Assembly: GCF_010748935.1 (NCBI RefSeq)
Contig: NZ_CP048796.1
Span: forward strand, 3,041,001-3,105,000
Length of the DNA stretch: 64,000 nt
Source of the DNA: Providencia vermicola
Lineage (GTDB): Bacteria > Pseudomonadota > Gammaproteobacteria > Enterobacterales > Enterobacteriaceae
Reading direction: 5' to 3'
The position numbers were made by a program, and so were the translations under genes. Positions 1 to 64,000 of this stretch are shown here, piece after piece; within the stretch, counting starts at the first letter, position 1, and every line of letters starts with the position of its first letter. The notes under the pieces are model-generated. The model was not told the origin of the DNA. It worked only from the letters and a program-made list of their open reading frames with translations, and searched no databases.

Positions 1-283
1 ATTTATCCTTTATAACAAACTTTTCTGGTTTATTAACATCATCAATAAACCCCCATTTTAATTTATCACCAAATTCATCAATGAAACGTTCAACCGCATT
101 GGCTAGCGCTTCACGCTTTTCCGGTCGCCAGCATTCATCAATATAAAAGAGCGCAGTTAATCCTACTTGAACGATATTCCGCTCCATGTCTTTGTCACTG
201 CCATAAGTGAACTCCCAGCTAGCTTCTTTAAATTTTTCAAAAAATGTCACTTCTTTTTGTGTATCATTTTCCATATTAGTCAT
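1..283 (-). CDS. Type VI immunity family protein (DUF3396-like), 3' part beyond window
   Basis: The reading frame opens at 283 (a second ATG lies nine bases further in, at 274) and runs off the left edge after 94 codons. The visible N-terminal part includes residues reading GLTALFYIDECWRPEKREA and then GDKLKWGF. This resembles the opening of DUF3396 proteins, which are annotated as type VI immunity proteins: a strand with 'YFD' followed by a helix and a 'LRWG' motif. There is no signal peptide, so a cytoplasmic protein is expected. It is the last visible gene of the T6SS string, after a DUF2235-type effector and a membrane protein. A role in immunity is inferred from family resemblance and position. 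Which toxin it would neutralise cannot be told, because the cognate gene may lie left of the window. Confidence 0.6.
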   Translation of the reverse strand, partial: MTNMENDTQKEVTFFEKFKEASWEFTYGSDKDMERNIVQVGLTALFYIDECWRPEKREALANAVERFIDEFGDKLKWGFIDDVNKPEKFVIKDK

Positions 284-377
284 CCCAATAAATATATTCT
301 TGGCACTGTTTCATCATTTTAGTTACGATCCTTTCATCGATAGCCAAGGGTATCTCACTATTTAACAATCAAATAAG

Positions 378-845
378 TTATTTATTGGAAATATAAAATT
401 CTTTTTCCGAAAGGAAAATCAATGCAATAAAATAAATGAGTGAAATAACACCGATAACAATCGAAATCCAATTTAAACCCGCTAGTGTATAAAAATAATT
501 AGACACTCTATTCAGTAAGAACATAATGAAACAGATAGCAATCGGATGTCGGTAACCAATACTACGCAATCGCTGAATTTCCAGTAATGAAAAAGTACAA
601 TAAGCGAGACCATAAATGATAAGAATAACCAAACCATAAGCAAATGAAATGGAAAACCCCAAATCCAAGTCAATACTTTTTGATAGAGCCTCATGAGTGT
701 ATCGATAATTAGCACTTACAAATAGAGAATTAATCACCTTAATTGATAGTGTCAATAAAATAGCAGTTAAAATATAATAACAAAAAAATGAAAGTGACTT
801 TCTTTTGGTATATAAAAATGCGGTGCCTATTTTTCCTTCTGACAT
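378..845 (-). CDS. Small multi-pass membrane protein (weakly DUF805-like), T6SS-linked
   Basis: This 155-residue protein has four hydrophobic segments at roughly residues 18-40, 62-85, 100-118 and 122-147, so it should be an inner-membrane protein. Between the second and third segments it has the motif EIQRLRSIGYRHP. This recalls the cytoplasmic 'RRLHDxG' signature of DUF805 proteins, although the overall resemblance is weak. It lies 57 bases downstream of the DUF2235-type T6SS effector, in the same direction. That is a typical position for an immunity or accessory gene, but function is only inferred from place. I do not recognise it beyond this. Confidence 0.6.
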   Translation of the reverse strand: MSEGKIGTAFLYTKRKSLSFFCYYILTAILLTLSIKVINSLFVSANYRYTHEALSKSIDLDLGFSISFAYGLVILIIYGLAYCTFSLLEIQRLRSIGYRHPIAICFIMFLLNRVSNYFYTLAGLNWISIVIGVISLIYFIALIFLSEKEFYISNK

Positions 846-902
846 ATGCTCCCTTTTTGATGTCGTTATTAGGATCAGTTCAAGTAATAAAGTCTACTAT
901 AT

Positions 903-2843
903 TTAAAACTTAGGAAATCCGGTAAATATAAAATCATTTCCAACACCTTGAGGGGCTTGTGGTGGAATATACACCTCAGGCTCATCCGGTGCAAACTGCC
1001 CAGAGAGTGGCTCCATTAAACGAATATAAAAATAACGATAATTGATCCCTTCAGCTCGCTGTATATCATGGACAAACCAACCGTACAATTCATTGAATAT
1101 AGGAACACGTGAAGTCGGACACGACTTACCGTCATAACCAGCTGTACCACAATCAATATAATTTTGAGCACGCACTATTGCGGGATAATAAAGACTCCTC
1201 TTTATTGAATCAGGCATTTTGCCAAATTGTTGAGTGACGACTTGACCAGCCTCTTTTGCTACTTTTGATAACCATCCCCAATCTTTTTTCAGCAATGCAA
1301 TCTGTTGAGATGCACTAAGAGCTTCTTTTTTGGATGTAGGTGAAATATTGTACCCACCTTGATGCGAACCTGGTGACAGCCACGCGTCGCTTTCCTGTTT
1401 CTCTAGTCTTCGTAGCTCGAATTTATATTCATAATGTTTTTGTCCTAACCACGCAAAATAACTGTCGAGGTGAGCATTCAAGGCCGTAAATGTCAATTTT
1501 TTTAATGGAATGCCTGATTGATAATAATCTACCCACTCTGTTGCATTTTTTCCTTTCACTTCTTGTTCATCTTGAAAATAGAGCCATGTTTCGAAATCCG
1601 TCTCGCGAAGTTCATCGAGTTCAGGAAACGGGACCCCTGCATGAAACGCAGCTAAATGCATTTTGTTTAAGGCGACCTTAGCGAGTTCTTCATTGGGCTT
1701 CTGTTCATTATTTCTTAATCCCCCGCCAATATCCTCACTGCAACCGGGTAATAGTTCCTCTTGATGATGCTCCCCACTTCTGCCTGTTAAATAGAGACAG
1801 CGCCATTTGCGTTTTTCATGCGCAGCAATCAGATGCAAAGACTTTTTAACTTGCTTAGGTAACGGAGTCATATGGTCAATGTACTTACGCCCTGCAACGG
1901 TAGTAATTAATGAATCAACCGCAACCTCTGTCACTTTATTGCTTTTTGCCATTATCGTTAGTGCTTTCAGCCCATAGTCCAGCCCATTGTCATCACTTTG
2001 AGGCGTGTCACGAGAGCAATCAAATAAACCAACAAAAGGAATATCCACCCAAGCACCACCGTGAATCCCCCCGTAAAAATAGAGGCCCGTATCATAATCT
2101 TTTTGGCAAAGTTGGTTAATTAATACGCCGATAAAGTATCGGGCTAGTGTCGCGCCCATATCAAAGCCAAAGACTGAAACTGATATGCGATGAAGTGGAA
2201 TGTCACCTGTATCTTTCGCTTCTTGATAAGCCTGTTTTATGACTTCTTTTAAATCATTAATCCGTGTTTCAACCCCAGTCAAAAAATTATAGGCAATAAA
2301 CTCGTTATCTCTTAAAAAAGGTGCTGCCTCAATGCCTTTTTTGGTTATTTTGGCCGTATAATCGATAAGAGTCTCCCCCATCAATTTCATTTGCCCTTTA
2401 GGAGATAATAATTCTTCAATCTCTTTAACTCCACCGCCACCAAATAAAGTATCAATACCAATATCTTTAAACGCATCAATCTCAGCATTGACAATTTCAT
2501 CCTTAGTCTCATCTTTAAAATCACTATAGACTTCCGATGCGACCTGACCTGCCTTTTTATCCGTAAGAGCTTGATAAGGAGTTCCTAGGCCTGAAATATA
2601 ATATTTCCAATAAATATCATTTTCTGTATTCTTATCAGATCTCTTAAACACATCATATAATTTAGCAATATTACTTGCTTTTCCAATAGGTTTATCTTTT
2701 TCTATATTACGGCCTACACCATCAAAAAATAAGCCAATGTGCAATGTTTTCGAACAATTTCCTAATTTCCCCTCGCGTGCATGTTTTGCTCGATTACTCG
2801 CGCCTATAATAGCGTCAGTGCTTGCCCTTTTTTCATTACTCAT
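903..2843 (-). CDS. T6SS DUF2235/Tle1-like effector with altered catalytic residues
   Basis: This 646-residue protein has the layout of the DUF2235 alpha/beta hydrolases used as T6SS phospholipase effectors (Tle1 type). There is an early strand 'LHIGLFFDGVGRN' (about 34-46), a nucleophile-elbow region 'VFGFDMGATLARYF' (224-237), an aspartate strand 'VGLFD' (271-275) and a distal 'PGCSEDIGGG' (366-375). Family members normally read GFSRGA at the elbow and GxHxDxGGG at the distal motif. Here the serine position is Asp228 and the histidine position is Ser369, so the usual Ser-Asp-His triad is not intact. It starts inside the end of the DUF3304 gene (8-base overlap) and follows vgrG and a DUF4123 adaptor, which marks it as VgrG cargo. 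Whether it is an active lipase is uncertain. Confidence 0.75.
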   Translation of the reverse strand: MSNEKRASTDAIIGASNRAKHAREGKLGNCSKTLHIGLFFDGVGRNIEKDKPIGKASNIAKLYDVFKRSDKNTENDIYWKYYISGLGTPYQALTDKKAGQVASEVYSDFKDETKDEIVNAEIDAFKDIGIDTLFGGGGVKEIEELLSPKGQMKLMGETLIDYTAKITKKGIEAAPFLRDNEFIAYNFLTGVETRINDLKEVIKQAYQEAKDTGDIPLHRISVSVFGFDMGATLARYFIGVLINQLCQKDYDTGLYFYGGIHGGAWVDIPFVGLFDCSRDTPQSDDNGLDYGLKALTIMAKSNKVTEVAVDSLITTVAGRKYIDHMTPLPKQVKKSLHLIAAHEKRKWRCLYLTGRSGEHHQEELLPGCSEDIGGGLRNNEQKPNEELAKVALNKMHLAAFHAGVPFPELDELRETDFETWLYFQDEQEVKGKNATEWVDYYQSGIPLKKLTFTALNAHLDSYFAWLGQKHYEYKFELRRLEKQESDAWLSPGSHQGGYNISPTSKKEALSASQQIALLKKDWGWLSKVAKEAGQVVTQQFGKMPDSIKRSLYYPAIVRAQNYIDCGTAGYDGKSCPTSRVPIFNELYGWFVHDIQRAEGINYRYFYIRLMEPLSGQFAPDEPEVYIPPQAPQGVGNDFIFTGFPKF

Positions 2844-3348
2844 GGCTTTCCTCCGTTAAACGTTGCGTTTCATCGAAGGGATTGTAAGAAGAGCTTATTT
2901 TTGAGCTCCACTCTAATTTAATTTTTTTCATGGGTAGAAAATGAACATGAAGATTTTTCTCTCCTGCCTTACGTTCAGGCAAAAGCACCTTCATTTGATA
3001 ATTTTCAGGGCGCATACCAGCATCATACTGTGAACCTTTAACGCTTAGCGTCCATTTGACTATTACCTCCTTTCCTTTAATGATGCCGCAACATGTTGTT
3101 GGCCCCATACCATTGCTATATGGATTGTAAGTATAAGCCGATACCCCTCCCCCCCAAATACTATTTACGCTAGAATTAAAAATAGGTCTATCTTGCCAAT
3201 TATGAATAATTAATCGAACTTCTTCATCTTCGATAGATGTCTCCGCACTAGCTGTTGGTAGAAACAAGCTCCATATCCCAATCGCTATCACAAAGGGTAA
3301 CAATAAAAACCATAATGATTTTTCATTACATCGTTTAATCCACTGCAT
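2836..3348 (-). CDS. DUF3304-type periplasmic protein, candidate immunity/accessory for the DUF2235 effector
   Basis: This 170-residue protein has an N-terminal hydrophobic stretch (about residues 12-34, ending 'SAE'), either a signal peptide or a membrane anchor. The exported part contains 'NSIWGGGVSAYTYNPYSNG' followed by 'TTCCGI', the Gly-rich plus CC pattern of DUF3304 proteins. DUF3304 genes are regularly found next to DUF2235/Tle1 effectors and several act as their periplasmic immunity proteins. The start overlaps the stop of the DUF4123 gene by one base, and the end overlaps the effector start by 8 bases, so translation is probably coupled. Unusually it lies upstream of the effector rather than downstream. 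The immunity role is an inference. Confidence 0.65.
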   Translation of the reverse strand: MQWIKRCNEKSLWFLLLPFVIAIGIWSLFLPTASAETSIEDEEVRLIIHNWQDRPIFNSSVNSIWGGGVSAYTYNPYSNGMGPTTCCGIIKGKEVIVKWTLSVKGSQYDAGMRPENYQMKVLLPERKAGEKNLHVHFLPMKKIKLEWSSKISSSYNPFDETQRLTEESHE

Positions 3349-4175
3349 TAAATAACCGCCTTATTTTTGCGTTCAAATTCTTTTATTGCATGGGCAAGGG
3401 AGTATTTCCCTTGCTGAATATTTTCTATATAGGGAGCATCTAACAACTGCGTTAGCAGAGATTGATAACCTTCCAAATACAGTAAAGCATAGGTTGTTCT
3501 ATCATCACTTTCGGTTAAACCTGCTTTCTCTGCTTTTTTGAGAGTTTGGATAACCTTCTGCCGCTGAATGCACGGCGGAAAATGCTGGCTCATTGGCATC
3601 TGTTGCCATTGGGCTAAAACACTTTTGACTTCTGGATCATCATCAATTTGCTGCCAAGTCGTCTCATCCAAATACACCGTTCTGTCGTGGGTTTTGGGCT
3701 GCGCTTTAGTAGCGATATCGGTCGGTTGCCAGCCCGACAATGTCTGGTGCCACCACGTGGTTGTGCCCGAAAACAGGTAGTAGTGCCAATCTTCTTTCTG
3801 GCAACGGGCTAACACTGGCATCACCGCATGAATATAAAACCGGCTCACTATCGTTTCGAGATCGGGTTTTACTAAGGTGCATCCCCACGCCAATTGCATC
3901 GCCAAGGGTTTGAGCGCTAATGATGAAAAAATGACGGTGGCAACTTGCTGAAACTGCGCCATTTCAGCGGCTAAATCTGCGTTGTTTTTCACCTGATACA
4001 GCCAGGGTCCCACCCATTTGGCTTCAATTAGCTGAGGGTGCTGATAAAGGGAATACAGAGAACGCGTATGTTTTTGCTGAAAAGGCTCAATGGTCTGTTC
4101 GGCAAACGCCCCGCCCTCGATTAACAGGTAAATATTTTTCTGTGATTGATTTGCCGCTTGAACTAAATTTTCCAT
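3348..4175 (-). CDS. DUF4123 T6SS effector-chaperone/adaptor
   Basis: This 275-residue cytoplasmic protein begins with a core ('NIYLLIEGGAFAEQ', 'SLYSLYQHPQLIEAKWVGPWL') that matches DUF4123 adaptors (Tap/TEC family). These hold an effector and load it on the tip of a cognate VgrG. It lies two bases after vgrG and directly before the DUF3304-effector pair, the standard vgrG-adaptor-cargo order. The C-terminal half is helical and charged, as in other family members, and would contact the effector. I infer that it loads the DUF2235-type protein onto the VgrG encoded at 4178-6511. Confidence 0.8.
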   Translation of the reverse strand: MENLVQAANQSQKNIYLLIEGGAFAEQTIEPFQQKHTRSLYSLYQHPQLIEAKWVGPWLYQVKNNADLAAEMAQFQQVATVIFSSLALKPLAMQLAWGCTLVKPDLETIVSRFYIHAVMPVLARCQKEDWHYYLFSGTTTWWHQTLSGWQPTDIATKAQPKTHDRTVYLDETTWQQIDDDPEVKSVLAQWQQMPMSQHFPPCIQRQKVIQTLKKAEKAGLTESDDRTTYALLYLEGYQSLLTQLLDAPYIENIQQGKYSLAHAIKEFERKNKAVI

Positions 4176-4177
4176 GG

Positions 4178-6511
4178 CTAAAATTTCCTAAGGTCAACAC
4201 GGGGATCATTGCCTGCTATGGCATTAAGTAAACACGGAATACAAATGGGTAAAGGCAATGCCGGAAATTGTGCCATCTTCATCGGTAAAGTATTCGGCCC
4301 TGCGGTGGCCATCTTCGGTATCTTGCGCAAATAATCCCCTGAGGTGCCGTACTCTATTTTTCCGTTCTCCAATTTGAGATAACTGCCGCCGCCGTTTAGG
4401 ATAATCCGTTTTTTGCCGGTAAAATTGATATCAGCCCCCGAGGTGATAGTCTGCTTTTGTTCACTGAAGATATCTAAACGATTATTCTGCGCTTGAACGG
4501 TCAGTGAGCCTTCCCCTGCAATCACCCCCAATTTCCCAGTACGCGCAAACAGTCCTAACTTATCCCCTGTGGACATGGTCATATTGCCGATAACGCCCAC
4601 ACTGATATCACCGTCAGCATTGATGGACAGGTTTTCACTGGCGGACAGTTGTAAATGTTCACCACTGGTAAACGCCATTCCTTGAGGGGCTGAAAATAAC
4701 AGGCTCTGGTTCAGTGGCTCTAAACGTTGCTGTAACAGTTGTTTTTGGCTTTCAATATCCGCTTGCAGGGCTTTGGCTTGTTTCGCTGCAATGTTGAGTT
4801 GCTCGCGCTGCTGTAGAAGATGAGCGATTTCTTTAAGTGCGGCATCCATATCCAATACCTCACCTTGCGCTTTTGGCTGTTCATCGGCACTGATAAACAG
4901 CCCTTTACCGGCTCGAATAGCGCCCCATTCATCGGTACGCAGTTCAGCCCCTGCGCCGCGCATTTTCCCTTGCGCATCGACGAGATGCCCCTGATTCAGT
5001 TGCGTTTTACCGTATTCCGTCGCTAACTTGATATGCGTTTTTTCCCGCTTATCTTCCATGCGTAATTTATTGTTGGCGGGGGTGCGAAGTACATTGCGGG
5101 TGTGGTTATCACGGTTAACATGGTCAGGGTGTTCTGAGTCATGAAACGCAAACGCAATATACGGTCGGTCAATATCCCCATCATCAAAGGCAATGGCGAT
5201 TTCAGTGTTGGCAATCAACGGCGCATGCAATCCGTAGGTCTCCCCCGCATACGGTTTGGCTAAACGCAACCAAAGATACGCATAGCCGGATTCGCTCTGA
5301 CTGCGGTCAAAATCCAACTTAACGCGATAGCGCCCGTGCTCATCCAGCCATGCGTAAATATCGTTGCTATTACGGCTTTCAATACGGGCTGGCAAGGTTC
5401 CGGCGATTTTCGGGCGCGGTATTTCAGCAGGGCGATAGGCGTATTGCTCACTGTACGGCATGCCCTTGAGGGTCATCTGTAACGACACATCACGGGCCGC
5501 ATGGTAAGTGATTTGCGTGATAAATACGCCGTCTTTCAGTTCATTAATAGGGACATTTGCAATCTCCAACACACTGCCGGTCATCAGGTAAAAGGCGTTG
5601 GTTTGTAGTGCAAATTCAGCGGAGGGATTGAGGAAACGCTCTTGCCGCAAGCGGCTGTAAAATGCGCCACTTTCGGCGTCGAGGGTTTCTGCGTGTTCAT
5701 CCCCGGCACTCAAATAAGGCGGCGCATAGTGATACTCATCACCCAGTGTTGTGTTACTGAGTGGATGCAGCGTGCTCGTTTCCATCGGCGAAAGTGCGGT
5801 GCGATAATTGTAGTCTTTTACCGTGACGTTGCCTGTCACCACTGGATGAGCCAGTTGCACATCCCATACCGAAAGTTGCCCGTTATCGTGTTGACCGGAT
5901 GGCAGCTGGTACGGTAATTTTTCACCAAATTGGTAATTGAGTTGGCTGTCGAAAAATAGCACTTTGTCGTTATCGGTCTTTGCCGAGTATTCAAGGCGAT
6001 AACCAACCCCGACTTCAGCGAGTAAACGTTGGATAAAGGCTAAATCGGTTTCACGCCACTGAGTTATCAGTTCTCGCTCGGGGTATTGCTGTTCTAACTT
6101 AAACTCATAATCTGCCCCTTCAAAACCGTGGAATTGCAGCACATTTTCAATGACTTCAATGACCGAGACATTTTGGTAAATGGTGCTGCGCTCGGTATGA
6201 CCGAGTAACGCTAAACGAGGTTCGAGCAACACGGCATAATGGGACTCATCGGCGCTGGTGGATAACCATTGTAAACGGGTGATTAACCCCGACACGCGCT
6301 TATTTGGCCCCATGCTGAACGTGGCTGGCTTTAATAGCGCCTGCTCAGGTAGGATTGAATCGAACGTTGACGTAAATTCAATCCGCCATGATGAGGTCGC
6401 ATTCAATTTTTCTACACCTTCAAATTTTAGGATATCGATATCAAATCCAGCATCTTGGATCTCAAGTTGATAAGCTTGATGGGCAAGAAAAGCGTTTACT
6501 GTTTCTATCAT
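4178..6511 (-). CDS. vgrG: T6SS spike protein VgrG (TssI), copy 1
   Basis: This 777-residue protein has the VgrG layout. There is a gp27-like N-terminal part (with 'ERELITQWRETDLAFIQRLL' around residues 145-165), a gp5/OB-fold segment ('YAWLDEHGRYRVKLDFD' near 387) and the conserved 'HDSEHPDHVNRDNHTRNVL' block. A coiled region and a DUF2345-type beta-helix needle follow. The tail after the needle is proline/cysteine-rich ('LPLPICIPCLLNAIAGND') and is the expected docking site for an adaptor or PAAR. It is followed within two bases by the DUF4123 adaptor gene, so it probably carries the DUF2235-type effector. It is paralogous to the VgrG at 19626-21983, with long conserved middle blocks and a different C-terminus. 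No fused toxin domain is visible. Confidence 0.93.
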   Translation of the reverse strand: MIETVNAFLAHQAYQLEIQDAGFDIDILKFEGVEKLNATSSWRIEFTSTFDSILPEQALLKPATFSMGPNKRVSGLITRLQWLSTSADESHYAVLLEPRLALLGHTERSTIYQNVSVIEVIENVLQFHGFEGADYEFKLEQQYPERELITQWRETDLAFIQRLLAEVGVGYRLEYSAKTDNDKVLFFDSQLNYQFGEKLPYQLPSGQHDNGQLSVWDVQLAHPVVTGNVTVKDYNYRTALSPMETSTLHPLSNTTLGDEYHYAPPYLSAGDEHAETLDAESGAFYSRLRQERFLNPSAEFALQTNAFYLMTGSVLEIANVPINELKDGVFITQITYHAARDVSLQMTLKGMPYSEQYAYRPAEIPRPKIAGTLPARIESRNSNDIYAWLDEHGRYRVKLDFDRSQSESGYAYLWLRLAKPYAGETYGLHAPLIANTEIAIAFDDGDIDRPYIAFAFHDSEHPDHVNRDNHTRNVLRTPANNKLRMEDKREKTHIKLATEYGKTQLNQGHLVDAQGKMRGAGAELRTDEWGAIRAGKGLFISADEQPKAQGEVLDMDAALKEIAHLLQQREQLNIAAKQAKALQADIESQKQLLQQRLEPLNQSLLFSAPQGMAFTSGEHLQLSASENLSINADGDISVGVIGNMTMSTGDKLGLFARTGKLGVIAGEGSLTVQAQNNRLDIFSEQKQTITSGADINFTGKKRIILNGGGSYLKLENGKIEYGTSGDYLRKIPKMATAGPNTLPMKMAQFPALPLPICIPCLLNAIAGNDPRVDLRKF

Positions 6512-6515
6512 GCTA

Positions 6516-7037
6516 TTAATCCTTTAGCGGTAACAATCTCAGCCAACCGTCACCCAATTCAATTACACGTGGTTTATCGGCATCTAAGTCTTCACGGTTA
6601 ATCACCAAACGCCAGGTGTTTTCTGATAAGTCGGGATTGCGAAACATGCCGAGCACCGCAACAAATTTGGTCTCTTTTTCGAGGGGCTCATCCAGAGAAA
6701 CTTGCCCTTGGGGCATCACCATGACCGAAGTAGCATTGAGGGTATCCTTTTTTAATATTTCATCCGACTGCGTTAACAGTGCTTGATACATCGCCCCTTC
6801 GACGGCTTTTTTGTCTTTCAGTTGATACACCCACACCATGGTGGCGAGCGGTGTTTGGTCTTCATCGGCATTTAGCCCTGAACGCGGGGTGAAATCTAAG
6901 CGCAATGTGGTAATTTTTTTATAAAGGATCGCGTCTTTCATGCTGACTGTCCCTTCTTTTACTGCCTGTGCTAATCCGCAACCTGCCAGTAATCCGCACA
7001 GACCAAGCACCACTATTTTTTGGCTAATGTTTTTCAC
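6516..7037 (-). CDS. tssJ: T6SS outer-membrane lipoprotein TssJ
   Basis: This 173-residue protein has a lipoprotein signal peptide with lipobox L-A-G-C (cysteine 20). After it comes a small beta-sandwich domain of the TssJ/SciN type ('KITTLRLDFTPRSGLNADED', 'PLATMVWVYQLKDKKAVEGA', 'FVAVLGMFRNPD', 'NTWRLVI'). TssJ is anchored in the outer membrane and binds the periplasmic end of TssM, completing the trans-envelope complex. It lies four bases upstream of vgrG copy 1 and 45 bases downstream of tssG. Confidence 0.9.
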   Translation of the reverse strand: MKNISQKIVVLGLCGLLAGCGLAQAVKEGTVSMKDAILYKKITTLRLDFTPRSGLNADEDQTPLATMVWVYQLKDKKAVEGAMYQALLTQSDEILKKDTLNATSVMVMPQGQVSLDEPLEKETKFVAVLGMFRNPDLSENTWRLVINREDLDADKPRVIELGDGWLRLLPLKD

Positions 7038-7082
7038 GGATGCAATTTTCCTTTCATTAATGTATCCCTCATTTGTTCGCGC

Positions 7083-8165
7083 TTATTCAAAACGATAATC
7101 CCCTCGCTCGGCTTCAGGTCGCCCTGCATGCTCAATACCGTGATAACGCCCTAAATTCACGGTCAGAAATTGCCGGTTATCACTGAGCTTGCCCCCTTTT
7201 AGCCCTAATAACCCTGTTCGTCCCAATTGAATACGCGACGTTTTTTGTAAACGCGGCTCGGGAAGCACTCTCACGGGAACTGTTAGTTTTAAGCGCGCAT
7301 CGCTGCGGTACCCCAAATACACGCGTAATAGCACTAAAAGGTCGGCATGCAAATGTCCGCCCGGCAACCAGCCTTGTGCCTCTTGGGGGTGGTGTGTGGT
7401 GAGGGAGATTAGAATTCGGCTTGTGGTGTCGCGGGCGGTTTTACCCAGTGTCGCCCGCGTTGCCAATGAAACACGTTGATGGCGGGCTAACCCCGTTCGT
7501 TCGTCGACGGGGACTTTAACGACATCGTATTCATTAATGACCGCCTGAGTATTCGGTGCCAGCAAAGAGACCAGCGCTTTGACCCCTTCGCTGTTGCGTG
7601 TGGGTAATCGCATGGTGCTCAGCAAGGCTAAAAAGCGTGATATTGGCGTGGCGATCCTCTCCGCACTGCCGGGGATCCCCAAGCCAATCAATCCCAATAG
7701 ACATTGAGAAGTGGCATCCGTGCCTCCGGCTTCAAAGGTCGCGGGATACGCATATTTGCGCCAGATACGGTAATACTGAGTGGTGATACGGTGATTAAAA
7801 ATATCCAGAAATTCCGTTAAGGCTTCCGTCCCCTCCACACCTTGTGCGATATCATCGAGATAACTGGTCGGTAACGGTGAATCGACGCCGTACAACCCTA
7901 AAAAGTTGGTGCGAACCGTTAATGGGAGTTCGGGGTTGTTCGGGTTTTGTTCCACCGTGCGAAGTTCACCCGCCGGAAATCCCATACCCGGCCAAGGACG
8001 AAACCGTAGTGGATCATCTTTAATGTCGTTAGTGGTGCCGAGTAGTGGCGATTGCGGTGCGGCTTTTTCCAGTAATTGGCAAAAACGGTAGAAATTCGCA
8101 CGCCAAATCGTCGGCTCAATGTGTTTTATCAGCCGGGTACGTGTTGACTGTGATTCTCTTTCCAT
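7083..8165 (-). CDS. tssG: T6SS baseplate protein TssG
   Basis: This 360-residue protein has typical TssG features: an N-terminal 'FYRFCQLLEKA' segment, 'DPLRFRPWPGMGFPAGEL', 'NFLGLYGVDSPLPTSYLDDI' and a C-terminal 'LGRTGLLGLKGGKLSDNRQF' block. TssG joins TssF, TssE and TssK to form the wedge of the T6SS baseplate in the cytoplasm. Its start lies 37 bases inside the end of tssF, so the two are almost certainly translated together. Length is normal for the family. Confidence 0.92.
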   Translation of the reverse strand: MERESQSTRTRLIKHIEPTIWRANFYRFCQLLEKAAPQSPLLGTTNDIKDDPLRFRPWPGMGFPAGELRTVEQNPNNPELPLTVRTNFLGLYGVDSPLPTSYLDDIAQGVEGTEALTEFLDIFNHRITTQYYRIWRKYAYPATFEAGGTDATSQCLLGLIGLGIPGSAERIATPISRFLALLSTMRLPTRNSEGVKALVSLLAPNTQAVINEYDVVKVPVDERTGLARHQRVSLATRATLGKTARDTTSRILISLTTHHPQEAQGWLPGGHLHADLLVLLRVYLGYRSDARLKLTVPVRVLPEPRLQKTSRIQLGRTGLLGLKGGKLSDNRQFLTVNLGRYHGIEHAGRPEAERGDYRFE

Positions 8166-9898
8166 CTCAGGCGCTTTCCTGTGGGTTGAATAACAAGGGT
8201 TAATTGGTTAAACAGGTGGATATCCGCATACAGCGAAAAAAAGCGCTGAAGCATTTCGCCAAATAAATTGACATCCCCCTCACCTGCGAAGTTATTGCCG
8301 TTTAGCGTGATTTCAATATCGACCCCGCGCATCATGTAGCCTTGTTCGAAACGGCGTATCAACGTGTGTTTCACCCCGACAATGGCTTCCAGTCGGCGAC
8401 GATTCATTTCATCATCGGTCCAATCATATAGGGCCAAAGTGCCGCGAAGCACTTCCGGGTTATCCATCATGCTTAAAAAGTTAGATCCCAGATGGCTCAT
8501 CACTCGCCAGTGAAAACGGTCGTTCGCTGGCGGATATAACGGAATGGTCGGTGCGGTAAGATTACGGACTGTCACTGGCACTTTACCCGCTTTTAATACG
8601 CTATCTAGCACTGTGCTTTCAAGGGCTTTACGAGGGAGTTGCCCATTGGTGCCAGTTAAACGAATGGATAATAGCTCAGGCTTTTCGGCAAGCTGAGCCA
8701 GTTCAAATTCTTTACCGCCTAAAATCAGCCACGTATCGTAAAGACCGGAGGGCCCTCGTTTAATGCGGGTATGAAAATAGCGTTCAGGGGCATCATGGCG
8801 CATCATGCCCCCACGATGACGAAAACTGCTAAATGGCACGTATTTCGGTTTACCATTTTTAATTGAACCGTGAATGCTGTCTACGCTGTAAATTTCGGTA
8901 TGGCCGTCTTGTAATCGCAGGGGACGAAGCAGGTATTCATTCTCCAGTGGATTGACGGTTAACGGATCTCCTTCCAACGGAAAAAGATTGATGACCGGCG
9001 CACAATGCAACCGGAAGTTCTCCGTTTCAAAAGGTAAATCTGCGGACCAGGTTTCATTGAGCACGATATCAATTTCAAACCAGGTCGTCGTTTCCGTAAA
9101 CTTGGCTTTCTCTAATCCCTGTAACGCCAAAAACATAAATTTATGGCGAAAACTAAAGTATTCCAGCAACAGCTGATACCCACTAAAGGCCGTATCCCCT
9201 TTCGGCCATAAATGGTCGTCATCGGTAAACCCCATCGGTTTAAACCAACCGTCAAAGGGAATACGTTCTTCGCCTGTTTCTGCATGGCGAAGGTACATGC
9301 CATGCACTTGGCGCGTCATCGCAAGGTGTAATGCGGAACTGATCGGCGCATCTGCACTGAGAAAAATCGGTAGGCTATCAAGGTAAGTCTTCGACCAATC
9401 CACTTTTTCAGGGCAGGCAAAGCGTAAGCGAATGGTGGAACGCCCATTTGGTTCGGTCTGTAATTGGGCATTGGCAATGGAAAGTGGGCGTAATAACACA
9501 TCTTGCGTGGTGCGGTACTGGCAACGCGTGCGCTGGGCGCTGATGGGTCTTGAAATCACGCCAAACCCCGCAGGTAGGCATTCAGCTTGGCGTAAATGTT
9601 GCCACTCTGGCGCAAATTCAACAATAGACAGTGATGGGATGGTGCGCAAATAATGGGGCCACAGTAAGCTCACCAGTCCTTCTGTCAGCTCAGGCAGGTC
9701 ATCATCCAGTTTTTCCCGTAAGCGCCCCATCAAAAAGGCAAACCCCTCAAATAAACGTTCGACATACGGGTCGTTCGCACCGGGTTTATCTAAGTTGAGC
9801 ATCGCCGCTCTATCAGGGTGTGCATTGGCAAATTCTTTACCCGCTTCTTTCAGGTAACGTAATTCAGCTTCGTAATAGCGTAGCGTCAAATCATCCAT
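8129..9898 (-). CDS. tssF: T6SS baseplate protein TssF
   Basis: This 589-residue protein begins 'MDDLTLRYYEAELRYLKEAG', followed by 'FANAHPDRAAMLNLD' and 'DPYVERLFEGFAFLMGRLRE', the conserved TssF N-terminus. Family length is about 580-600 residues, so it is full-length. TssF is the largest wedge component of the baseplate and contacts TssG, the sheath initiator TssE and the spike. It lies 72 bases after tssM and overlaps tssG by 37 bases. No disruption is seen. Confidence 0.93.
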   Translation of the reverse strand: MDDLTLRYYEAELRYLKEAGKEFANAHPDRAAMLNLDKPGANDPYVERLFEGFAFLMGRLREKLDDDLPELTEGLVSLLWPHYLRTIPSLSIVEFAPEWQHLRQAECLPAGFGVISRPISAQRTRCQYRTTQDVLLRPLSIANAQLQTEPNGRSTIRLRFACPEKVDWSKTYLDSLPIFLSADAPISSALHLAMTRQVHGMYLRHAETGEERIPFDGWFKPMGFTDDDHLWPKGDTAFSGYQLLLEYFSFRHKFMFLALQGLEKAKFTETTTWFEIDIVLNETWSADLPFETENFRLHCAPVINLFPLEGDPLTVNPLENEYLLRPLRLQDGHTEIYSVDSIHGSIKNGKPKYVPFSSFRHRGGMMRHDAPERYFHTRIKRGPSGLYDTWLILGGKEFELAQLAEKPELLSIRLTGTNGQLPRKALESTVLDSVLKAGKVPVTVRNLTAPTIPLYPPANDRFHWRVMSHLGSNFLSMMDNPEVLRGTLALYDWTDDEMNRRRLEAIVGVKHTLIRRFEQGYMMRGVDIEITLNGNNFAGEGDVNLFGEMLQRFFSLYADIHLFNQLTLVIQPTGKRLRWKENHSQHVPG

Positions 9899-9970
9899 TT
9901 TAGGACTTCCTAAAACCTATTAAAAAATGAAAATAGCGGAGGCTCTTGACCGAGCCTCTCATCAATTAAG

Positions 9971-12900
9971 TCAACGTGGGTCAACAAGGTCACCCACAAC
10001 ATCGGAGGTATTCAGAAAGATATTATTAGGCAAGCGGAACTGCTGGAGTTTTAACAAGGCCAGTGGACCACTGTCGAGTTCACTGCGTAAAATAAATCGT
10101 AATGTTTCGCCCCCTTTCGTGCGCCACACCAACTGATAACGGCTACTGTCGAGTTGTGTAACTTCGGCTTGCTCTAATAAGCGTATCAATCCCCAATTAC
10201 CTTGATAGTTTGCGTAGATTTGCATTCCCGAACGCACACTTTGCCAATTGAGCGTCACGCCCGGATAATAGCTTTCCCCCGGCCAGATAAAACTTTTCCA
10301 ACTTTCCATTTGGTTGAAGTAATCCAGTTTTTGACCATCAAGAACCAGCTGAACTTGAGCGACACCTTTGGACGGTCTCGCCATCAATTCAAATCGAATA
10401 TTGGCATCACCTTGTGCAAACACAATGTCAGCGATATCCGCCAACTGATTAATGGCTTTGAGGAATTCCGGGTTGATGGTTAAGCCTTGGCTCATCGACG
10501 GGTCTACCACCCAGCGATTGCCTTCTTTATGGACAATGCCCCCCAGATTGCTTTTGATGAATTGATCTATTCTCCCTGAATCACTACGTAAGAATTGGGC
10601 AAGTAACGGTAATGACGCATCACTCCCTGTCGCGTTGAACGGATAACGCCCTGCAAAAGCTTTGTTCCATTGTGCCACGATGGTGGTTTGCCAGCGGGTA
10701 TTAAGGTTATCCGCAGCTGGCGATAAGATTTGTCGCCACGCTTGTTCTAACGGCTGCACAAACAGAGACTGCCCAAAGCTGTTCCATTCTTGCCCTAAAC
10801 TGGCTGCCACTAAGTTGCTGTAATCCAAGGTGTCAGTTAAATCGATAGTTTTACCTTGAAAAACCGTTTGCGCTAACATTTTTGCCATCGCTTGCGGATC
10901 TGACGCATTACTCACTTGCTGTAATTTCAGACGGACTTGGGTGACACGAGCCAGCCACGATTGGAAACTGAGATTGCCATTTTTCCCGGTACCATCCTTA
11001 CCGTCCATCATCTCCAGGATCGGACCAAATACGTCATCCAGCGGGCCTTTAGGCGCTTGGTTTTGTTCAATAAATTGCTTAACGTGCTTTTTCTTGTCTA
11101 GCAATTTCACCGCAGAATCCACAATATTATCGGCAAGCGCCTCGGTTTTTTGCCCCGTCTTACCTTGCCACGCTAAGGTGTTCATTAACGCCACCAGTGG
11201 GGATTGGCGTACATCAGCTAACACATTCAGCTGCGCAATCACTTCCGATAACGAATCCGCTTGGTGCCATTGAATGCTGTTGATCATATTGAGCCAACTG
11301 TTACCGAAGTCCACGAAATAGCGCTCTGTGAGTCGGGCTTTTAAAGCTTCGGGTGAGACCTCGTTATCCACCGCTTGGGTCTTATCGGTTAATACCCAGT
11401 CGATTTCATTACGGCGTTTATTGACGACCTCATCAATGGCGGCTTTGACTTGCTCTTCCCACGCCTGCCGGGTAAACACGCCAGGGACTATTTCATCAGT
11501 GCTAAATAACAGTTGTGCATCGGTATCACCCACCATGTCCATTAAGGTTAAATCGGGCCAATTGCTGGCAACTTGTTTTAAGACTTCTTGATACAGACCC
11601 GCTTCCGCATTTTGTTGACCGATTTGTTTTAACAAAATCTTACGCGTGGTGTTTACCAAGGTCATGTCGGGTTTGAGAGACAGTTCAGAATGCTTAGGAA
11701 GATTGTCTGCCCAGAACTGAAATAGCGATGGGGCGAGATGTTGCCATTCCCCTTTCGAAACGCCACTACGTTCAGGCCAAATCGTCAAGAGATTTTGTGT
11801 GAGCCAAGTGGTATCAACGTGGTCGGTTGAAGCTAACATCAGATAGAGTTTCAAGGCGTTGTAGGCTAGCTGTGTATTTTGTTCCCGTGCACTGCTCGCT
11901 GGCGGTAATGCGACATACGCCGCTAATTGCATTTTTAGCTCATCCATCGTCGCGGCTTTCATTAACGCTTGATGATTTTGTGTATATAGCGGCCAGAGCC
12001 TTGCTAAAGTTTGGCTGTCTTGATTTAACCCAAAACGGGTGTACCACGGTGCCCCATGCGTTTTACGGTATTGCAGACGGGCAATGTCTTCTTGAAGCAC
12101 ATACTGATTTTTCAAACGCTCCCCGAGTGGAACTTGTTTATCTGCGGCAATGCGAGCGGTTTCTTCTGCATGCCGAATAGCGGTTTGGTTCACGATGAAT
12201 GACGTGATTGCGCCTGCACACCACAACAATAATAAGATGAGGATGGTAACCTGAGCGGCTTGCCTTGCATTCCAACCTAATTTTTTGGCTTTGAGGCCGG
12301 ATGCGGTATTGAAGAAGGTTTGCCAGACGGGTGAACTCCCAAGCGCATTACTCTGGCGGTGAGGAAAGCGTTGCTCCGCGCTGAGGATCACCCCTTGAAC
12401 TTGTAATGAAGCATGCCCCTTCATAATGTGCTGAAGTAGCGCCCCCAATTGAGATTGGAGTTGCTTTTGTAACTGCTCACTGACACGTAATAGCCAACTC
12501 TGCTGAGGTGATTGCAATAGCACTTCCATGCCCGCGTCCCGCAAAGGTGTGACTAAATCAGTTAAATCTGCGATGGCCTGTTCAGGTGTTGCCCTTGACT
12601 GAAAAACAGCACCAATGGGCGATGATGTGCCACTTTCTTCCTTCCATAGCGGCTTTTCAATTAACCACAACCAAACGGGTACACGCCAACCCAGCGATGA
12701 AGACAGCTGTTGATGGCGGCGTAAAACATTATCTCGCTCAACCTGCGTAGGCAGAGATGGTAAGTCAAACACAAGAACACAACCATCTAATGGACGCGTT
12801 GGACTCACCGCTTGGATTGAGGAAAGGTATTGATCCGGTAAAACTTGCTCCGGAGCCCCGCCGTAAAATAACACCACGCCATCCTGTTCTTGCCAACCTT

Positions 12901-13354
12901 CTTGCTTTAATCCAGGGGTCGCGAATTCAATCTCCGCATCTTGCCCTTGAACCAACAATAATTTGACCTTGCGTCGCCAAAAGCGCCCATAGCGTAATCG
13001 AAGGTGAACTTGTATCGTATTGGCATCAATGACCGCCTCACCCTGCTCGTCATCGAATCCAATCACGGAGGCATTTTTTGATAATTGCTGTTGCTTATTT
13101 TTACCCCATTGAACATACAGCCCGGATTTTCCAGAGAGCGTAAACAGCTTTTCGGTGATCCAGCCCAATAGCAGAACGAATACAGCGACCAAACAACTCA
13201 CGGTTAAAATGCGATCACCCTCATAAGGGCCTAATCCGAGGGATGACGCCATCGATTCAGGAAAAGCGTAAAATAAGAAAGCCACAATGATAATTAAAAA
13301 AATCAACACGACGGCGGTGGCACCCATCAATGTTTTTACTTTCACCTTAGACAT
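9971..13354 (-). CDS. tssM: T6SS membrane-complex protein TssM (IcmF-like)
   Basis: This 1127-residue protein has hydrophobic segments near residues 10-32 and 46-68. A cytoplasmic domain follows, then a third transmembrane segment near 370-390 and a long periplasmic part ending in the TssM C-terminal beta domain that meets TssJ. It forms the channel of the T6SS envelope complex with TssL and TssJ. The cytoplasmic domain lacks a recognisable Walker A motif. Where GxxGxGKT is expected the protein reads 'VKLLLVQGQDAEIEFATPGL' (near 130-150), so nucleotide binding is doubtful. TssM variants without Walker A exist in other systems. The gene overlaps the upstream membrane-protein gene by 8 bases. 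Confidence 0.9.
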   Translation of the reverse strand: MSKVKVKTLMGATAVVLIFLIIIVAFLFYAFPESMASSLGLGPYEGDRILTVSCLVAVFVLLLGWITEKLFTLSGKSGLYVQWGKNKQQQLSKNASVIGFDDEQGEAVIDANTIQVHLRLRYGRFWRRKVKLLLVQGQDAEIEFATPGLKQEGWQEQDGVVLFYGGAPEQVLPDQYLSSIQAVSPTRPLDGCVLVFDLPSLPTQVERDNVLRRHQQLSSSLGWRVPVWLWLIEKPLWKEESGTSSPIGAVFQSRATPEQAIADLTDLVTPLRDAGMEVLLQSPQQSWLLRVSEQLQKQLQSQLGALLQHIMKGHASLQVQGVILSAEQRFPHRQSNALGSSPVWQTFFNTASGLKAKKLGWNARQAAQVTILILLLLWCAGAITSFIVNQTAIRHAEETARIAADKQVPLGERLKNQYVLQEDIARLQYRKTHGAPWYTRFGLNQDSQTLARLWPLYTQNHQALMKAATMDELKMQLAAYVALPPASSAREQNTQLAYNALKLYLMLASTDHVDTTWLTQNLLTIWPERSGVSKGEWQHLAPSLFQFWADNLPKHSELSLKPDMTLVNTTRKILLKQIGQQNAEAGLYQEVLKQVASNWPDLTLMDMVGDTDAQLLFSTDEIVPGVFTRQAWEEQVKAAIDEVVNKRRNEIDWVLTDKTQAVDNEVSPEALKARLTERYFVDFGNSWLNMINSIQWHQADSLSEVIAQLNVLADVRQSPLVALMNTLAWQGKTGQKTEALADNIVDSAVKLLDKKKHVKQFIEQNQAPKGPLDDVFGPILEMMDGKDGTGKNGNLSFQSWLARVTQVRLKLQQVSNASDPQAMAKMLAQTVFQGKTIDLTDTLDYSNLVAASLGQEWNSFGQSLFVQPLEQAWRQILSPAADNLNTRWQTTIVAQWNKAFAGRYPFNATGSDASLPLLAQFLRSDSGRIDQFIKSNLGGIVHKEGNRWVVDPSMSQGLTINPEFLKAINQLADIADIVFAQGDANIRFELMARPSKGVAQVQLVLDGQKLDYFNQMESWKSFIWPGESYYPGVTLNWQSVRSGMQIYANYQGNWGLIRLLEQAEVTQLDSSRYQLVWRTKGGETLRFILRSELDSGPLALLKLQQFRLPNNIFLNTSDVVGDLVDPR

Positions 13355-14570
13355 GTCTTGTGCTTTCCTTATTATTGTCTGTTTGGCGTGAAATCACCGT
13401 TATCCAAATTTCGTTATCTTCGAGCTTAGGTTGAACTGCTATCAGCTGGGCAGCAGAAGCATTGTCTTGGTTCAAACTGGCCTCGGCTAAGGCCGTGGCT
13501 ATCCAAGGCGCCGTTTTTCCTGTATTCCCTAGAACCGGGTCAATCATTTTATTGGCCTTGCTCATGCTAAATTGCAACTGGTTGTGTTCGCAGGCTTTGC
13601 TCCAGTCCCCCTCTTCGTCTACTGACTGCCCTGCAACCCATGCCGCAGAGATCGTTTCAGGGGGGACATTTCCCCATAACATGGCTTGAGATAAACCTTG
13701 AGACAGATTGTCATGGTGACTTTTTTCTGGGCGATGAAAGCGAGTGGTACAAGGGATATCGCGGATTAGTCGATTGCTCAGGAGAAGACTGCCAATGGCC
13801 TCACCATTATCTTCCTCAGGCTTTGAGTGATAGCCGATAGACACGACAAGAAACAGTGAAGGAACATCCCAGCGGGTATCTAACCATGCATCGATGGCCT
13901 CTAGTCCTTGCCCCGATATAAGACGAAAAACGTGTGAGCTTTGCTTTTTTAAGGTTTCCAACAAGATTGGCTCAGTTAGTGGCTGTAACGCACTATCGAT
14001 TTCCAATACGCAGTAACAAGGGATATCATCGGGGATTTTTTGTAATATCGGTTGAATTTTTACTGCGATGTTATTGATGCAGTCGGTGAGCATCAACATC
14101 GAGTCTGGCTGGTCAAACGCAGCTAAAGGCGCATAACGAAGAGGCTGAGAGCCTGAACGAGAAGGTTGTAATGCCACAAAGGGAACCGATTTGTTGATCG
14201 CTTCAAGGCTGCGATTTGCACCTTGCCCCGCAGGCGTTTCAATATAAGCATCCAATAAATAGGCGAATCGCTGACCGCGTTTGATTTCAGATTGGATCAG
14301 TGTTTCGCGTTCGTCATTCCACGTGCTTGCAGCCACCTGTTGCATTTTATACGCCATCCGCCGCGCACCGAAGGCTAAACCCCAACCACAAATAGGTAAT
14401 CCCACGGCAGTAAACCAAAAAATTAATCCCGTTCTGTCTTTTGTCCAAAACCATAAGGTCAGCGCAAAACCCATAAATACGATAATCAATAACGCCACTA
14501 ACCAGCGGCGTGTATTAGGACGAGGCACTTTCGTGGCAGCAGGCGGAATGGTGTTAAGCCAAACAGGCAT
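13347..14570 (-). CDS. T6SS-associated two-helix membrane protein of unknown function
   Basis: I do not recognise a named family. This 407-residue protein has a Pro-rich N-terminus, two transmembrane helices (about residues 22-43 and 49-70, separated by 'TKDRTGL') and a cytoplasmic domain of about 330 residues. That domain contains 'PFVALQPSRSG', 'MLMLTDCINNIAVKIQPIL', 'IPCYCVLEIDSALQPL' and 'WDVPSLFLVVSIGY'. It lies between the PAAR gene and tssM and overlaps tssM by 8 bases, so it is probably coupled to TssM synthesis and may work with it in the inner membrane. The alternating hydrophobic strands of the soluble part suggest an alpha/beta fold, but no catalytic motif is evident. The link to T6SS is by position only. 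Confidence 0.75.
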   Translation of the reverse strand: MPVWLNTIPPAATKVPRPNTRRWLVALLIIVFMGFALTLWFWTKDRTGLIFWFTAVGLPICGWGLAFGARRMAYKMQQVAASTWNDERETLIQSEIKRGQRFAYLLDAYIETPAGQGANRSLEAINKSVPFVALQPSRSGSQPLRYAPLAAFDQPDSMLMLTDCINNIAVKIQPILQKIPDDIPCYCVLEIDSALQPLTEPILLETLKKQSSHVFRLISGQGLEAIDAWLDTRWDVPSLFLVVSIGYHSKPEEDNGEAIGSLLLSNRLIRDIPCTTRFHRPEKSHHDNLSQGLSQAMLWGNVPPETISAAWVAGQSVDEEGDWSKACEHNQLQFSMSKANKMIDPVLGNTGKTAPWIATALAEASLNQDNASAAQLIAVQPKLEDNEIWITVISRQTDNNKESTRHV

Positions 14571-14571
14571 G

Positions 14572-14835
14572 TCAGCCTACCTTGGCAGGGGAAAAGGAGC
14601 TGATTAAGGTGCAGCCGCAACCGCATTTATGCCCCTGAAAAGCGACAGGTATCCCGTTATCGAGGTAGTTAGGATTGCCTTCAATGATGGTCGTGGGACC
14701 ATGACCTTTTTTCGGGCAAGAAACCTGATCGCCTTTGCGTGCCACCCCAATGCCCCCGAATTTCATGGTGTCAGAGCCCGTTAGCACGGTGCCACCGTGG
14801 GTGGTTTTATCCCCTTTACGAATAATTTGTTGCAT
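14572..14835 (-). CDS. PAAR-domain spike-tip protein
   Basis: This 87-residue protein consists of the PAAR fold alone. Visible are 'GDKTTHGGTVLTGSDTMKFGG', 'VARKGDQVSCPKKGHGPTTI', the 'DNGIPVAFQGHKCGCGCTLI' repeat and the metal-binding His/Cys residues. PAAR proteins form the sharp zinc-bound cone on the VgrG trimer. With no extra domain, this one is structural, or recruits cargo non-covalently. It sits between the candidate immunity genes and the T6SS membrane gene, two bases before the latter. Either VgrG in the cluster could use it. Confidence 0.9.
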   Translation of the reverse strand: MQQIIRKGDKTTHGGTVLTGSDTMKFGGIGVARKGDQVSCPKKGHGPTTIIEGNPNYLDNGIPVAFQGHKCGCGCTLISSFSPAKVG

Positions 14836-14869
14836 GGTTTAGTCCTTTAATTTTTAACCGAGTCATTGC

Positions 14870-15244
14870 TTAATAAGCTACGTTATCGTTTAAACACACT
14901 TTATAGGCTTTTAAATATTGATGATTAAACGTTAAATTCACCGTGTTATCTGGATCAAATGTAATATCATGCAAGGTATTATTCATTTTATTAAAATAGA
15001 CCCAGCCTATTGTTCCTGTTCCAATCGTCTCTATAAAAAGCTTTGCTCGGATAAAATCATCATTATCTTCGTCAATAATTAAATTAATATCCGCAGAATT
15101 TACTTTCCATTGTGATAAATCAAAGTTACTACTTCTGACAAGTTCTGTAATATAATCATAGCATTGTTCATGACGCTCAGCATTTGCACCGTAACTGAAT
15201 AAAACTAACATCGATGCGATTCCAGATAAAACAAACGTTTTCAT
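14870..15244 (-). CDS. Small exported protein, candidate T6SS immunity
   Basis: This 124-residue protein has an N-terminal signal peptide (hydrophobic core about residues 7-20, probable cleavage after 'GANA'). Two cysteines sit in the mature part near its ends, which could form a disulfide. The mature protein, with 'IIDEDNDDFIRAKLFIETI' and 'IGWVYFNKMNNTLHDI', matches no family I recognise. It is the third of three small exported proteins placed directly after the peptidoglycan-hydrolase effector. Periplasmic immunity to a peptidoglycan-degrading effector must act in the periplasm, so that role fits. It is inferred from location only. Confidence 0.6.
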   Translation of the reverse strand: MKTFVLSGIASMLVLFSYGANAERHEQCYDYITELVRSSNFDLSQWKVNSADINLIIDEDNDDFIRAKLFIETIGTGTIGWVYFNKMNNTLHDITFDPDNTVNLTFNHQYLKAYKVCLNDNVAY

Positions 15245-15248
15245 CCGA

Positions 15249-15647
15249 TTAATTCCTTGGTAGTTTTTTCAGTGGGTGCCAAACATCGTTGTAGAATAAT
15301 GGGCTTTTTACAAAATATTTACCATTAGCCCTTTTAATGGTAAATTGTGGTGGGTTTTCGTCACACTTATCCTCATTATTTTTATTGTAAATCAATTCAA
15401 TTTCATTTTTATTGTGCTGAATGTCATAATTTCCATCACACCGAAAAAGTTCATGCCAAGATGATATGGATAATTTTGCCGTTCTATTGTCAATAAAATT
15501 GAACGTCCAATTAATAAAAGATGTGTTACCATCATTTAATTTTTCACCTGTATATTCATATGAGTATGCACCGCGGATGTTTTGCACCGAATAAGATGAA
15601 AAAGAGACGGCCATTAATAATGCCGCTGTATAAATTCTATTTAGCAA
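15249..15647 (-). CDS. Small exported protein, candidate T6SS immunity
   Basis: This 132-residue protein has a short signal peptide ('TAALLMAVSFSSYS', cleavage near residue 20). The mature domain contains 'SFINWTFNFIDNRTAKLSI' and 'LFRCDGNYDIQHNKNEIELI', looks all-beta (small lipocalin- or META-like), and has two cysteines. The C-terminus reads 'FYNDVWHPLKKLP'. No named family is recognised. It is separated by only four bases from the next exported protein at 14870-15244, so the two form a pair, and it is AT-rich like the effector gene before it. An immunity role against the effector at 16443-19586 is inferred from position and predicted periplasmic location. Confidence 0.6.
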   Translation of the reverse strand: MLNRIYTAALLMAVSFSSYSVQNIRGAYSYEYTGEKLNDGNTSFINWTFNFIDNRTAKLSISSWHELFRCDGNYDIQHNKNEIELIYNKNNEDKCDENPPQFTIKRANGKYFVKSPLFYNDVWHPLKKLPRN

Positions 15648-15861
15648 CCTGCTATTCCTTTTTAATTACGTTATTTATTATATATTACACGCTTGACTTT
15701 AGATTGACGCTTATACCTAACCTTGCTGTATCGTACACTAATTTAATTGACAAAATCACCTCAACCATTTAATCATCAATGTGATGATTTTCCTTATCTT
15801 GAAATTTTCGCAAAAAGACTTCGATATTAAGCTGTAATATACATGTCTTCAAGAAAGATGA

Positions 15862-16413
15862 TTATTGAACTGAATATAAATATTCAGGGCAACTGCTTTC
15901 AACATCGTAACCGAGATAGTAGTATAATTTAAGGTTGTTAGGCTTATTTTTATCATAAAAGTAAAGCCCTTCCGTGCTTAAGCAAGTCGCAAGCTTTAAA
16001 GTGTGATTATTATAATTTACAGTGAAACTTGATGGATCTTGGGCAGTGAAATGGATTTTCACCTTGTGACCCTTATCATAAATATAGGCAAAAAATATAC
16101 CATCACTATCGTCATGTAGTTTCTTTTTGTAATTATATTTAACTAACGGTAAATTATTTATCAAATTATATCCATCATTTCCTTTTTCGGTTTTTTGAAA
16201 GTCATTCCCATTCATATTGTAACACTTAAATTCACTGTTGTTATATTGATTATTTACACAGGCTGTAACCATTTTATTGTTTAAGTCATTTTCAGTTGAG
16301 TACAATATTTTTTCATTTGGTGAATAGGAAAAAAAACCAATGCTTAATGAATTATCATTCATCGCATAAGTCATGCCGCTAAATAATAATATAATTAATA
16401 GTTTATAGTTCAT
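15862..16413 (-). CDS. Exported protein immediately after the peptidoglycan-hydrolase effector, likely immunity
   Basis: This 183-residue protein has a signal peptide ('LLIILLFSGMTYA', cleavage near residue 17). The mature part of about 165 residues has four to five cysteines ('MVTACVNNQ', 'FKCYNM', 'KLATCLST', 'VESSCPEYLY'). They could form two disulfides, which suits a periplasmic protein. It follows the effector stop by 29 bases and is the nearest downstream gene, the usual place of a cognate immunity gene. The sequence is otherwise unfamiliar. A gap of about 210 bases separates it from the next small exported gene. Confidence 0.65.
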   Translation of the reverse strand: MNYKLLIILLFSGMTYAMNDNSLSIGFFSYSPNEKILYSTENDLNNKMVTACVNNQYNNSEFKCYNMNGNDFQKTEKGNDGYNLINNLPLVKYNYKKKLHDDSDGIFFAYIYDKGHKVKIHFTAQDPSSFTVNYNNHTLKLATCLSTEGLYFYDKNKPNNLKLYYYLGYDVESSCPEYLYSVQ

Positions 16414-16442
16414 ATGATTAAACTCCCATTTTAATAAAAGAT

Positions 16443-19400
16443 TTATGCACCATCATCCGACCAATGCGGTTCATCAACAACTAATTTAATGACCCCAAAA
16501 GATGCCCCTGCATCAAAAAGATTTTTCAAATTTTTAATTGGAACGTTTGCACCACTGCCGTTAATCAAGCTTTTTCCAATTATATTCGTAATCGTCATAT
16601 CAATAGCTCTTCTCTGGGTGTGCCTAGAGGTCAATGATGGTTTATATTTAATGACATATGCCCTATCCATTTGCTGCGCAGCTTTTTTTGCTGATGCTAA
16701 ATCACCATTGTGCGTCCAATCAATATTGACTCCTTCTTTTTCTGGAACTTTACTCGGGTCAAAATTTTCCCGCGAGATGGCATATGCATAGTGCATAAGG
16801 TAAGCGCGTTCTGGTGGTCTGAATGTGGCAGAAATTCTTACATTTCCCCCTGCATCTCTTATAGCTTGTATAAAGCGGGTGACAGAGGAAGAAAAATCAG
16901 GTGTCAAGTCATTAACATCGACGCTTGTCGGAAATCGACTAACCCAGTGTACGCCACTAGGTTCTTTTATTTTTATTGTATTATCCTGTTCAGCGAAGCA
17001 TGTACAATTATTTATTAATTGTTGGCCTTCCGATATAAGTCTATTTAATCTAACAAGCAACTCATTTCTTGTTATTTTACCATCACTATTACCGTCTTTT
17101 GTGTCTATACTTTTATTCGCTTCATAAAAGTTTTTTCCACTTAATTTGTCTTTTTCTACACTGTACATAATGTAGTCGTTATCTTTACCCACAGCTTCAG
17201 GACAAAAAATATACAAATAAATATCTTCAGGAGATTTAACTCTGTTCAATATTAATTTATTGCAGAGAAAATATAGTTTCACAACATCTAGTTGCTCCAA
17301 TTCATCCATTAATGCAAGATCTTGTTTTGTATATCTTTTGTTATTAATGTTATTTATCTGAGTTATTGCTTCACCTGTAAATTGAATTAGACCTACGGCA
17401 TTATTTTTAGCAATCGAAGGATCCGAGATTATATTTTCTCTAGGTACTCCTTGATATCTTTTTTTTGTTTTTCCACTTGAATCAGTATATGGAAGTAATT
17501 TTATCACTGAAGATGAAAACGTTCTTGATGTTTCCGCTGCAATACACGCCATTAAAACATTGGCATAATCATACTTTTTCTCCTCCCCCCATAGTTCAGA
17601 ACAGATTCGTAAAATTTTTCGTCTAAATTCGCATCCTTTGGTGTTTCCAAGTTTTTCTGAAACAGTTTTACCCCATATTAATTTGACGCATTCATAATCT
17701 GTTTTAATTGCCGATAAAAAAACTAACGGATGCATATGCCACACTTCAGGACCGATTTTTTCATTAGTCACATCCTGCATCCAAACCATACTATCAAGAA
17801 ACTCTTCGCTGTAAGAACGCCATAAGGGCGCTTCTTCACTGAGTATATTTAAAAATTTTTGCCAAACACTATCGCTTTTCTTGTAATACCAATCACTAGG
17901 GTGTTTGACTATGGTTTTATTGACGATATGGGAAAACATCGGGTTATGAAAAGCGCGGCGGTATTCCTCGGGTGAGTAAGTTTCTTGTTTATCCGATTTA
18001 ATCTTATTAATTAGTCGCTGATAATTATGGGCGATAATTCCTTTTTGCGGCACAGAGGAACCCGTGATTTCGGCTTTAATATTTTCATAAACTGAGCTGA
18101 TAAATTCGACTTGGGGTTGCACATGACCATTTAAGTGGTCAAATGCATCTGCATTTGCAACTAAGGCTTTAAATCCTAACTCTGCAAGGTCGCATTGGGA
18201 AAGAAATTTTGAGTATTGGGCGATATTTTCTTTAATAAGTTGGTCTTGATGCCCCATAGCCCCGAGCTCATTTGTTTTTTTGCCTAATGCTCCGAAAGCT
18301 GACTCTTGTAATTTTTTCTTGTCAGTTTCGTTGAGCTCATTTAACGTTATTTTCGGTATTGCCCCTAAATATTCTGGTAGCAAGTAAAACTCTTTATTAT
18401 CTTTGCCTTTTTCTGTTTTTAACTCACTCAGTTTAAATATTTTTTCCCACTCAACCACGCGTTCTGTTTTTATAAAATCATCACCTTGCTTGTCCCACAG
18501 CATTAAATCGGGCAAACATTTTAAATACAGGGGCTTATCATGCCCAATCTTTTCTGGATTTTGCAAAAATTGAGGCAAATTGTCATCGGCACTAAAACAC
18601 TCTATATGGACTTGATAGCGTGAATCAATCCCTTGTTCTTTAGGCGCTTGATAGAAGCCCATATGGCCAATACTATCGCCTGCCTTAATGGTTGTTGGTG
18701 TCGTTAAACTGACCACCTTATCAAATTGCATCATTTCTTTGGCAGGGCTGACTAACTGTTGCCACCAACTCGGCTCTATCTCAGGCAAAATGTTATTGTT
18801 ATCCACCAACGTCCAACATTGGTCTCCCACGTTTAATTTTGATGTGCCTGCTATTTTTTCAATTGTCACCAAGCCATAAAGTCGCCCATTCACTGCTTTA
18901 AGCTGGCGTTGACTATCATGTTTATCCCAAGAAACAATGGAGCCTTTTGGTAGCGCGTCTAATTTGTTCTGGTCTTTATAAGTATTCGTGCCAGCAACCG
19001 CTTTCCATTCTGGTGAATAAGTCGGCAGCTTATCTTGTGTAATCCATGAGGGATTGGCTTGATAGGCGGAATATGGAGCAAGGTGCATATAGAGGGTATA
19101 AAAGTGCAGTCCGCTCTTTTGTGTTTCACCTGGTTGGATATAGTGGCGCACCAATACAAATGAACCAGATAAATTTAAATTACCGTTTTTCCAACCTAGA
19201 GGTAGATAATCTTTATTCATTCTATAGGCAACGATTTCTCCATCCGCCATACAGCGAATAGCTTGCTGCCCTTTATAAGGAATAGGGAAACTCGCCTTTT
19301 CGGTGATGGCATTACCACTTAAGGCACACCAAGGCGTAGTCGCATTGGTAATATGGATACCGCTGTGCCACATTCCATTACGACCCAACAAGTAGTTCCC

Positions 19401-19586
19401 TGTCGATTCCCCGCTCACATGCGCCATGATTTCATCTAGGTTTGAAAATTCTTGACCACGTTCATTTTTAGGGATAGGAAAAACAATCTTTATATTTTTG
19501 TTACCCAAAATTTTATTATTCTCAGTATTCTTTTTTTCTGGATTCGACACGGTACCGTTAGTTGTATTACTGTTTTTATCTGCCAT
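16443..19586 (-). CDS. Multidomain T6SS peptidoglycan-hydrolase effector (M23-like + lysozyme-like + EF-hand + M15-like)
   Basis: This 1047-residue protein has no signal peptide and lies 39 bases after vgrG copy 2, so it is probably VgrG cargo. Four parts can be read. Residues about 30-335 look like an M23/LytM barrel ('WHSGIHI' at 73-79, 'LYMHLAP', 'KAGDSIGHMG', 'YQVHIEC' near 324-330), with zinc ligands only partly kept. Residues about 640-760 resemble a lysozyme/transglycosylase fold ('LMACIAAETSRTFS' with its Glu, then 'NAVGLIQFTGEAI'). Residues 831-842 are a canonical EF-hand loop (DGNSDGKITRNE). Residues about 880-1047 resemble M15 zinc peptidases ('SRHTQRRAIDM' giving His989 and Asp996, and 'DEPHWSDDG' giving His1041). 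A peptidoglycan-degrading effector is well supported. Which domains are active is inference. Confidence 0.85.
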   Translation of the reverse strand: MADKNSNTTNGTVSNPEKKNTENNKILGNKNIKIVFPIPKNERGQEFSNLDEIMAHVSGESTGNYLLGRNGMWHSGIHITNATTPWCALSGNAITEKASFPIPYKGQQAIRCMADGEIVAYRMNKDYLPLGWKNGNLNLSGSFVLVRHYIQPGETQKSGLHFYTLYMHLAPYSAYQANPSWITQDKLPTYSPEWKAVAGTNTYKDQNKLDALPKGSIVSWDKHDSQRQLKAVNGRLYGLVTIEKIAGTSKLNVGDQCWTLVDNNNILPEIEPSWWQQLVSPAKEMMQFDKVVSLTTPTTIKAGDSIGHMGFYQAPKEQGIDSRYQVHIECFSADDNLPQFLQNPEKIGHDKPLYLKCLPDLMLWDKQGDDFIKTERVVEWEKIFKLSELKTEKGKDNKEFYLLPEYLGAIPKITLNELNETDKKKLQESAFGALGKKTNELGAMGHQDQLIKENIAQYSKFLSQCDLAELGFKALVANADAFDHLNGHVQPQVEFISSVYENIKAEITGSSVPQKGIIAHNYQRLINKIKSDKQETYSPEEYRRAFHNPMFSHIVNKTIVKHPSDWYYKKSDSVWQKFLNILSEEAPLWRSYSEEFLDSMVWMQDVTNEKIGPEVWHMHPLVFLSAIKTDYECVKLIWGKTVSEKLGNTKGCEFRRKILRICSELWGEEKKYDYANVLMACIAAETSRTFSSSVIKLLPYTDSSGKTKKRYQGVPRENIISDPSIAKNNAVGLIQFTGEAITQINNINNKRYTKQDLALMDELEQLDVVKLYFLCNKLILNRVKSPEDIYLYIFCPEAVGKDNDYIMYSVEKDKLSGKNFYEANKSIDTKDGNSDGKITRNELLVRLNRLISEGQQLINNCTCFAEQDNTIKIKEPSGVHWVSRFPTSVDVNDLTPDFSSSVTRFIQAIRDAGGNVRISATFRPPERAYLMHYAYAISRENFDPSKVPEKEGVNIDWTHNGDLASAKKAAQQMDRAYVIKYKPSLTSRHTQRRAIDMTITNIIGKSLINGSGANVPIKNLKNLFDAGASFGVIKLVVDEPHWSDDGA

Positions 19587-19625
19587 TACAATTCCTTAAA
19601 TACTCGTTGATTTTTAACCATCCCC

Positions 19626-21983
19626 TTAATCATGCAATGGGTGCTTTGTCACTAACTTCTGTATTTCAATGTCCGTCACATCAAACTGCAATGTTTCACA
19701 TGCGATATCGCTTCCAGATCCTGGAACAAGGTAATTCGCGGCTTTGATGATGTAATCGCCTGATGAACCATGTTCAACACCTTGTCCGCTCAATTTTAGG
19801 TATGAGCCGCCGCCGTTAAGGGTCAGGGTTTGCGGTGTCGATATCACAATTTCATCTTCGCTGCTGGTGATGGTGATTTGCTGCTGGGCAAACAACTCCA
19901 TCGTATTGTGTTGGGCACTAATTTCCACAGCGCCTTGGTTTGCAATGATTTTCACTTCTTCTTTGTGTGCAAATAACCCTAATGCTTTTTCAACAGCGAC
20001 GGATAAGTTTTGCATCGCGCCCATATCAAGATGCTGCCCTGCGTTAACCATCGTGTTACCTAAACTATTTAATTGAAGGTGTTCACCAGACGTTAATGCA
20101 ATTCCTTGCGGCGCACTGGCAAGTAACACGGCGGATTGTAACTGCTGTAAACGAGAATCTAAGAGGTCGATTTGCGATTGAACATCTGCGGCGAGTGCAC
20201 TCGCTTTTTCCGCTGTTTGAGACAATGTTTGCATCTGTTGGTTAGCTTGCTGGATTTGCTGCACCGCTTGGGTCATGTCCAGTACATCCCCTTGAGCTTT
20301 TGATTGCTCATCTGCACTGATAAACACCCCTTTTCCTGCGCGGATTGCACCGTGTTCGTCAGTACGTAATTCAAACCCTGCTCCGCGCTGTTCTCGCTGC
20401 GCATTAACCAAGTGACCTAGATTGAGTTGGGTCTTGCCATACTCCGTCGCCAGTTTGATATGTTCTTCCTGACGCTTATCTTCCATGCGCAGTTTGTTAT
20501 TGGCTGGGGTTCTCAGCACATTGCGGGTATGATTATCGCGTGTTACGTGATCGGGATGTTCAGAGTCATGCTGCGCATAAGCAATATACGGTCGGTCAAG
20601 GTCACCACCGTCAAATTGCACCGACACTTCAGTCCCATCCAATAAAGGTGCATGCCATCCATAGGTATCACCTGCATAAGGCTTGGCTAAACGTAGCCAT
20701 AAATAAGCAAATCCCGCCTCAGACGACTCTCTATCAAAATCCAATTTCACTCGATAGCGCCCGAATTCATCGAGCCACGCATAGGTATCGCCTTTTTCGC
20801 TACTTTCTACTCGCGCGGGCAATGTTCCGGCAATGATAGGCCGAGGGAGTAAAGGAGGTCGGAAGCATAAGGTTTCACGGTAGAGTTGCCCGGTAAACTG
20901 CACCTGAAGGCTAGCATCTCGAGCGCCATGATGGCGAACATGGGTGATTAACACACCGTCTTTCGCCAGCTGAGGAAAGACACCAGTCATTTCTAAGACT
21001 TGACCAGGCGCCAGCATTGGGCTGGTCGACTGCCCCGACACCCACGATTGGGCATTAAGAATGCGTTCATGGCGTAGTTGAGAAAAAAAGGCACCACTTT
21101 CTGGGGTATCAATATCACCGACATTCAAGAAAGGTTCCGCATAGTGGTACACTTCCCCTGTAGTGACTCCCTCAAACCCTGAAATTGCTTCAGTGCTATC
21201 TTGAGGCGTTAATGCCTGACGGTAGTTATAATCACGGGTTGCGACCCCCTCACTAACCACCTGATGCGAAATTTGCAATCCCCAGACACTGTCTTGCCCA
21301 TTGTCACTCATACCTGATTCATGGCGATAAGGCAGTGAGACGCCAAACTGGTAGTGTTCTTGGGCGTCATGGAAAATCACTTTATCCAATTCTAATTGAG
21401 TGTCCATTTCCATACGCCAATAAATGCCGACTTCAGCAAGAAGTCGTTGAATAAAGGCTAAATCCGTTTCCCGCCACTGGGTAATCAGTTCTCTGACCGG
21501 ATATTCACGAGAAAGCTGAAACTCAAAGTCTGCCCCCTCCAAACCATGACGGCGCAGTACTTTTTCAACCACTTCCGTGACCGATTGATTTAAATACACT
21601 TCACTGCGTTTGGTGTACTGAAGTAAGGCAATACGTGGCATTAATATCAAGCTGTACCGCGTTTCATCCGTAGACGTTTTCAGGTGTTTGAATTCACTGA
21701 TAATCCCATACACCGTTCGTACCGATTGATTAGGAAAACTGGGCAATAATGACGTTTGATAGGTAAAGGCCCCCGACTTCAGTAACATCTGCTCGGGAGT
21801 GATATGTGCATTGCTGCACGTTACTGTCACTTCATACCGCCAAGGTTGACTGAGGGCCTCTTCAGATTCAAAGCTCAGTACATCTAAGAAATCAGAACAG
21901 TCCTGAACCGTTAAATGATAACGGGCGTGAGAAACTGCGTTCTTCACCGTTTGTGTTAATGCATTGATGACTGAATTAGGCAT
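19626..21983 (-). CDS. vgrG: T6SS spike protein VgrG (TssI), copy 2
   Basis: This 785-residue VgrG has the same layout as copy 1: gp27-like part, gp5 OB-fold ('YAWLDEFGRYRVKLDFD'), 'HDSEHPDHVTRDNHTRNVL', a coiled stretch rich in Gln ('QQIQQANQQMQTLSQTAEK') and a DUF2345 needle. The last 50 residues ('SDIACETLQFDVTDIEIQKL') differ entirely from copy 1, consistent with a different cargo or adaptor. It lies between tssL and the large peptidoglycan-hydrolase effector, and no adaptor gene intervenes. The effector may therefore dock directly on this needle. Confidence 0.93.
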   Translation of the reverse strand: MPNSVINALTQTVKNAVSHARYHLTVQDCSDFLDVLSFESEEALSQPWRYEVTVTCSNAHITPEQMLLKSGAFTYQTSLLPSFPNQSVRTVYGIISEFKHLKTSTDETRYSLILMPRIALLQYTKRSEVYLNQSVTEVVEKVLRRHGLEGADFEFQLSREYPVRELITQWRETDLAFIQRLLAEVGIYWRMEMDTQLELDKVIFHDAQEHYQFGVSLPYRHESGMSDNGQDSVWGLQISHQVVSEGVATRDYNYRQALTPQDSTEAISGFEGVTTGEVYHYAEPFLNVGDIDTPESGAFFSQLRHERILNAQSWVSGQSTSPMLAPGQVLEMTGVFPQLAKDGVLITHVRHHGARDASLQVQFTGQLYRETLCFRPPLLPRPIIAGTLPARVESSEKGDTYAWLDEFGRYRVKLDFDRESSEAGFAYLWLRLAKPYAGDTYGWHAPLLDGTEVSVQFDGGDLDRPYIAYAQHDSEHPDHVTRDNHTRNVLRTPANNKLRMEDKRQEEHIKLATEYGKTQLNLGHLVNAQREQRGAGFELRTDEHGAIRAGKGVFISADEQSKAQGDVLDMTQAVQQIQQANQQMQTLSQTAEKASALAADVQSQIDLLDSRLQQLQSAVLLASAPQGIALTSGEHLQLNSLGNTMVNAGQHLDMGAMQNLSVAVEKALGLFAHKEEVKIIANQGAVEISAQHNTMELFAQQQITITSSEDEIVISTPQTLTLNGGGSYLKLSGQGVEHGSSGDYIIKAANYLVPGSGSDIACETLQFDVTDIEIQKLVTKHPLHD

Positions 21984-22032
21984 ATTCTATTCCCTCAGAA
22001 ATGGACACGAAGTGAAAGTAAAGACGAGGCGA

Positions 22033-22686
22033 TTACACTACTGACAACAATTGATTGAGCCATGTTTGACCGCCCCAAGTGATGGCGGTAATACCAATAA
22101 GCAACAATGCACTCCAAAACCCGAAAGAGCGCATCAATTTTAGACTGGATTTTTGATGATACTGGATAACTAACGGCAAAGTAGACTCCGGCGGTGATAT
22201 CTGTGCAGTCAGTTTATCCATTAATAATTTTCGCTCGGGACTTAGCGCTTCAGTTGTAGCCTCGTGGGCGCTAAAACCGAGCATTAAGACTCGATGGAAG
22301 CAGGTTAATACGGCATCGTTCGGTTGAGCCTGCCCCAACACTGAGCGAATACGATCCCATAATGCTTCCCCTGCATCCAACGATGAAAAATAGCGCGCTT
22401 GTAAGGGGGCAACTCGCCAAGCATAGAATGCGTCACCTTCTTCATCACCCCGAGCCAATAGTTCCATCGCGGTTTTATCCAATAATGCACACTGTGCATA
22501 GATAATGTGCTCAATATTCTCGGAAGCTAGTTTTGTTTGGCCCAATGCACTTTTTACGACATCAATTTGTTGACAACACGTATCGTAAAGGGACTCTGAA
22601 TCGTGGTCATACCGACCGTATTTTAGCTGGGTCACCATCAACCAGGTTTTTGCCATGAGTTTATCGATATCGATGTATTGGTTCAT
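22033..22686 (-). CDS. tssL: T6SS inner-membrane protein TssL (DotU-like)
   Basis: This 217-residue protein has a soluble DotU domain ('IDKLMAKTWLMVTQLKYG', 'YAQCALLDKTAMELLARGD', 'ARYFSSLDAGEALWDRI') and one C-terminal transmembrane helix (about residues 188-210). It lacks the OmpA-like peptidoglycan-binding extension seen in some TssL proteins, so it belongs to the short class. TssL is an inner-membrane anchor that binds TssM and TssK. The start overlaps the end of tssK by four bases, so translation is coupled. Confidence 0.92.
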   Translation of the reverse strand: MNQYIDIDKLMAKTWLMVTQLKYGRYDHDSESLYDTCCQQIDVVKSALGQTKLASENIEHIIYAQCALLDKTAMELLARGDEEGDAFYAWRVAPLQARYFSSLDAGEALWDRIRSVLGQAQPNDAVLTCFHRVLMLGFSAHEATTEALSPERKLLMDKLTAQISPPESTLPLVIQYHQKSSLKLMRSFGFWSALLLIGITAITWGGQTWLNQLLSVV

Positions 22687-24032
22687 GAGCGTAATACCGC
22701 AAACAGTTCTAGCTCTAAGAAACCAAATAAAGATGGCACATACAGCATACAGACACCTTCTTCCAACATTTCACGCATCTCCGGAGCCTCCATATCCAGC
22801 GCAAAGTATTGGTTTTCCATGCGCACAGGGAGTGCCGCAGGCACTCGGTCAACCGGTGTGAGTGGAATACCATTTAATGCTTTACTGTAAAGTGTATTAA
22901 CCGTATCAGGCGCACCAATTTTGCACAGCGTTGGGAATTTTTCGGCAATTTCCCACGCGGTTTTATCAGAACGAACAGACAGATAAAAATCCGCTTCCTC
23001 TCTAAGCCTGAGGTCATGCAATGAAGCTCGCCAAGTTTGTGGGTCTGGGTGCGTCATTTCAAGCGCAATCACGCGTGAAGGCAAGCTGGTTTCTAACAAG
23101 GTACTGAGCAAGTCAAACAAAGGTGGGAACGTATTTTCTAGGTCGTCATGGACATAGGCAGGAATGGTTGCAAGATCATGCTCTAACGAAAAGGTTAATA
23201 AACTCCCCGCCAGACGCGTCAATTCAGCCCAAATGATTTCAGGGTGGCGCTGTGGGTAGCGTTCATAATTCATCAGAACATTAGCATGGGAGTTTAAGGC
23301 GTTTAACAACCAAAATAAGGAAACATCAGCGACGGCAAAATCGGCTAAACGCTCATTGCTTTCTCGACGCATTGCCATCAGTCGTTGGCAACGAGAGCGT
23401 ATTTGCCGATTCAGCAAGGCTAACCGTTCTTGTAGCTCTCGACTCGCAGAAAATTGAGTCATCGGAGGAATAAACTTTCTATCTATAATCCACCCTCCCT
23501 GACCATCACGAGTTAGACGCGCAATGGGACACGTTTGCCAAGCTTCATTATTTTCATGTTGAAAACGAATAGCGATATTAAAGCGAGCAACGGCCATGGA
23601 TTCATCATCTTGACCAAATAAGTCCGACACATTCACCCACTCTTCACGATAGCGTAACGCGCGTTCTGAAAAAGCCCCTTTTTTTTGAACATTCACGATC
23701 CCTTGCTGGAGAAGTGGCAATGCTAACACAATAACAAGACTGTCTGTTTGAGATAACGCGGCTGAATTTAATTCTCGGGGCTCAGGAGTGATATCACTGA
23801 CTTGCGTATCGACTAATGCCCCATCAGGTAACCATGCCCTTAATTGGTGAACTTGTAAACGACCAGACGACAAGAGCGATTCGTCAAGTTCCACTTTTTC
23901 TATCCCCCAAGTAAAGGGAGAGGATAAACCTGAAACACCTTGGTTTGTAAAGTCTTCCCACTGAGCTTGTTGTTGAAATTGTTGCGGAGAGAGCAATGCC
24001 CCTTCATTCCATAATGGGCGGTAAATTTTCAT
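22683..24032 (-). CDS. tssK: T6SS baseplate-to-membrane linker TssK
   Basis: This 449-residue protein opens 'MKIYRPLWNEGALLSPQQFQ', the classical TssK start, followed by 'QWEDFTNQGV' and 'WGIEKVELDESLLSSGRL'. The C-terminal head contains 'YFALDMEAPEM' and ends 'LFGFLELELFAVLRS'. Length is normal for the family. Trimers of TssK connect the baseplate wedges to TssL and TssM. A Shine-Dalgarno AAGGA sits about seven bases before the start. It is the first intact T6SS gene of the operon in this window. Upstream sequence is not an intact T6SS gene. Confidence 0.93.
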   Translation of the reverse strand: MKIYRPLWNEGALLSPQQFQQQAQWEDFTNQGVSGLSSPFTWGIEKVELDESLLSSGRLQVHQLRAWLPDGALVDTQVSDITPEPRELNSAALSQTDSLVIVLALPLLQQGIVNVQKKGAFSERALRYREEWVNVSDLFGQDDESMAVARFNIAIRFQHENNEAWQTCPIARLTRDGQGGWIIDRKFIPPMTQFSASRELQERLALLNRQIRSRCQRLMAMRRESNERLADFAVADVSLFWLLNALNSHANVLMNYERYPQRHPEIIWAELTRLAGSLLTFSLEHDLATIPAYVHDDLENTFPPLFDLLSTLLETSLPSRVIALEMTHPDPQTWRASLHDLRLREEADFYLSVRSDKTAWEIAEKFPTLCKIGAPDTVNTLYSKALNGIPLTPVDRVPAALPVRMENQYFALDMEAPEMREMLEEGVCMLYVPSLFGFLELELFAVLRS

Positions 24033-24864
24033 TTTATGATCCTTTTAAGCAAAGATAATCGGCATGTTAACTCGTTTTTCTAATGCGACACGAAGGTGAG
24101 ATAGGCGTTCAACAACTCTCGAAAATGAAATATTTCTAATATTTTGATACGCTACCGCCCTTAGCTGTCACCCAAAGCCCATAAGGTTAAAATAATCTAT
24201 TGTTGTCCAAACAAATCAATCCAGATTAATAAAAATGCCATTTTAAAACGTCCGCCCCCCATCAAATGATGAATTCGATTGATAGACAAACTAAGATTAA
24301 ACGACCATATCCTAAATACACTATTCAAATTATAGGGATTAACGGATAAGCCAGCAATTATTTTTATTAATTTACCTTATGTGACGATAAATACGCATAA
24401 TAAGCGTTATAGACTAGCTGAACTAGAAATAAAATGTATTGTAAGGTAACAGAATGAAATACTCTGGAGTGAAGACGAACTTAAGAAGGTATGTTAGCGC
24501 ATTCAATGCTGTGTTGTATGTTATCAATTAGAAAAGTAACGTAAGAAAATTTAATATATTATACCTATACTATGAGTGAAGAATGTTTCTTTCCAGTTTC
24601 TCAATACGATGCTTACTTTCATGATTCGCCTCAGTATTGCGTGATAAGCATCAGAGATAGATGGGATAACGAAGCCAGTATGTAGAAAATGATGATCGAC
24701 TTTATCGGTGATTTTGTCTAACTCTTCCGCTATAAGCCCAGTAGAATTCACTCATGTAATAGGTTCAAACGCATATAGAAATAACTGTTTTTCAATGCGT
24801 TTTCTTGGTTTCATAACAATCTAACAATCCCCTCTTTAATTTAGAGATTTAGCAGAGCAATTAA

Positions 24865-25083
24865 TACAGGCTTGACCGACAGAGACTAGTAGCGGAGGTA
24901 GCTAGGCAACTGAACAACACTTACCGGACGCAATCCGTGGAAAATTCAGCACGTAACGATTTTGGGCAATATATCAGTGATATTGTTGATACTTTAATCG
25001 ACATCATTCCCTTGTCACCACTGATAAAAAATACGATTAGTACAGTCAAAAATAGCATCGTATCTGTTGCTAAATCCCTGTAG
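24865..25083 (+). pseudogene. 3' fragment of an unidentified gene
   Basis: A frame of 72 sense codons without a credible start ends at TAG 25083. Its tail is well-formed protein: 'NDFGQYISDIVDTLIDIIPL' followed by 'SPLIKNTISTVKNSIVSVA'. That is an amphipathic helix pair typical of the C-terminus of a larger protein. Upstream of the fragment the frame is closed by stops. I read it as the surviving end of a deleted gene at the border of the mobile region. The family is not recognised. Confidence 0.35.
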
Positions 25084-25115
25084 AGCCTGTTCTTTTAACT
25101 TCTTACGTTAACTCA

Positions 25116-25133
25116 CCGTTTAACCTTGCCGTA
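25116..25133 (+). repeat. Direct repeat, copy 1
   Basis: The 18-base string CCGTTTAACCTTGCCGTA recurs at 25944-25961 with a single C/T difference. Similarity extends a few bases to the left (GTTAACTCA versus GTAACATCC). The two copies are 828 bases apart and bracket the small ORF at 25239-25424 and the GGTCA palindrome array. Confidence 0.6.
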
Positions 25134-25238
25134 AATCCCTGCTGTAATTTTGTTGTGATTTTGTTTCAATCTTGCTGCTCATAATAGATAACCTATTGAT
25201 ATATTAGGTAACACATATTTGCATCACGGTAACTTATA

Positions 25239-25424
25239 CTAAATAGTAACTATCTGCGCCCCTGTTAGCTGATAACCATTAAACCATTCATAGCGACCTG
25301 TAACCGTGGCTTTGTTTTCTTTCTGGCAGGTCATTAGCTCCAGCGCGTTAATATGGAATGCCACTAGATTTAATGGGTACGGGCTACGCTTGTCACTCTC
25401 CGCCTGAATAGTCATTGTGGCCAT
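25239..25424 (-). CDS. Small phage-like hypothetical protein
   Basis: This is a 61-residue frame with a good ribosome-binding site (CAGG seven to eight bases before the ATG). The protein contains 'SPYPLNLVAFHINALELM' and ends 'YEWFNGYQLTGAQIVTI'. Short proteins of this character are common in enterobacterial prophages and satellites, but I cannot assign a function. It stands alone between two copies of a direct repeat and within the mobile-DNA block. It may be a leftover of a replication or control module. Confidence 0.45.
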   Translation of the reverse strand: MATMTIQAESDKRSPYPLNLVAFHINALELMTCQKENKATVTGRYEWFNGYQLTGAQIVTI

Positions 25425-25762
25425 AACTTTACCTGTGCGGTTCTAACTCTCTCAGAGGCTTTTATTACCGTTCCTGACGTGTTGATCCTGATTGATTTCG
25501 CTTTTCTCATTTTTGGTTTATTCATCTTGATACCATCACAATATAAGCCATCGGTTAAAATATAATTCAGGTAGGATTCTGTGTGTATAGGTAATCAATC
25601 TAATTATCAGAGGTGATCGAAACGTTAATTTAACCATGATGATACGGGATTATCCTGTATATGGCTATAACCTGTTGATTATACTTAATTCCGTTAAAAC
25701 GACGGAATCAAAATACAACTAATTGATAACGTTTAATTCAGTCACAAAACCAGATTAACGCT

Positions 25763-25887
25763 CATTGGTCATCGTTTCAGTGACCAATGGTAAGAGGTGG
25801 CAACACATTGTTTTTATTGCGAGAGGTCACAGTGACCACTAACCTTGTCACAACTCATTGATGTAACTACTAACGGTCAAATTGATC
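25763..25887. repeat. Cluster of three GGTCA/TGACC palindromes
   Basis: Three related inverted repeats lie within 125 bases. CATTGGTCA and TGACCAATG (25763-25771 and 25781-25789) have a 9-base spacer. GGTCAC-A-GTGACC lies at 25825-25837. A looser GGTCAA-A-TTGATC lies at 25875-25887. The shared half-site GGTCA suggests a protein-binding array (operator or origin iterons) in the mobile block. No gene uses it obviously, because flanking ORFs are short or broken. Confidence 0.55.
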
Positions 25888-25943
25888 GCCAGAAACCTCA
25901 CCGTAATCTCACCGTTATCGGCTTAATCCTCCCCGTAACATCC

Positions 25944-25961
25944 CCGTTTAATCTTGCCGTA
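25944..25961 (+). repeat. Direct repeat, copy 2
   Basis: CCGTTTAATCTTGCCGTA matches the copy at 25116-25133 in 17 of 18 positions. It is surrounded by further CCGTAA and CACCGTTA words, so it is part of a short-repeat cluster rather than an isolated duplicate. Confidence 0.6.
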
Positions 25962-26030
25962 GTTCGTTATTGTTGCTATCTATCTTTCCCTCATTAGTGA
26001 GGGCAACATCAATTTTATAATATTACGTTA

Positions 26031-26799
26031 TGTCCACTCCCCTTTAATTGAGACACACCAATTTAGCGTTTTCTAACTGTTGACGATAGGCCTCCGGTGG
26101 GAGGTGATTTAAACTTTCATGGGTTCGATTTTGGTTATAATCTTACAGCCAAAACCACGCTAATTCTCGCACTTGGCTTAATGATTCAAATAAATACGCA
26201 TTTAAAAACTCACGACGGAACGAACCATTAAAACGTTCGATAAACCCATTTTGCTACGGTTTTCCCAGTTGAATATGGCACAGAAAAATTTGGTTATCTT
26301 CACAATAATTCAATAAGTTAACTGAAATGAGTTCAGGACCATTATCGACTCGGGTCTGTTTCGGCAACCCTCTTTTCGGCTTTTAAACGATCAAGCACCC
26401 TGATGACGCGTTCAGCCGGTAATGACGTATCAACTTCGATCGCTAGGCATTCACGCGTTCCTTCATCAATAATATTGAGGGTTCTGAAGCGTTTGCCGCA
26501 ATATAAACTGTCGTGCATAAAATCCAATGCCCATTGAATATTCGGGACTTTCTCTATGACTAATGGTCTTTTTTCACGCTTCGGAAGCACTTTTTTAACC
26601 CGTCGTTTCAGATTTAATCCTAATTCACAATAAACGCGATAAACTCGTTTATGATTAAAAGGATAACCTTGAAATCTCAATCGAAAATAGCATTTCCAGA
26701 ATCCCGACTGTGGAGATTTAGCTAAAACGGATTGTATGGCATCGATGACGATTTTATCTTTCTCTAATTATAGCTGTCTTATTTTAGGGGAAGTGGACA
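26031..26799 (-). mobile_element. IS3-family insertion sequence, internally deleted
   Basis: The element is bounded by imperfect terminal inverted repeats. TGTCCACTCCCCTTTAATTG starts at 26031, and the right end at 26799, read on the minus strand, begins TGTCCACTTCCCCTAAAATA. It spans only 769 bases, whereas IS3-family members are about 1.2-1.5 kb. The missing part is orfA and the 5' portion of orfB next to the right end. The flanking bases (TTA left, ATG right) do not match, so no target duplication is visible. That fits an old or rearranged copy. It cannot move without a transposase from elsewhere. Confidence 0.8.
26044..26770 (-). pseudogene. IS3-family transposase orfB remnant
   Basis: Reading from about 26770 downward, the catalytic DDE domain can be followed: 'DKIVIDAIQSVLAKSPQSGF', 'NIQWALDFMHDSLYCGKRF' (first Asp), 'RVDNGPELISVN' (second Asp) and 'NGFIERFNGSFRREFLNAYL' (Glu). 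The frame is broken. A +1 shift occurs near 26380, where 'KAEKR' should continue as 'GLPKQTRVDNG'. Two in-frame stops follow, after 'QLGKP' and after 'WFWL'. The N-terminal part and orfA are absent. The gene is dead. Confidence 0.85.
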
Positions 26800-26929
26800 A
26801 TGCCAGTAGAAAGCGTGATGATGTAAAGAGATTGTGGGTGGAATGCTCTAAAAATAGCAGGAGCATTTAAGCACCACATCCACAATAATATATGGTGCTT
26901 GTGAGTTAGTCGTGTAAGTCAATTAGTAT

Positions 26930-27289
26930 TCATTTTTTTAATTGTTCTTGATAATGCTGAATCTTAAGTTTTAAGTTACTTAAGTGTTCATTCAAAGATA
27001 AAATTTGCTTTTCAAGGTTAGCGTAGTGTTCAGTCAGCAAATTCATTCTCTCAAGTGAGGTAGATGAGCCTATATTTCTTAGTATCGAGTATTCTTTAAT
27101 CTTTTTTAAAGGCATACCCGTTTCTTTTAAGCGAGTAATAAACTTAACCCACTCAATATCATCTTCAGAATAGTACCTATGATTATTGGTTTGCCTAGAT
27201 GATTTCAATATTCCTTCTTTTTCATAGTATCTAAGGGTGTATATGGTGAATCCGGTTAGTTGTGCAAACTGACTGATTGAATAATTCAT
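26930..27289 (-). CDS. MerR-family transcriptional regulator
   Basis: This 119-residue protein has the MerR winged-helix start 'YSISQFAQLTGFTIYTLRYYEKEGILKSS' (broken here at family motifs TIYTLRYYE and GIL) and 'RYYSEDDIEWVKFITRLKET'. A long C-terminal coiled coil (residues about 80-118) provides the dimer helix. It contains no cysteine, so it should not sense metals or aldehydes through thiols as MerR, CueR or NmlR do. It is transcribed divergently from the short-chain dehydrogenase at 27368. The intergenic MerR-type promoter makes that gene its probable target, with autoregulation likely. Confidence 0.9.
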   Translation of the reverse strand: MNYSISQFAQLTGFTIYTLRYYEKEGILKSSRQTNNHRYYSEDDIEWVKFITRLKETGMPLKKIKEYSILRNIGSSTSLERMNLLTEHYANLEKQILSLNEHLSNLKLKIQHYQEQLKK

Positions 27290-27307
27290 GTATTACCTAG
27301 AAATTCC

Positions 27308-27338
27308 TTGACCTAGAGTTAACTCTATCTTTTACCAT
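27308..27338 (+). promoter_or_regulatory. MerR-type promoter/operator of the dehydrogenase gene
   Basis: A -35 box TTGACC (27308-27313) is followed after a 19-base spacer by TACCAT (27333-27338). The spacer contains the perfect 14-base palindrome TAGAGTTAACTCTA (27314-27327). An over-long 19-base spacer filled by a dyad is the signature of promoters that MerR proteins activate by twisting the DNA. It faces the dehydrogenase gene, whose start is 30 bases downstream. Confidence 0.85.
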
Positions 27339-27367
27339 TTTGAGACTTTTGTCAAAGAGGGTGTGTT

Positions 27368-28150
27368 ATGAAAAATAAACATTATGCGGTCGTTACGGGT
27401 GCGAGTTCAGGTATTGGACGTGAAATTTCAATAAAATTAGCTGAACGCGGGTTTAATATTATTGCAGTAGCGAGGCGAGACTCCTTGTTGAATGAATTGA
27501 AAGTCGAATTAGGCAAGATTAATGAAGGCATTGAGGTTGTCACAAAATCATGTGATTTATCTATTATCGATGATGCTATTTCACTTTATGAAGAGCTGAA
27601 AGTTTTTGATATTCGAGTATGGGTAAATAACGCTGGTGTTGGGTATTATGGGAAAGCATTTTCTCAGCCAATAAAAGATACAAAAGCTTTATTAAATTTG
27701 AATATTAATACACTCGCGATTTTATCGTTAATGTTCGTGCGCGATAACCAGAATATTGATGGTTCACAGCTGATCAATGTAAGTTCAGCAGGAGGATACA
27801 CTATAGTACCTACAGCCGTTACCTATTGTGGTTCGAAATTCTTTGTCAGCTCTTTTACTGAGGGGGTGGCACATGAATTATTAAACTTAAACGCTAAAAT
27901 TAAAGTTAAACTACTGGCTCCGGCAGCTACTAAAACAGATTTTGGTCGAGTTGCTAACGGGGTAGAATATTATGATTATGATAAGGTGTTTGGTACATAT
28001 CATTCTAGCGAGGAATTAGCTGATTTCTTCATTCAGCTATATGATTCAAATAATGTTGTTGGATACGTCGATAGAGAAAGTTTTAGCTTTAAATTACTAG
28101 ATAATAAAATGCCTTACGCGAACAACAACCAATTTAATCAAAAAATATAA
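27368..28150 (+). CDS. Short-chain dehydrogenase/reductase (SDR)
   Basis: This 260-residue protein has the classical SDR features: nucleotide-binding 'VTGASSGIGRE' at residues 10-20, 'NNAGVGYYG' near 90, catalytic Ser in 'NVSSAGGY', and Tyr and Lys in 'YCGSK' near 155-159. It should be a cytoplasmic NAD(P)-dependent oxidoreductase, but the substrate cannot be told from sequence. The gene is preceded by AGAGGGTGTGTT, which supplies a ribosome site, and by a MerR-type operator. It is followed by a hairpin terminator. The MerR-SDR pair is a self-contained cassette within the mobile block. Confidence 0.9.
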   Translation: MKNKHYAVVTGASSGIGREISIKLAERGFNIIAVARRDSLLNELKVELGKINEGIEVVTKSCDLSIIDDAISLYEELKVFDIRVWVNNAGVGYYGKAFSQPIKDTKALLNLNINTLAILSLMFVRDNQNIDGSQLINVSSAGGYTIVPTAVTYCGSKFFVSSFTEGVAHELLNLNAKIKVKLLAPAATKTDFGRVANGVEYYDYDKVFGTYHSSEELADFFIQLYDSNNVVGYVDRESFSFKLLDNKMPYANNNQFNQKI

Positions 28151-28159
28151 GTACGATGA

Positions 28160-28187
28160 AACCGCCAAGGCATAAGCCGAGGCGGTT
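28160..28187 (+). terminator. Hairpin after the dehydrogenase gene
   Basis: Arms AACCGCC (28160-28166) and GGCGGTT (28181-28187) form a stem, strengthened by an inner GGC/GCC pairing, nine bases after the stop codon. The following bases are AT-rich but not a clean T run, so termination may be partial. Confidence 0.6.
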
Positions 28188-28570
28188 ATATATAATTGGC
28201 CTTATCAACGAAAGGGAGCACCAAATATCACATGAAAAAATCATGATAAGTGACTTTAAACGTTGATGATTTAGTGACACGTTAGGACAATAGTTTTTTG
28301 GACATCGTATAGGGGCTAATGTGGATAGAATTATTTGATTTTAGAGTAATAAATAAAATGAAAATATAAATTTCTATCCTTAGGGTGACGCTAATTATGA
28401 AAAGAGAGCTAAAAATAACAAAACAAAATTCACATGCGTTATTAAATTAATAGTGTACGAAACCGCCGGATTGGTACATATAGTTATAACCATGTACGAA
28501 AACTAGTATAGTTAATTTCATACTCGAAATATAATTGATACATTCATTTCGTATAGGCAATTTAATTATG
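28188..28570. other. Intergenic stretch without recognised gene
   Basis: No coding frame or RNA is evident. The sequence is AT-rich, with short repeated GTACGAAA words around 28453-28501 and several weak dyads. It marks the junction between the MerR-SDR cassette and the satellite/prophage genes. I find no copy of the tRNA-Ser 3' end here that would mark the far attachment site. Confidence 0.4.
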
Positions 28571-28592
28571 GATACACCGCTTTGGGTGTATC
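28571..28592 (-). terminator. Hairpin after the antirepressor gene
   Basis: Arms GATACACC (28571-28578) and GGTGTATC (28585-28592) form an 8-base stem with a 6-base loop, 24 bases beyond the antirepressor stop. No long T run follows on the minus strand, so its strength is uncertain. Confidence 0.5.
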
Positions 28593-28615
28593 AAATGTTG
28601 TTAAGCCAACCATCA

Positions 28616-29410
28616 TTAGTTAGCCTCCAAACGCTGAACTAACCAACGTTGCGCCAACTCAGTTAATTGCGCCTTTCTCTGCGCAGTAGGTGTATCTAAA
28701 TCAAGGAAAGCACAATTACGAGCCTCTAAGTAGGCTAGTAGTTTTAACTGCTCTGTGCTCATGTTATCTCTGATTTCTTTAGACTTAATGCCTTTGCTTT
28801 TAGCCCATTGAGTGGGGTTGACACCAAGTATCAATTTATTGATAAAACGTGACTCATTGCTATACGCAAAGCCTTTCTGGTTGTCACCTGTGCGCTCAAT
28901 ATAGCCTTTCATCGCCTCGGCCATATTTTTATGATCTTCACATGCAGCAACACGATTTTTGCGCCAGTTCTGCATAACGGCTTTATGTTCTTCTGGCGCG
29001 GCTCTGCGCAGTCGCTCCTCACATTCGATAAAATATTGGCGTGCTAATTTGCCCTGGTCATTACGTTCAACCATAGACAGCTCTTTTCCCATGTTGAGGC
29101 TGACAATATAGTCATGCTCGAATTTCTGCCTAAATTTTGTGCTCCCCCGTTTTGGTGAGCTCAAATTTTCCACAACGATATAATCGATATTCTCAACAAA
29201 GCCATATTGTTTAATTCGCCCTTTAATCCAGCTAGTATAGTCACGACCAACTTTTAGAAATGAATGTAATTTACGACTACTCACTGATTGAATTTCTTTC
29301 CCGTTAATACGGTTATTAATAACAGGAATTAAATAATCAAATGTACCCGCTAGCTCATTTTCAGGCAGAGTGCCCCCCTGACCAGTTATGGCCATATTTT
29401 TATTTTTCAT
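28616..29410 (-). CDS. Phage antirepressor (AntA/AntB-type N-terminal domain)
   Basis: This 264-residue protein contains the AntA/AntB region 'VSSRKLHSFLKVGRDYTSWI', 'YGFVENIDYIVVE', 'DYIVSLNMGKELSMVERND' and 'GKLARQYFIECEERLRR' (residues about 40-135). The charged helical C-terminal half differs among such proteins. Antirepressors bind a phage repressor and release lysogeny or induce a satellite. It is the last gene of the minus-strand phage module and is preceded by AAAGGG about nine bases before the ATG. The first dozen codons are nearly identical to those of the next gene upstream, which is unusual. Confidence 0.85.
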   Translation of the reverse strand: MKNKNMAITGQGGTLPENELAGTFDYLIPVINNRINGKEIQSVSSRKLHSFLKVGRDYTSWIKGRIKQYGFVENIDYIVVENLSSPKRGSTKFRQKFEHDYIVSLNMGKELSMVERNDQGKLARQYFIECEERLRRAAPEEHKAVMQNWRKNRVAACEDHKNMAEAMKGYIERTGDNQKGFAYSNESRFINKLILGVNPTQWAKSKGIKSKEIRDNMSTEQLKLLAYLEARNCAFLDLDTPTAQRKAQLTELAQRWLVQRLEAN

Positions 29411-29431
29411 AAGTTTTGCCCTTTTATTTAG

Positions 29432-29707
29432 TTAATTAAGAGCTGTCGCGACAACACGGGATAGCTTGACTAAATTTGTCTGCAAATACTCGCAAAACCG
29501 TACATGAATATAAAAAACATTATTTTGCGTGAATTTGCACAGATACTGTGATAGCCCTTTTAAACTTAAATAGTCATTTCCAAAATTGTAATATTTTACT
29601 TTTACATCAATAGGATAAATAAAATCAGAAATAACATTTAGAATACTTTCTTCCCTGACTTTAGGGTTAGAGAAGCCCTGACCCATTACGGCCATTTTAT
29701 TTTTCAT
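29432..29707 (-). CDS. Small phage-module protein of unknown function
   Basis: This 91-residue protein begins 'MKNKMAVMGQG', like the antirepressor downstream ('MKNKNMAITGQG'). The remainder has 'NVISDFIYPIDVKVKYYNFG' and 'LSQYLCKFTQNNVFYIHVRF' and matches nothing I recognise. A ribosome site AAGGAAA lies eleven bases before the ATG. It lies between the 130-residue ORF and the antirepressor and is probably co-transcribed with them. It may be a truncated relative of a gene that shared its 5' end with the antirepressor. Confidence 0.55.
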   Translation of the reverse strand: MKNKMAVMGQGFSNPKVREESILNVISDFIYPIDVKVKYYNFGNDYLSLKGLSQYLCKFTQNNVFYIHVRFCEYLQTNLVKLSRVVATALN

Positions 29708-29722
29708 ATTGCTATTTCCTTA

Positions 29723-30115
29723 TTATTCGACTGGGTAAAGCGTTAAAATCAGATCTGATTGATGGATAGAAATTCCGTCATACCCACCAGCACAAGCTCG
29801 GCTATTGATAAGATCAATAATCTTCTTTGCATCTTTCTGGTTACGAATACGGTAACGATAATGCGACCCTATCCCGTCTGGGTTCGGTTCGTCAGTACGT
29901 TCTAAGTTAATATTTAATTTACGCTCCAGTTCTGAAAAGTAATTACGGCCTGATGATAAGCGGCAATACTTTAAAATATCGTTTTCGGTAGAGCCGTTAT
30001 AGGCAGATAAAAAATATTTCCATGCTTTGATTTTTTTCGGTGGGTTCTTTGATAGAATAGATGCTGTCGCGTTATCCTGAGATGCCACCTGTGGCGGGTG
30101 GTTTTTCTTTTCCAT
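29723..30115 (-). CDS. Phage-module protein, possible winged-helix DNA-binding
   Basis: This 130-residue protein has a disordered, polar first 30 residues and then a compact domain: 'KAWKYFLSAYNGSTENDILK', 'YFSELERKLNINLER', 'GIGSHYRYRIRNQKDAKKII'. The helix-turn-helix-like spacing followed by a beta hairpin resembles small winged-helix phage regulators, but no family can be named. Its ATG overlaps the alpA stop (TAATG), so the two are translationally coupled. Similar small ORFs often follow alpA in enterobacterial satellites. Confidence 0.55.
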   Translation of the reverse strand: MEKKNHPPQVASQDNATASILSKNPPKKIKAWKYFLSAYNGSTENDILKYCRLSSGRNYFSELERKLNINLERTDEPNPDGIGSHYRYRIRNQKDAKKIIDLINSRACAGGYDGISIHQSDLILTLYPVE

Positions 30116-30312
30116 TAAGCCACCTCTCCAGTACGTGATTCAGCAATCTTATTTGCAATCCACTCATCTACTTCTGACTCAATAAAAGCAACAGAGCGAG
30201 TACCTATTTTTACTTGCTGTGGAAAGTCATTTTCTTTAATTAATCTATAAATCCATGCCTTGCTGTAACCTGTGCGTCGCAAAACCTCTGAAAGCCTAAT
30301 CAGATTATTCAT
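30115..30312 (-). CDS. alpA: AlpA-family excisionase/activator
   Basis: This 65-residue protein 'MNNLIRLSEVLRRTGYSKAW' continues 'IYRLIKENDFPQQVKIGTRS' and 'VAFIESEVDEWI', the complete AlpA winged-helix pattern. I chose the start at 30312 because AAGGAAAA precedes it by five bases. The frame can be extended upstream, but without a ribosome site. AlpA proteins activate integrase or excision genes of P4-like satellites and phage-inducible islands. It is the first gene after a long structured leader and is coupled to the next ORF through TAATG. Confidence 0.85.
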   Translation of the reverse strand: MNNLIRLSEVLRRTGYSKAWIYRLIKENDFPQQVKIGTRSVAFIESEVDEWIANKIAESRTGEVA

Positions 30313-31256
30313 AGAATTTTCCTTAATGTGATATGAAAAGATATGCGAAAACGCCCTATACATAAATGTATAAGGTATATAACGCATATTATGGTTTATA
30401 TTTTAGGGTATTTTTTGAGTGATGGGCTTATTGTTTAAAATAAAATAATTTCAATAATAAGCTGATTTGCGCTCACTGCCTGTGCCTAGAGCCTTGAAAA
30501 GAACATAGCTATAATTAATGAATATTTGATAAGGTAATATATCCATTGATATAGATATGAGCTTTGCTCCTGATGCAGGAGCGAAATAAATTTTAAAGAA
30601 CAGAACTACACTCCACAAAGGCGGAGACTTAAATTTCAAAGAACAATTTACTAATTTGAATAATTACAATTATATAATTCAAATTAGCTGATTGCCATTA
30701 TCGACCTGAACTACATACATTTAGTAAACAGAGCAAAATCATTAAGTTGTTTACTAAAAGCTCCCGTTTGCAAGGAGCGCAGGTCATTTTTTAAAGAACA
30801 AGTAGCTATCTGTACAAGTTTTGCCACAAATACTATTTTGTGTTGAGAACTCATCAAAATGCTACACAATAAGTTAACCTTTTTGCACACGATGCATGTG
30901 CCGATATTATTATAAAAGAGCAAATAGCCTAATTTAAAGGCTATCAATACAACTTATATGCTCTGAGAAGTTCCTCTGAGTGTTCCTTATTTGTTACAAG
31001 CTGGTTCAGCCACTAGTCAAACTAAAAAAACAGTATATCAAGCACTTCAAAAGCGCCACTATGGCAGATTGTCCCTGAGAATTTACTCTGGGCATACTCA
31101 CATTTGTAAAAGAGCATTTAGTCACTTTATCAGTGACTCCATTCTGATAGCTAATAACTGGTTGCTATCAATGTTGTTAAAGAACATATCGCGCTTTTTC
31201 AGCGCAGAGGTGTTAAAGAGCTAAGTCCACAATGATCTACTGCGGTACTATTTGGT

Positions 31257-31284
31257 ATATTATACTGTAATAATAAACAGTCAA
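31257..31284 (-). promoter_or_regulatory. Sigma70-like promoter of the boxA leader
   Basis: On the minus strand TTGACT (31279-31284) is separated by 16 bases from TAATAT (31257-31262), within the string TATAATATA. Expected transcription would start near 31249, about 27 bases before the first boxA-like motif. It is the best promoter match in the phage module. Confidence 0.65.
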
Positions 31285-31443
31285 GCTTAAGAAGCGATCA
31301 AAGTCTATCGCCGCAATTTTACATGGTCTATTAAAGTCTACCAGAGTGTACTTTTATTAGATATTAAGATTTATCTTACACCATTAAGGCCTGTCTAAAT
31401 TCACGGGTTTAAAAATAAACCACTTAATGATAGCTATTTCAGG

Positions 31444-31475
31444 TACAAAAAAACCAGACCTTTCACTGTCTGGTT
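31444..31475 (-). terminator. Rho-independent terminator after the integrase gene
   Basis: On the minus strand AACCAGAC (31468-31475) pairs with GTCTGGTT (31452-31459) around AGTGAAAG. The stem runs straight into a T run, 22 bases after the integrase stop. It isolates the integrase from the leader promoter downstream. Confidence 0.85.
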
Positions 31476-31496
31476 CTGTATGTGGTTGCTGGTGGA

Positions 31497-32694
31497 TTAA
31501 GCGCGTTTAAAGTTACCGTGGACAACATTATCCCCATTCTCTAATGCCCCCATGTAATCAGCGTACCATTGAAGCATTTCTCTACGGCCATCAATGTACT
31601 GAGCATGGTTATACGTTCCACGGATAGAGTTTTTATCAACGTGCGCTAGCTGTGTCTCAATCCATGCCGTGTTATAGCCTTGTTCGTGTAGGATAGTGCT
31701 CATTGTGTGCCTGAATCCGTGACCTGTGGCTCTACCACTGTAACCCATGCGTCTAATCATCGTATTCAGTGCCATATCTGATATATGTTTTCTATAATCA
31801 GTGCGACTAGGGAATATATATTGATAACTGCCACTGATAGGGTGTATCTGTTTCAACAAATCAATAACCTGCTCTGATAGTGGTACAATATGAGGGCGGC
31901 GCATCTTCATTTTTTCAGCCGGTATTTCCCATACTCCAGTATCAAAGTTAATTTCTGACCATTCCGCCTTTCTCAATTCGCCTGGTCGAACTCCGGTTAA
32001 TATAAGCACCCTTAATGCCACTCTTACAATCTGGCTTCCCATGTACTTATCAATAGAAGAAAGAAACTCTGGTAATTCACTTACTGAAAGATGGGCGTAG
32101 TGCTCACGCTTATGAGGAACAAAGGCACTAGCTAAATCTGGTGCAGGGTTATACTCTACCCTACCCGTGATAATGGCGTACTTCCACACCTCACCGCAAC
32201 GTTGGCGCACTTTCTTTAGTTTCTCAGTTGCTCCGCGCTTTTCCATAATAGAAAGCACTTCAAGTAATTCCATGGGTTTGATTTCGGCAATCGGGCAATG
32301 ACCTATATAAGGAAATACATCTTTTTTCGAATGCGTCCATCATGTCATCACGATACCCAACAGACCAGCGATCTTTTCTGCCCTCATACCATTCAAGGGC
32401 AATATTTTTAAAGGTGTTTTCAGTTTGATTAATGGTGATCGCTTTTTCTGCTTTTCTGGATTCATTTGGATTAATAGCATTGGCGATCTGTTTTCGTGAT
32501 TTGTCTCTTTTCGCTCTTGCTTCAATGAGAGTGACAACAGGATAGATACCTAACGATATCATTTTAGTTTTGTCAGCAAATTAATAGCGATAACGCCAGC
32601 CTTTGGAGCCGTTAATTTCAACTAATAAAGATAGCCCGTTGGCATCCGCCAGCGTGTAGGATTTTGCTTTTGACTTGGCACGCTTGATTGCCAT
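31497..32694 (-). pseudogene. int: Tyrosine-recombinase integrase, broken by a nonsense codon and a frameshift
   Basis: The gene starts at 32694 ('MAIKRAKSKAKSYTLADANG') as in P4-type integrases. Codon 38 (32581-32583) is TAA. The frame continues directly after it with 'FADKTKMISLGIYP', so a CAA or similar codon probably mutated. A second lesion is one extra base in a run of six A (minus strand) at 32322-32327, which throws the frame out before 'DVFPYIGHCPIAEIKP'. The catalytic half (31497-32273) is intact: Arg in 'GVRPGELRKAEW', His-x-x-Arg in 'GHGFRHTMS', and 'LAHVDKNSIRGTYNHAQY' with the Tyr. It lies 167 bases from the tRNA-Ser 3' end. Reinitiation could give a C-terminal fragment only. 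Confidence 0.9.
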
Positions 32695-32860
32695 GTCTGT
32701 TAGCTTTATAAATCACCAATATTGTAGAAGGGAATTCGATACAACAAATTGCAGAGATTTAGAAAGTCGATAGTCGATTTTATTAGCGTGAGATTTTGTT
32801 AGGAGATTGGATTATTACTGAATAATAGGAGATTTCAGAAAACGCTAGGAGATGTTGAAA

Positions 32861-32948
32861 TGGCGGAGGAGGAGAGATTCGAACTCTCGGATGGTTTCCC
32901 ATCGGCGGTTTTCAAGACCGCTGCCTTCAGCCGCTCGGCCACCCCTCC
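32861..32948 (-). tRNA. serT: tRNA-Ser(UGA)
   Basis: The minus-strand 88-base sequence begins GGAGGGGTGGCCGAGCGG and ends TCCTCCTCCGCCA. The acceptor stem pairs GGAGGGG with CUCCUCC, the anticodon loop reads CTTGAAA with anticodon TGA, and a long variable arm and the GTTCGAATC T-loop are present. CCA is encoded. In E. coli serT likewise lies near tusE-yccX. Its 3' end abuts the mobile element and is the probable attachment site. Confidence 0.97.
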
Positions 32949-33130
32949 GCAATGACGTGCACTATAAACATCTGGGCTTTCGATGTAAACCCTTATTTTT
33001 ATCAATTGCTATAAAAATAGACGCTTAGCGTATCGTTGGGCTAAATTATCGGCATATTTAACAGGTTACTTGGGTTATTGACTATTTTTTGCTAAATTTG
33101 CACTCTATTTTTGTTTAGGTAGAAATTTGT

Positions 33131-33460
33131 ATGTTGCGTTTTAACGGTCAAGAAATTGAGACTGATTCACAAGGCTACCTTATTGATAGCCAACAATGGA
33201 GCGAGGCGCTTATCCCTCTTCTCGCTGAGCAAGAAAATATTACGCTGACAGAAGAGCACCTTGAAATTGTTCGCTTTGTTCGTGCCTTTTACGAAGAGTT
33301 TAACACCTCACCCGCTATTCGTATGCTGGTAAAAGCGGTTTCACAGCAATTTGGAGAGGAGAAAGGAAATAGCCGCTACTTGTATCGACTATTCCCTAAA
33401 GGTCCCGCAAAGCAAGCCACGAAACTTGCTGGGTTACCAAAACCTGTCAAATGCATTTAA
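33131..33460 (+). CDS. tusE: Sulfur-relay protein TusE
   Basis: This 109-residue protein of the DsrC/TusE family ends '[11 protein letters not shown]', with the conserved penultimate cysteine that accepts sulfur from TusBCD. It passes the sulfur to MnmA for 2-thiouridine formation in tRNA. The body has '[20 protein letters not shown]' and '[20 protein letters not shown]'. Length equals that of E. coli. It is a single gene starting 182 bases right of serT, and a terminator lies just after it inside the end of the convergent yccX. The E. coli neighbour yccA is not present here. Confidence 0.95.
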
Positions 33461-33475
33461 CTCATTACCCTAAAA

Positions 33476-33757
33476 TTAATAGCGGACTGAAAAATCCGCT
33501 ATTTTTTCAGTTGCCCAGTTTTCGCTAAAATAATGGTCGATTTTTGCTCCAGGGGGACCACCTGCATTAAGCCATTCCTCTACAAAGCAGATATCTTGCT
33601 CTGAGCCGTAAATGCCTAGCGCAACGCTGCCATCTTCGCGATTACAAACATATCCTTTTATTCCATTCTGATTAGCCCAATGATATGTTTGATAGCGAAA
33701 ACCAACCCCTTGTACACGGCCATAAATATAAAACAAACGTCCGGCTGCTTTTGTCAT
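33476..33757 (-). CDS. yccX: Acylphosphatase
   Basis: This 93-residue protein has the acylphosphatase signature 'YGRVQGVGFRYQTYHWA', with the catalytic Arg in the phosphate loop, and 'YVCNREDGSVALGIYG', with the catalytic Asn. It hydrolyses carboxyl-phosphate bonds in the cytoplasm. It is convergent with tusE, their stops separated by only 15 bases. GGGGG precedes the start as ribosome site. Confidence 0.93.
   Translation of the reverse strand: MTKAAGRLFYIYGRVQGVGFRYQTYHWANQNGIKGYVCNREDGSVALGIYGSEQDICFVEEWLNAGGPPGAKIDHYFSENWATEKIADFSVRY
33481..33507 (+). terminator. tusE terminator within the 3' end of yccX
   Basis: AGCGGA (33481-33486) and TCCGCT (33495-33500) form a stem followed by ATTTTTT. 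It lies 20 bases after the tusE stop and overlaps the last codons of yccX on the other strand, so the codons of YccX's C-terminus double as a terminator. Confidence 0.8.
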
Positions 33758-33979
33758 TTTTAGCCCCCTTTATCAGTAGATTATTTATAAATAACCTATT
33801 TATTACAGTTGTGTTTTATGCGTTGAACAGATAATCTGAGATCGAGGCACTGCTTTTCATGTTACATATAAGACAGTGTATTGCGTTATGAATAATTGTC
33901 CATACATTGGCTTGAAAACGCGGAACACTGCCCAGATATAAAGTTATAGCATAAGCAAGGCTTTTAGGAGGTGGCTATG

Positions 33980-34300
33980 ATGATCACCAGTAAATATGGG
34001 ATCGGGCAACAAGTTAGACATAAATTACTCGGCTACCTAGGCGTTGTAGTAGATGTTGATGCTGAATACTCGCTCGAACAACCGCATGACGATGATGATA
34101 TTGCTGCAAACAGCACATTACGTGATTTGCCTTGGTATCACGTTGTTATGGAAGACGATAATGGCGAAGCTATTCATACTTATTTGGCAGAAGCTCAAAT
34201 TACTTATGAAACCGCTGATGACCATCCAGAACAACCCTCTATGGACGAATTAGCTGAATCTATTCGTTCACAATTACAAGCACCACGCCTACGTAACTAA
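33980..34300 (+). CDS. hspQ: Heat-shock protein HspQ
   Basis: The protein '[20 protein letters not shown]' to '[20 protein letters not shown]' is very close to E. coli HspQ (105 residues), a hemimethylated-DNA-binding protein that also enhances Lon activity. I chose the ATG at 33980 because AGGAGG (33966-33971) is eight bases upstream and the product then has family length (106 residues). An ATG three bases earlier is possible, while the GTG at 33971 overlaps the ribosome site. The middle is rich in Asp ('DDDDI'). Confidence 0.93.
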
Positions 34301-34319
34301 TCCTTTATCGTTCATCCAC

Positions 34320-34347
34320 AGTAAAGCAGCGCGTTAGCTGCTTTACT
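34320..34347. terminator. Hairpin between convergent hspQ and yccU
   Basis: AGTAAAGCAGC (34320-34330) and GCTGCTTTACT (34337-34347) form a perfect 11-base stem with loop GCGTTA, 20 bases after the hspQ stop and 12 bases before the yccU stop. No strong T run follows on either strand. It probably acts as a shared terminator or 3' end stabiliser. Confidence 0.65.
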
Positions 34348-34359
34348 ACGTTATGGCGC

Positions 34360-34773
34360 TTATTTTTCTATGCCTAACGCCGGAATTTCTTGTTTTGGAC
34401 ACTTATCCATGACAAATTTCATACCAGCAGACAAAGCGATTTGTTGAGCTTCTTCACTGATAACGCCTTTTTGCAGCCATAACACTTTTGCTTTAACGTC
34501 TACGGCTTCCCGTGCGACGCCAACGGCAGCATCGGCATTACGGAACACATCTACCATATCTATAGGTTGGGGAATATCGCTCAGCTTTTCATATACTTTT
34601 TGCCCTAATAATGTTTGACCCGATAGTTTAGGACTAACCGGAATCACGGTGTACCCCTGCTCTAATAGATATGCCATCACTTCATAACTTGGGCGATTTT
34701 GTTTATCACTTGCTCCGACCAATGCGATCGTGTTAACACGCCGTAATATTTCAGCAATTTCTTGACTATCCAT
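34360..34773 (-). CDS. yccU: CoA-binding protein YccU
   Basis: This 137-residue CoA-binding Rossmann domain has 'NTIALVGASDKQNRPSYEVM', 'LEQGYTVIPVSPKLSGQTLL', 'IDMVDVFRNADA' and 'VMDKCPKQEIPALG', closely matching E. coli YccU. The ATG at 34773 is chosen because GGGAG lies eight bases upstream. A TTG five codons earlier is less likely. The physiological role of YccU is not well defined. It is a single gene, convergent with hspQ. Confidence 0.9.
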   Translation of the reverse strand: MDSQEIAEILRRVNTIALVGASDKQNRPSYEVMAYLLEQGYTVIPVSPKLSGQTLLGQKVYEKLSDIPQPIDMVDVFRNADAAVGVAREAVDVKAKVLWLQKGVISEEAQQIALSAGMKFVMDKCPKQEIPALGIEK

Positions 34774-35033
34774 CAAAATATCTCCCAAAATCAGTAAACT
34801 ATTAACTCACAATATGATATACCTTGTCCTGCGTGATCACTCAATTTCTCTATTATAGGCCATCACGCTAAGGTTGCTGGCAATACGGGAAAACGTATTT
34901 ATTCCACTTTAACCATTTGTTATAAAATAATAAATTGATTTCCCTAATTATTTCCATAACAACCAGCCACAACAGGTAAATAAGTATTATTAATGCTCTT
35001 AGCGTGATATCACGCGACTTTTAAGGGAACATC

Positions 35034-35492
35034 ATGGAATCAACAACTCGTAGAATAAAAACCCCGAAAAATATAGCACTGGTTGCCCATGACCACTGCA
35101 AATCCTCGCTATTAGCATGGGCGACAAAAAATAGTGAGCAGCTAAAGCCTCATAAACTGTTTGGGACAGGAACGACAGCCAGTCTAATTAGTCACCATAC
35201 TGGTCTTAATGTCACCGGTATGCTGAGTGGCCCGATGGGAGGTGACCAACAAATTGGCGCAATGATCGCTGAACAAAAGATCGATGTGATGATATTTTTC
35301 TGGGATCCACTCAATGCGGTTCCTCATGATCCCGATGTTAAAGCCCTATTACGCTTAGCAACAGTCTGGAATATCCCCGTTGCGACCAACCCCGCAACAG
35401 CAGACTTTATCATTACCTCACCATACTTTGATGGTGAAATTGATGTCGTTATTCCTGATTATCAACGATACTTGCAAGAGCGCACCAAATAA
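35034..35492 (+). CDS. mgsA: Methylglyoxal synthase
   Basis: This 152-residue enzyme converts dihydroxyacetone phosphate into methylglyoxal and phosphate, a glycolytic bypass under phosphate limitation. Visible motifs are '[16 protein letters not shown]', phosphate-binding '[10 protein letters not shown]', '[14 protein letters not shown]' with the catalytic Asp, and '[20 protein letters not shown]' with the catalytic His. Length equals E. coli MgsA. AAGGGAACATC provides the ribosome site. A hairpin follows the gene. Confidence 0.97.
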
Positions 35493-35499
35493 CGAATCA

Positions 35500-35524
35500 G
35501 TGCCGGATAGTTCGTGTCCGGCAC
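35500..35524. terminator. Hairpin between convergent mgsA and helD
   Basis: GTGCCGGA (35500-35507) and TCCGGCAC (35517-35524) form an 8-base GC-rich stem. No T run follows directly, although TTTTTT occurs 18 bases on. It lies between the two stops and probably serves both genes. Confidence 0.6.
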
Positions 35525-35534
35525 CTATCATCCA

Positions 35535-37589
35535 TTATGGTTTTTTCTGTTTAGGAACACCTAACTGCTTTAAGATATCCACAAACTCTGAAGGCTCATC
35601 AGGATGGTAAAGTAGCCATACCTGCTGTTTAGCACGCGTCATTGCAACATATAATAATCGTCGCTCTTCCGCATACTCGAACTCTTCGTGTTTCGGTAGC
35701 AAAACCTGTTCCATGATAGATTCTCTCGCCACCGCTGGAAAACTATCTTTCCCACTATTAAGCCCACAAATAATGACATGGTCCGCTTGTTTGCCTTTTG
35801 AAGCATGAATAGTCATAAACTCGATATTCAACTTCGGCCAGCGTGTTTTAGCTTTATTTAAAATTTCGGGTCTTAAGTAATGGTAACGTGCTAAACACAA
35901 AATAGTTTCATTATCTGTAACGTAGCCACTCATTTTGTCTAATAAACGCTCTAGTGCATTTTCATCGAGCAAAATGACCGATTTCTTACTGCCTTTCACT
36001 AAGCTATTGAGCGGTTTATCGAGTTGAGTCGGATTTTGTAATATGAAGCGATTAGCTATTTCGCCAATACGTTCATTAAATCGATAAGTTGTATCTAAAG
36101 CGCATAGCGCTCCTTGCCCAAAATTTTGTTCAAAAGATGTTGTGAGATCTAATTCTGCACCACTAAAACGATAAATCGCTTGCCAATCATCACCAACTGC
36201 AAAGAGTGAGGTCTGCTTATTTTGCTGACGTAATGCTTGTAACAACTTTGCTCTTAATGGTGAGATATCTTGGAACTCATCAACTAAAATATGCTTCCAA
36301 GGACTGATAAAACGCCCTTTCTCCAATAAATTAATTGCTTGGTGAATGAGTCCCGAAAAATCAATAGCCCCTTCTTCTTTTAACGCACTCTTCCATGCTT
36401 TTAAAAGAGGCGACATGAGACGAATACGTTTTTGAAATAGGCTTTGTTGCTGTTCGTCTGCGGCCTCGATCATCTCTTTTTGGCCGCCACCATGCATACG
36501 CATTAAGCTTAACCAACGATCTAACCGAGTAACGACCCGTTTACTGATTTTTTCATCTTGCCAAAACTCACCTTCAGGAACATCCCACTGTAATTCATCG
36601 GTGAACCACTCACGCCACCCCTTGGCTTGTGCTTTTTTACTACTACACTGTTCGCGCCATTCATTAAGTAATAATTCACTGCGTTTTTGTGAATTTATTT
36701 CTAATTCACTGATAACTGGTGATTTGTTACTACCCTCACGAATAATCTGTAGCGCTAATGCATGAAAGGTTTTTGCCTCAATATCCTCTTGTTGCAAGCG
36801 CTCATGAATGCGCTCATTCATTTCTTGAGCCGCTTTACGCCCAAAAGCCAATAATAAGATTTGCTCAGGCTTAGCGAGTCCTCTTAAAAGCAACCAACCT
36901 GCTCTGGCAACAAGTACCGATGTTTTTCCGCTCCCCGCACCAGCCAGCACCAAAATATTTTCTTCGCCATTAATCACTGCCAGAGATTGGCTGGGGTTCA
37001 GTGGTGATGTTTCAACATGTTGAAAAAAGTCACCATAGCGTGACAATATTGATTCACTCCATTGTTGATTAATATGCTGTCGACAGCGTTCGCCATCTTC
37101 TAGCCACTGTAAGCAATAACGATAAGCGGCAGCACAGTTTTCAAATTGGCTAACACGAGCCAATGGCAAAGGGAGAGACGAAAATTTTTCGCTAATTTTT
37201 TTCCGAAAGGACGCTAACTCACGTAAGTTGAGCCAACTATCTTGTTGAGTTTGTTGCTGAATAGATTTTGCGAGTGAAGTCAGGACTTCAGCACTGATTT
37301 CACTCATTTCTAGGCTCCATTGCTGCCACTTATCATTTAAATAATGATAAAAGCGTTGAGTTTGCTTCCATTCAGTACCATGTAAACGTACGACTTGCTC
37401 ATCAGAGAGTTCAAACTCTAGCTCTCCCCAGACAATGCCTCTTTTACAATGGATATCAATTAACTGATTAAAAGGTATAAGGTATTGATGTTTTTCCCCA
37501 CTCACCTCAATGCCAGCATTCAATAAGCGAACCCGATTATAGGGATGCTGAGCCAGGCGCTGCCCAATCTGTGTTGATTTCAGTTCCAT
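35535..37589 (-). CDS. helD: DNA helicase IV
   Basis: This 684-residue superfamily 1 3'-5' helicase starts 'MELKSTQIGQRLAQHPYNRV', which aligns with the E. coli start. An upstream frame extension of eight codons is ignored. Motifs seen are Walker A 'LAGAGSGKTSVLVARA' (near residue 217), motif II 'ILVDEFQDISPLRAKLLQAL', motif III 'AVGDDWQAIYRFSGAE', motif V 'TIHASKGKQADHVII' and motif VI 'RRLLYVAMTRAKQQVWLLY'. It acts in DNA recombination and repair. The length is the same as in E. coli. Confidence 0.97.
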   Translation of the reverse strand: MELKSTQIGQRLAQHPYNRVRLLNAGIEVSGEKHQYLIPFNQLIDIHCKRGIVWGELEFELSDEQVVRLHGTEWKQTQRFYHYLNDKWQQWSLEMSEISAEVLTSLAKSIQQQTQQDSWLNLRELASFRKKISEKFSSLPLPLARVSQFENCAAAYRYCLQWLEDGERCRQHINQQWSESILSRYGDFFQHVETSPLNPSQSLAVINGEENILVLAGAGSGKTSVLVARAGWLLLRGLAKPEQILLLAFGRKAAQEMNERIHERLQQEDIEAKTFHALALQIIREGSNKSPVISELEINSQKRSELLLNEWREQCSSKKAQAKGWREWFTDELQWDVPEGEFWQDEKISKRVVTRLDRWLSLMRMHGGGQKEMIEAADEQQQSLFQKRIRLMSPLLKAWKSALKEEGAIDFSGLIHQAINLLEKGRFISPWKHILVDEFQDISPLRAKLLQALRQQNKQTSLFAVGDDWQAIYRFSGAELDLTTSFEQNFGQGALCALDTTYRFNERIGEIANRFILQNPTQLDKPLNSLVKGSKKSVILLDENALERLLDKMSGYVTDNETILCLARYHYLRPEILNKAKTRWPKLNIEFMTIHASKGKQADHVIICGLNSGKDSFPAVARESIMEQVLLPKHEEFEYAEERRLLYVAMTRAKQQVWLLYHPDEPSEFVDILKQLGVPKQKKP

Positions 37590-37845
37590 ACATCCTGCAC
37601 CTGAGTTGTTCAATTATGAAAATAACGGTAGCTTGATTCCAAACAGTTTTTTATTACTCATAAACACGCTATCCTATATAGACTCTACATAATTCGAGTT
37701 GCATCTAGAAAATGTTCAACAATGTGTTGAAAAGAAAACTAGATTATATAGGCACTTAAATTTGCAGGTTGAAAACACATCAACAACTAAGCAACTTGAA
37801 ATATGACGAGTATAGACTAGGGAATGTTTGCCTTTGAGGTACTTT

Positions 37846-40020
37846 GTGTTAACGCTGCTTACCAGTTATCGTCGTGTTTTATATAACAGCCATATTTTAT
37901 ATTATATCCGAATCTTAATCGCCCTGACAGGGACGACTCTCATTCCTTGGTTATTAAACCAAGAGCCCAAAGTCACAATTCCCTTAACCTTAGGCATGGT
38001 TGCGGCGGCTCTGACGGATCTCGATGATAGATTAACTGGCCGCTTAAAAAACTTAGTTATCACACTATGTTGCTTTTTTATCGCATCCGTCTCTATTGAA
38101 TTATTATTCCCACATCCAATACTTTTCTTCTTTGGTCTGGCAATTTCAACCTGTGGATTCATTCTATTGGGCGCATTAGGTCAACGCTATGCTACGATTG
38201 CTTTTGGTGCGTTATTAATTGCCATCTATACCATGCTGGGTGTGCCTATTTTTGATACATGGTATCAACAACCTGCTTTGCTACTCATTGGTGCTATTTG
38301 GTATAACGTCTTGACCTTAATCGGCCATATTCTATTTCCAGTTAGGCCGTTGCAAGATGCCATTACGCAATGTTATCAGCAATTAGCGGCTTATCTTGAT
38401 GCTAAAGCTAACCTATTCGACCCCGATTTGGAAGATGACTACCCGCAGTCAGTCTACGAGCTAGCACTCGTTAATAGCACATTAGTCAGTACGATGAATC
38501 AAGCAAAAATAGCGCTTCTTAGCCGACTAAAAGGTGATCGCGGACAAAAAGGCACCCGTACGACGTTGCAATATTATTTTGTGGCGCAAGATATCCATGA
38601 ACGTGCCAGCTCATCACACATTCAATACCAACAACTGAGTCGCACCCTGCGCCACAGCGATATATTATTCCGTTTTCAACGTTTACTGAGTATGCAAGCA
38701 AGAGCTTGCCAGCAAGTCGCTCAATCAGTCCTATGGCGTAAACAATATCAACATAATCCACGCTTTGAAGGTACTTTCACTTACCTTGAAAACTCACTGC
38801 AATTACTTAAGCAACGCTCCCCAGCGATTCATGAAATAAAAGCGTTGTATAACTTACTCAAAAACTTGAAAGGTATTGACGTGCAATTGCGTGGGCTTAG
38901 CCTTGAACAGAATTCACGGCAACATCATAATAAACAAATTGAACAATTATCAGATGAGTCCCCTTCAGGTCTCAGTGATATTATTGCCCGCTTTAAACAT
39001 CATTTAACGCCTAAGTCTGCACTTTTCCGCCATGCCGTTAGAATGTCACTCTTACTCTGTACAGGCTATCTCATTATCCAGTTATTTGATTTAGAAAGAG
39101 GATATTGGATTTTATTAACCAGTTTATTTGTTTGCCAACCTAACTATAGTGCAACCAAACGACGACTCGCACTACGGATAATCGGTACCCTCATCGGGAT
39201 ACTCGTTGGGTTACCTTTATTAAATTTTGTGCCTTCAATGGAAGGACAGCTGACCTTAATCGTTATTTCTGGTTTGCTATTTTTTGTTTTCCGTAGCAGC
39301 CAATATGCTCAAGCAACCCTATTTATTACCTTGCTTGTTCTCTTTTGTTTTAACCTATTAGGAGAAGGATTTGAGGTTGCTCTTCCTCGGGTCATTGATA
39401 CTTTAATCGGTTGTTTTATTGCCTTTCTTGCAGTGAGCTTTATATGGCCTGATTGGAAATTTCGCCAATTACCTCAAGTGGTACAAAAAACCATGGACAG
39501 CAATTGCCGTTATTTAGATGCGATTTTGCAACAGTACTATCAAGGTAAAGATAATAGCCTTGAATACCGAGTAGCACGGCGAGATGCCCATAATAATGAT
39601 GCAGAATTTGCTTCTATTGTTTCGAATATGGCATCAGACCCGAAGTCCTATCAAGTCACCCAAGAACAGGCATTTAGGCTTCTATGCCTTAACCATACAT
39701 TGCTGAGCTATATTTCCGCCCTTGGTGCACATCGAGAGCAGATGCAAAATAAGGATAACCTCACGATTTTAAGTGATGCTATTTGCTATGTAGAAACCTC
39801 ATTGCAAATCCTGACGTTGGACGCTCAAGCCGAAGAGAAATCAGAACAGTTACGAGAAAGTATTACGCGTCGCATTGATAGCATATCCGTCAGTGATGAT
39901 GAAAAAACAGTACTGATTATGGAACAAGCAAGATTATTACTGGAGCTTATTCCTGAAATCAAGGCTATGATCATACAAATTAATACGTCAGCAAATCATT
40001 ATGTACGCGAGCAAAATTAA
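37846..40020 (+). CDS. yccS: YccS-family inner-membrane protein
   Basis: This 724-residue protein of the YccS/YhfK (FUSC-like) family has two clusters of transmembrane helices, about residues 25-165 and 395-520, each followed by a cytoplasmic domain. Family motifs include 'IPLTLGMVAAALTDLDDRLT', 'GQRYATIAFGALLIAIYTML', 'GYWILLTSLFVCQPNYSATK' and 'LPRVIDTLIGCFIAFLAVSF'. A transport role is presumed but undefined. I chose GTG at 37846 because GAGG lies about seven bases upstream and the N-terminus then aligns with E. coli YccS. The TTG codons further upstream lack this. The E. coli neighbour yccF is absent. Confidence 0.92.
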   Translation: MLTLLTSYRRVLYNSHILYYIRILIALTGTTLIPWLLNQEPKVTIPLTLGMVAAALTDLDDRLTGRLKNLVITLCCFFIASVSIELLFPHPILFFFGLAISTCGFILLGALGQRYATIAFGALLIAIYTMLGVPIFDTWYQQPALLLIGAIWYNVLTLIGHILFPVRPLQDAITQCYQQLAAYLDAKANLFDPDLEDDYPQSVYELALVNSTLVSTMNQAKIALLSRLKGDRGQKGTRTTLQYYFVAQDIHERASSSHIQYQQLSRTLRHSDILFRFQRLLSMQARACQQVAQSVLWRKQYQHNPRFEGTFTYLENSLQLLKQRSPAIHEIKALYNLLKNLKGIDVQLRGLSLEQNSRQHHNKQIEQLSDESPSGLSDIIARFKHHLTPKSALFRHAVRMSLLLCTGYLIIQLFDLERGYWILLTSLFVCQPNYSATKRRLALRIIGTLIGILVGLPLLNFVPSMEGQLTLIVISGLLFFVFRSSQYAQATLFITLLVLFCFNLLGEGFEVALPRVIDTLIGCFIAFLAVSFIWPDWKFRQLPQVVQKTMDSNCRYLDAILQQYYQGKDNSLEYRVARRDAHNNDAEFASIVSNMASDPKSYQVTQEQAFRLLCLNHTLLSYISALGAHREQMQNKDNLTILSDAICYVETSLQILTLDAQAEEKSEQLRESITRRIDSISVSDDEKTVLIMEQARLLLELIPEIKAMIIQINTSANHYVREQN

Positions 40021-40114
40021 GTCAGTTAGCCGATAAATAAAACAGATGAGCGGGTGTCAAAATGTGGCGAAACAGTGACATCCCCTCTCATCGTTTATCT
40101 CACCTTAATTAGCC

Positions 40115-40717
40115 CTACCCCACACTGTTATACCAATTGATCAATTCTTGTTTCATTTGTAATGGTAAAACAGCACTATGATAGCCTTCTATTGCCCCCG
40201 CTAATCCAATCAGTAATTTAATACTAGGAGAAAATCGCCCCAACTGTTTTAGCTTCAAAAAGCAAGCTTTCGCACCTATTGCTCGTAAATCATCAACTTT
40301 ATGAATGCCGATTTTGCCTAATGCTCTCTCTACTGACATATTCATATTCGGTAAATCTTTGATGCGTAATACCGCTGATTGTTTTTGTTTTCGTTCTTCA
40401 ATCGCAGAACGATAAGCTAACTCAATACAATGGAGCAATAACTCTTCATTTTCCCATATCTGCTCAGGGATCTGATAATAACGCAGTTCTAGCGGTATGC
40501 CTTTTTTGCTAAACACTAGCCGCCTAAGTTTAATAGATTCAAAGTAGCTTCTTGCAAAAAGACATCCACGTAAATATAAAAGGCCATCTAATGTTAACCC
40601 GATGATGGCACTATCGATGATTAGACAATATCCACCAAAGTGGTTTTTCTTTTTAAACTCACCAAAACGTTTTAATAGCTGATCTAATCGAGGATCATTC
40701 TTTTCCAGTAAAGACAT
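40115..40717 (-). CDS. sxy: Competence regulator Sxy (TfoX family)
   Basis: This is a TfoX-N domain ('FGGYCLIIDSAIIGLTLDGL', 'YLRGC') followed by a TfoX-C domain ('IKDLPNMNMSVERALGKIGI', 'VDDLRAIGAKACFLKLKQLG'). Sxy works with CRP at CRP-S promoters to switch on DNA-uptake genes in gamma-proteobacteria. The start at 40717 (MSLLEK) has AAGGAG nine bases upstream. An ATG at 40744 adds nine residues and is a real alternative. The gene lies between yccS and sulA, as yccR does in E. coli. Confidence 0.88.
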   Translation of the reverse strand: MSLLEKNDPRLDQLLKRFGEFKKKNHFGGYCLIIDSAIIGLTLDGLLYLRGCLFARSYFESIKLRRLVFSKKGIPLELRYYQIPEQIWENEELLLHCIELAYRSAIEERKQKQSAVLRIKDLPNMNMSVERALGKIGIHKVDDLRAIGAKACFLKLKQLGRFSPSIKLLIGLAGAIEGYHSAVLPLQMKQELINWYNSVG

Positions 40718-40914
40718 ACACCCAAGCTCCTTATGAGTATTCATCTACTTCCATCCTTGTATGTGAAACTATAAATATCCTAATTTTACAAACAATTAGC
40801 AGAAACCTATTCTGAGATGAACAGCCTAAAACTCCAAGAATATTGCAGATAAAAACACCAAAGTTGCGAAGCGCTTTGAAAAAATAGGCTTGATATTGTA
40901 TGAATATACAGTTA

Positions 40915-40930
40915 CTGTATATTCATACAG
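40915..40930 (+). promoter_or_regulatory. LexA (SOS) box of sulA
   Basis: CTGTATATTCATACAG is a perfect CTGT-N8-ACAG LexA operator, 20 bases before the sulA start. It is embedded in a longer perfect palindrome, TGAATATACAGT-T-ACTGTATATTCA (40901-40925), which overlaps it on the left. That offers a second, partly overlapping half-site arrangement. Confidence 0.95.
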
Positions 40931-40950
40931 CTTGATTGGTGAGGTGAATT

Positions 40951-41472
40951 ATGGCTATCTATTCTTGGAACAAAGCAACTGAACATTCTGTTAACCACAG
41001 TACGCAAGTCATGCCTTCAACTCCACATATCCATGATGCCATGCAGCATGGTATGGTGAGTGAACTGGTTTATGATGAAAAACATCCTATTATGGATTAC
41101 ATCCTACTGCCAATGTTGCGCCAATTTGGTGTGCAATCTCGCTGGTTGCTTTGGTTGAGTCCAAATAAAAAGTTGAGTCGCCATTGGCTAGAGCAGTCTG
41201 GTTTACCTATAAATAAAATCATGCAATTAAGTAATATGCCGTCAATAACGACAATAGATGCAATGGAAAAGGCATTAAAGAGTGGTAATTACAGTGTCGT
41301 ACTCGGCTGGCTTCCTGAATTAAATGAACAGGACTTTGCTCGATTACAAAGCGCGGCTCAAGAAGGTCATTCTATTGGCTTTATTATGCGCCCTCAAAAA
41401 ACACATAATATTGCAAGTATCCATTCTGGACAGCTAAATAACCTAAAAATTCACTCTAACTATTATCACTAG
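40951..41472 (+). CDS. sulA: SOS cell-division inhibitor SulA
   Basis: This 173-residue protein shows the SulA core 'LLLPMLRQFGVQSRWLLWLS' (here beginning 'ILLPML'), 'LSRHWLEQSGLPINKIMQL', 'MEKALKSGNYSVVLGWLPE' and the C-terminal 'LKIHSNYYH'. The C-terminal His-Tyr tail is the known Lon recognition element. SulA binds FtsZ and blocks division during the SOS response. GAGGTGAATT before the ATG supplies the ribosome site. A LexA box lies directly upstream. It stands 355 bases before ompA, as in E. coli. Confidence 0.96.
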   Translation: MAIYSWNKATEHSVNHSTQVMPSTPHIHDAMQHGMVSELVYDEKHPIMDYILLPMLRQFGVQSRWLLWLSPNKKLSRHWLEQSGLPINKIMQLSNMPSITTIDAMEKALKSGNYSVVLGWLPELNEQDFARLQSAAQEGHSIGFIMRPQKTHNIASIHSGQLNNLKIHSNYYH

Positions 41473-41827
41473 CCAAGATTAAGAATATTCTTAGTAAATT
41501 TGACATTTGGATATAACAAGCTCAAAAAATGTAGAAAAAATAATTGAGATCAATGGGATAGATAATAATCAATCTAAAATTAGGTTATGTTTATCTCTCT
41601 GATTTATCCACTAAAATATGTTTTTTTATAACGATTTTTGCTTGCTCTACTTGTATCTTTTTAAGTTCGTTGTAGACTTTAGCTTGTTAAGGTTATGGCA
41701 TTATTTTTTACTTTTTATAAATTTTTGTAGATAATGTCAGCGAAACCTAGCAAGTATTTTAAACCAATGGCGAATAATAAGGCTCATTGAAGCCATGCCT
41801 ATATTGGATGATAACGAGGCGTAAAAA
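41473..41827 (+). promoter_or_regulatory. ompA promoter/leader region with conserved MicA-target segment
   Basis: This gene-free stretch carries the ompA leader. The last bases before the start, GGATGATAACGAGGC (41806-41820) followed by GTAAAAAATG, are nearly the same as in E. coli, where the small RNA MicA pairs with this ribosome-binding segment. The rest is AT-rich and would form a long 5' untranslated region. A promoter of the TTGTTA type near 41680-41715 is possible but not certain. No small ORF is seen. Confidence 0.7.
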
Positions 41828-42901
41828 ATGAAAAAGACAGCTATCGCAGTAGCAGTGGCAGTAGCAGCTTTCGCAACTGTTGCGCAGGCAGCTCCAAAAG
41901 ACAACACTTGGTATACCGGTGCTAAACTGGGTTGGTCTCACTATGAAGACACAAGCTTTACTCCAGTTGATCGTAATGCAACTGTAGGTAACAGTACTGA
42001 CCGTGATACTTTCGGTGCTGGTGCATACGCAGGTTACCAATACAACCAGTACATGGGCTTCGAGCTTGGTTATGACTGGTTTGGTAAAATGAAATACAAA
42101 GGTGCTGGTAACAACGGCGACCTGAAATCAATGGGTGTTTCTCTGACGACCAAACTAAGCTATCCAGTAATGGATGACTTAGACGTTTACACTCGTTTAG
42201 GTGGTATGGTATGGCGTACTGATGTTAAAGCACATCAAGAAGGTCAACCAAATTACAAAGAAAACGACACTGGCGTTTCTCCTGTATACGCACTGGGTGT
42301 TGAATATGCAATCACTCCAAACTGGGCGACTCGTTTAGACTACCAGTGGGTGAGCAACATCGGTGATAACGATAACTTGGGCGTACGTCCAGACAACGGC
42401 ATGCTGAGCGTTGGTCTAGCATATCGTTTCAACCAAGAAGCAGCGCCAGTTGTTGAGCCAGCGCCAGTTGTTGAGCCAGCTCCAGTTGTTGAGAACAAAC
42501 GTTTCACTCTGCGTTCAGACGTTCTGTTCAACTTCAACAAAGCAACTCTGAAGCCAGAAGGTCAGCAAGCACTGAACGAACTGTATAACGAACTGAGCAG
42601 CATCGACCCAACTCAAGGTCGCGTACTGGTAGTTGGTTTCACAGACCGTATCGGTTCACAAAACTACAACCTGCCACTGTCACAAAAACGTGCTCAGTCA
42701 GTTGTTGACTACCTGGTAGCTAAAGGCGTTCCAGCTAGCGCAATCGCTGCTGAAGGTCGTGGTAAAGAAGATCCAGTAACTGGTAACAAATGTGACAACG
42801 TTAAAGGCCGTGCTGCTCTGATCGAGTGTCTGGCACCAGACCGTCGCGTTGAAATCGAAATCCAAGGTACAACTGAAGTTGTAACTCAACCAGGCGCTTA
42901 A
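41828..42901 (+). CDS. ompA: Outer-membrane protein A
   Basis: This 357-residue protein has a signal peptide of about 21 residues (cleaved after 'ATVAQA'). An eight-stranded beta-barrel domain follows ('[17 protein letters not shown]' to '[12 protein letters not shown]'). A hinge of three APVVEP-type repeats (near residues 205-220) leads to the OmpA-like peptidoglycan-binding domain '[20 protein letters not shown]' and '[19 protein letters not shown]'. It tethers the outer membrane to peptidoglycan. Codon choice is visibly biased to frequent codons compared with neighbours, in keeping with very high expression. A strong terminator follows. Confidence 0.98.
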
Positions 42902-42938
42902 TAACAAGTTCCTCGGTCGAATTTCGATCTGAACACAA

Positions 42939-42967
42939 AAAACCCCATTTCGATGGGGTTTTTTTTA
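42939..42967 (+). terminator. ompA terminator
   Basis: AACCCCAT-TTCG-ATGGGGTT (42941-42960), a stem with a stable UUCG tetraloop, is followed by a run of eight T. It is a textbook intrinsic terminator 39 bases after the ompA stop. Confidence 0.96.
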
Positions 42968-43124
42968 TCTCTAAAGTCACTTAAAGCAGGCGATAGCCTA
43001 AGTCTTATCCCGTCACAACTAGGCTTTGCTTATATCCCAGTCAGTGAAGCGTCAATGATTACATCTTTTACTCATAGAGCATCGCGATCTTAGTTGATCA
43101 TTCAATAACAGCAAACGATCAATA

Positions 43125-43592
43125 TTACGGCTTGTTAGTATTTGAATTACCTAAAATCGCTTGCAGATCTTCTTTTAATAAGCTCATTTGGCTTTCATAC
43201 TTATCCTTATGCTCTGCATCCTCGATCAACTGAATGATCGTTTCCGATAATGTTTTATTGCGCTTAACTGCAAGATTAGATAATCGCTGCCAAACAGAAA
43301 AATCAAGGTCAATAGACTTTTTTCTCGTATGCGGATGCTCTGCATTGAAATGGCGTTTACGCCTAGCGCGAATACTCTGTTTCATACGATTATCTAATTG
43401 TGGATTCATATGTAAATTAATCCACTTCATAACATCTGTCGGCCGATTCTCCATTTTTAACAGCAAGGCAATCGCTTCATCTTCTGCACTTCTTTCAATA
43501 TATCGAGTGATTGCCTCACCACTTCTGGACTTCTTCACCAGATAATCCCATTTCCAGCCACATTCTAGATTTTCAAGCTGTTGATATTTCAT
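43125..43592 (-). CDS. matP: Macrodomain Ter protein MatP
   Basis: This 155-residue protein opens '[20 protein letters not shown]', followed by a four-helix part and a ribbon-helix-helix domain '[20 protein letters not shown]', and a C-terminal coiled coil ('[19 protein letters not shown]'). MatP binds matS sites in the replication-terminus region and organises the Ter macrodomain. It also tethers Ter to the divisome. It lies between ompA and ycbZ, in the E. coli order, with divergent transcription from ycbZ. Confidence 0.96.
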
Positions 43593-43754
43593 AATTTTTC
43601 CCGACGAAGATCGAATCTAGTTTTATATTAGCAATTTTAACTGAAGAAGCACAATTCAGCGGTAACAACAAACGACCCTTCACAAAGAAGATAACAACTT
43701 AGCACAAAATAGTGTACAATCTGCCCTCATCTGTTAACAAATTAATGAATTAGC

Positions 43755-43931
43755 ATGTCCACATTTGAATGCATACTCCTCGTTTATGGAATAGGTGGCG
43801 TATGCTCTGCTCTAATAACACTACGCCTAACAAAAGACCCTAACATAGTTATGAGATTACTCAGTGCACTACTTATAGGCGTTACATGGCCAATGTCTTT
43901 ACCTGTTGTACTGTTATTTGCTTTATTCTAG
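43755..43931 (+). CDS. OrtT/GhoT-family small membrane toxin
   Basis: A 58-residue frame begins 'MSTFECILLVYGIGGVCSAL', continues 'ITLRLTKDPNIVMRLLSALL', and ends 'TWPMSLPVVLLFALF'. Two hydrophobic helices are joined by a short charged loop. It closely resembles E. coli OrtT (57 residues), including 'RFLSAFLVGATWPMSFPVAL' at the same place. OrtT/GhoT proteins insert in the inner membrane and lower the proton-motive force under stress. GhoT has the antitoxin GhoS, while OrtT is an orphan. No ghoS-like gene is adjacent, so this is probably an orphan type. The ribosome site is weak, fitting low translation. Confidence 0.8.
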   Translation: MSTFECILLVYGIGGVCSALITLRLTKDPNIVMRLLSALLIGVTWPMSLPVVLLFALF

Positions 43932-44112
43932 TCGATTATACGTCAATTATTGCTGCAAGATTGACGCTCAGACGCTAATATAGCAACCTTGCCCAATGGG
44001 TAATAAATGGACCTGAAAACAATGTAAAATATTCAAACAGGATTCAGGCATACGCGCCCTGCTCACCAACAGGCATTTTACTTATAATCATTTTAATAGC
44101 AGAAAAATTATA

Positions 44113-45849
44113 GTGATCAGTCAAGAACTAACATGGCAAGGCCTAACACCTGACCTAACACCTTATCAGGCAACTTTTGTCTCTTCAGATACCCTGACCC
44201 CTGCTACTTTGTCAGAAATTCAACCTAGGCTATTTAATAGCATTGAACGTTTTATCAAAGAAAACTCACGCACGCGTTTCATGTTTATCAAGTCTGAGCA
44301 AAGTGAGCATTATTTACAGGTATTTTCTGAAGCGATCAGCCCTTTACTGACCCAATTTTCGCCGATTAAGGGTGATTATCAGCTCACTGACAATAAACTC
44401 GCTTTTAAATGGCATCCTGAAATTGACGGACGCTTTTCTAGCCAGACTAAGATTGCATACCGCGACTGGATAGAACCAGAACAATTGTTTGGCTATATCA
44501 CAGCTTCACTGCATTTAGTTCCTGGATTATTACATCAAATCAACGGTGGTGTCCTAATATTATCGGCATCATCACTGATTGCCCAACCATTGATGTGGCA
44601 AAGATTACAGAATATGGTGGCTCGTCGCCAACTTGAATGGTTGCCATTTTCTGATAACCAGCCTCTACCTATAGAAATTGATGCTCAACCGCTTGATATA
44701 AAATTGATTATCGTTGGTGATAGGCTGGAGTTAGAAGAATTTGAATATATCGACTCAGAATTATTTGAGAATGCTATCTATGGTGAATATGAACCCATCA
44801 TGTTCTTTGATGATAAAGAACAATTAGTTCTATGGATGCGCTATATCAAATCACTTATTGACGCTAATCATTTGCCTGAAATTGCCTCCGATGGCTGGAT
44901 GACGTTTATTACACAAGCTACGCGGTTTTGTGAAGACAAGTTTAATTTACCTCTCGATAGCCAATGGCTCATCCGCAAATTAACCGATGCGTCTCATTAC
45001 CAAATCGATAACATGATGGGTGATGAAGCATTCAAACAGGCACTTGAAAATCGCCTATGGCGTCATAGCTTTCTTTCTGAGCGCTCACAAGACGACATCT
45101 TACAGGAACAGGTTTTTATCCGAACAGAGGGAGAAGTTATCGGCCAAATTAATGGTTTGTCCGTTTTACAGTACCCCGGTCACCCTGAAGCGTTAGGTGA
45201 GCCTTCACGCATTACCTGTGTGGCACATTTAGGTGATGGTGAATTTGTGGATGTTGAAAGAAAAGCAGAGCTTGGTGGTAATATCCATGCTAAAGGCATG
45301 ATGATCATGCAAGCTTATTTAAATTATGAACTAAAATTAGAGCAGCCACAGCCATTCTCAGCCTCAATTGTCTTTGAGCAGTCCTATGGTGAAGTCGATG
45401 GTGATAGCGCTTCTTTGGCTGAACTATGCGCCCTCATTAGTGCATTAGCACTACAGCCTATCGATCAACAAATAGCGGTAACCGGGGCGGTAGACCAATT
45501 TGGTTATGTGCAACCTATTGGCGGCGTGAATGAAAAAATTGAAGGCTTCTTCGATATATGTGCTCAACGTCACTTAACAGGCCAGCAAGGTGTCATCATC
45601 CCAATGGCAAATGTCCGCCATCTGTGCCTCAATCAAACCGTTGTTGACGCAGTCAAAGAAGGTCAATTTCATATATGGCCAGTAGAACATGTCGCTCAAG
45701 CGATCACCTTACTGACCAAACAAGCTTACTTTGAGCAACAAGCTGAAGGTGACAACGTACACTTGTTAGCTTTAATTCAAGAACGGATAAATCAAGCTAA
45801 CTCGCCAGAAAAACCAAAGCTTCCTTGGTTTCTGAAATGGCTTGGTTGA
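44113..45849 (+). CDS. ycbZ: Lon-like ATP-independent-type protease YcbZ (LonB family)
   Basis: This 578-residue protein has a degenerate AAA-like N-terminal half and a C-terminal Lon protease domain. Seen are 'SYGEVDGDSASLAELCALIS' with the catalytic Ser and 'PIGGVNEKIEGFFDICAQR' with the catalytic Lys. 'LGEPSRITCVAHLGDGEFVD' and 'RKAELGGNIHAKGMMIMQAY' lie between. No Walker A motif is visible where expected, as in E. coli YcbZ. Translation starts at GTG 44113. It precedes fabA by 86 bases, as in E. coli. Confidence 0.93.
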   Translation: MISQELTWQGLTPDLTPYQATFVSSDTLTPATLSEIQPRLFNSIERFIKENSRTRFMFIKSEQSEHYLQVFSEAISPLLTQFSPIKGDYQLTDNKLAFKWHPEIDGRFSSQTKIAYRDWIEPEQLFGYITASLHLVPGLLHQINGGVLILSASSLIAQPLMWQRLQNMVARRQLEWLPFSDNQPLPIEIDAQPLDIKLIIVGDRLELEEFEYIDSELFENAIYGEYEPIMFFDDKEQLVLWMRYIKSLIDANHLPEIASDGWMTFITQATRFCEDKFNLPLDSQWLIRKLTDASHYQIDNMMGDEAFKQALENRLWRHSFLSERSQDDILQEQVFIRTEGEVIGQINGLSVLQYPGHPEALGEPSRITCVAHLGDGEFVDVERKAELGGNIHAKGMMIMQAYLNYELKLEQPQPFSASIVFEQSYGEVDGDSASLAELCALISALALQPIDQQIAVTGAVDQFGYVQPIGGVNEKIEGFFDICAQRHLTGQQGVIIPMANVRHLCLNQTVVDAVKEGQFHIWPVEHVAQAITLLTKQAYFEQQAEGDNVHLLALIQERINQANSPEKPKLPWFLKWLG

Positions 45850-45877
45850 GTAAAAAAATATCAGATCGGAGTTGTTC

Positions 45878-45895
45878 AGCGTACAAGTGTAAGCT
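45878..45895 (+). promoter_or_regulatory. FabR-like operator upstream of fabA
   Basis: AGCGTACAAGTGTAAGCT matches the palindromic FabR operator AGCGTACA..TGTACGCT seen before fabA and fabB in enterobacteria. It lies 41 bases before the fabA start. FabR represses unsaturated fatty-acid synthesis genes. A FadR activation site may lie just left of it (ATCAGATCGGAGTTG), but this is a weak match. Confidence 0.7.
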
Positions 45896-45935
45896 ATCCT
45901 GTATCCTTAAACTTAATTAAGGCTATAAGAAGAAC

Positions 45936-46454
45936 ATGGTTGATAAACGCAGTTCCTACACAAAAAGTGATTTAGAAGCTTCTGGAAGAGGCGAATTATT
46001 TGGCGAAAATGGGCCACCATTACCTTCTGGCAATATGTTGATGATGGATCGCATCATCACCATGACTGAAGATGGCGGTTCTTTCAATAAAGGCTATGTC
46101 GAAGCTGAACTGGATATCAATCCAGACTTGTGGTTCTTTGGCTGCCATTTTGTGAATGATCCTGTTATGCCTGGCTGTTTAGGTCTGGATGCGATGTGGC
46201 AGTTGGTCGGCTTCTACCTTGGTTGGCTGGGTGGCGAAGGCAAAGGTCGCGCATTGGGCGTTGGTGAAGTTAAATTCACTGGACAGGTTCTACCAACAGC
46301 GAAAAAAGTGACTTACCGTATCAATTTTAAACGTGTTATTAATCGTAAATTGATTATGGGACTTGCTGATGGCGAAGTATTAGTTGATGGTAAAGTCATT
46401 TACGTTGCTAATGACCTGAAAGTTGGTCTATTTAAAGACACAAGTGCTTTCTAA
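45936..46454 (+). CDS. fabA: 3-hydroxydecanoyl-ACP dehydratase/isomerase FabA
   Basis: This 172-residue enzyme introduces the double bond for unsaturated fatty acids in the type II pathway. The active-site His is in '[20 protein letters not shown]' and the Asp in '[16 protein letters not shown]'. Length and sequence match E. coli FabA nearly throughout. It has a FabR-like operator upstream and a terminator 22 bases downstream, and so is a single-gene unit. Confidence 0.98.
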
Positions 46455-46476
46455 ACCGACTGACGCTATATGATCT

Positions 46477-46502
46477 AAAACCTCCGCAATCGCGGAGGTT
46501 TT
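46477..46502 (+). terminator. fabA terminator
   Basis: AAAACCTCCGC (46477-46487) and GCGGAGGTTTT (46492-46502) form an 11-base stem with loop AATC, ending in T residues, so it is an intrinsic terminator usable from both strands. Confidence 0.9.
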
Positions 46503-46580
46503 AAATTGTGGTTTAAAGGGAATTAAAAAACCGTTTATCTAGGTTCTCTAATCAGTAAGTTATGCTGTGCTATGCTCTGC

Positions 46581-46751
46581 CTATGCAGAGAGTGTCGTCC
46601 GGTCCTCCATGGCCTTTCGCCAGCCTCCCAACCAATGCGAACGCGCGTCCACCGACTGATAAGGGCATAATTCTTTTGAACGCCCTGCAATACCTGCTTG
46701 ATAACCTCTTGATAAAGCTCTTTCTAAACGGTCTCGCTTCTGTCTTTTCAT
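46581..46751 (-). CDS. rmf: Ribosome modulation factor
   Basis: A 56-residue basic protein begins 'MKRQKRDRLERALSRGYQAG', continues 'IAGRSKELCPYQSVDARSHW', and ends 'LGGWRKAMEDRTTLSA'. The resemblance to E. coli RMF (55 residues) is close throughout. RMF dimerises 70S ribosomes into inactive 100S particles in stationary phase. GGGAAG six bases before the ATG is the ribosome site. It lies between fabA and pqiC, as in E. coli, and is convergent with fabA. Confidence 0.96.
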   Translation of the reverse strand: MKRQKRDRLERALSRGYQAGIAGRSKELCPYQSVDARSHWLGGWRKAMEDRTTLSA

Positions 46752-47127
46752 GCCTTACTTCCCTCATTGTTTAAATGGAAAAGAAAACAGCACCTAAAAC
46801 CCTTAATAGCTTTAAGTTAAGTCATTAGTCAGATTGTACTTAACGACGTTCTCTGTGTGCACCTAGAAAACCTAGGTGATAGCTTAGTTTGTTAGCGACA
46901 GGAACCTAAAACTACATAGGGCTCTTAATTTAGGTACAGTATAGAAATACCGCTGGCAGGTCAGAAAATCAAGTAAAGAATTTCATATGAATGTCATAAA
47001 TGTTATAAATGTGATATATACATTCAAAAAGTGACAACTAATTGATATTAAATATATTAATATCATATTCCTTATAGAAGTTCATAGTACGATAATTTAT
47101 ATTTGAATGATTTATAAGCAGTTTTAC
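46752..47127. other. rmf upstream region, no gene seen
   Basis: This AT-rich stretch should hold the rmf promoter (minus strand). A hairpin CACCTAG-AAAAC-CTAGGTG lies at 46860-46878. I see no convincing small ORF. The frames present are short, start poorly and are very AT-rich. Confidence 0.5.
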
Positions 47128-47169
47128 AAAAAAAATGCGCCTCCGTTGATGAAAACACGAGGCGCATTT
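47128..47169 (-). terminator. pqi operon terminator
   Basis: On the minus strand AAATGCGCCTC (47159-47169) pairs with GAGGCGCATTT (47133-47143), and the stem runs into a T run at 47128-47135. It lies 21 bases after the pqiC stop. Confidence 0.92.
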
Positions 47170-47189
47170 ATCCGTAATCATAGTGTTAA

Positions 47190-47747
47190 TTAGGGTTTGC
47201 TGATCTCTTTCGCTATCCCATCTGCCACTTGCTGCCATCCTTGCGATAAGGTGCGCACCAAATCAGGATAACCATCTTCTTTTTGTTCAAGCTGTATATC
47301 AAAGTTACGGCGGATCACTTCACGACCATTCGATAATGTCCAAAAACCTTGTACTAAAACCATCCCATCATAACGCCCATTAAACGCGGTCAGCGTGATA
47401 TCTAGCGTATCAGGTGAATTCTGTAGCGGCTGTAGAGACACTAAGCGCCCCGGTAACGCAGACGATAGTTCACTGACCATGGATTGTCCTAACTGCTGTT
47501 CAAGTGGACTAGCCCATAAGTGTGAGCTTGCATTACTGTAGCTGACATCCGATGTCTGGTAAGTAATGCCGTTTGATGTCAAAACATCAGCCAACATAAC
47601 TCGTTGCAGCCAAATTTGATTTTGTTGCCCCATCACTACCGCTGTTTGTGTTGCCGGCGCTTTTACCGGCAATTGGTAGTACATTTTTTCAGGGGTGCTG
47701 CTACAAGCCGCCAGCATTAAAACAAATATCGATACCAGATATCTCAT
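47190..47747 (-). CDS. pqiC: Intermembrane transport lipoprotein PqiC
   Basis: This 185-residue protein has a lipoprotein signal 'YLVSIFVLMLAACSS' (lipid-modified Cys near residue 15). The PqiC/YmbA domain has 'KMYYQLPV', 'IWLQRVMLADVLTSNGITYQ' and 'PDTLDITLTAFNGRYDGMVL'. PqiC is anchored in the outer membrane and receives the PqiB tube, part of an MCE lipid-transport bridge. Its ATG overlaps the pqiB stop by one base (TAATG), so translation is coupled. Confidence 0.94.
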   Translation of the reverse strand: MRYLVSIFVLMLAACSSTPEKMYYQLPVKAPATQTAVVMGQQNQIWLQRVMLADVLTSNGITYQTSDVSYSNASSHLWASPLEQQLGQSMVSELSSALPGRLVSLQPLQNSPDTLDITLTAFNGRYDGMVLVQGFWTLSNGREVIRRNFDIQLEQKEDGYPDLVRTLSQGWQQVADGIAKEISKP

Positions 47748-49396
47748 TATTTTTTCACTCCTTTAGGCACAGGATCCTTCGACGGCTCGGCCTCGAATAC
47801 TAAGGCATTACTCTTATTATTCAACGTCCGTAATAATGGCTGCACTTCCCTAAGCACCTGATCTAAACGCTGCATATTATCAACCATCTTATTATATGCT
47901 GGTGAGCCAGGTTGGAACCCTTGCATTGCTCGATTCATCTCGTTCAAGGTTTTTTGCAAGTCTCTAGGTAAGTTCTGGAACTCTTTACTGCCCATGACTT
48001 TATTCAGTTCAGCCAGCATCACCTGCGCTTCTTTAATCGTTTTCTGCCCTTCAGCCAGTGTTTGGGTCGTTTGATTCAACATAGGCTCAATCGGCATACT
48101 ATTGATTTTATCCAAGACTGAAATCACTTTTTGCTGAATTTGCGCCAAACCACCACTGGTTGTTGGAATCACTTTATAACCAGCCACCACATCAGGCCCT
48201 TTATAATCCGGTACGTTAGGCACGAAATCAAGGTCAACAAACAGCGCTCCTGTCAGTAAGTTACCTGATTTCAGTGAGGCACGAAGCCCATCTTTCATCG
48301 CTAATTTCAGTTCATTTTTCAGATTGAAGTCAGCACCCACATCTTTCCTGAATCGTTCTGGCTCTATATGGATTAATACCGGAATGCGGAAATCATTATC
48401 CAGTTTCTGATCAAGACCTTCAGTATAGAAAGGCACTTGAGCTACTGTACCTAAACGGATACCACGGAATTCTACAGGCGCCCCAGGCTGTAAACCTCTT
48501 ACTGAATCCGAGAAGAACAGAACAAAATCTTGATACTCGGTATACAGGGAATTTTGGATACTACTTTGGTTATCAAAGAGTTTAAATTCCGTATTTTCTT
48601 TCACCCCTTCACCGGGGACCCAACCTGCTGGCACATCAAAACTAACCCCACCAGCAAGTAAGGTTGCTATTGATCCCAGCTCCACATGAATACCTTGCGA
48701 TGACATATCGAAAGCGATGCCGCTATCCTTCCAAAAGCGCACATTGGTGCTAATGAGCTTATCATACGGCGCATTGATGAATAGCTGATAGCGCATATCA
48801 CGCTTATCCATGTCAAAATTACTGGTTTCAACAGAACCGACACGATAGCCTCTAAACAAGACAGGGTCCCCAGGATTCAATTGACCAGCACGATCACTCA
48901 CCAATATCACTCGGATCCCTTTTGCATCAGGAGAAGCTAACGGAGGCGAATCTAACAGCGTAAATTCGTTATGCTCTTTTGATGAACTACCGGGTTGTAA
49001 TTCAATGAATACCCCTGATAGCAATGTTCCCAGACCTGTCACACCTTCACGGCCGATAGCTGGTTTCACAATCCAAAAAGCAGAATCAGTGCGTAGCAAA
49101 TCTTTCATATCGCTATTAAGGCGAGCCTTAATGACAACTCGGCTAAAGTTGTCGTCTAATGTCACACTTTCAACGATACCAATATCTACACTACGGCTTT
49201 TAATCTTGGTTTTACCGGCTTCAATGCCTTCAGCATTATAAGTAATTAACGTCACTTCAGGGCCTTGATGGCTGAAGTGATAAAATAATATCCAAGCACC
49301 AATTAAGACAGTGATGATAGGGATCACCCATACAGGTGACCAACTTTTCAGTTTACTGACTTTGGCATTGGCCTGTGGCGTTTTTTGTTCACTCAC
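47747..49396 (-). CDS. pqiB: MCE-domain intermembrane transport protein PqiB
   Basis: This 549-residue protein has one N-terminal transmembrane helix (about residues 18-38). Three MCE domains follow ('GIEAGKTKIKSRSVDIGIVE', 'LNPGDPVLFRGYRVGSVETS', 'LQPGAPVEFRGIRLGTVAQV'), then a long C-terminal helical needle (about 430-535). PqiB hexamers form a syringe-like tube across the periplasm for lipid transfer. The ATG overlaps the pqiA stop by four bases. Length is close to E. coli PqiB. Confidence 0.97.
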   Translation of the reverse strand: MSEQKTPQANAKVSKLKSWSPVWVIPIITVLIGAWILFYHFSHQGPEVTLITYNAEGIEAGKTKIKSRSVDIGIVESVTLDDNFSRVVIKARLNSDMKDLLRTDSAFWIVKPAIGREGVTGLGTLLSGVFIELQPGSSSKEHNEFTLLDSPPLASPDAKGIRVILVSDRAGQLNPGDPVLFRGYRVGSVETSNFDMDKRDMRYQLFINAPYDKLISTNVRFWKDSGIAFDMSSQGIHVELGSIATLLAGGVSFDVPAGWVPGEGVKENTEFKLFDNQSSIQNSLYTEYQDFVLFFSDSVRGLQPGAPVEFRGIRLGTVAQVPFYTEGLDQKLDNDFRIPVLIHIEPERFRKDVGADFNLKNELKLAMKDGLRASLKSGNLLTGALFVDLDFVPNVPDYKGPDVVAGYKVIPTTSGGLAQIQQKVISVLDKINSMPIEPMLNQTTQTLAEGQKTIKEAQVMLAELNKVMGSKEFQNLPRDLQKTLNEMNRAMQGFQPGSPAYNKMVDNMQRLDQVLREVQPLLRTLNNKSNALVFEAEPSKDPVPKGVKK

Positions 49397-50667
49397 CCGA
49401 TGGCTCCTTCTTGTTCAACAACTTTTATTGCATTTTTCTTTTCGCAGCGATCCCATGTCAGTCTGGGGTCGAAAGTCATCGCAGCAAACATCGTTAAAAT
49501 GACCACGACGCCAAAGAAAATAACGCCCTGTGCAGGGACGATACTCATTAATTGCCCCATTTGAACTAATGCAGCCAAAATGGTAATAACAAATACGTCA
49601 ATCATTGACCAACGACCTACATATTCAACTAATTCATAAATAAAGTGCATACGATGGGGGTCTCGATTGCCATACCCCTGAGAATCAAGGCATAGCCACG
49701 CAATACCTATCATTTTTAATGAAGGTACCATAATACTGGCAATAAAAATCACTAACGCAACGGGATATGAACCATCCCCCCACAATAGTATTACGCCATC
49801 CATAATAGTCGCCGGCATGTCGCTACCCAGCATATTGGTTGTCATGACAGGCAGCAGATTCGCTGGGATATACAATATAAAAGAAGTCAATAACAGTGCG
49901 GCTGTCCATTGTATGCTTTGATGCTTACGCACACTACCATGTGCATGGCAGCGAGGACATTGAGATTGCTCAGCGGGTAAAATCGCTGTACACACTAAGC
50001 ACAACCGAACATTTTGACTGATCCCTGTACGTCCAACCTCTAGCTTTTGTGCCAATTTTGGGGCAGGTTCGATTTTGTTCCACATCCAGTGCCTATCAAG
50101 GCATTGAAACGCCCTCACTTGTAAAACACAAAATAAACAATAAGGCAAAAAGCTTAATCCAACGCCAATATCCCCATAGGCAATCAGTTTCACGAAACTG
50201 ACCAGCACGCCCGCAAGGAAAATTTCTGCCATACACCAAGATTTCATTTGAAACAGGATACGGCTCATCCACACTTTAATCGGTTTTGGTACATACACTT
50301 GCATACCAAAGAGTATGATAGTCACCATACAAAAGGCGGGGATCACTAATGAAAAAAACAGAAAGAATAGAGCCAACCCGCTGTAACGGGTTGTCGCGAT
50401 AATCTCTATAATTTGAAATAAAGAGATTTCATTTTCGATTCCGGCCGCACTCATTTTGACAAATGGAAACATACATGCAACCAGCAGCATGATTAATGCA
50501 CTGAATGCATATGCCGCTGGCTGCTTATACGGATAGCGCCACTTTGCAACCAACACAGTATGGCAACGTGGACATGTAGCTTTAGTGCCTTGCTCTAATT
50601 CAGGCACTGCAACTAACATGTCGCACTGTGTACACAGCACATGTTCATGAGACTCATGAGAGCACAA
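49393..50667 (-). CDS. pqiA: Inner-membrane component PqiA
   Basis: This 424-residue inner-membrane protein has two homologous halves. Each begins with a zinc-ribbon of CxxC pairs ('CTQCDMLVA' with 'CPRCHTVLV', and 'CLVCTAILPAEQSQCPRC') followed by four transmembrane helices with 'AEIFLAGVLVSFVKLIAYGD' and 'ASIMVPSLKMIGIAWL'. PqiA partners PqiB, and in E. coli the operon is induced by paraquat through SoxRS. It is the first gene of pqiABC and follows uup at 33 bases. Confidence 0.96.
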   Translation of the reverse strand: MCSHESHEHVLCTQCDMLVAVPELEQGTKATCPRCHTVLVAKWRYPYKQPAAYAFSALIMLLVACMFPFVKMSAAGIENEISLFQIIEIIATTRYSGLALFFLFFSLVIPAFCMVTIILFGMQVYVPKPIKVWMSRILFQMKSWCMAEIFLAGVLVSFVKLIAYGDIGVGLSFLPYCLFCVLQVRAFQCLDRHWMWNKIEPAPKLAQKLEVGRTGISQNVRLCLVCTAILPAEQSQCPRCHAHGSVRKHQSIQWTAALLLTSFILYIPANLLPVMTTNMLGSDMPATIMDGVILLWGDGSYPVALVIFIASIMVPSLKMIGIAWLCLDSQGYGNRDPHRMHFIYELVEYVGRWSMIDVFVITILAALVQMGQLMSIVPAQGVIFFGVVVILTMFAAMTFDPRLTWDRCEKKNAIKVVEQEGAIG

Positions 50668-50700
50668 GGTGATTCGCCCCTTCTATTTTTGATCTATAAA

Positions 50701-52608
50701 CTAACTATTTTTTAATAGTTCAAGTTCTTGCCAACGATCAAATGCTTGTTCTAGCGCTTGTTCTTTCTCAGCCAATGCATTTAATGTTTTTTCTGTAACA
50801 TCATGAGGCTGATTAAAGAAGTCTGCATCACTGATTGTGGCTTGCAGTGTTTCAATTTCGCTCTCAAGTTGCTCAAGCTTTGATGGTAATTGTTCTAATT
50901 CACGTAGTAAATGGTAGCTAATCTTATTATTTCGCTTTGTAGGCTCTTTTACTTTAGTAAATTTCTCTTCGTCCGATATTTTACTTTGTTGCGTGGTTTT
51001 CAAACTCACGGTTTGTGCTTTTTGCTGCTGAGCGTCAAAATATCCCCCCGCGTAGCGATTGATCACCCCGTTGCCTTCAAAAATCCAACATTCCGTGACG
51101 CTATTGTCAACAAACTCACGGTCATGGCTGACTAATAGCACTGTGCCTTGATAGCTGTCCACCAACTCCTCTAGTAGTTCTAGAGTTTCCACATCAAGGT
51201 CGTTAGTCGGTTCATCGAGGATCAATAAGTTACTGGGTTTTAAAAATAATCGAGCAAGTAATAGCCTATTACGCTCTCCCCCCGATAACGCACGAACCGG
51301 AGTCATCGCACGTTTCGGTGGGAACATAAAGTCTTGTAGATAACCTAAGACATGGCGTGGTTTGCCGTTCACCATCACCTCTTGCTTTCCTTCTGCTAGG
51401 TTATCCATTACTGTTTTATCGGGATCGAGAGCCGCACGGTGTTGATCGAAATAAGCGACCTCTAACTTAGTGCCGCAATGCACCTTACCACTATTGGCTT
51501 GTAAGTCTCCCAACATTAATTTCAGCAGCGTCGTCTTACCACAGCCATTTGGCCCCACTAAGGCAATTTTGTCACCGCGCATCACTTGTGCACTAAAATC
51601 TTTGACTAAGACTTTGCCATCAATGTGATAGTTCACATTTTCGATCTCAAACACAATTTTTCCTGAGCGAGCCGCTTCTTCAACTTGCATTTTTGCGCTA
51701 CCCAGTACTTCACGACGCTGAGAACGTTCAACTCGCAAAGCTTTTAACGCACGCACACGCCCTTCATTACGCGTACGTCTTGCTTTGATGCCTTGACGAA
51801 TCCACGCCTCTTCTTGGGCAAGTTTGCGGTCAAATTCTGCATTTTGCATCTCTTCTACACGCAAAGCTTCCTCTTTTGCGATCAAATAGGCATCATAATT
51901 ACCCGGCCACGATGACAATTTGCCTCTATCGAGATCAACAATACGTGTTGCCATATTGCGGATAAATGAACGGTCATGGGAGATAAAGACGATACTACCT
52001 TGGAAATCTTTCAGGAAATTCTCTAACCATAAAATGGTTTCAATATCCAAGTGGTTAGTCGGCTCATCAAGAAACAATACACGTGGATTGCTGACTAATG
52101 CACGGCCCAATGCCGCTTTGCGTAGCCAACCACCTGATAATGAAGACAACTGCGCATCCGCAGGAAGATCCAGTTTTTTCAATACGTCACTAATACGAGC
52201 ATCGAGTAACCATAAATTCCGACTATCAAGAACCTCTTGTAATTCAGCTAATTTGTTTAAATTCTTTTCACTTGGATCGCTTTCCACCAATTTAGACACA
52301 TGATGGTAATCTTTAAGATACTCAGCTTGCTCCGCAACCCCTTCCGCAACAAAATCAAAAATAGTCCCTTCAATATTACGTGGTGGGTCTTGTTGTAAAC
52401 GGGCAACAATCAGATCTTGTTGATAAAGAAGCTGCCCATCATCAAGCGGCTGCTCCTTCGTTAATACACGCATTAATGTGGATTTACCTGCACCATTACG
52501 GCCAACTAAACAAACACGTTCATTGTCTTCAATATGAAGTTCAGTACTATCCAATAAAGGTGCATCACTAAACGATAAATATGCACCTGACAAATTAATT
52601 AAAGCCAT
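50701..52608 (-). CDS. uup: ABC-F ATPase Uup
   Basis: This 635-residue soluble protein has two ABC domains. Walker A motifs are 'LVGRNGAGKSTLMRVL' and 'LVGPNGCGKTTLLKL', signatures are 'LSSLSGGWLRKAALGRAL' and 'VRALSGGERNRLLLARLF', and Walker B motifs are 'LFLDEPTNHLDIETIL' and 'LILDEPTNDLDVETLE'. A linker lies between them, and a C-terminal coiled coil (about 560-630) binds DNA in E. coli. It has no membrane segment. Uup affects precise transposon excision and ribosome function. Same length as in E. coli. Confidence 0.97.
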   Translation of the reverse strand: MALINLSGAYLSFSDAPLLDSTELHIEDNERVCLVGRNGAGKSTLMRVLTKEQPLDDGQLLYQQDLIVARLQQDPPRNIEGTIFDFVAEGVAEQAEYLKDYHHVSKLVESDPSEKNLNKLAELQEVLDSRNLWLLDARISDVLKKLDLPADAQLSSLSGGWLRKAALGRALVSNPRVLFLDEPTNHLDIETILWLENFLKDFQGSIVFISHDRSFIRNMATRIVDLDRGKLSSWPGNYDAYLIAKEEALRVEEMQNAEFDRKLAQEEAWIRQGIKARRTRNEGRVRALKALRVERSQRREVLGSAKMQVEEAARSGKIVFEIENVNYHIDGKVLVKDFSAQVMRGDKIALVGPNGCGKTTLLKLMLGDLQANSGKVHCGTKLEVAYFDQHRAALDPDKTVMDNLAEGKQEVMVNGKPRHVLGYLQDFMFPPKRAMTPVRALSGGERNRLLLARLFLKPSNLLILDEPTNDLDVETLELLEELVDSYQGTVLLVSHDREFVDNSVTECWIFEGNGVINRYAGGYFDAQQQKAQTVSLKTTQQSKISDEEKFTKVKEPTKRNNKISYHLLRELEQLPSKLEQLESEIETLQATISDADFFNQPHDVTEKTLNALAEKEQALEQAFDRWQELELLKNS

Positions 52609-52620
52609 TGATTTTATCCT

Positions 52621-54729
52621 TTACGCTGCGTGGCGTATCAGCCAGCAGTTATGAATCTGACGGTTACGAGCAAAGTCTTCTGAACGTGTTTTCGCTGTAA
52701 TTTCTTCGGCTTGTAATCCAAGGTCGCTCAGTGCTTCGCTATCCATTTTAAAACCTCGCTTATTATTGGAAAACATAATCGTTCCCCCACGGCGTAACAT
52801 GCGTTTTAAATGGCTGATCAACTGGATATGATCACGTTGCACATCAAAAGTACCGTCCATTCGTTTTGAGTTTGAAAAAGTGGGTGGATCAATGAAGATC
52901 AAATCAAATTGTTCATGACTATTTGCTAACCAATTCAGGCAGTCCGCTTGAACCAAACGATGTTGACGTCCAGTTAAGCCGTTTGCTTGTAAGTTTTTCT
53001 CTGCCCATTCTAGGTAGGTACGAGACATATCCACCGAGGTTGTACTTTTCGCACCGCCCAAACCCGCATGGACGGTGGCTGAACCGGTATAACAAAACAA
53101 GTTCAAAAAGTCTGCACCGCGGCTCATTTGCCCTAACATACGACGAGCAATACGATGGTCTAAAAATAACCCAGTATCAAGATAATCCGTTAAATTGACG
53201 AGCATTTTAGCGTTGTATTCTTGCACTAAAAAGAAATCTTCTTTTTGTGCCAATTTTTCGTATTGCTGTTTCCCCTTCTGGCGTTGGCGCGTTTTTAACA
53301 CCAGTTGGTTGGATGATAGCTGCAATACGTTCATTGTCGCCGTGATAACATCAAATAGTCGTTGACGAGCTTTGCGCTCATCTACCGTTTTCGGTGGGGC
53401 ATATTCTTGGATAACGACTTTGTCACCATAGATATCGACGGCAACATTGTATTCAGGCAAATCCGCATCATAGACGCGGTAACAATCAACACCTTGCTGT
53501 TTAGCCCACTTGCTGAACTTTTTGTGATTTTTACGTAGACGATTCGCAAAATCTGGTGAAATTTCCCCCACGGTTTCAGACGGGGTCTCAGCCAGAACAT
53601 AATTTTTTTGTACGCACTCCAATGGCCCATTTTTCGCTTTAAATTCACGTTCTGAACGCAATTGCAAACAGCTTAAAAGCTCTGGGGAAGCACTAAAAAT
53701 GGATAAACGCCACCCTGGAAAACGTGATTTAACCACACGACCTAATTGGCTATGCAACGCAATCAACGCAGGCTCACTTTCAAGACGTTCACCATAAGGA
53801 GGGTTACTTAAAATAGTACCTTTATGATCCGTTTTAACCGGGTTTTCAAGCATCGCCGCATCGCCTTGATTCAAGCTTATCAATTCTTGAACCCCAGCTC
53901 TGCGCGCATTAGAACGCGCCATATCGAGTACACGTTTATCAATATCAACGCCATAAAAACGCGAGGTTGTTTCTTTCAAACCTTGACGAAAACGTACCTG
54001 AGCTTCTGTGATCAGTTCACGCCATAATTCAGGATTATATTTTGACCATGCATAGAATCCCCAATGTTCACGATATAAACCAGGGGCTCTATCCGCCGCA
54101 ATCATTGCCGCTTCAATGAGCAATGTGCCTGAACCGCACATAGGATCGACAAGAGGCGTATCTTTTTGCCAACCTGAACGGTTTATAATCGCAGCCGCTA
54201 AATTTTCTTTTAATGGCGCTTGGCCCGCTAAATCACGATAACCGCGAATGTGGAGTGCATCACCACTTAAATCAAGCGCGACACTCGCCCTCTCTTTATT
54301 TAAATAAACGTTAACACGAATATCGGGTTGTTGCCGTGCAACATCTGGCCGCTGGTCTAATTTACGTACAAAGCAATCGACAATCGCATCTTTAACTTTT
54401 AACGCCCCATATTGGCTATTGCGGATTTCGTCATTAGTACCACTAAAATGAACTGAAAATGTATCATTAACCGAGAAGATTTCGGTCCAGTCAATGGCCT
54501 GTACACCAAGGTATAAATCTAAGTCGCTGTAAACGTCAAACTCATTCAATGGTAATAAGATACGGGATGCCAGCCTGCTCCAGAGCAGACTCTGATACAT
54601 CACCCGTTCATCAGCCTGAAAATAGACACCCCCTTGTGCAATTTTGCACTGGCTAGCGCCCAGAGCTTCTAATTCGGATTTCAATAGTTCTTCAAGGCCA
54701 CGAGCTGTGCTGGCAAACAGAGAATTCAT
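52621..54729 (-). CDS. rlmL: Bifunctional 23S rRNA methyltransferase RlmKL
   Basis: This 702-residue fused protein methylates G2445 (N2, RlmL part) and G2069 (N7, RlmK part) of 23S rRNA. There is an N-terminal THUMP domain, the first Rossmann domain with '[20 protein letters not shown]' and '[14 protein letters not shown]', and the second with '[20 protein letters not shown]' and '[15 protein letters not shown]'. I chose '[16 protein letters not shown]' at 54729 as start, as in E. coli. An extension of 13 codons upstream is less likely. The uup gene follows 12 bases downstream. Confidence 0.96.
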
Positions 54730-54828
54730 AGTATTTTTTACCAATTTGGATGAAAAATTGTTGCGCATTATAGCTAATCTTATGGAGTTGTCATAAAGTT
54801 GCTCAGCAACAATTATAAGGATTAAATA

Positions 54829-55944
54829 ATGATAACGCTTTCACGCCTTTATACCCACCCAGTCAAGTCCATGAGAGGCATACGTTTGTCTCATGCTTAC
54901 GCTGATACCAGTGGATTAATCTTTGATCGTAATTTTATGGTAACAACGCTGGAAGGTAAATTTATCACCGCGAGAAAATACCCTCAGATGTTACTATTCA
55001 CACCAGCAATGTTAAATAATGGTCTTTATCTTAAAGCACCCGATGGCGAAAGTGTGACGGTATTGTATCAGGACTTTGATGAGAATCAGAGCCCAACTGA
55101 AGTTTGGGGGAATCATTTTCATGCCTTGATTGCACCCGAAACGATTAATTCTTGGTTGAGTCGCTATTTTGAGGAGCCTGTTCAACTTCGTTGGATAAGC
55201 CCTCATCTGTCTCGCCGAGTCAAAACCATGCCCGATGTTCCAATGTCTTTTGCTGACGGTTACCCCTTCTTATTAATTAATGAAGCCTCAGTGCAGGAAC
55301 TCCAAAAGCGCTGCCCTGCCAGCATTAAACTTGAACAATTTAGAGGTAACCTGATCATCACAGGTGCGCAACCTTTCGAAGAGGATACTTGGAAAAAAAT
55401 CCAGATAGGGGATGTCATCTTTACCCTTGATCGCCCATGTAGCCGCTGCATTTTGACCACCGTGAGTCCAGAAAAAGGCATAAAGCACCCTAATAGTGAG
55501 CCTCTCGCCACTTTGCAAACGTTCCGCACCGCTGAAAATGGTGATGTCGACTTTGGCCAAAATGTGATTATTCATAATACCGGAGTCATTCGTGTGGGTG
55601 ATGAAGTTACCGTACTCGAAAAGAAACAACCTAATCGCTATATCCCAAAAGAAAGGGAAACAGGCAGCAAGGCGACCGGTACAACCACACCACTAAGCAC
55701 AGTGACCATGACTTTTGAACATCATGATTATGAAGGGAATAACCAAGAAGTCATTCTTGAACAATTAGAAGCAAAAGGAGTATCGCTACCTTATTCCTGT
55801 CGCGCAGGCATTTGTGGTCAATGCAAAATAAAGCTGCTCGAAGGAGAAGTGACACCATTAAAACAGAGTGCAATTAAAGGTGATGGCTATATATTAGCCT
55901 GTAGTTGTATTCCTAAAAGTGCAATTAAATTAGCTTTACGTTAG
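54829..55944 (+). CDS. ycbX: MOSC and 2Fe-2S domain protein YcbX
   Basis: This 371-residue protein starts with a MOSC beta-barrel N-terminal domain ('[20 protein letters not shown]'). A MOSC domain follows ('[20 protein letters not shown]', and '[16 protein letters not shown]' with the molybdenum-cofactor Cys). The C-terminal ferredoxin has cluster ligands in '[18 protein letters not shown]' and 'YILACSC'. In E. coli YcbX reduces N-hydroxylated base analogues with electrons from CysJ. A ribosome site AAGGATTAAATA precedes the ATG. It is divergent from rlmL. Confidence 0.95.
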
Positions 55945-56031
55945 TTTTTAAACACCATCATACCAATAATTATTTTAATGATGGTGTTATGAGTCATATT
56001 AAAAAAAACATAAACGATCAAGGATGATCAA

Positions 56032-56577
56032 TTAAATGACATTGCCATACAATAAGCGATTAGACTTGCGCTTATATTCCCTCATACGATCGTTCATGAT
56101 CTTAATGGGATCACAGAAGCGTAATTTACGATCTGGTAATTCTAATTGTGCTTCTGCCAATAAACATAAACTTGCCGATGCCCCCGCTTCAGCAATAATA
56201 AATGTGGCAATATTGCGGGTGCTTTCTAAACAAACTTGAATAAGCTGGCCTTGAGCTGGCTGTTTAATATCGTGAAAAGATGAAAAATACCAACTTTTTG
56301 GCATTTGTGGTTTTAGAAAACGAAATGCCACTAAACTATTGAGCACTAATTCGGCTCTTTCTTCATTGGATAAATTTAATCTTTTAGCCTGTTCGTCGAA
56401 TATATAAAACTCAGCAGCATCTTCAATACTAAAAGGCATTTCATCACGCGCAAACGCAGTTAGCATTTTTGCGGGAAAACATGAGCGAAATATCATGCCG
56501 TTGGCGAGATCCAACATCACCCTATCATGGTCATGATCAAAATACCAACGCCAATGATCATCAGGTTTTATTATCAT
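56032..56577 (-). CDS. zapC: Cell-division protein ZapC
   Basis: This 181-residue protein starts 'MIIKPDDHWRWYFDHDHDRV' and has 'LDLANGMIFRSCFPAKML', 'AELVLNSLVAFRFLKPQMPK' and 'CDPIKIMNDRMREYKRKSNR', all matching E. coli ZapC (180 residues). ZapC binds FtsZ and bundles its filaments at the Z ring. It lies between ycbX and pyrD as in E. coli and is transcribed alone. About 285 AT-rich bases separate it from pyrD, with no gene. Confidence 0.95.
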   Translation of the reverse strand: MIIKPDDHWRWYFDHDHDRVMLDLANGMIFRSCFPAKMLTAFARDEMPFSIEDAAEFYIFDEQAKRLNLSNEERAELVLNSLVAFRFLKPQMPKSWYFSSFHDIKQPAQGQLIQVCLESTRNIATFIIAEAGASASLCLLAEAQLELPDRKLRFCDPIKIMNDRMREYKRKSNRLLYGNVI

Positions 56578-56862
56578 AAACGATCCCTTAGCGATTTATC
56601 GGTATACTCACCATACTTGAAGTTGCTAGTTGAGCCGATTCTATTAGCCTAATTATATTATCAGCGCTTTTTAACGAAACGAATAATGTGACTTAACAGC
56701 TACGTGCAACTCAAATTAGTCAGAGTACAAATACATTTTTTAGATAGAAATATAAATAATTCGGTTCTAAAAATGTCAAAATGATTTAAAAATAAGCATC
56801 CAACTCAATATAGATTAAAAGGGAGCATAAATAAAGCCCCCTTTAGGTAAATTTACAGTTAA

Positions 56863-57873
56863 CTATATATGGTTCACAATATCTTTAATTAACTTTGGAC
56901 CATTATATATAAAACCTGAATAAATTTGGATCAATGATGCGCCTGCATCCATTTTCTCACGTGCGGATGTTAATGAATCAATTCCACCCACGCCAATAAT
57001 TGGTAACTTGCCATTTAATTCACGAGAAATGATCCTAATAACTTCAGTACTTTTTAGTTGCACTGGGCGTCCACTTAAACCACCAGCTTCATTACAGTGA
57101 TTTAAACCTTGGACTAAGGAGCGATCTAAAGTGGTATTCGTGGCGATCACACCATCTATATTATGGCGAACTAAACTATCTGTAACTTGTATTATTTCTT
57201 CTTCGCTTAAATCCGGGGCAACTTTAACGGCAACAGGAACATATTTTTGATGTTTCGATTGTAATTCCAACTGCTTTGTTTTTATTCCGCTTAACAAATC
57301 GTCCAAAGCTTCTCCATATTGCAGCGTGCGTAAACCCGGCGTATTTGGTGACGAAATATTAATAGCAATATAACCTGCATGTGTATAAACCTTATCCATG
57401 CAAATTAAATAATCATCCTTACCTTGCTCTACTGGCGTATCTTTATTTTTGCCAATATTAATTCCAATCACCCCACCGTAGGTTGATTTTTTGACATTCT
57501 CAACAAGGTTATCAACACCTTTATTGTTAAACCCCATACGATTGATCAACGCTTCTGCTTCAACTAACCGAAACAGCCTTGGCTTGTCATTACCAGCCTG
57601 CGGTCGAGGAGTGACGGTACCGATTTCAACAAAACCAAAGCCCATTGCACCGAAAGCGTCAATACATTCGCCATCTTTATCTAACCCTGCGGCTAGACCA
57701 AGTGGATTTTTAAATGACAGCCCCATACATTGAACAGGTTTAGTCGCCACCGATTGGCGAAGAAGACATTTAAGAGGAGAATTATTTAAGCGCTGAAGCT
57801 GACGGAAAGTCAGTTCATGGGCTTTTTCTGGGTCGAACTGGAATAGAGCCTTGCGGGCAAGGTGATATAACAT
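56863..57873 (-). CDS. pyrD: Dihydroorotate dehydrogenase (quinone)
   Basis: This 336-residue class 2 enzyme oxidises dihydroorotate to orotate with ubiquinone at the inner membrane, in pyrimidine synthesis. The N-terminal helices '[20 protein letters not shown]' bind the membrane. '[16 protein letters not shown]', '[18 protein letters not shown]', the catalytic Ser region '[20 protein letters not shown]' and FMN-binding '[20 protein letters not shown]' follow. The start at 57873 gives the same length as in E. coli. Eleven upstream codons in frame are probably untranslated leader. Confidence 0.97.
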
Positions 57874-58225
57874 ATCCAATAACCTATTTCTGTCTATACC
57901 TGCCATACTTTAAGCTGAAATGCGCACTGATGCTTAACGCCAACAACTTAAATTACTTTGTGTATAAAGCGATTAAAAGACACAATGTTCCGCGCATCAA
58001 AACACCCAACAAATAAAATTTGCTGAGCCTATATTAAGCAAAGGGAACATTTTCATCCGATAAAACGCGACATAGATTACCCTATCTTGCGCTACTTTTT
58101 CTATGAAAAAATCAATTTATTGCACACAAGCTGATTAGTCGGGAGTTAACAAAGCGGATTCACCCATTCGAAACGCCCTATCATGAATAACACCCTGCCA
58201 GCTTTTTTGTGGCGGATTGAAAAGA

Positions 58226-58258
58226 ACAAGCCCTTGAAAAATATTCTCAAGGGCTTGT
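58226..58258 (-). terminator. pepN terminator
   Basis: ACAAGCCCTTGA (58226-58237) and TCAAGGGCTTGT (58247-58258) form a 12-base stem 28 bases after the pepN stop, followed on the minus strand by TCTTTTC. The strong stem and partial T run support termination. Confidence 0.85.
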
Positions 58259-58285
58259 ATTGGTTACTGATTGGTTATGAGAAAC

Positions 58286-60904
58286 TTAGCTCTCAAGTGC
58301 CTTCGTCACTTTTTCAAACAGGTCACCGGATAGGTTATCTAACCCTTTCAACTGCTCTAAAGTATTACGCATTAGACTTTGACGTTTTTCATCAAAACGT
58401 TTTAAGCGGATCAACGGCTCAATCAACCGTGATGCAACTTGAGGGTTGCGTGTATTTAAATCAACTAAAATGTCATACAGGAACTGATAACCGCTTCCAT
58501 CTTGTGCATGGAATGCAGACGGATTACCAGAAGCAAACGCACCGACTAGAGAACGAACACGGTTCGGGTTACTCATACTAAACGAACGGTGAGTCAACAA
58601 GCTCCGCACTTTTTCCAATACATCGGGCGCTGGGCTAGTGCCTTGCAGCGTAAACCATTTATCCATCACCAAGCCATCATGATGCCAACGTTCATCAAAC
58701 GCAGTCATCAACGATTCAAGGCAAGGTAATTGAGATTCGCTCGCTGCTGTCAATGCGGCCAATGAATCCGTCATATTGTCAGCCGATGCAAATTGCGTAG
58801 AAACTAATTTATCCGCCAGCGCCTGGTCATCCCCTGCTGCAAGATATTGCAAGCACACATTGCGTAATGAACGTTTCGCAATATCACCATGATCAACACG
58901 GTAACCATCAATATGAATTGATTGATAAACGGCTAAGAACTCATCCGCCATTTCCACGGCCAATTGATGTGCAATAAAATCAGCGACAATGTGGATAGCA
59001 TCAGGGTCGATAGTTTGAAAATACTCCGCCATCTCATTCTCAGAAGGCAGTGTTAAAATCAATGCGGCCAATGCTGGATCGATAGAATCACTCAATAACA
59101 CCGCTCTAAATGCATCAATCACATGCTCAGGCAAAACGAATTCTTTGCCCGCTTGATGATTCGCAACATTGAGCTTCACATAGTTACCGATCAATTGCTG
59201 AGCCGCATCCCAACGAGAGAACTCATTGCTTGCATATTGCATCAAAAAGGCAAGTTGCTCATCACTATATGGATAATCTAATTTAACAGGTGCAGAGAAT
59301 TCACGTAATAATGAAGGAACCGGACGGCTAGGAACTTCATCAAAAGTGAACGTTTGTGATTCTTGTGTGACGTTCAACACTGAATTGATATGGCTTCCCA
59401 TATGTTTCAACGGGATAATAGAACCGTCTTCAGCATATAATTCAATATCTAACGGAATATGTAACGGCAGCTTTTCCGCTTGATCCGCTGTTGGTGGCGT
59501 CATTTGTCTAACATGTAATACATATTCTTGTTTTTCAGGGAAATATTCATCACGTACCGTTAAAACAGGCGTACCTGATTGGCTGTACCAGCGACGGAAT
59601 AACGACAGATCCACATTCGAGGCATCTTCCATGGCTTGCACAAAATCATCACAGGTCGCAGCACTACCATCATGGCGATGAACATACAACTGTATCCCTG
59701 CTTGGAACATCTCTTCGCCTAATAATGTGTGGATCATTCGAATGACTTCTGAACCTTTTTCATAAACGGTTAAGGTATAGAAGTTATTCATCTCAATCAC
59801 TTTTTCAGGACGGATCGGATGTGCCATAGGGCTAGCATCTTCAGCAAACTGAGCAGCACGCATCACTTTCACATTATTGATGCGGTTGACAGAACGCGAA
59901 CCGAGATCTGAACTAAATTCTTGATCGCGGAAAACGGTTAAGCCTTCTTTTAAACTTAATTGGAACCAATCACGACAAGTAATACGGTTCCCTGTCCAGT
60001 TATGGAAATATTCGTGGCCGATCACCGATTCAATATTTAAATAATCTTTATCCGTGGCAGTCTCATTTTTCGCGAGCACGTATTTGGAGTTGAAAACATT
60101 CAGACCTTTGTTTTCCATCGCGCCCATATTAAAGAAATCAACCGCGACTATCATGTAAATATCGAGATCGTATTCCAGACCAAAGCGCTCTTCATCCCAC
60201 TTCATCGCATTTTTTAGGGATTGCATTGCCCATGGCGCGCGGTCAAGGTTGCCTTTATCAACAAAGAGTTCTAAAGCCACTTCTCTGCCAGTGCGTGTAA
60301 TAAAAGTATCGCGAAGCACATCAAAGTCACCAGCGACTAACGCAAATAGGTAGCTTGGTTTTGGGAAAGGATCTTGCCACTTAACCCAATGACGTCCATC
60401 ATCCAGTTCACCTTCAGCGATGCGATTACCATTAGATAATAAATAAGGATAACGTTGTTTATCCGCAGTAATCGTCGTTGTGTAACGCGCTAAAACGTCA
60501 GGACGATCCTGATAATAAGTGATATGACGGAAACCTTCAGCTTCACATTGTGTACATAGCGCATCCCCTGAAACATATAAACCTTCTAGCGCTGTATTTT
60601 TTTCGGGGCTGATTTCATTCACAATATGTAATGTGAAAGCTTCAGGTAAGGATTCCAATATCAGCTTACCGTCTTGCTCTTGATAATGCGTCCAAGACTG
60701 ACCATCCACTTCGACACTGATTAATTTCAGGTCTTCACCATGCAGTTCCAGTGTCGATGATTCTGGGTTAAGGCGTTTTACTTGGCTAATCGCCGTGACA
60801 ACCGTTTTTGCTGGGTCGAGAATAAAATCGAGATCAATTTCAGAGATAGTATAATCAGGGGCTTTATAGTCCTGACGATATTTCGCTTGTCGCAATTGGG
60901 TCAT
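58286..60904 (-). CDS. pepN: Aminopeptidase N
   Basis: This 872-residue M1-family metallopeptidase has the zinc site 'VIGHEYFHNWTGNRITCRDW' (HExxH plus downstream Glu) and substrate-gating 'MGAMENKGLNVFNSKYVLAK'. The four-domain layout of PepN is present, with a beta-saddle start, thermolysin-like catalytic part, small beta domain and a large helical C-terminal domain (about 550-872). It removes N-terminal residues from peptides in the cytoplasm. Length is two residues over E. coli. It stands alone, with a terminator. Confidence 0.97.
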   Translation of the reverse strand: MTQLRQAKYRQDYKAPDYTISEIDLDFILDPAKTVVTAISQVKRLNPESSTLELHGEDLKLISVEVDGQSWTHYQEQDGKLILESLPEAFTLHIVNEISPEKNTALEGLYVSGDALCTQCEAEGFRHITYYQDRPDVLARYTTTITADKQRYPYLLSNGNRIAEGELDDGRHWVKWQDPFPKPSYLFALVAGDFDVLRDTFITRTGREVALELFVDKGNLDRAPWAMQSLKNAMKWDEERFGLEYDLDIYMIVAVDFFNMGAMENKGLNVFNSKYVLAKNETATDKDYLNIESVIGHEYFHNWTGNRITCRDWFQLSLKEGLTVFRDQEFSSDLGSRSVNRINNVKVMRAAQFAEDASPMAHPIRPEKVIEMNNFYTLTVYEKGSEVIRMIHTLLGEEMFQAGIQLYVHRHDGSAATCDDFVQAMEDASNVDLSLFRRWYSQSGTPVLTVRDEYFPEKQEYVLHVRQMTPPTADQAEKLPLHIPLDIELYAEDGSIIPLKHMGSHINSVLNVTQESQTFTFDEVPSRPVPSLLREFSAPVKLDYPYSDEQLAFLMQYASNEFSRWDAAQQLIGNYVKLNVANHQAGKEFVLPEHVIDAFRAVLLSDSIDPALAALILTLPSENEMAEYFQTIDPDAIHIVADFIAHQLAVEMADEFLAVYQSIHIDGYRVDHGDIAKRSLRNVCLQYLAAGDDQALADKLVSTQFASADNMTDSLAALTAASESQLPCLESLMTAFDERWHHDGLVMDKWFTLQGTSPAPDVLEKVRSLLTHRSFSMSNPNRVRSLVGAFASGNPSAFHAQDGSGYQFLYDILVDLNTRNPQVASRLIEPLIRLKRFDEKRQSLMRNTLEQLKGLDNLSGDLFEKVTKALES

Positions 60905-61456
60905 AAGTAACCTTTTTTATTCGTTAATTCGATACAGTCGTTTATCATTTATTCTTTATATTACTATACGCTGCTGCAACAAAAATGCCTATGAGAAACA
61001 ATTGCATCATATTATGTTGCCTATTTATGACTATCAGTATCAACAATTGTTAAGAATTGGTTTGCTCGTTGATGCTATAACACTGTTAAATAGAAAATTA
61101 CGTGTTAGTATCATTTCATACCTGATGACTAGTATAGATATATTAACGCTTGTTAAATAACCATAACAGCCAGTATTCCATCCTAGTCAATCATGTCAAT
61201 GATGATACGTTCAAGGGGAATCTAAGCGATAAGAAAGGTATCGCAAGGAACAAAATAGCCGTCGATGATGAGTATAGACAAACTTAATCATCACGCTATC
61301 ACTTGAAATGTGAAGGGTATAAATAAATATTGGAAGAGCTCACATAGATAAGAGTGATGCAATAAGGCTTCTATCTTCTGCTAAAGTGAGTATACTTTTC
61401 CAACTTTAAACGATTTAGCTAATAAGTAGATAGCTCCGCGAGGACGCCTGCGCGCC
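60905..61456. other. Intergenic region between divergent pepN and pncB
   Basis: No gene is seen in these 552 bases. The stretch must contain both promoters. A small hairpin GCGATA-AGAAAGG-TATCGC lies near 61228-61246. I found no TGTTTA-N6-TAAACA type NadR operator before pncB. Confidence 0.5.
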
Positions 61457-62671
61457 ATGAATTTAGACGCTACCCCCATTATTACATCACTGCTTGACAC
61501 TGATGCTTATAAGCTTCATATGCAGCAGGCCGTATTTCACCATTACAGCCAAGTTCCGGTTGTTGCCGAGTTCCGCTGTCGTAGCCGTGAAATTTTAGGT
61601 ACTTATGCGAATGAAATCCGCCAGCAAGTCCAATTGATGGCCCATCTTTCACTAACTAATGAAGAAGTTAATTATTTAAGTGGTCTTCCTTTTTTCAAAG
61701 ACGACTATCTTGCTTGGTTAAAAAACTTCCGTTTTAAGCCAGAACAAGTGGACATTACCCTTGCAGATGATGGGCAGCTCGCTATCCGTATTAGCGGCCC
61801 ATGGTGCGAAGTCATTATGTGGGAAGTCCCACTGCTTGCTTTGATCAGTGAAATTGTTCAACGCGATAGACACCCACAGATTACCCGCGAGGATGCGGTG
61901 AGTCAGTTAAAAAAATTACTGACCGTCTTTTATGCCCAAGCGGCCGAAAATCATATCGACCTTAGCCATTTTAAATTAATGGATTTCGGCACCCGTCGCC
62001 GTTTTTCCTATGATGTACAATCCGCTATCGTTTCCATGCTCAAAGATGAGTTTCCTTATCTTGTCGGCACCAGTAACTATAAATTGGCTCATGAATTAGG
62101 ATTAGCCCCTGTTGGTACGCAAGCTCATGAGTGGTTTCAAGCTCATCAACAAATCAGCCCTGAACTCGCAAATAGCCAACGAGCCGCATTGCAAAGCTGG
62201 CTCGATGAATACCCCGATCAACTCGGTATTGCTTTAACAGACTGTATTACGATGGATGCTTTTTTGCGTGATTTCGATGATAATTTTGCGAAGCGCTACC
62301 AAGGACTACGTCATGATTCGGGTGACCCTATCGAATGGGGTGAAAAAGCCATCGCACACTATGAAAAATTAGGCATTGATCCAATGACGAAAACATTAGT
62401 GTTTTCTGATAGCTTAGACCTGCAAAAATCATTGGAGCTGTATCGTTATTTCCATAAGCGTATTAATCTGGTATTTGGGATCGGTACAAGGCTCACGTGC
62501 AATATTCCCGGAGTCGTTCCTTTAAATATCGTCATCAAATTGGTTGAATGTAATGGCAAGCCTGTCGCAAAACTGTCTGATAGTCCAGGCAAAACCATTT
62601 GTGAAGATGATGAGTTCGTTAATCAACTGCGTAAAGCTTTCGACCTACCGAAAATGGAAAAAGCCTGTTAA
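61457..62671 (+). CDS. pncB: Nicotinate phosphoribosyltransferase
   Basis: This 404-residue enzyme of NAD salvage couples nicotinate and phosphoribosyl pyrophosphate with ATP hydrolysis. Motifs are '[20 protein letters not shown]', '[20 protein letters not shown]' and '[19 protein letters not shown]', with the phosphorylated His, and '[20 protein letters not shown]'. Length agrees with E. coli PncB (400). The ribosome site is weak (CGAGGACGC, eleven to fifteen bases upstream). The next gene, asnS, follows on the same strand after 334 bases. Confidence 0.97.
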
Positions 62672-63005
62672 TGGCATTTTCAGCCTGTGTGATACTCAAG
62701 CGCCTTCTTTTTGAGTATCACACAAAAAGTGCCATCTTCATTAATATTCATAGTAGATGATTATATTTACTTGCTATTAGAGCCCTAACTAAGGTATAGC
62801 TAGGGACTACGACCTTTCTGGTAGAAAAGTCACGATTTTTTACTTGTTTCCTGCCTCACGGCAAGTAACATAGAACATCAATCTTGAAATAGAGAATTTC
62901 AGGAAAACAAATACTTTCACTGGTCATATCAATATGGTTGATAAACAATCAGAACAGTGGAAATGTCATCGTTAATTTCGTTTATATAAAAAGAGAGTAA
63001 TTTTT
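62672..63005 (+). other. pncB-asnS intergenic region with a 12-base inverted repeat
   Basis: No gene is seen. GTGTGATACTCA (62687-62698) and TGAGTATCACAC (62712-62723) form a perfect 12-base stem just after pncB. The T-rich part lies in the loop rather than after the stem, so it may stabilise the 3' end more than terminate. The second half should contain the asnS promoter, though no strong consensus stands out. Confidence 0.55.
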
Positions 63006-64000
63006 ATGATCGTTGCGCCTGTAGTCGATGTACTGCAAGGCCGTGTGGCGGTGGGCTCTGAAGTCACCGTTCAAGGCTGGGTACGTACAAGGAGAGATTC
63101 AAATGCTGGTTTTTCTTTCCTCGCCGTTTATGACGGTTCCTGCTTTAACCCATTACAGGCTGTCATCAATAATAATTTATCTAATTATAACGACGAAGTC
63201 CTGCATCTGACGACAGGCTGTTCTGTTGAAGTCACGGGGATCGTGAAAGAATCACCAGGCCAAGGCCAATCTTTCGAGTTAGAAGCAACAGCAGTTAAAG
63301 TGGTAGGTTGGGTTGAAGATCCTGACACTTACCCGATGGCGGCAAAACGCCATAGCGTTGAGTATCTACGTGAAGTCGCACACTTGCGTCCACGCACTAA
63401 CTTAATCGGTGCAGTAGCGCGTGTTCGCCACACGCTTGCCCAAGCATTACATCGTTTCTTTGATGAGCAAGGTTACTTTTGGGTTTCAACCCCAATTATC
63501 ACAGCATCTGATACCGAAGGTGCGGGTGAAATGTTCCGTGTTTCGACACTGGACTACAATAACCTGCCACGTAATGACAAAGGTGAAGTTGATTTCAGTG
63601 AGGATTTCTTTGGTCGTGAGTCCTTCTTAACCGTATCAGGACAATTGAATGGCGAAGCTTATGCTACAGCATTAAGCAAAGTTTATACCTTTGGCCCGAC
63701 TTTCCGTGCAGAAAACTCAAACACCAGCCGCCACTTAGCGGAATTCTGGATGGTTGAGCCGGAAGTGGCTTTCGCTAATCTTGATGATGTGGCGGGTCTT
63801 GCAGAACAAATGCTGAAATTTGTCTTCAAGGCAGCACTTGATGAGCGTCGTGATGATCTCGAGTTCTTTGCTCAACGTGTCGATAAAGACGTCATCAACC
63901 GTTTAGAAAACTTTGTTAATTCAGATTTCGCGCAAGTCGACTATACCGATGCGATCAAGATCCTAGAAACTTGTGGTAAGAAATTTGAAAACCCAGTGTA
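63006..64000 (+). CDS. asnS: Asparaginyl-tRNA synthetase, 5' part
   Basis: The frame from 63006 starts '[20 protein letters not shown]' and runs off the right edge after 331 codons (full length about 466). An N-terminal OB-fold anticodon-binding domain ('[20 protein letters not shown]') is followed by the class II catalytic core: motif 1 '[20 protein letters not shown]' and motif 2 '[20 protein letters not shown]'. It charges tRNA-Asn in the cytoplasm. No disruption is seen in the visible part. Confidence 0.97.

Follow-up and report, generated by a model that had tools for sequence, protein, structure and literature searches.

Lambdoid phages depend on the early protein N to express their own genes, and rRNA-type leaders typically carry one boxA each. 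In lambdoid phages, N overcomes both Rho-dependent and terminator-type termination, as described in passages of PMC3526286. Helper induction has been described for the satellites EcCIMP1 and EcCICFT073, both of which are Gram-negative PICIs. According to passages of PMC11773190, mitomycin C switches on an alpA-lux reporter of EcCIMP1 (-449 to +50) in Kapi1 lysogens but not in a non-lysogen, so that DNA damage alone is not the trigger, and the reporter is still induced, less strongly, when AlpA is absent. The induction of this leader is therefore helper-specific, and the inducer is not named in those passages. The alpA gene of EcCICFT073 is also helper-induced, and the identification of its phage-encoded inducer is described as being under study in passages of PMC6092414. 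The stem "antiterminat-" has no occurrence in the text of either PMC11773190 or PMC6092414. Among the matches listed from open-licence PMC titles and the starts of abstracts, none tied satellites to nut sites or to N, which is weak evidence of novelty.

The locus described here lies in a 64 kb stretch of Providencia vermicola DNA (the window). A satellite element was found at positions 22000-32562, in which an integrase remnant and alpA follow one another in one direction next to a tRNA-Ser, matching the layout of Gram-negative PICIs. The window integrase is divided into two ORFs, whereas a relative in P. alcalifaciens (L026) has a complete integrase in a single ORF of 403 aa, and the window element is therefore probably a remnant. 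It keeps AlpA and an AntA/AntB protein, while the relative encodes an integrase, AlpA, Rha-like, Ash and ORF6N proteins and a D5_N primase; no primase was recognised by eye in the ORF list of the window element. Since this copy is probably a remnant, function is argued below for the family and not for the copy itself.

A leader of 938 nt separates the integrase remnant from alpA on the minus strand. Eight boxA-like sites were found in the sense orientation of this leader and none in the antisense orientation. Dinucleotide shuffles of the leader contained 0.076 such sites on average (500 shuffles, maximum 2), and 500 stretches of equal length from the rest of the window contained 0.034 (maximum 1). 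All eight boxA motifs that the initial annotation had reported on the minus strand are present, as is the sigma70-like TTGACT-N16-TAATAT (Table 1). With one mismatch allowed, the whole 64 kb contains 14 matches to the boxA motif against 9.2 expected, and 6 of 100 shuffles reach 14; as there is no clear excess over the whole stretch, the significant feature is the clustering on one strand. Likewise, a scan of 1.7 kb returned 11 promoter-like sites against 7.0 expected, so the match to TTGACT/TAATAT proves little by itself. Two TTG-start ORFs inside the leader (62 and 78 aa) were taken as chance. A 16-nt inverted repeat (94%; 30738-30753 and 31416-31431) was also observed, linking the middle of the array with a stretch upstream of the promoter.

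When the leader was searched against 60 related genomes, G007 and G013 of the same genus gave long matches, so that three of the 24 genus genomes carry one with its own included. Of the short matches in other genomes, some are confined to the 3' end of the integrase region; others come as two pairs, in G014 and in contig 67 of G016, whose members lie on opposite strands with about 3.2 kb between them. The regions matched by these pairs are lambdoid immunity regions, with an N-like gene to one side and cro plus a CII-like gene to the other. The segments that resemble the leader occupy the positions of nutL and nutR in them. It is this placement beside N-like, cro and cII-like genes that identifies the boxA-hairpin units as nut sites. 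Judged by sequence, the leader strings together nut sites of lambdoid-phage type that differ in specificity and share one orientation. The inverted repeats that the initial annotation had placed near each boxA are located where it put them, but most of these hairpins are boxB elements lying 3' of boxA, an identity that it had missed.

A wider sample of nutR sites was obtained by searching the 24 genus genomes with the CII-like protein, which gave ten matches in seven genomes; these proteins match phrog_191, and a boxA precedes cII in nine of the ten. Together with two Providencia phages, the nine cII-linked sites make eleven, which were sorted by eye into eight boxB classes. The eight nut classes come from Providencia prophages and phages, where they sit at cro-cII or N positions. 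A phage search with the window leader returned eight records. Two are Providencia phages (E 4e-5 and 6e-3), and six from unrelated hosts, with E between 0.02 and 0.9, were taken as chance matches. In whole-site scoring, seven of the eight classes align to the leader, each at a different place, and for these seven neither 400 other window stretches nor 400 boxA-preserving shuffles contained an equal score. When boxB was scored by itself, classes 1, 3, 4, 5 and 7 had no equal in either null (0/500 each). Class 8 gave no significant match in the leader as boxB or as whole site, and neither did the class 6 boxB alone nor the nutL of the L349/L361 phage. Most classes were first met through their similarity to the leader, a bias that does not apply to four nutR sites found independently of it (L347, L348, L349 and L350), three of which match the leader.

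Table 1. Features of the leader region in window coordinates. Within the parts column the first coordinate is the 5' end on the minus strand; boxB identities are followed by counts from 500 shuffles and 500 window stretches (both nulls), and whole-site scores by counts from the two sets of 400.
Feature	Position	Strand	Parts	Comparison
Promoter-like TTGACT-N16-TAATAT	31257..31284	-		Kept in 7 aligned leaders; first hexamer invariant, second with one substitution (L027)
Conserved 5' hairpin	31227..31245	-	CCGCAGTAGATCATTGTGG	Invariant in 7/7 aligned leaders
nut 1	31191..31222	-	boxA 31222-31211; class 1 boxB GCGCTGAAAAAGCGC 31205-31191	boxB 15/15 identity with prophage and PSTNGR2lys nutR boxB, 0/500 in both nulls; whole-site score 52, 0/400 and 0/400
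nut 2	31121..31186	-	boxA 31186-31175; auxiliary hairpin 31171-31145; class 2 boxB GTCACTGATAAAGTGAC 31137-31121	boxB 13/17 identity, 0/500 shuffles and 15/500 window stretches; whole-site score 77, 0/400 and 0/400
nut 3	31073..31116	-	boxA 31116-31105; class-3-like hairpin CCCAGAGTAAATTCTCAGGG 31092-31073 (A.A mismatch)	Class 3 resemblance by pattern only
Second class 3 boxB, without a boxA of its own nearby	30961..30980	-	CTCAGAGGAACTTCTCAGAG	21/22 identity with nutL and nutR boxB of prophage L337/L352, 0/500 in both nulls
nut 4	30885..30922	-	boxA 30922-30911; class 7 boxB GCACATGCATCGTGTGC 30901-30885	boxB 17/17 identity with PSTCR7lys nutR, 0/500 in both nulls; whole-site score 58
nut 5	30760..30800	-	boxA 30800-30789; class 4 boxB GCTCCTTGCAAACGGGAGC 30778-30760	boxB 18/20 identity with nutR of prophage L347/L359, 0/500 in both nulls; score 39
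nut 6	30611..30645	-	boxA 30645-30634; class 6 boxB TCTCCGCCTTTGTGGAG 30627-30611	Whole-site match to L349/L361 nutR, score 36, 0/400 and 0/400
nut 7	30566..30602	-	boxA 30602-30591; class 5 boxB GCTCCTGCATCAGGAGC 30582-30566	boxB 17/18 identity with nutR of L348/L360, 0/500 in both nulls; whole-site score 38, boxB part only
Unit 8	30471..30505	-	boxA 30505-30494; hairpin 30493-30471	No match of the hairpin among sampled nut classes
Conserved dyad before alpA	30348..30376	-	CCTTATACATTTATGTATAGGG	Invariant in 7/7 aligned leaders; possible terminator or operator
alpA	30115..30312	-	65 codons, AlpA family	L026 relative, 97% identical, matches Pfam PF05930
Integrase remnant	31497..32562	-	two ORFs, 32562-32260 and 32273-31497	ORF list, L026 comparison

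Phage-matched boxBs therefore stand behind six of the eight boxAs (1, 2, 4, 5, 6 and 7), and the extra class 3 boxB adds to these. Several hairpins have no partner among the phages, namely GGCGCTTTTGAAGTGC (31057-31042), the one behind boxA 8, and a CCCC...GGGG hairpin found behind boxA 4 in L257, L259 and L003; these may be boxBs of further, unsampled N classes. The boxB series also bears on the view that the boxAs recruit NusB-S10 without any role for N, either for rRNA-like antitermination or as a Nus sponge. Eight boxA copies close to the consensus GYTCTTTAANA (given in passages of PMC5725501) would be in keeping with it, but it leaves unexplained both the phage-type boxBs in seven classes and the helper-specific induction of the EcCIMP1 leader, and we consider it very unlikely. 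A decoy for NusB-S10, as raised in the initial annotation, would not predict differing phage-type boxBs behind six of eight boxAs.

N-like genes were found in the prophages of classes 1, 2, 3, 4, 6 and 8, and no N protein was found for classes 5 and 7 in the sampled prophages and phages. The class 1 proteins match phrog_271 and PF25694; phrog_271 is also matched by class 2 (1.8e-24), by class 8 (2.4e-4) and weakly by class 4 (0.018). The proteins of classes 3 and 6 match no N family (phrog_271), so that their assignment as N rests on position and on the C-terminus. In all six classes the C-terminal end is similar while the basic N-terminal part differs. The C-terminal types SGEVTARA and SDGSITARG were observed in L336, L337, L359 and L361-L365, and the basic N-termini vary as if RNA specificity had been exchanged as a cassette. 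No N gene was seen beside the satellite leader arrays.

Seven leaders were aligned, namely those of the window, L256, L257, L259, L026 (P. alcalifaciens), L003 (from G007) and L027 (Proteus myxofaciens), among which L256 and L259 are near-identical; another near-copy, L258, was excluded. All seven leaders keep the promoter-like hexamers (with one substitution in L027), the 5' hairpin and the dyad ahead of alpA. Modules are absent from L026, L003 and L027, and the hairpin behind the fourth boxA is of class 7 in the window and L026 and of another kind in L256-L259 and L003. Of the 183 pairs predicted by RNAalifold, 16 show a compensatory change.

Such variation has to be weighed for two further readings. 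One of them takes the modules as relics, that is, nut segments gathered by prophage recombination and functionless in the satellite, for which the broken appearance of the window element and the varying modules could be cited. The similarity between prophages and leader stops at the nut sites, however, and does not reach cro, cII or N; the segments share a single orientation and a single fixed place with a conserved promoter and 3' end, and the compensatory changes likewise argue against a loss of function. We regard relics as quite unlikely. The other reading, a long structured RNA, was among the proposals of the initial annotation and is unlikely, as relatives lack or exchange entire modules between a promoter and a 3' end that stay fixed. 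The leader does fold more stably than its shuffles (z-score -4.7; 0 of 20 shuffles fold equally well), but the Rfam search returned only tRNA, with no family at gathering score in the leader, and relatives exist without whole modules. That the leader is one large structured noncoding RNA with a function of its own thus appears hardly credible to us.

The same layout was found in diverged satellites of E. coli and of an Enterobacter MAG, with boxBs of the lambda, HK97/mEp234 and Kapi1 types. P22-type and phage-21-type are names used for boxB loops; the records compared here are those of mEp234 and Kapi1. The leader of one E. coli satellite (L318) has matches in 664 of 5426 genomes of E. coli. 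Among 60 evenly spaced matches, 26 span 62% of the query or more and come with an alpA regulator annotation, and the other 34 are confined to the same 48 nt. In phages, this segment finds 34 records: 30 have an identity of about 92-96%, and the remaining four, from Salmonella or Enterobacter phages, have 86%. It is matched in the nutL of HK97, mEp234, HK106 and 933W-like phages, and nutL is annotated at the match in five records (three 933W-like phages, mEp234 and HK106) among the matches listed. In E. coli O157:H7 F7386 the segment precedes an N-like ORF and cIII-kil-gam-bet-exo. The L318 leader also carries the exact boxB of lambda nutR. For the leader of the Enterobacter MAG (L028), the phage matches are weak (E = 0.01): identity is 82-84% in 18 records, and nutR is annotated in two of these. 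A hairpin with a CUAANN loop, GGCCTGCCTAAGTGTAGGTC, was observed in this leader and resembles the Kapi1 type of boxB. A further leader (L281) has no phage match at E 0.1 and carries GNRA-loop hairpins near its boxAs.

A survey of AlpA loci was carried out on the best 80 of 116 genome loci and the best 80 of 193 viral loci, some of which have little upstream sequence and several of which are near-copies of one another. Among these 160 best loci, at least two sense boxA-like sites were found within 2 kb upstream in 12 and one in 4; antisense sites occurred singly in 3 and in pairs in none. The refuting case named in the initial annotation, in which motifs and stems are lost while flanking genes are kept, did not arise in the Providencia and Proteus group or in several diverged satellites, although 144 of the 160 best loci, some of them with short upstream sequence, have no boxA-like site upstream. 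Genome-wide scans for boxA pairs and triplets gave mostly chance matches, with a pair in 121 of 394 genomes and matches to a reversed-pattern control in many genomes as well.

A link to published reporter data is provided by EcCIMP1, which occupies a tRNA-Thr next to proA, the site used also by the satellite of E. coli ABU 83972; the two have an identical AlpA protein accession. The reporter stretch from -449 to +50 spans the entire 427-nt leader of EcCIMP1, in which we found four boxAs, two of them strict and two weaker, along with several boxB-like hairpins. In the helper Kapi1, nutL and nutR each consist of a boxA and a boxB with a CUAACC loop, and Kapi1_020 (L369 7145-7450), annotated as hypothetical, is N-like by its match to phrog_271 (3.7e-32). 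In Kapi1, searched over its first 20 kb, a CUAANN loop on a stem of at least five pairs appears two times, at nutL and nutR; the EcCIMP1 leader has one such hairpin, and an E. coli background of 94,004 strand-bases has none. EcCIMP1 carries CUAAUA as its loop, which departs from the Kapi1 loop at the last two bases. The int-alpA gap of EcCICFT073 (L358 14160-14526) contains no boxA array; a lone CACTCTTAAAAA resembling the lambda boxA was observed there. Since EcCICFT073 is helper-induced without an array, other branches must use something else.

The main rival to a regulatory role is that the leader RNA soaks up the N proteins of lambdoid phages as an interference device, with alpA merely downstream. 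Many boxB types would suit such a decoy too. In the 12 best AlpA loci with two or more boxAs, however, the arrays directly precede alpA and are oriented towards it, an argument that is partly circular as the loci were selected by AlpA, and the EcCIMP1 leader drives a reporter on helper induction, which a decoy does not require. We hold the decoy to be unlikely.

It is likely, in our view, that the array stands between promoter and alpA as a multi-specific control element at which the N protein of a helper antiterminates transcription into alpA. Without a helper, transcription running leftwards from about 31250 would stop before alpA, either by Rho in the untranslated leader of about 900 nt or at a terminator near 30350. 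Upon helper induction or infection, the early N protein of the helper would bind the fitting boxB together with NusA, NusB-S10 and NusG, RNA polymerase would then read through into alpA, and the satellite cycle would start. The many boxB types would allow one satellite to answer many helpers. The Nus-dependent antitermination into alpA proposed by the initial annotation is thus retained as the best-supported reading, and N-dependent read-through is what we infer, but the units are nut sites that need a phage N and not boxA alone.

Support for a terminator differs among leaders. In a loose search that covered 12 of the 14 leaders, each had a candidate. Under a strict test against single-base shuffles in ten leaders, four were supported (L257, L259, L027 and L281; 0 to 1 of 100 shuffles), one weakly (L028; 6/100), and five were not (the window, L026, L003, L316 and L318). 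The T-run after the dyad is good in L257, L259 and L027 and not in the window, L026 and L003.

Beyond this locus, we incline towards a broader view in which satellites keep evolvable captured nut cassettes, one or more for each class of helper N, as an RNA sensor that acts on alpA by antitermination, with N as the missing inducer for this branch. A leader with several types of phage on-signal probably wakes the satellite when any of several helpers becomes active. If this is true, N is the helper inducer for this branch of Gram-negative PICIs, which makes the question of the inducer directly testable, and the problem of responding to many helpers is met by collecting RNA sites instead of proteins. 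The likely helpers of a satellite could then be read from its boxBs, and the gain, loss and swapping of cassettes would track the lambdoid phages.

Comparison with known systems places the leader among several of them. The rRNA-type boxA leaders and their Nus complex have the boxA sequence in common with it, and passages of PMC5725501 show no phage-specific boxB series of the kind found in the window leader. SaPI Stl repressors answer several phage proteins, and the likeness lies in one satellite responding to unrelated helper proteins; according to the abstracts of PMC6695447 and other papers this is derepression by protein-protein contact, whereas the leader described here has RNA sites and a proposed antitermination. 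Phages of the mEp021 type have three nut sites and one N-like protein (passages of PMC11893012) and share with the satellite the trait of more than the usual two sites, but theirs are of one N specificity at separate places in the genome, while many specificities stand together in the satellite leader. The PICIs EcCIMP1 and EcCICFT073 share the int-alpA order, AlpA as master regulator and helper induction (passages of PMC11773190 and PMC6092414); EcCIMP1 has a nut-type leader like that of the window, whereas EcCICFT073 is without an array. The nutL and nutR of lambdoid phages (lambda, HK97, mEp234/HK106 and Kapi1) are alike in having boxA followed by boxB, several of the boxBs being identical or nearly so, and the N with its basic RNA-binding end is on the phage side. 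In a lambdoid phage the nut sites lie on early transcripts of the phage itself and serve the N that it encodes, whereas the satellite carries many boxB types in one leader before alpA.
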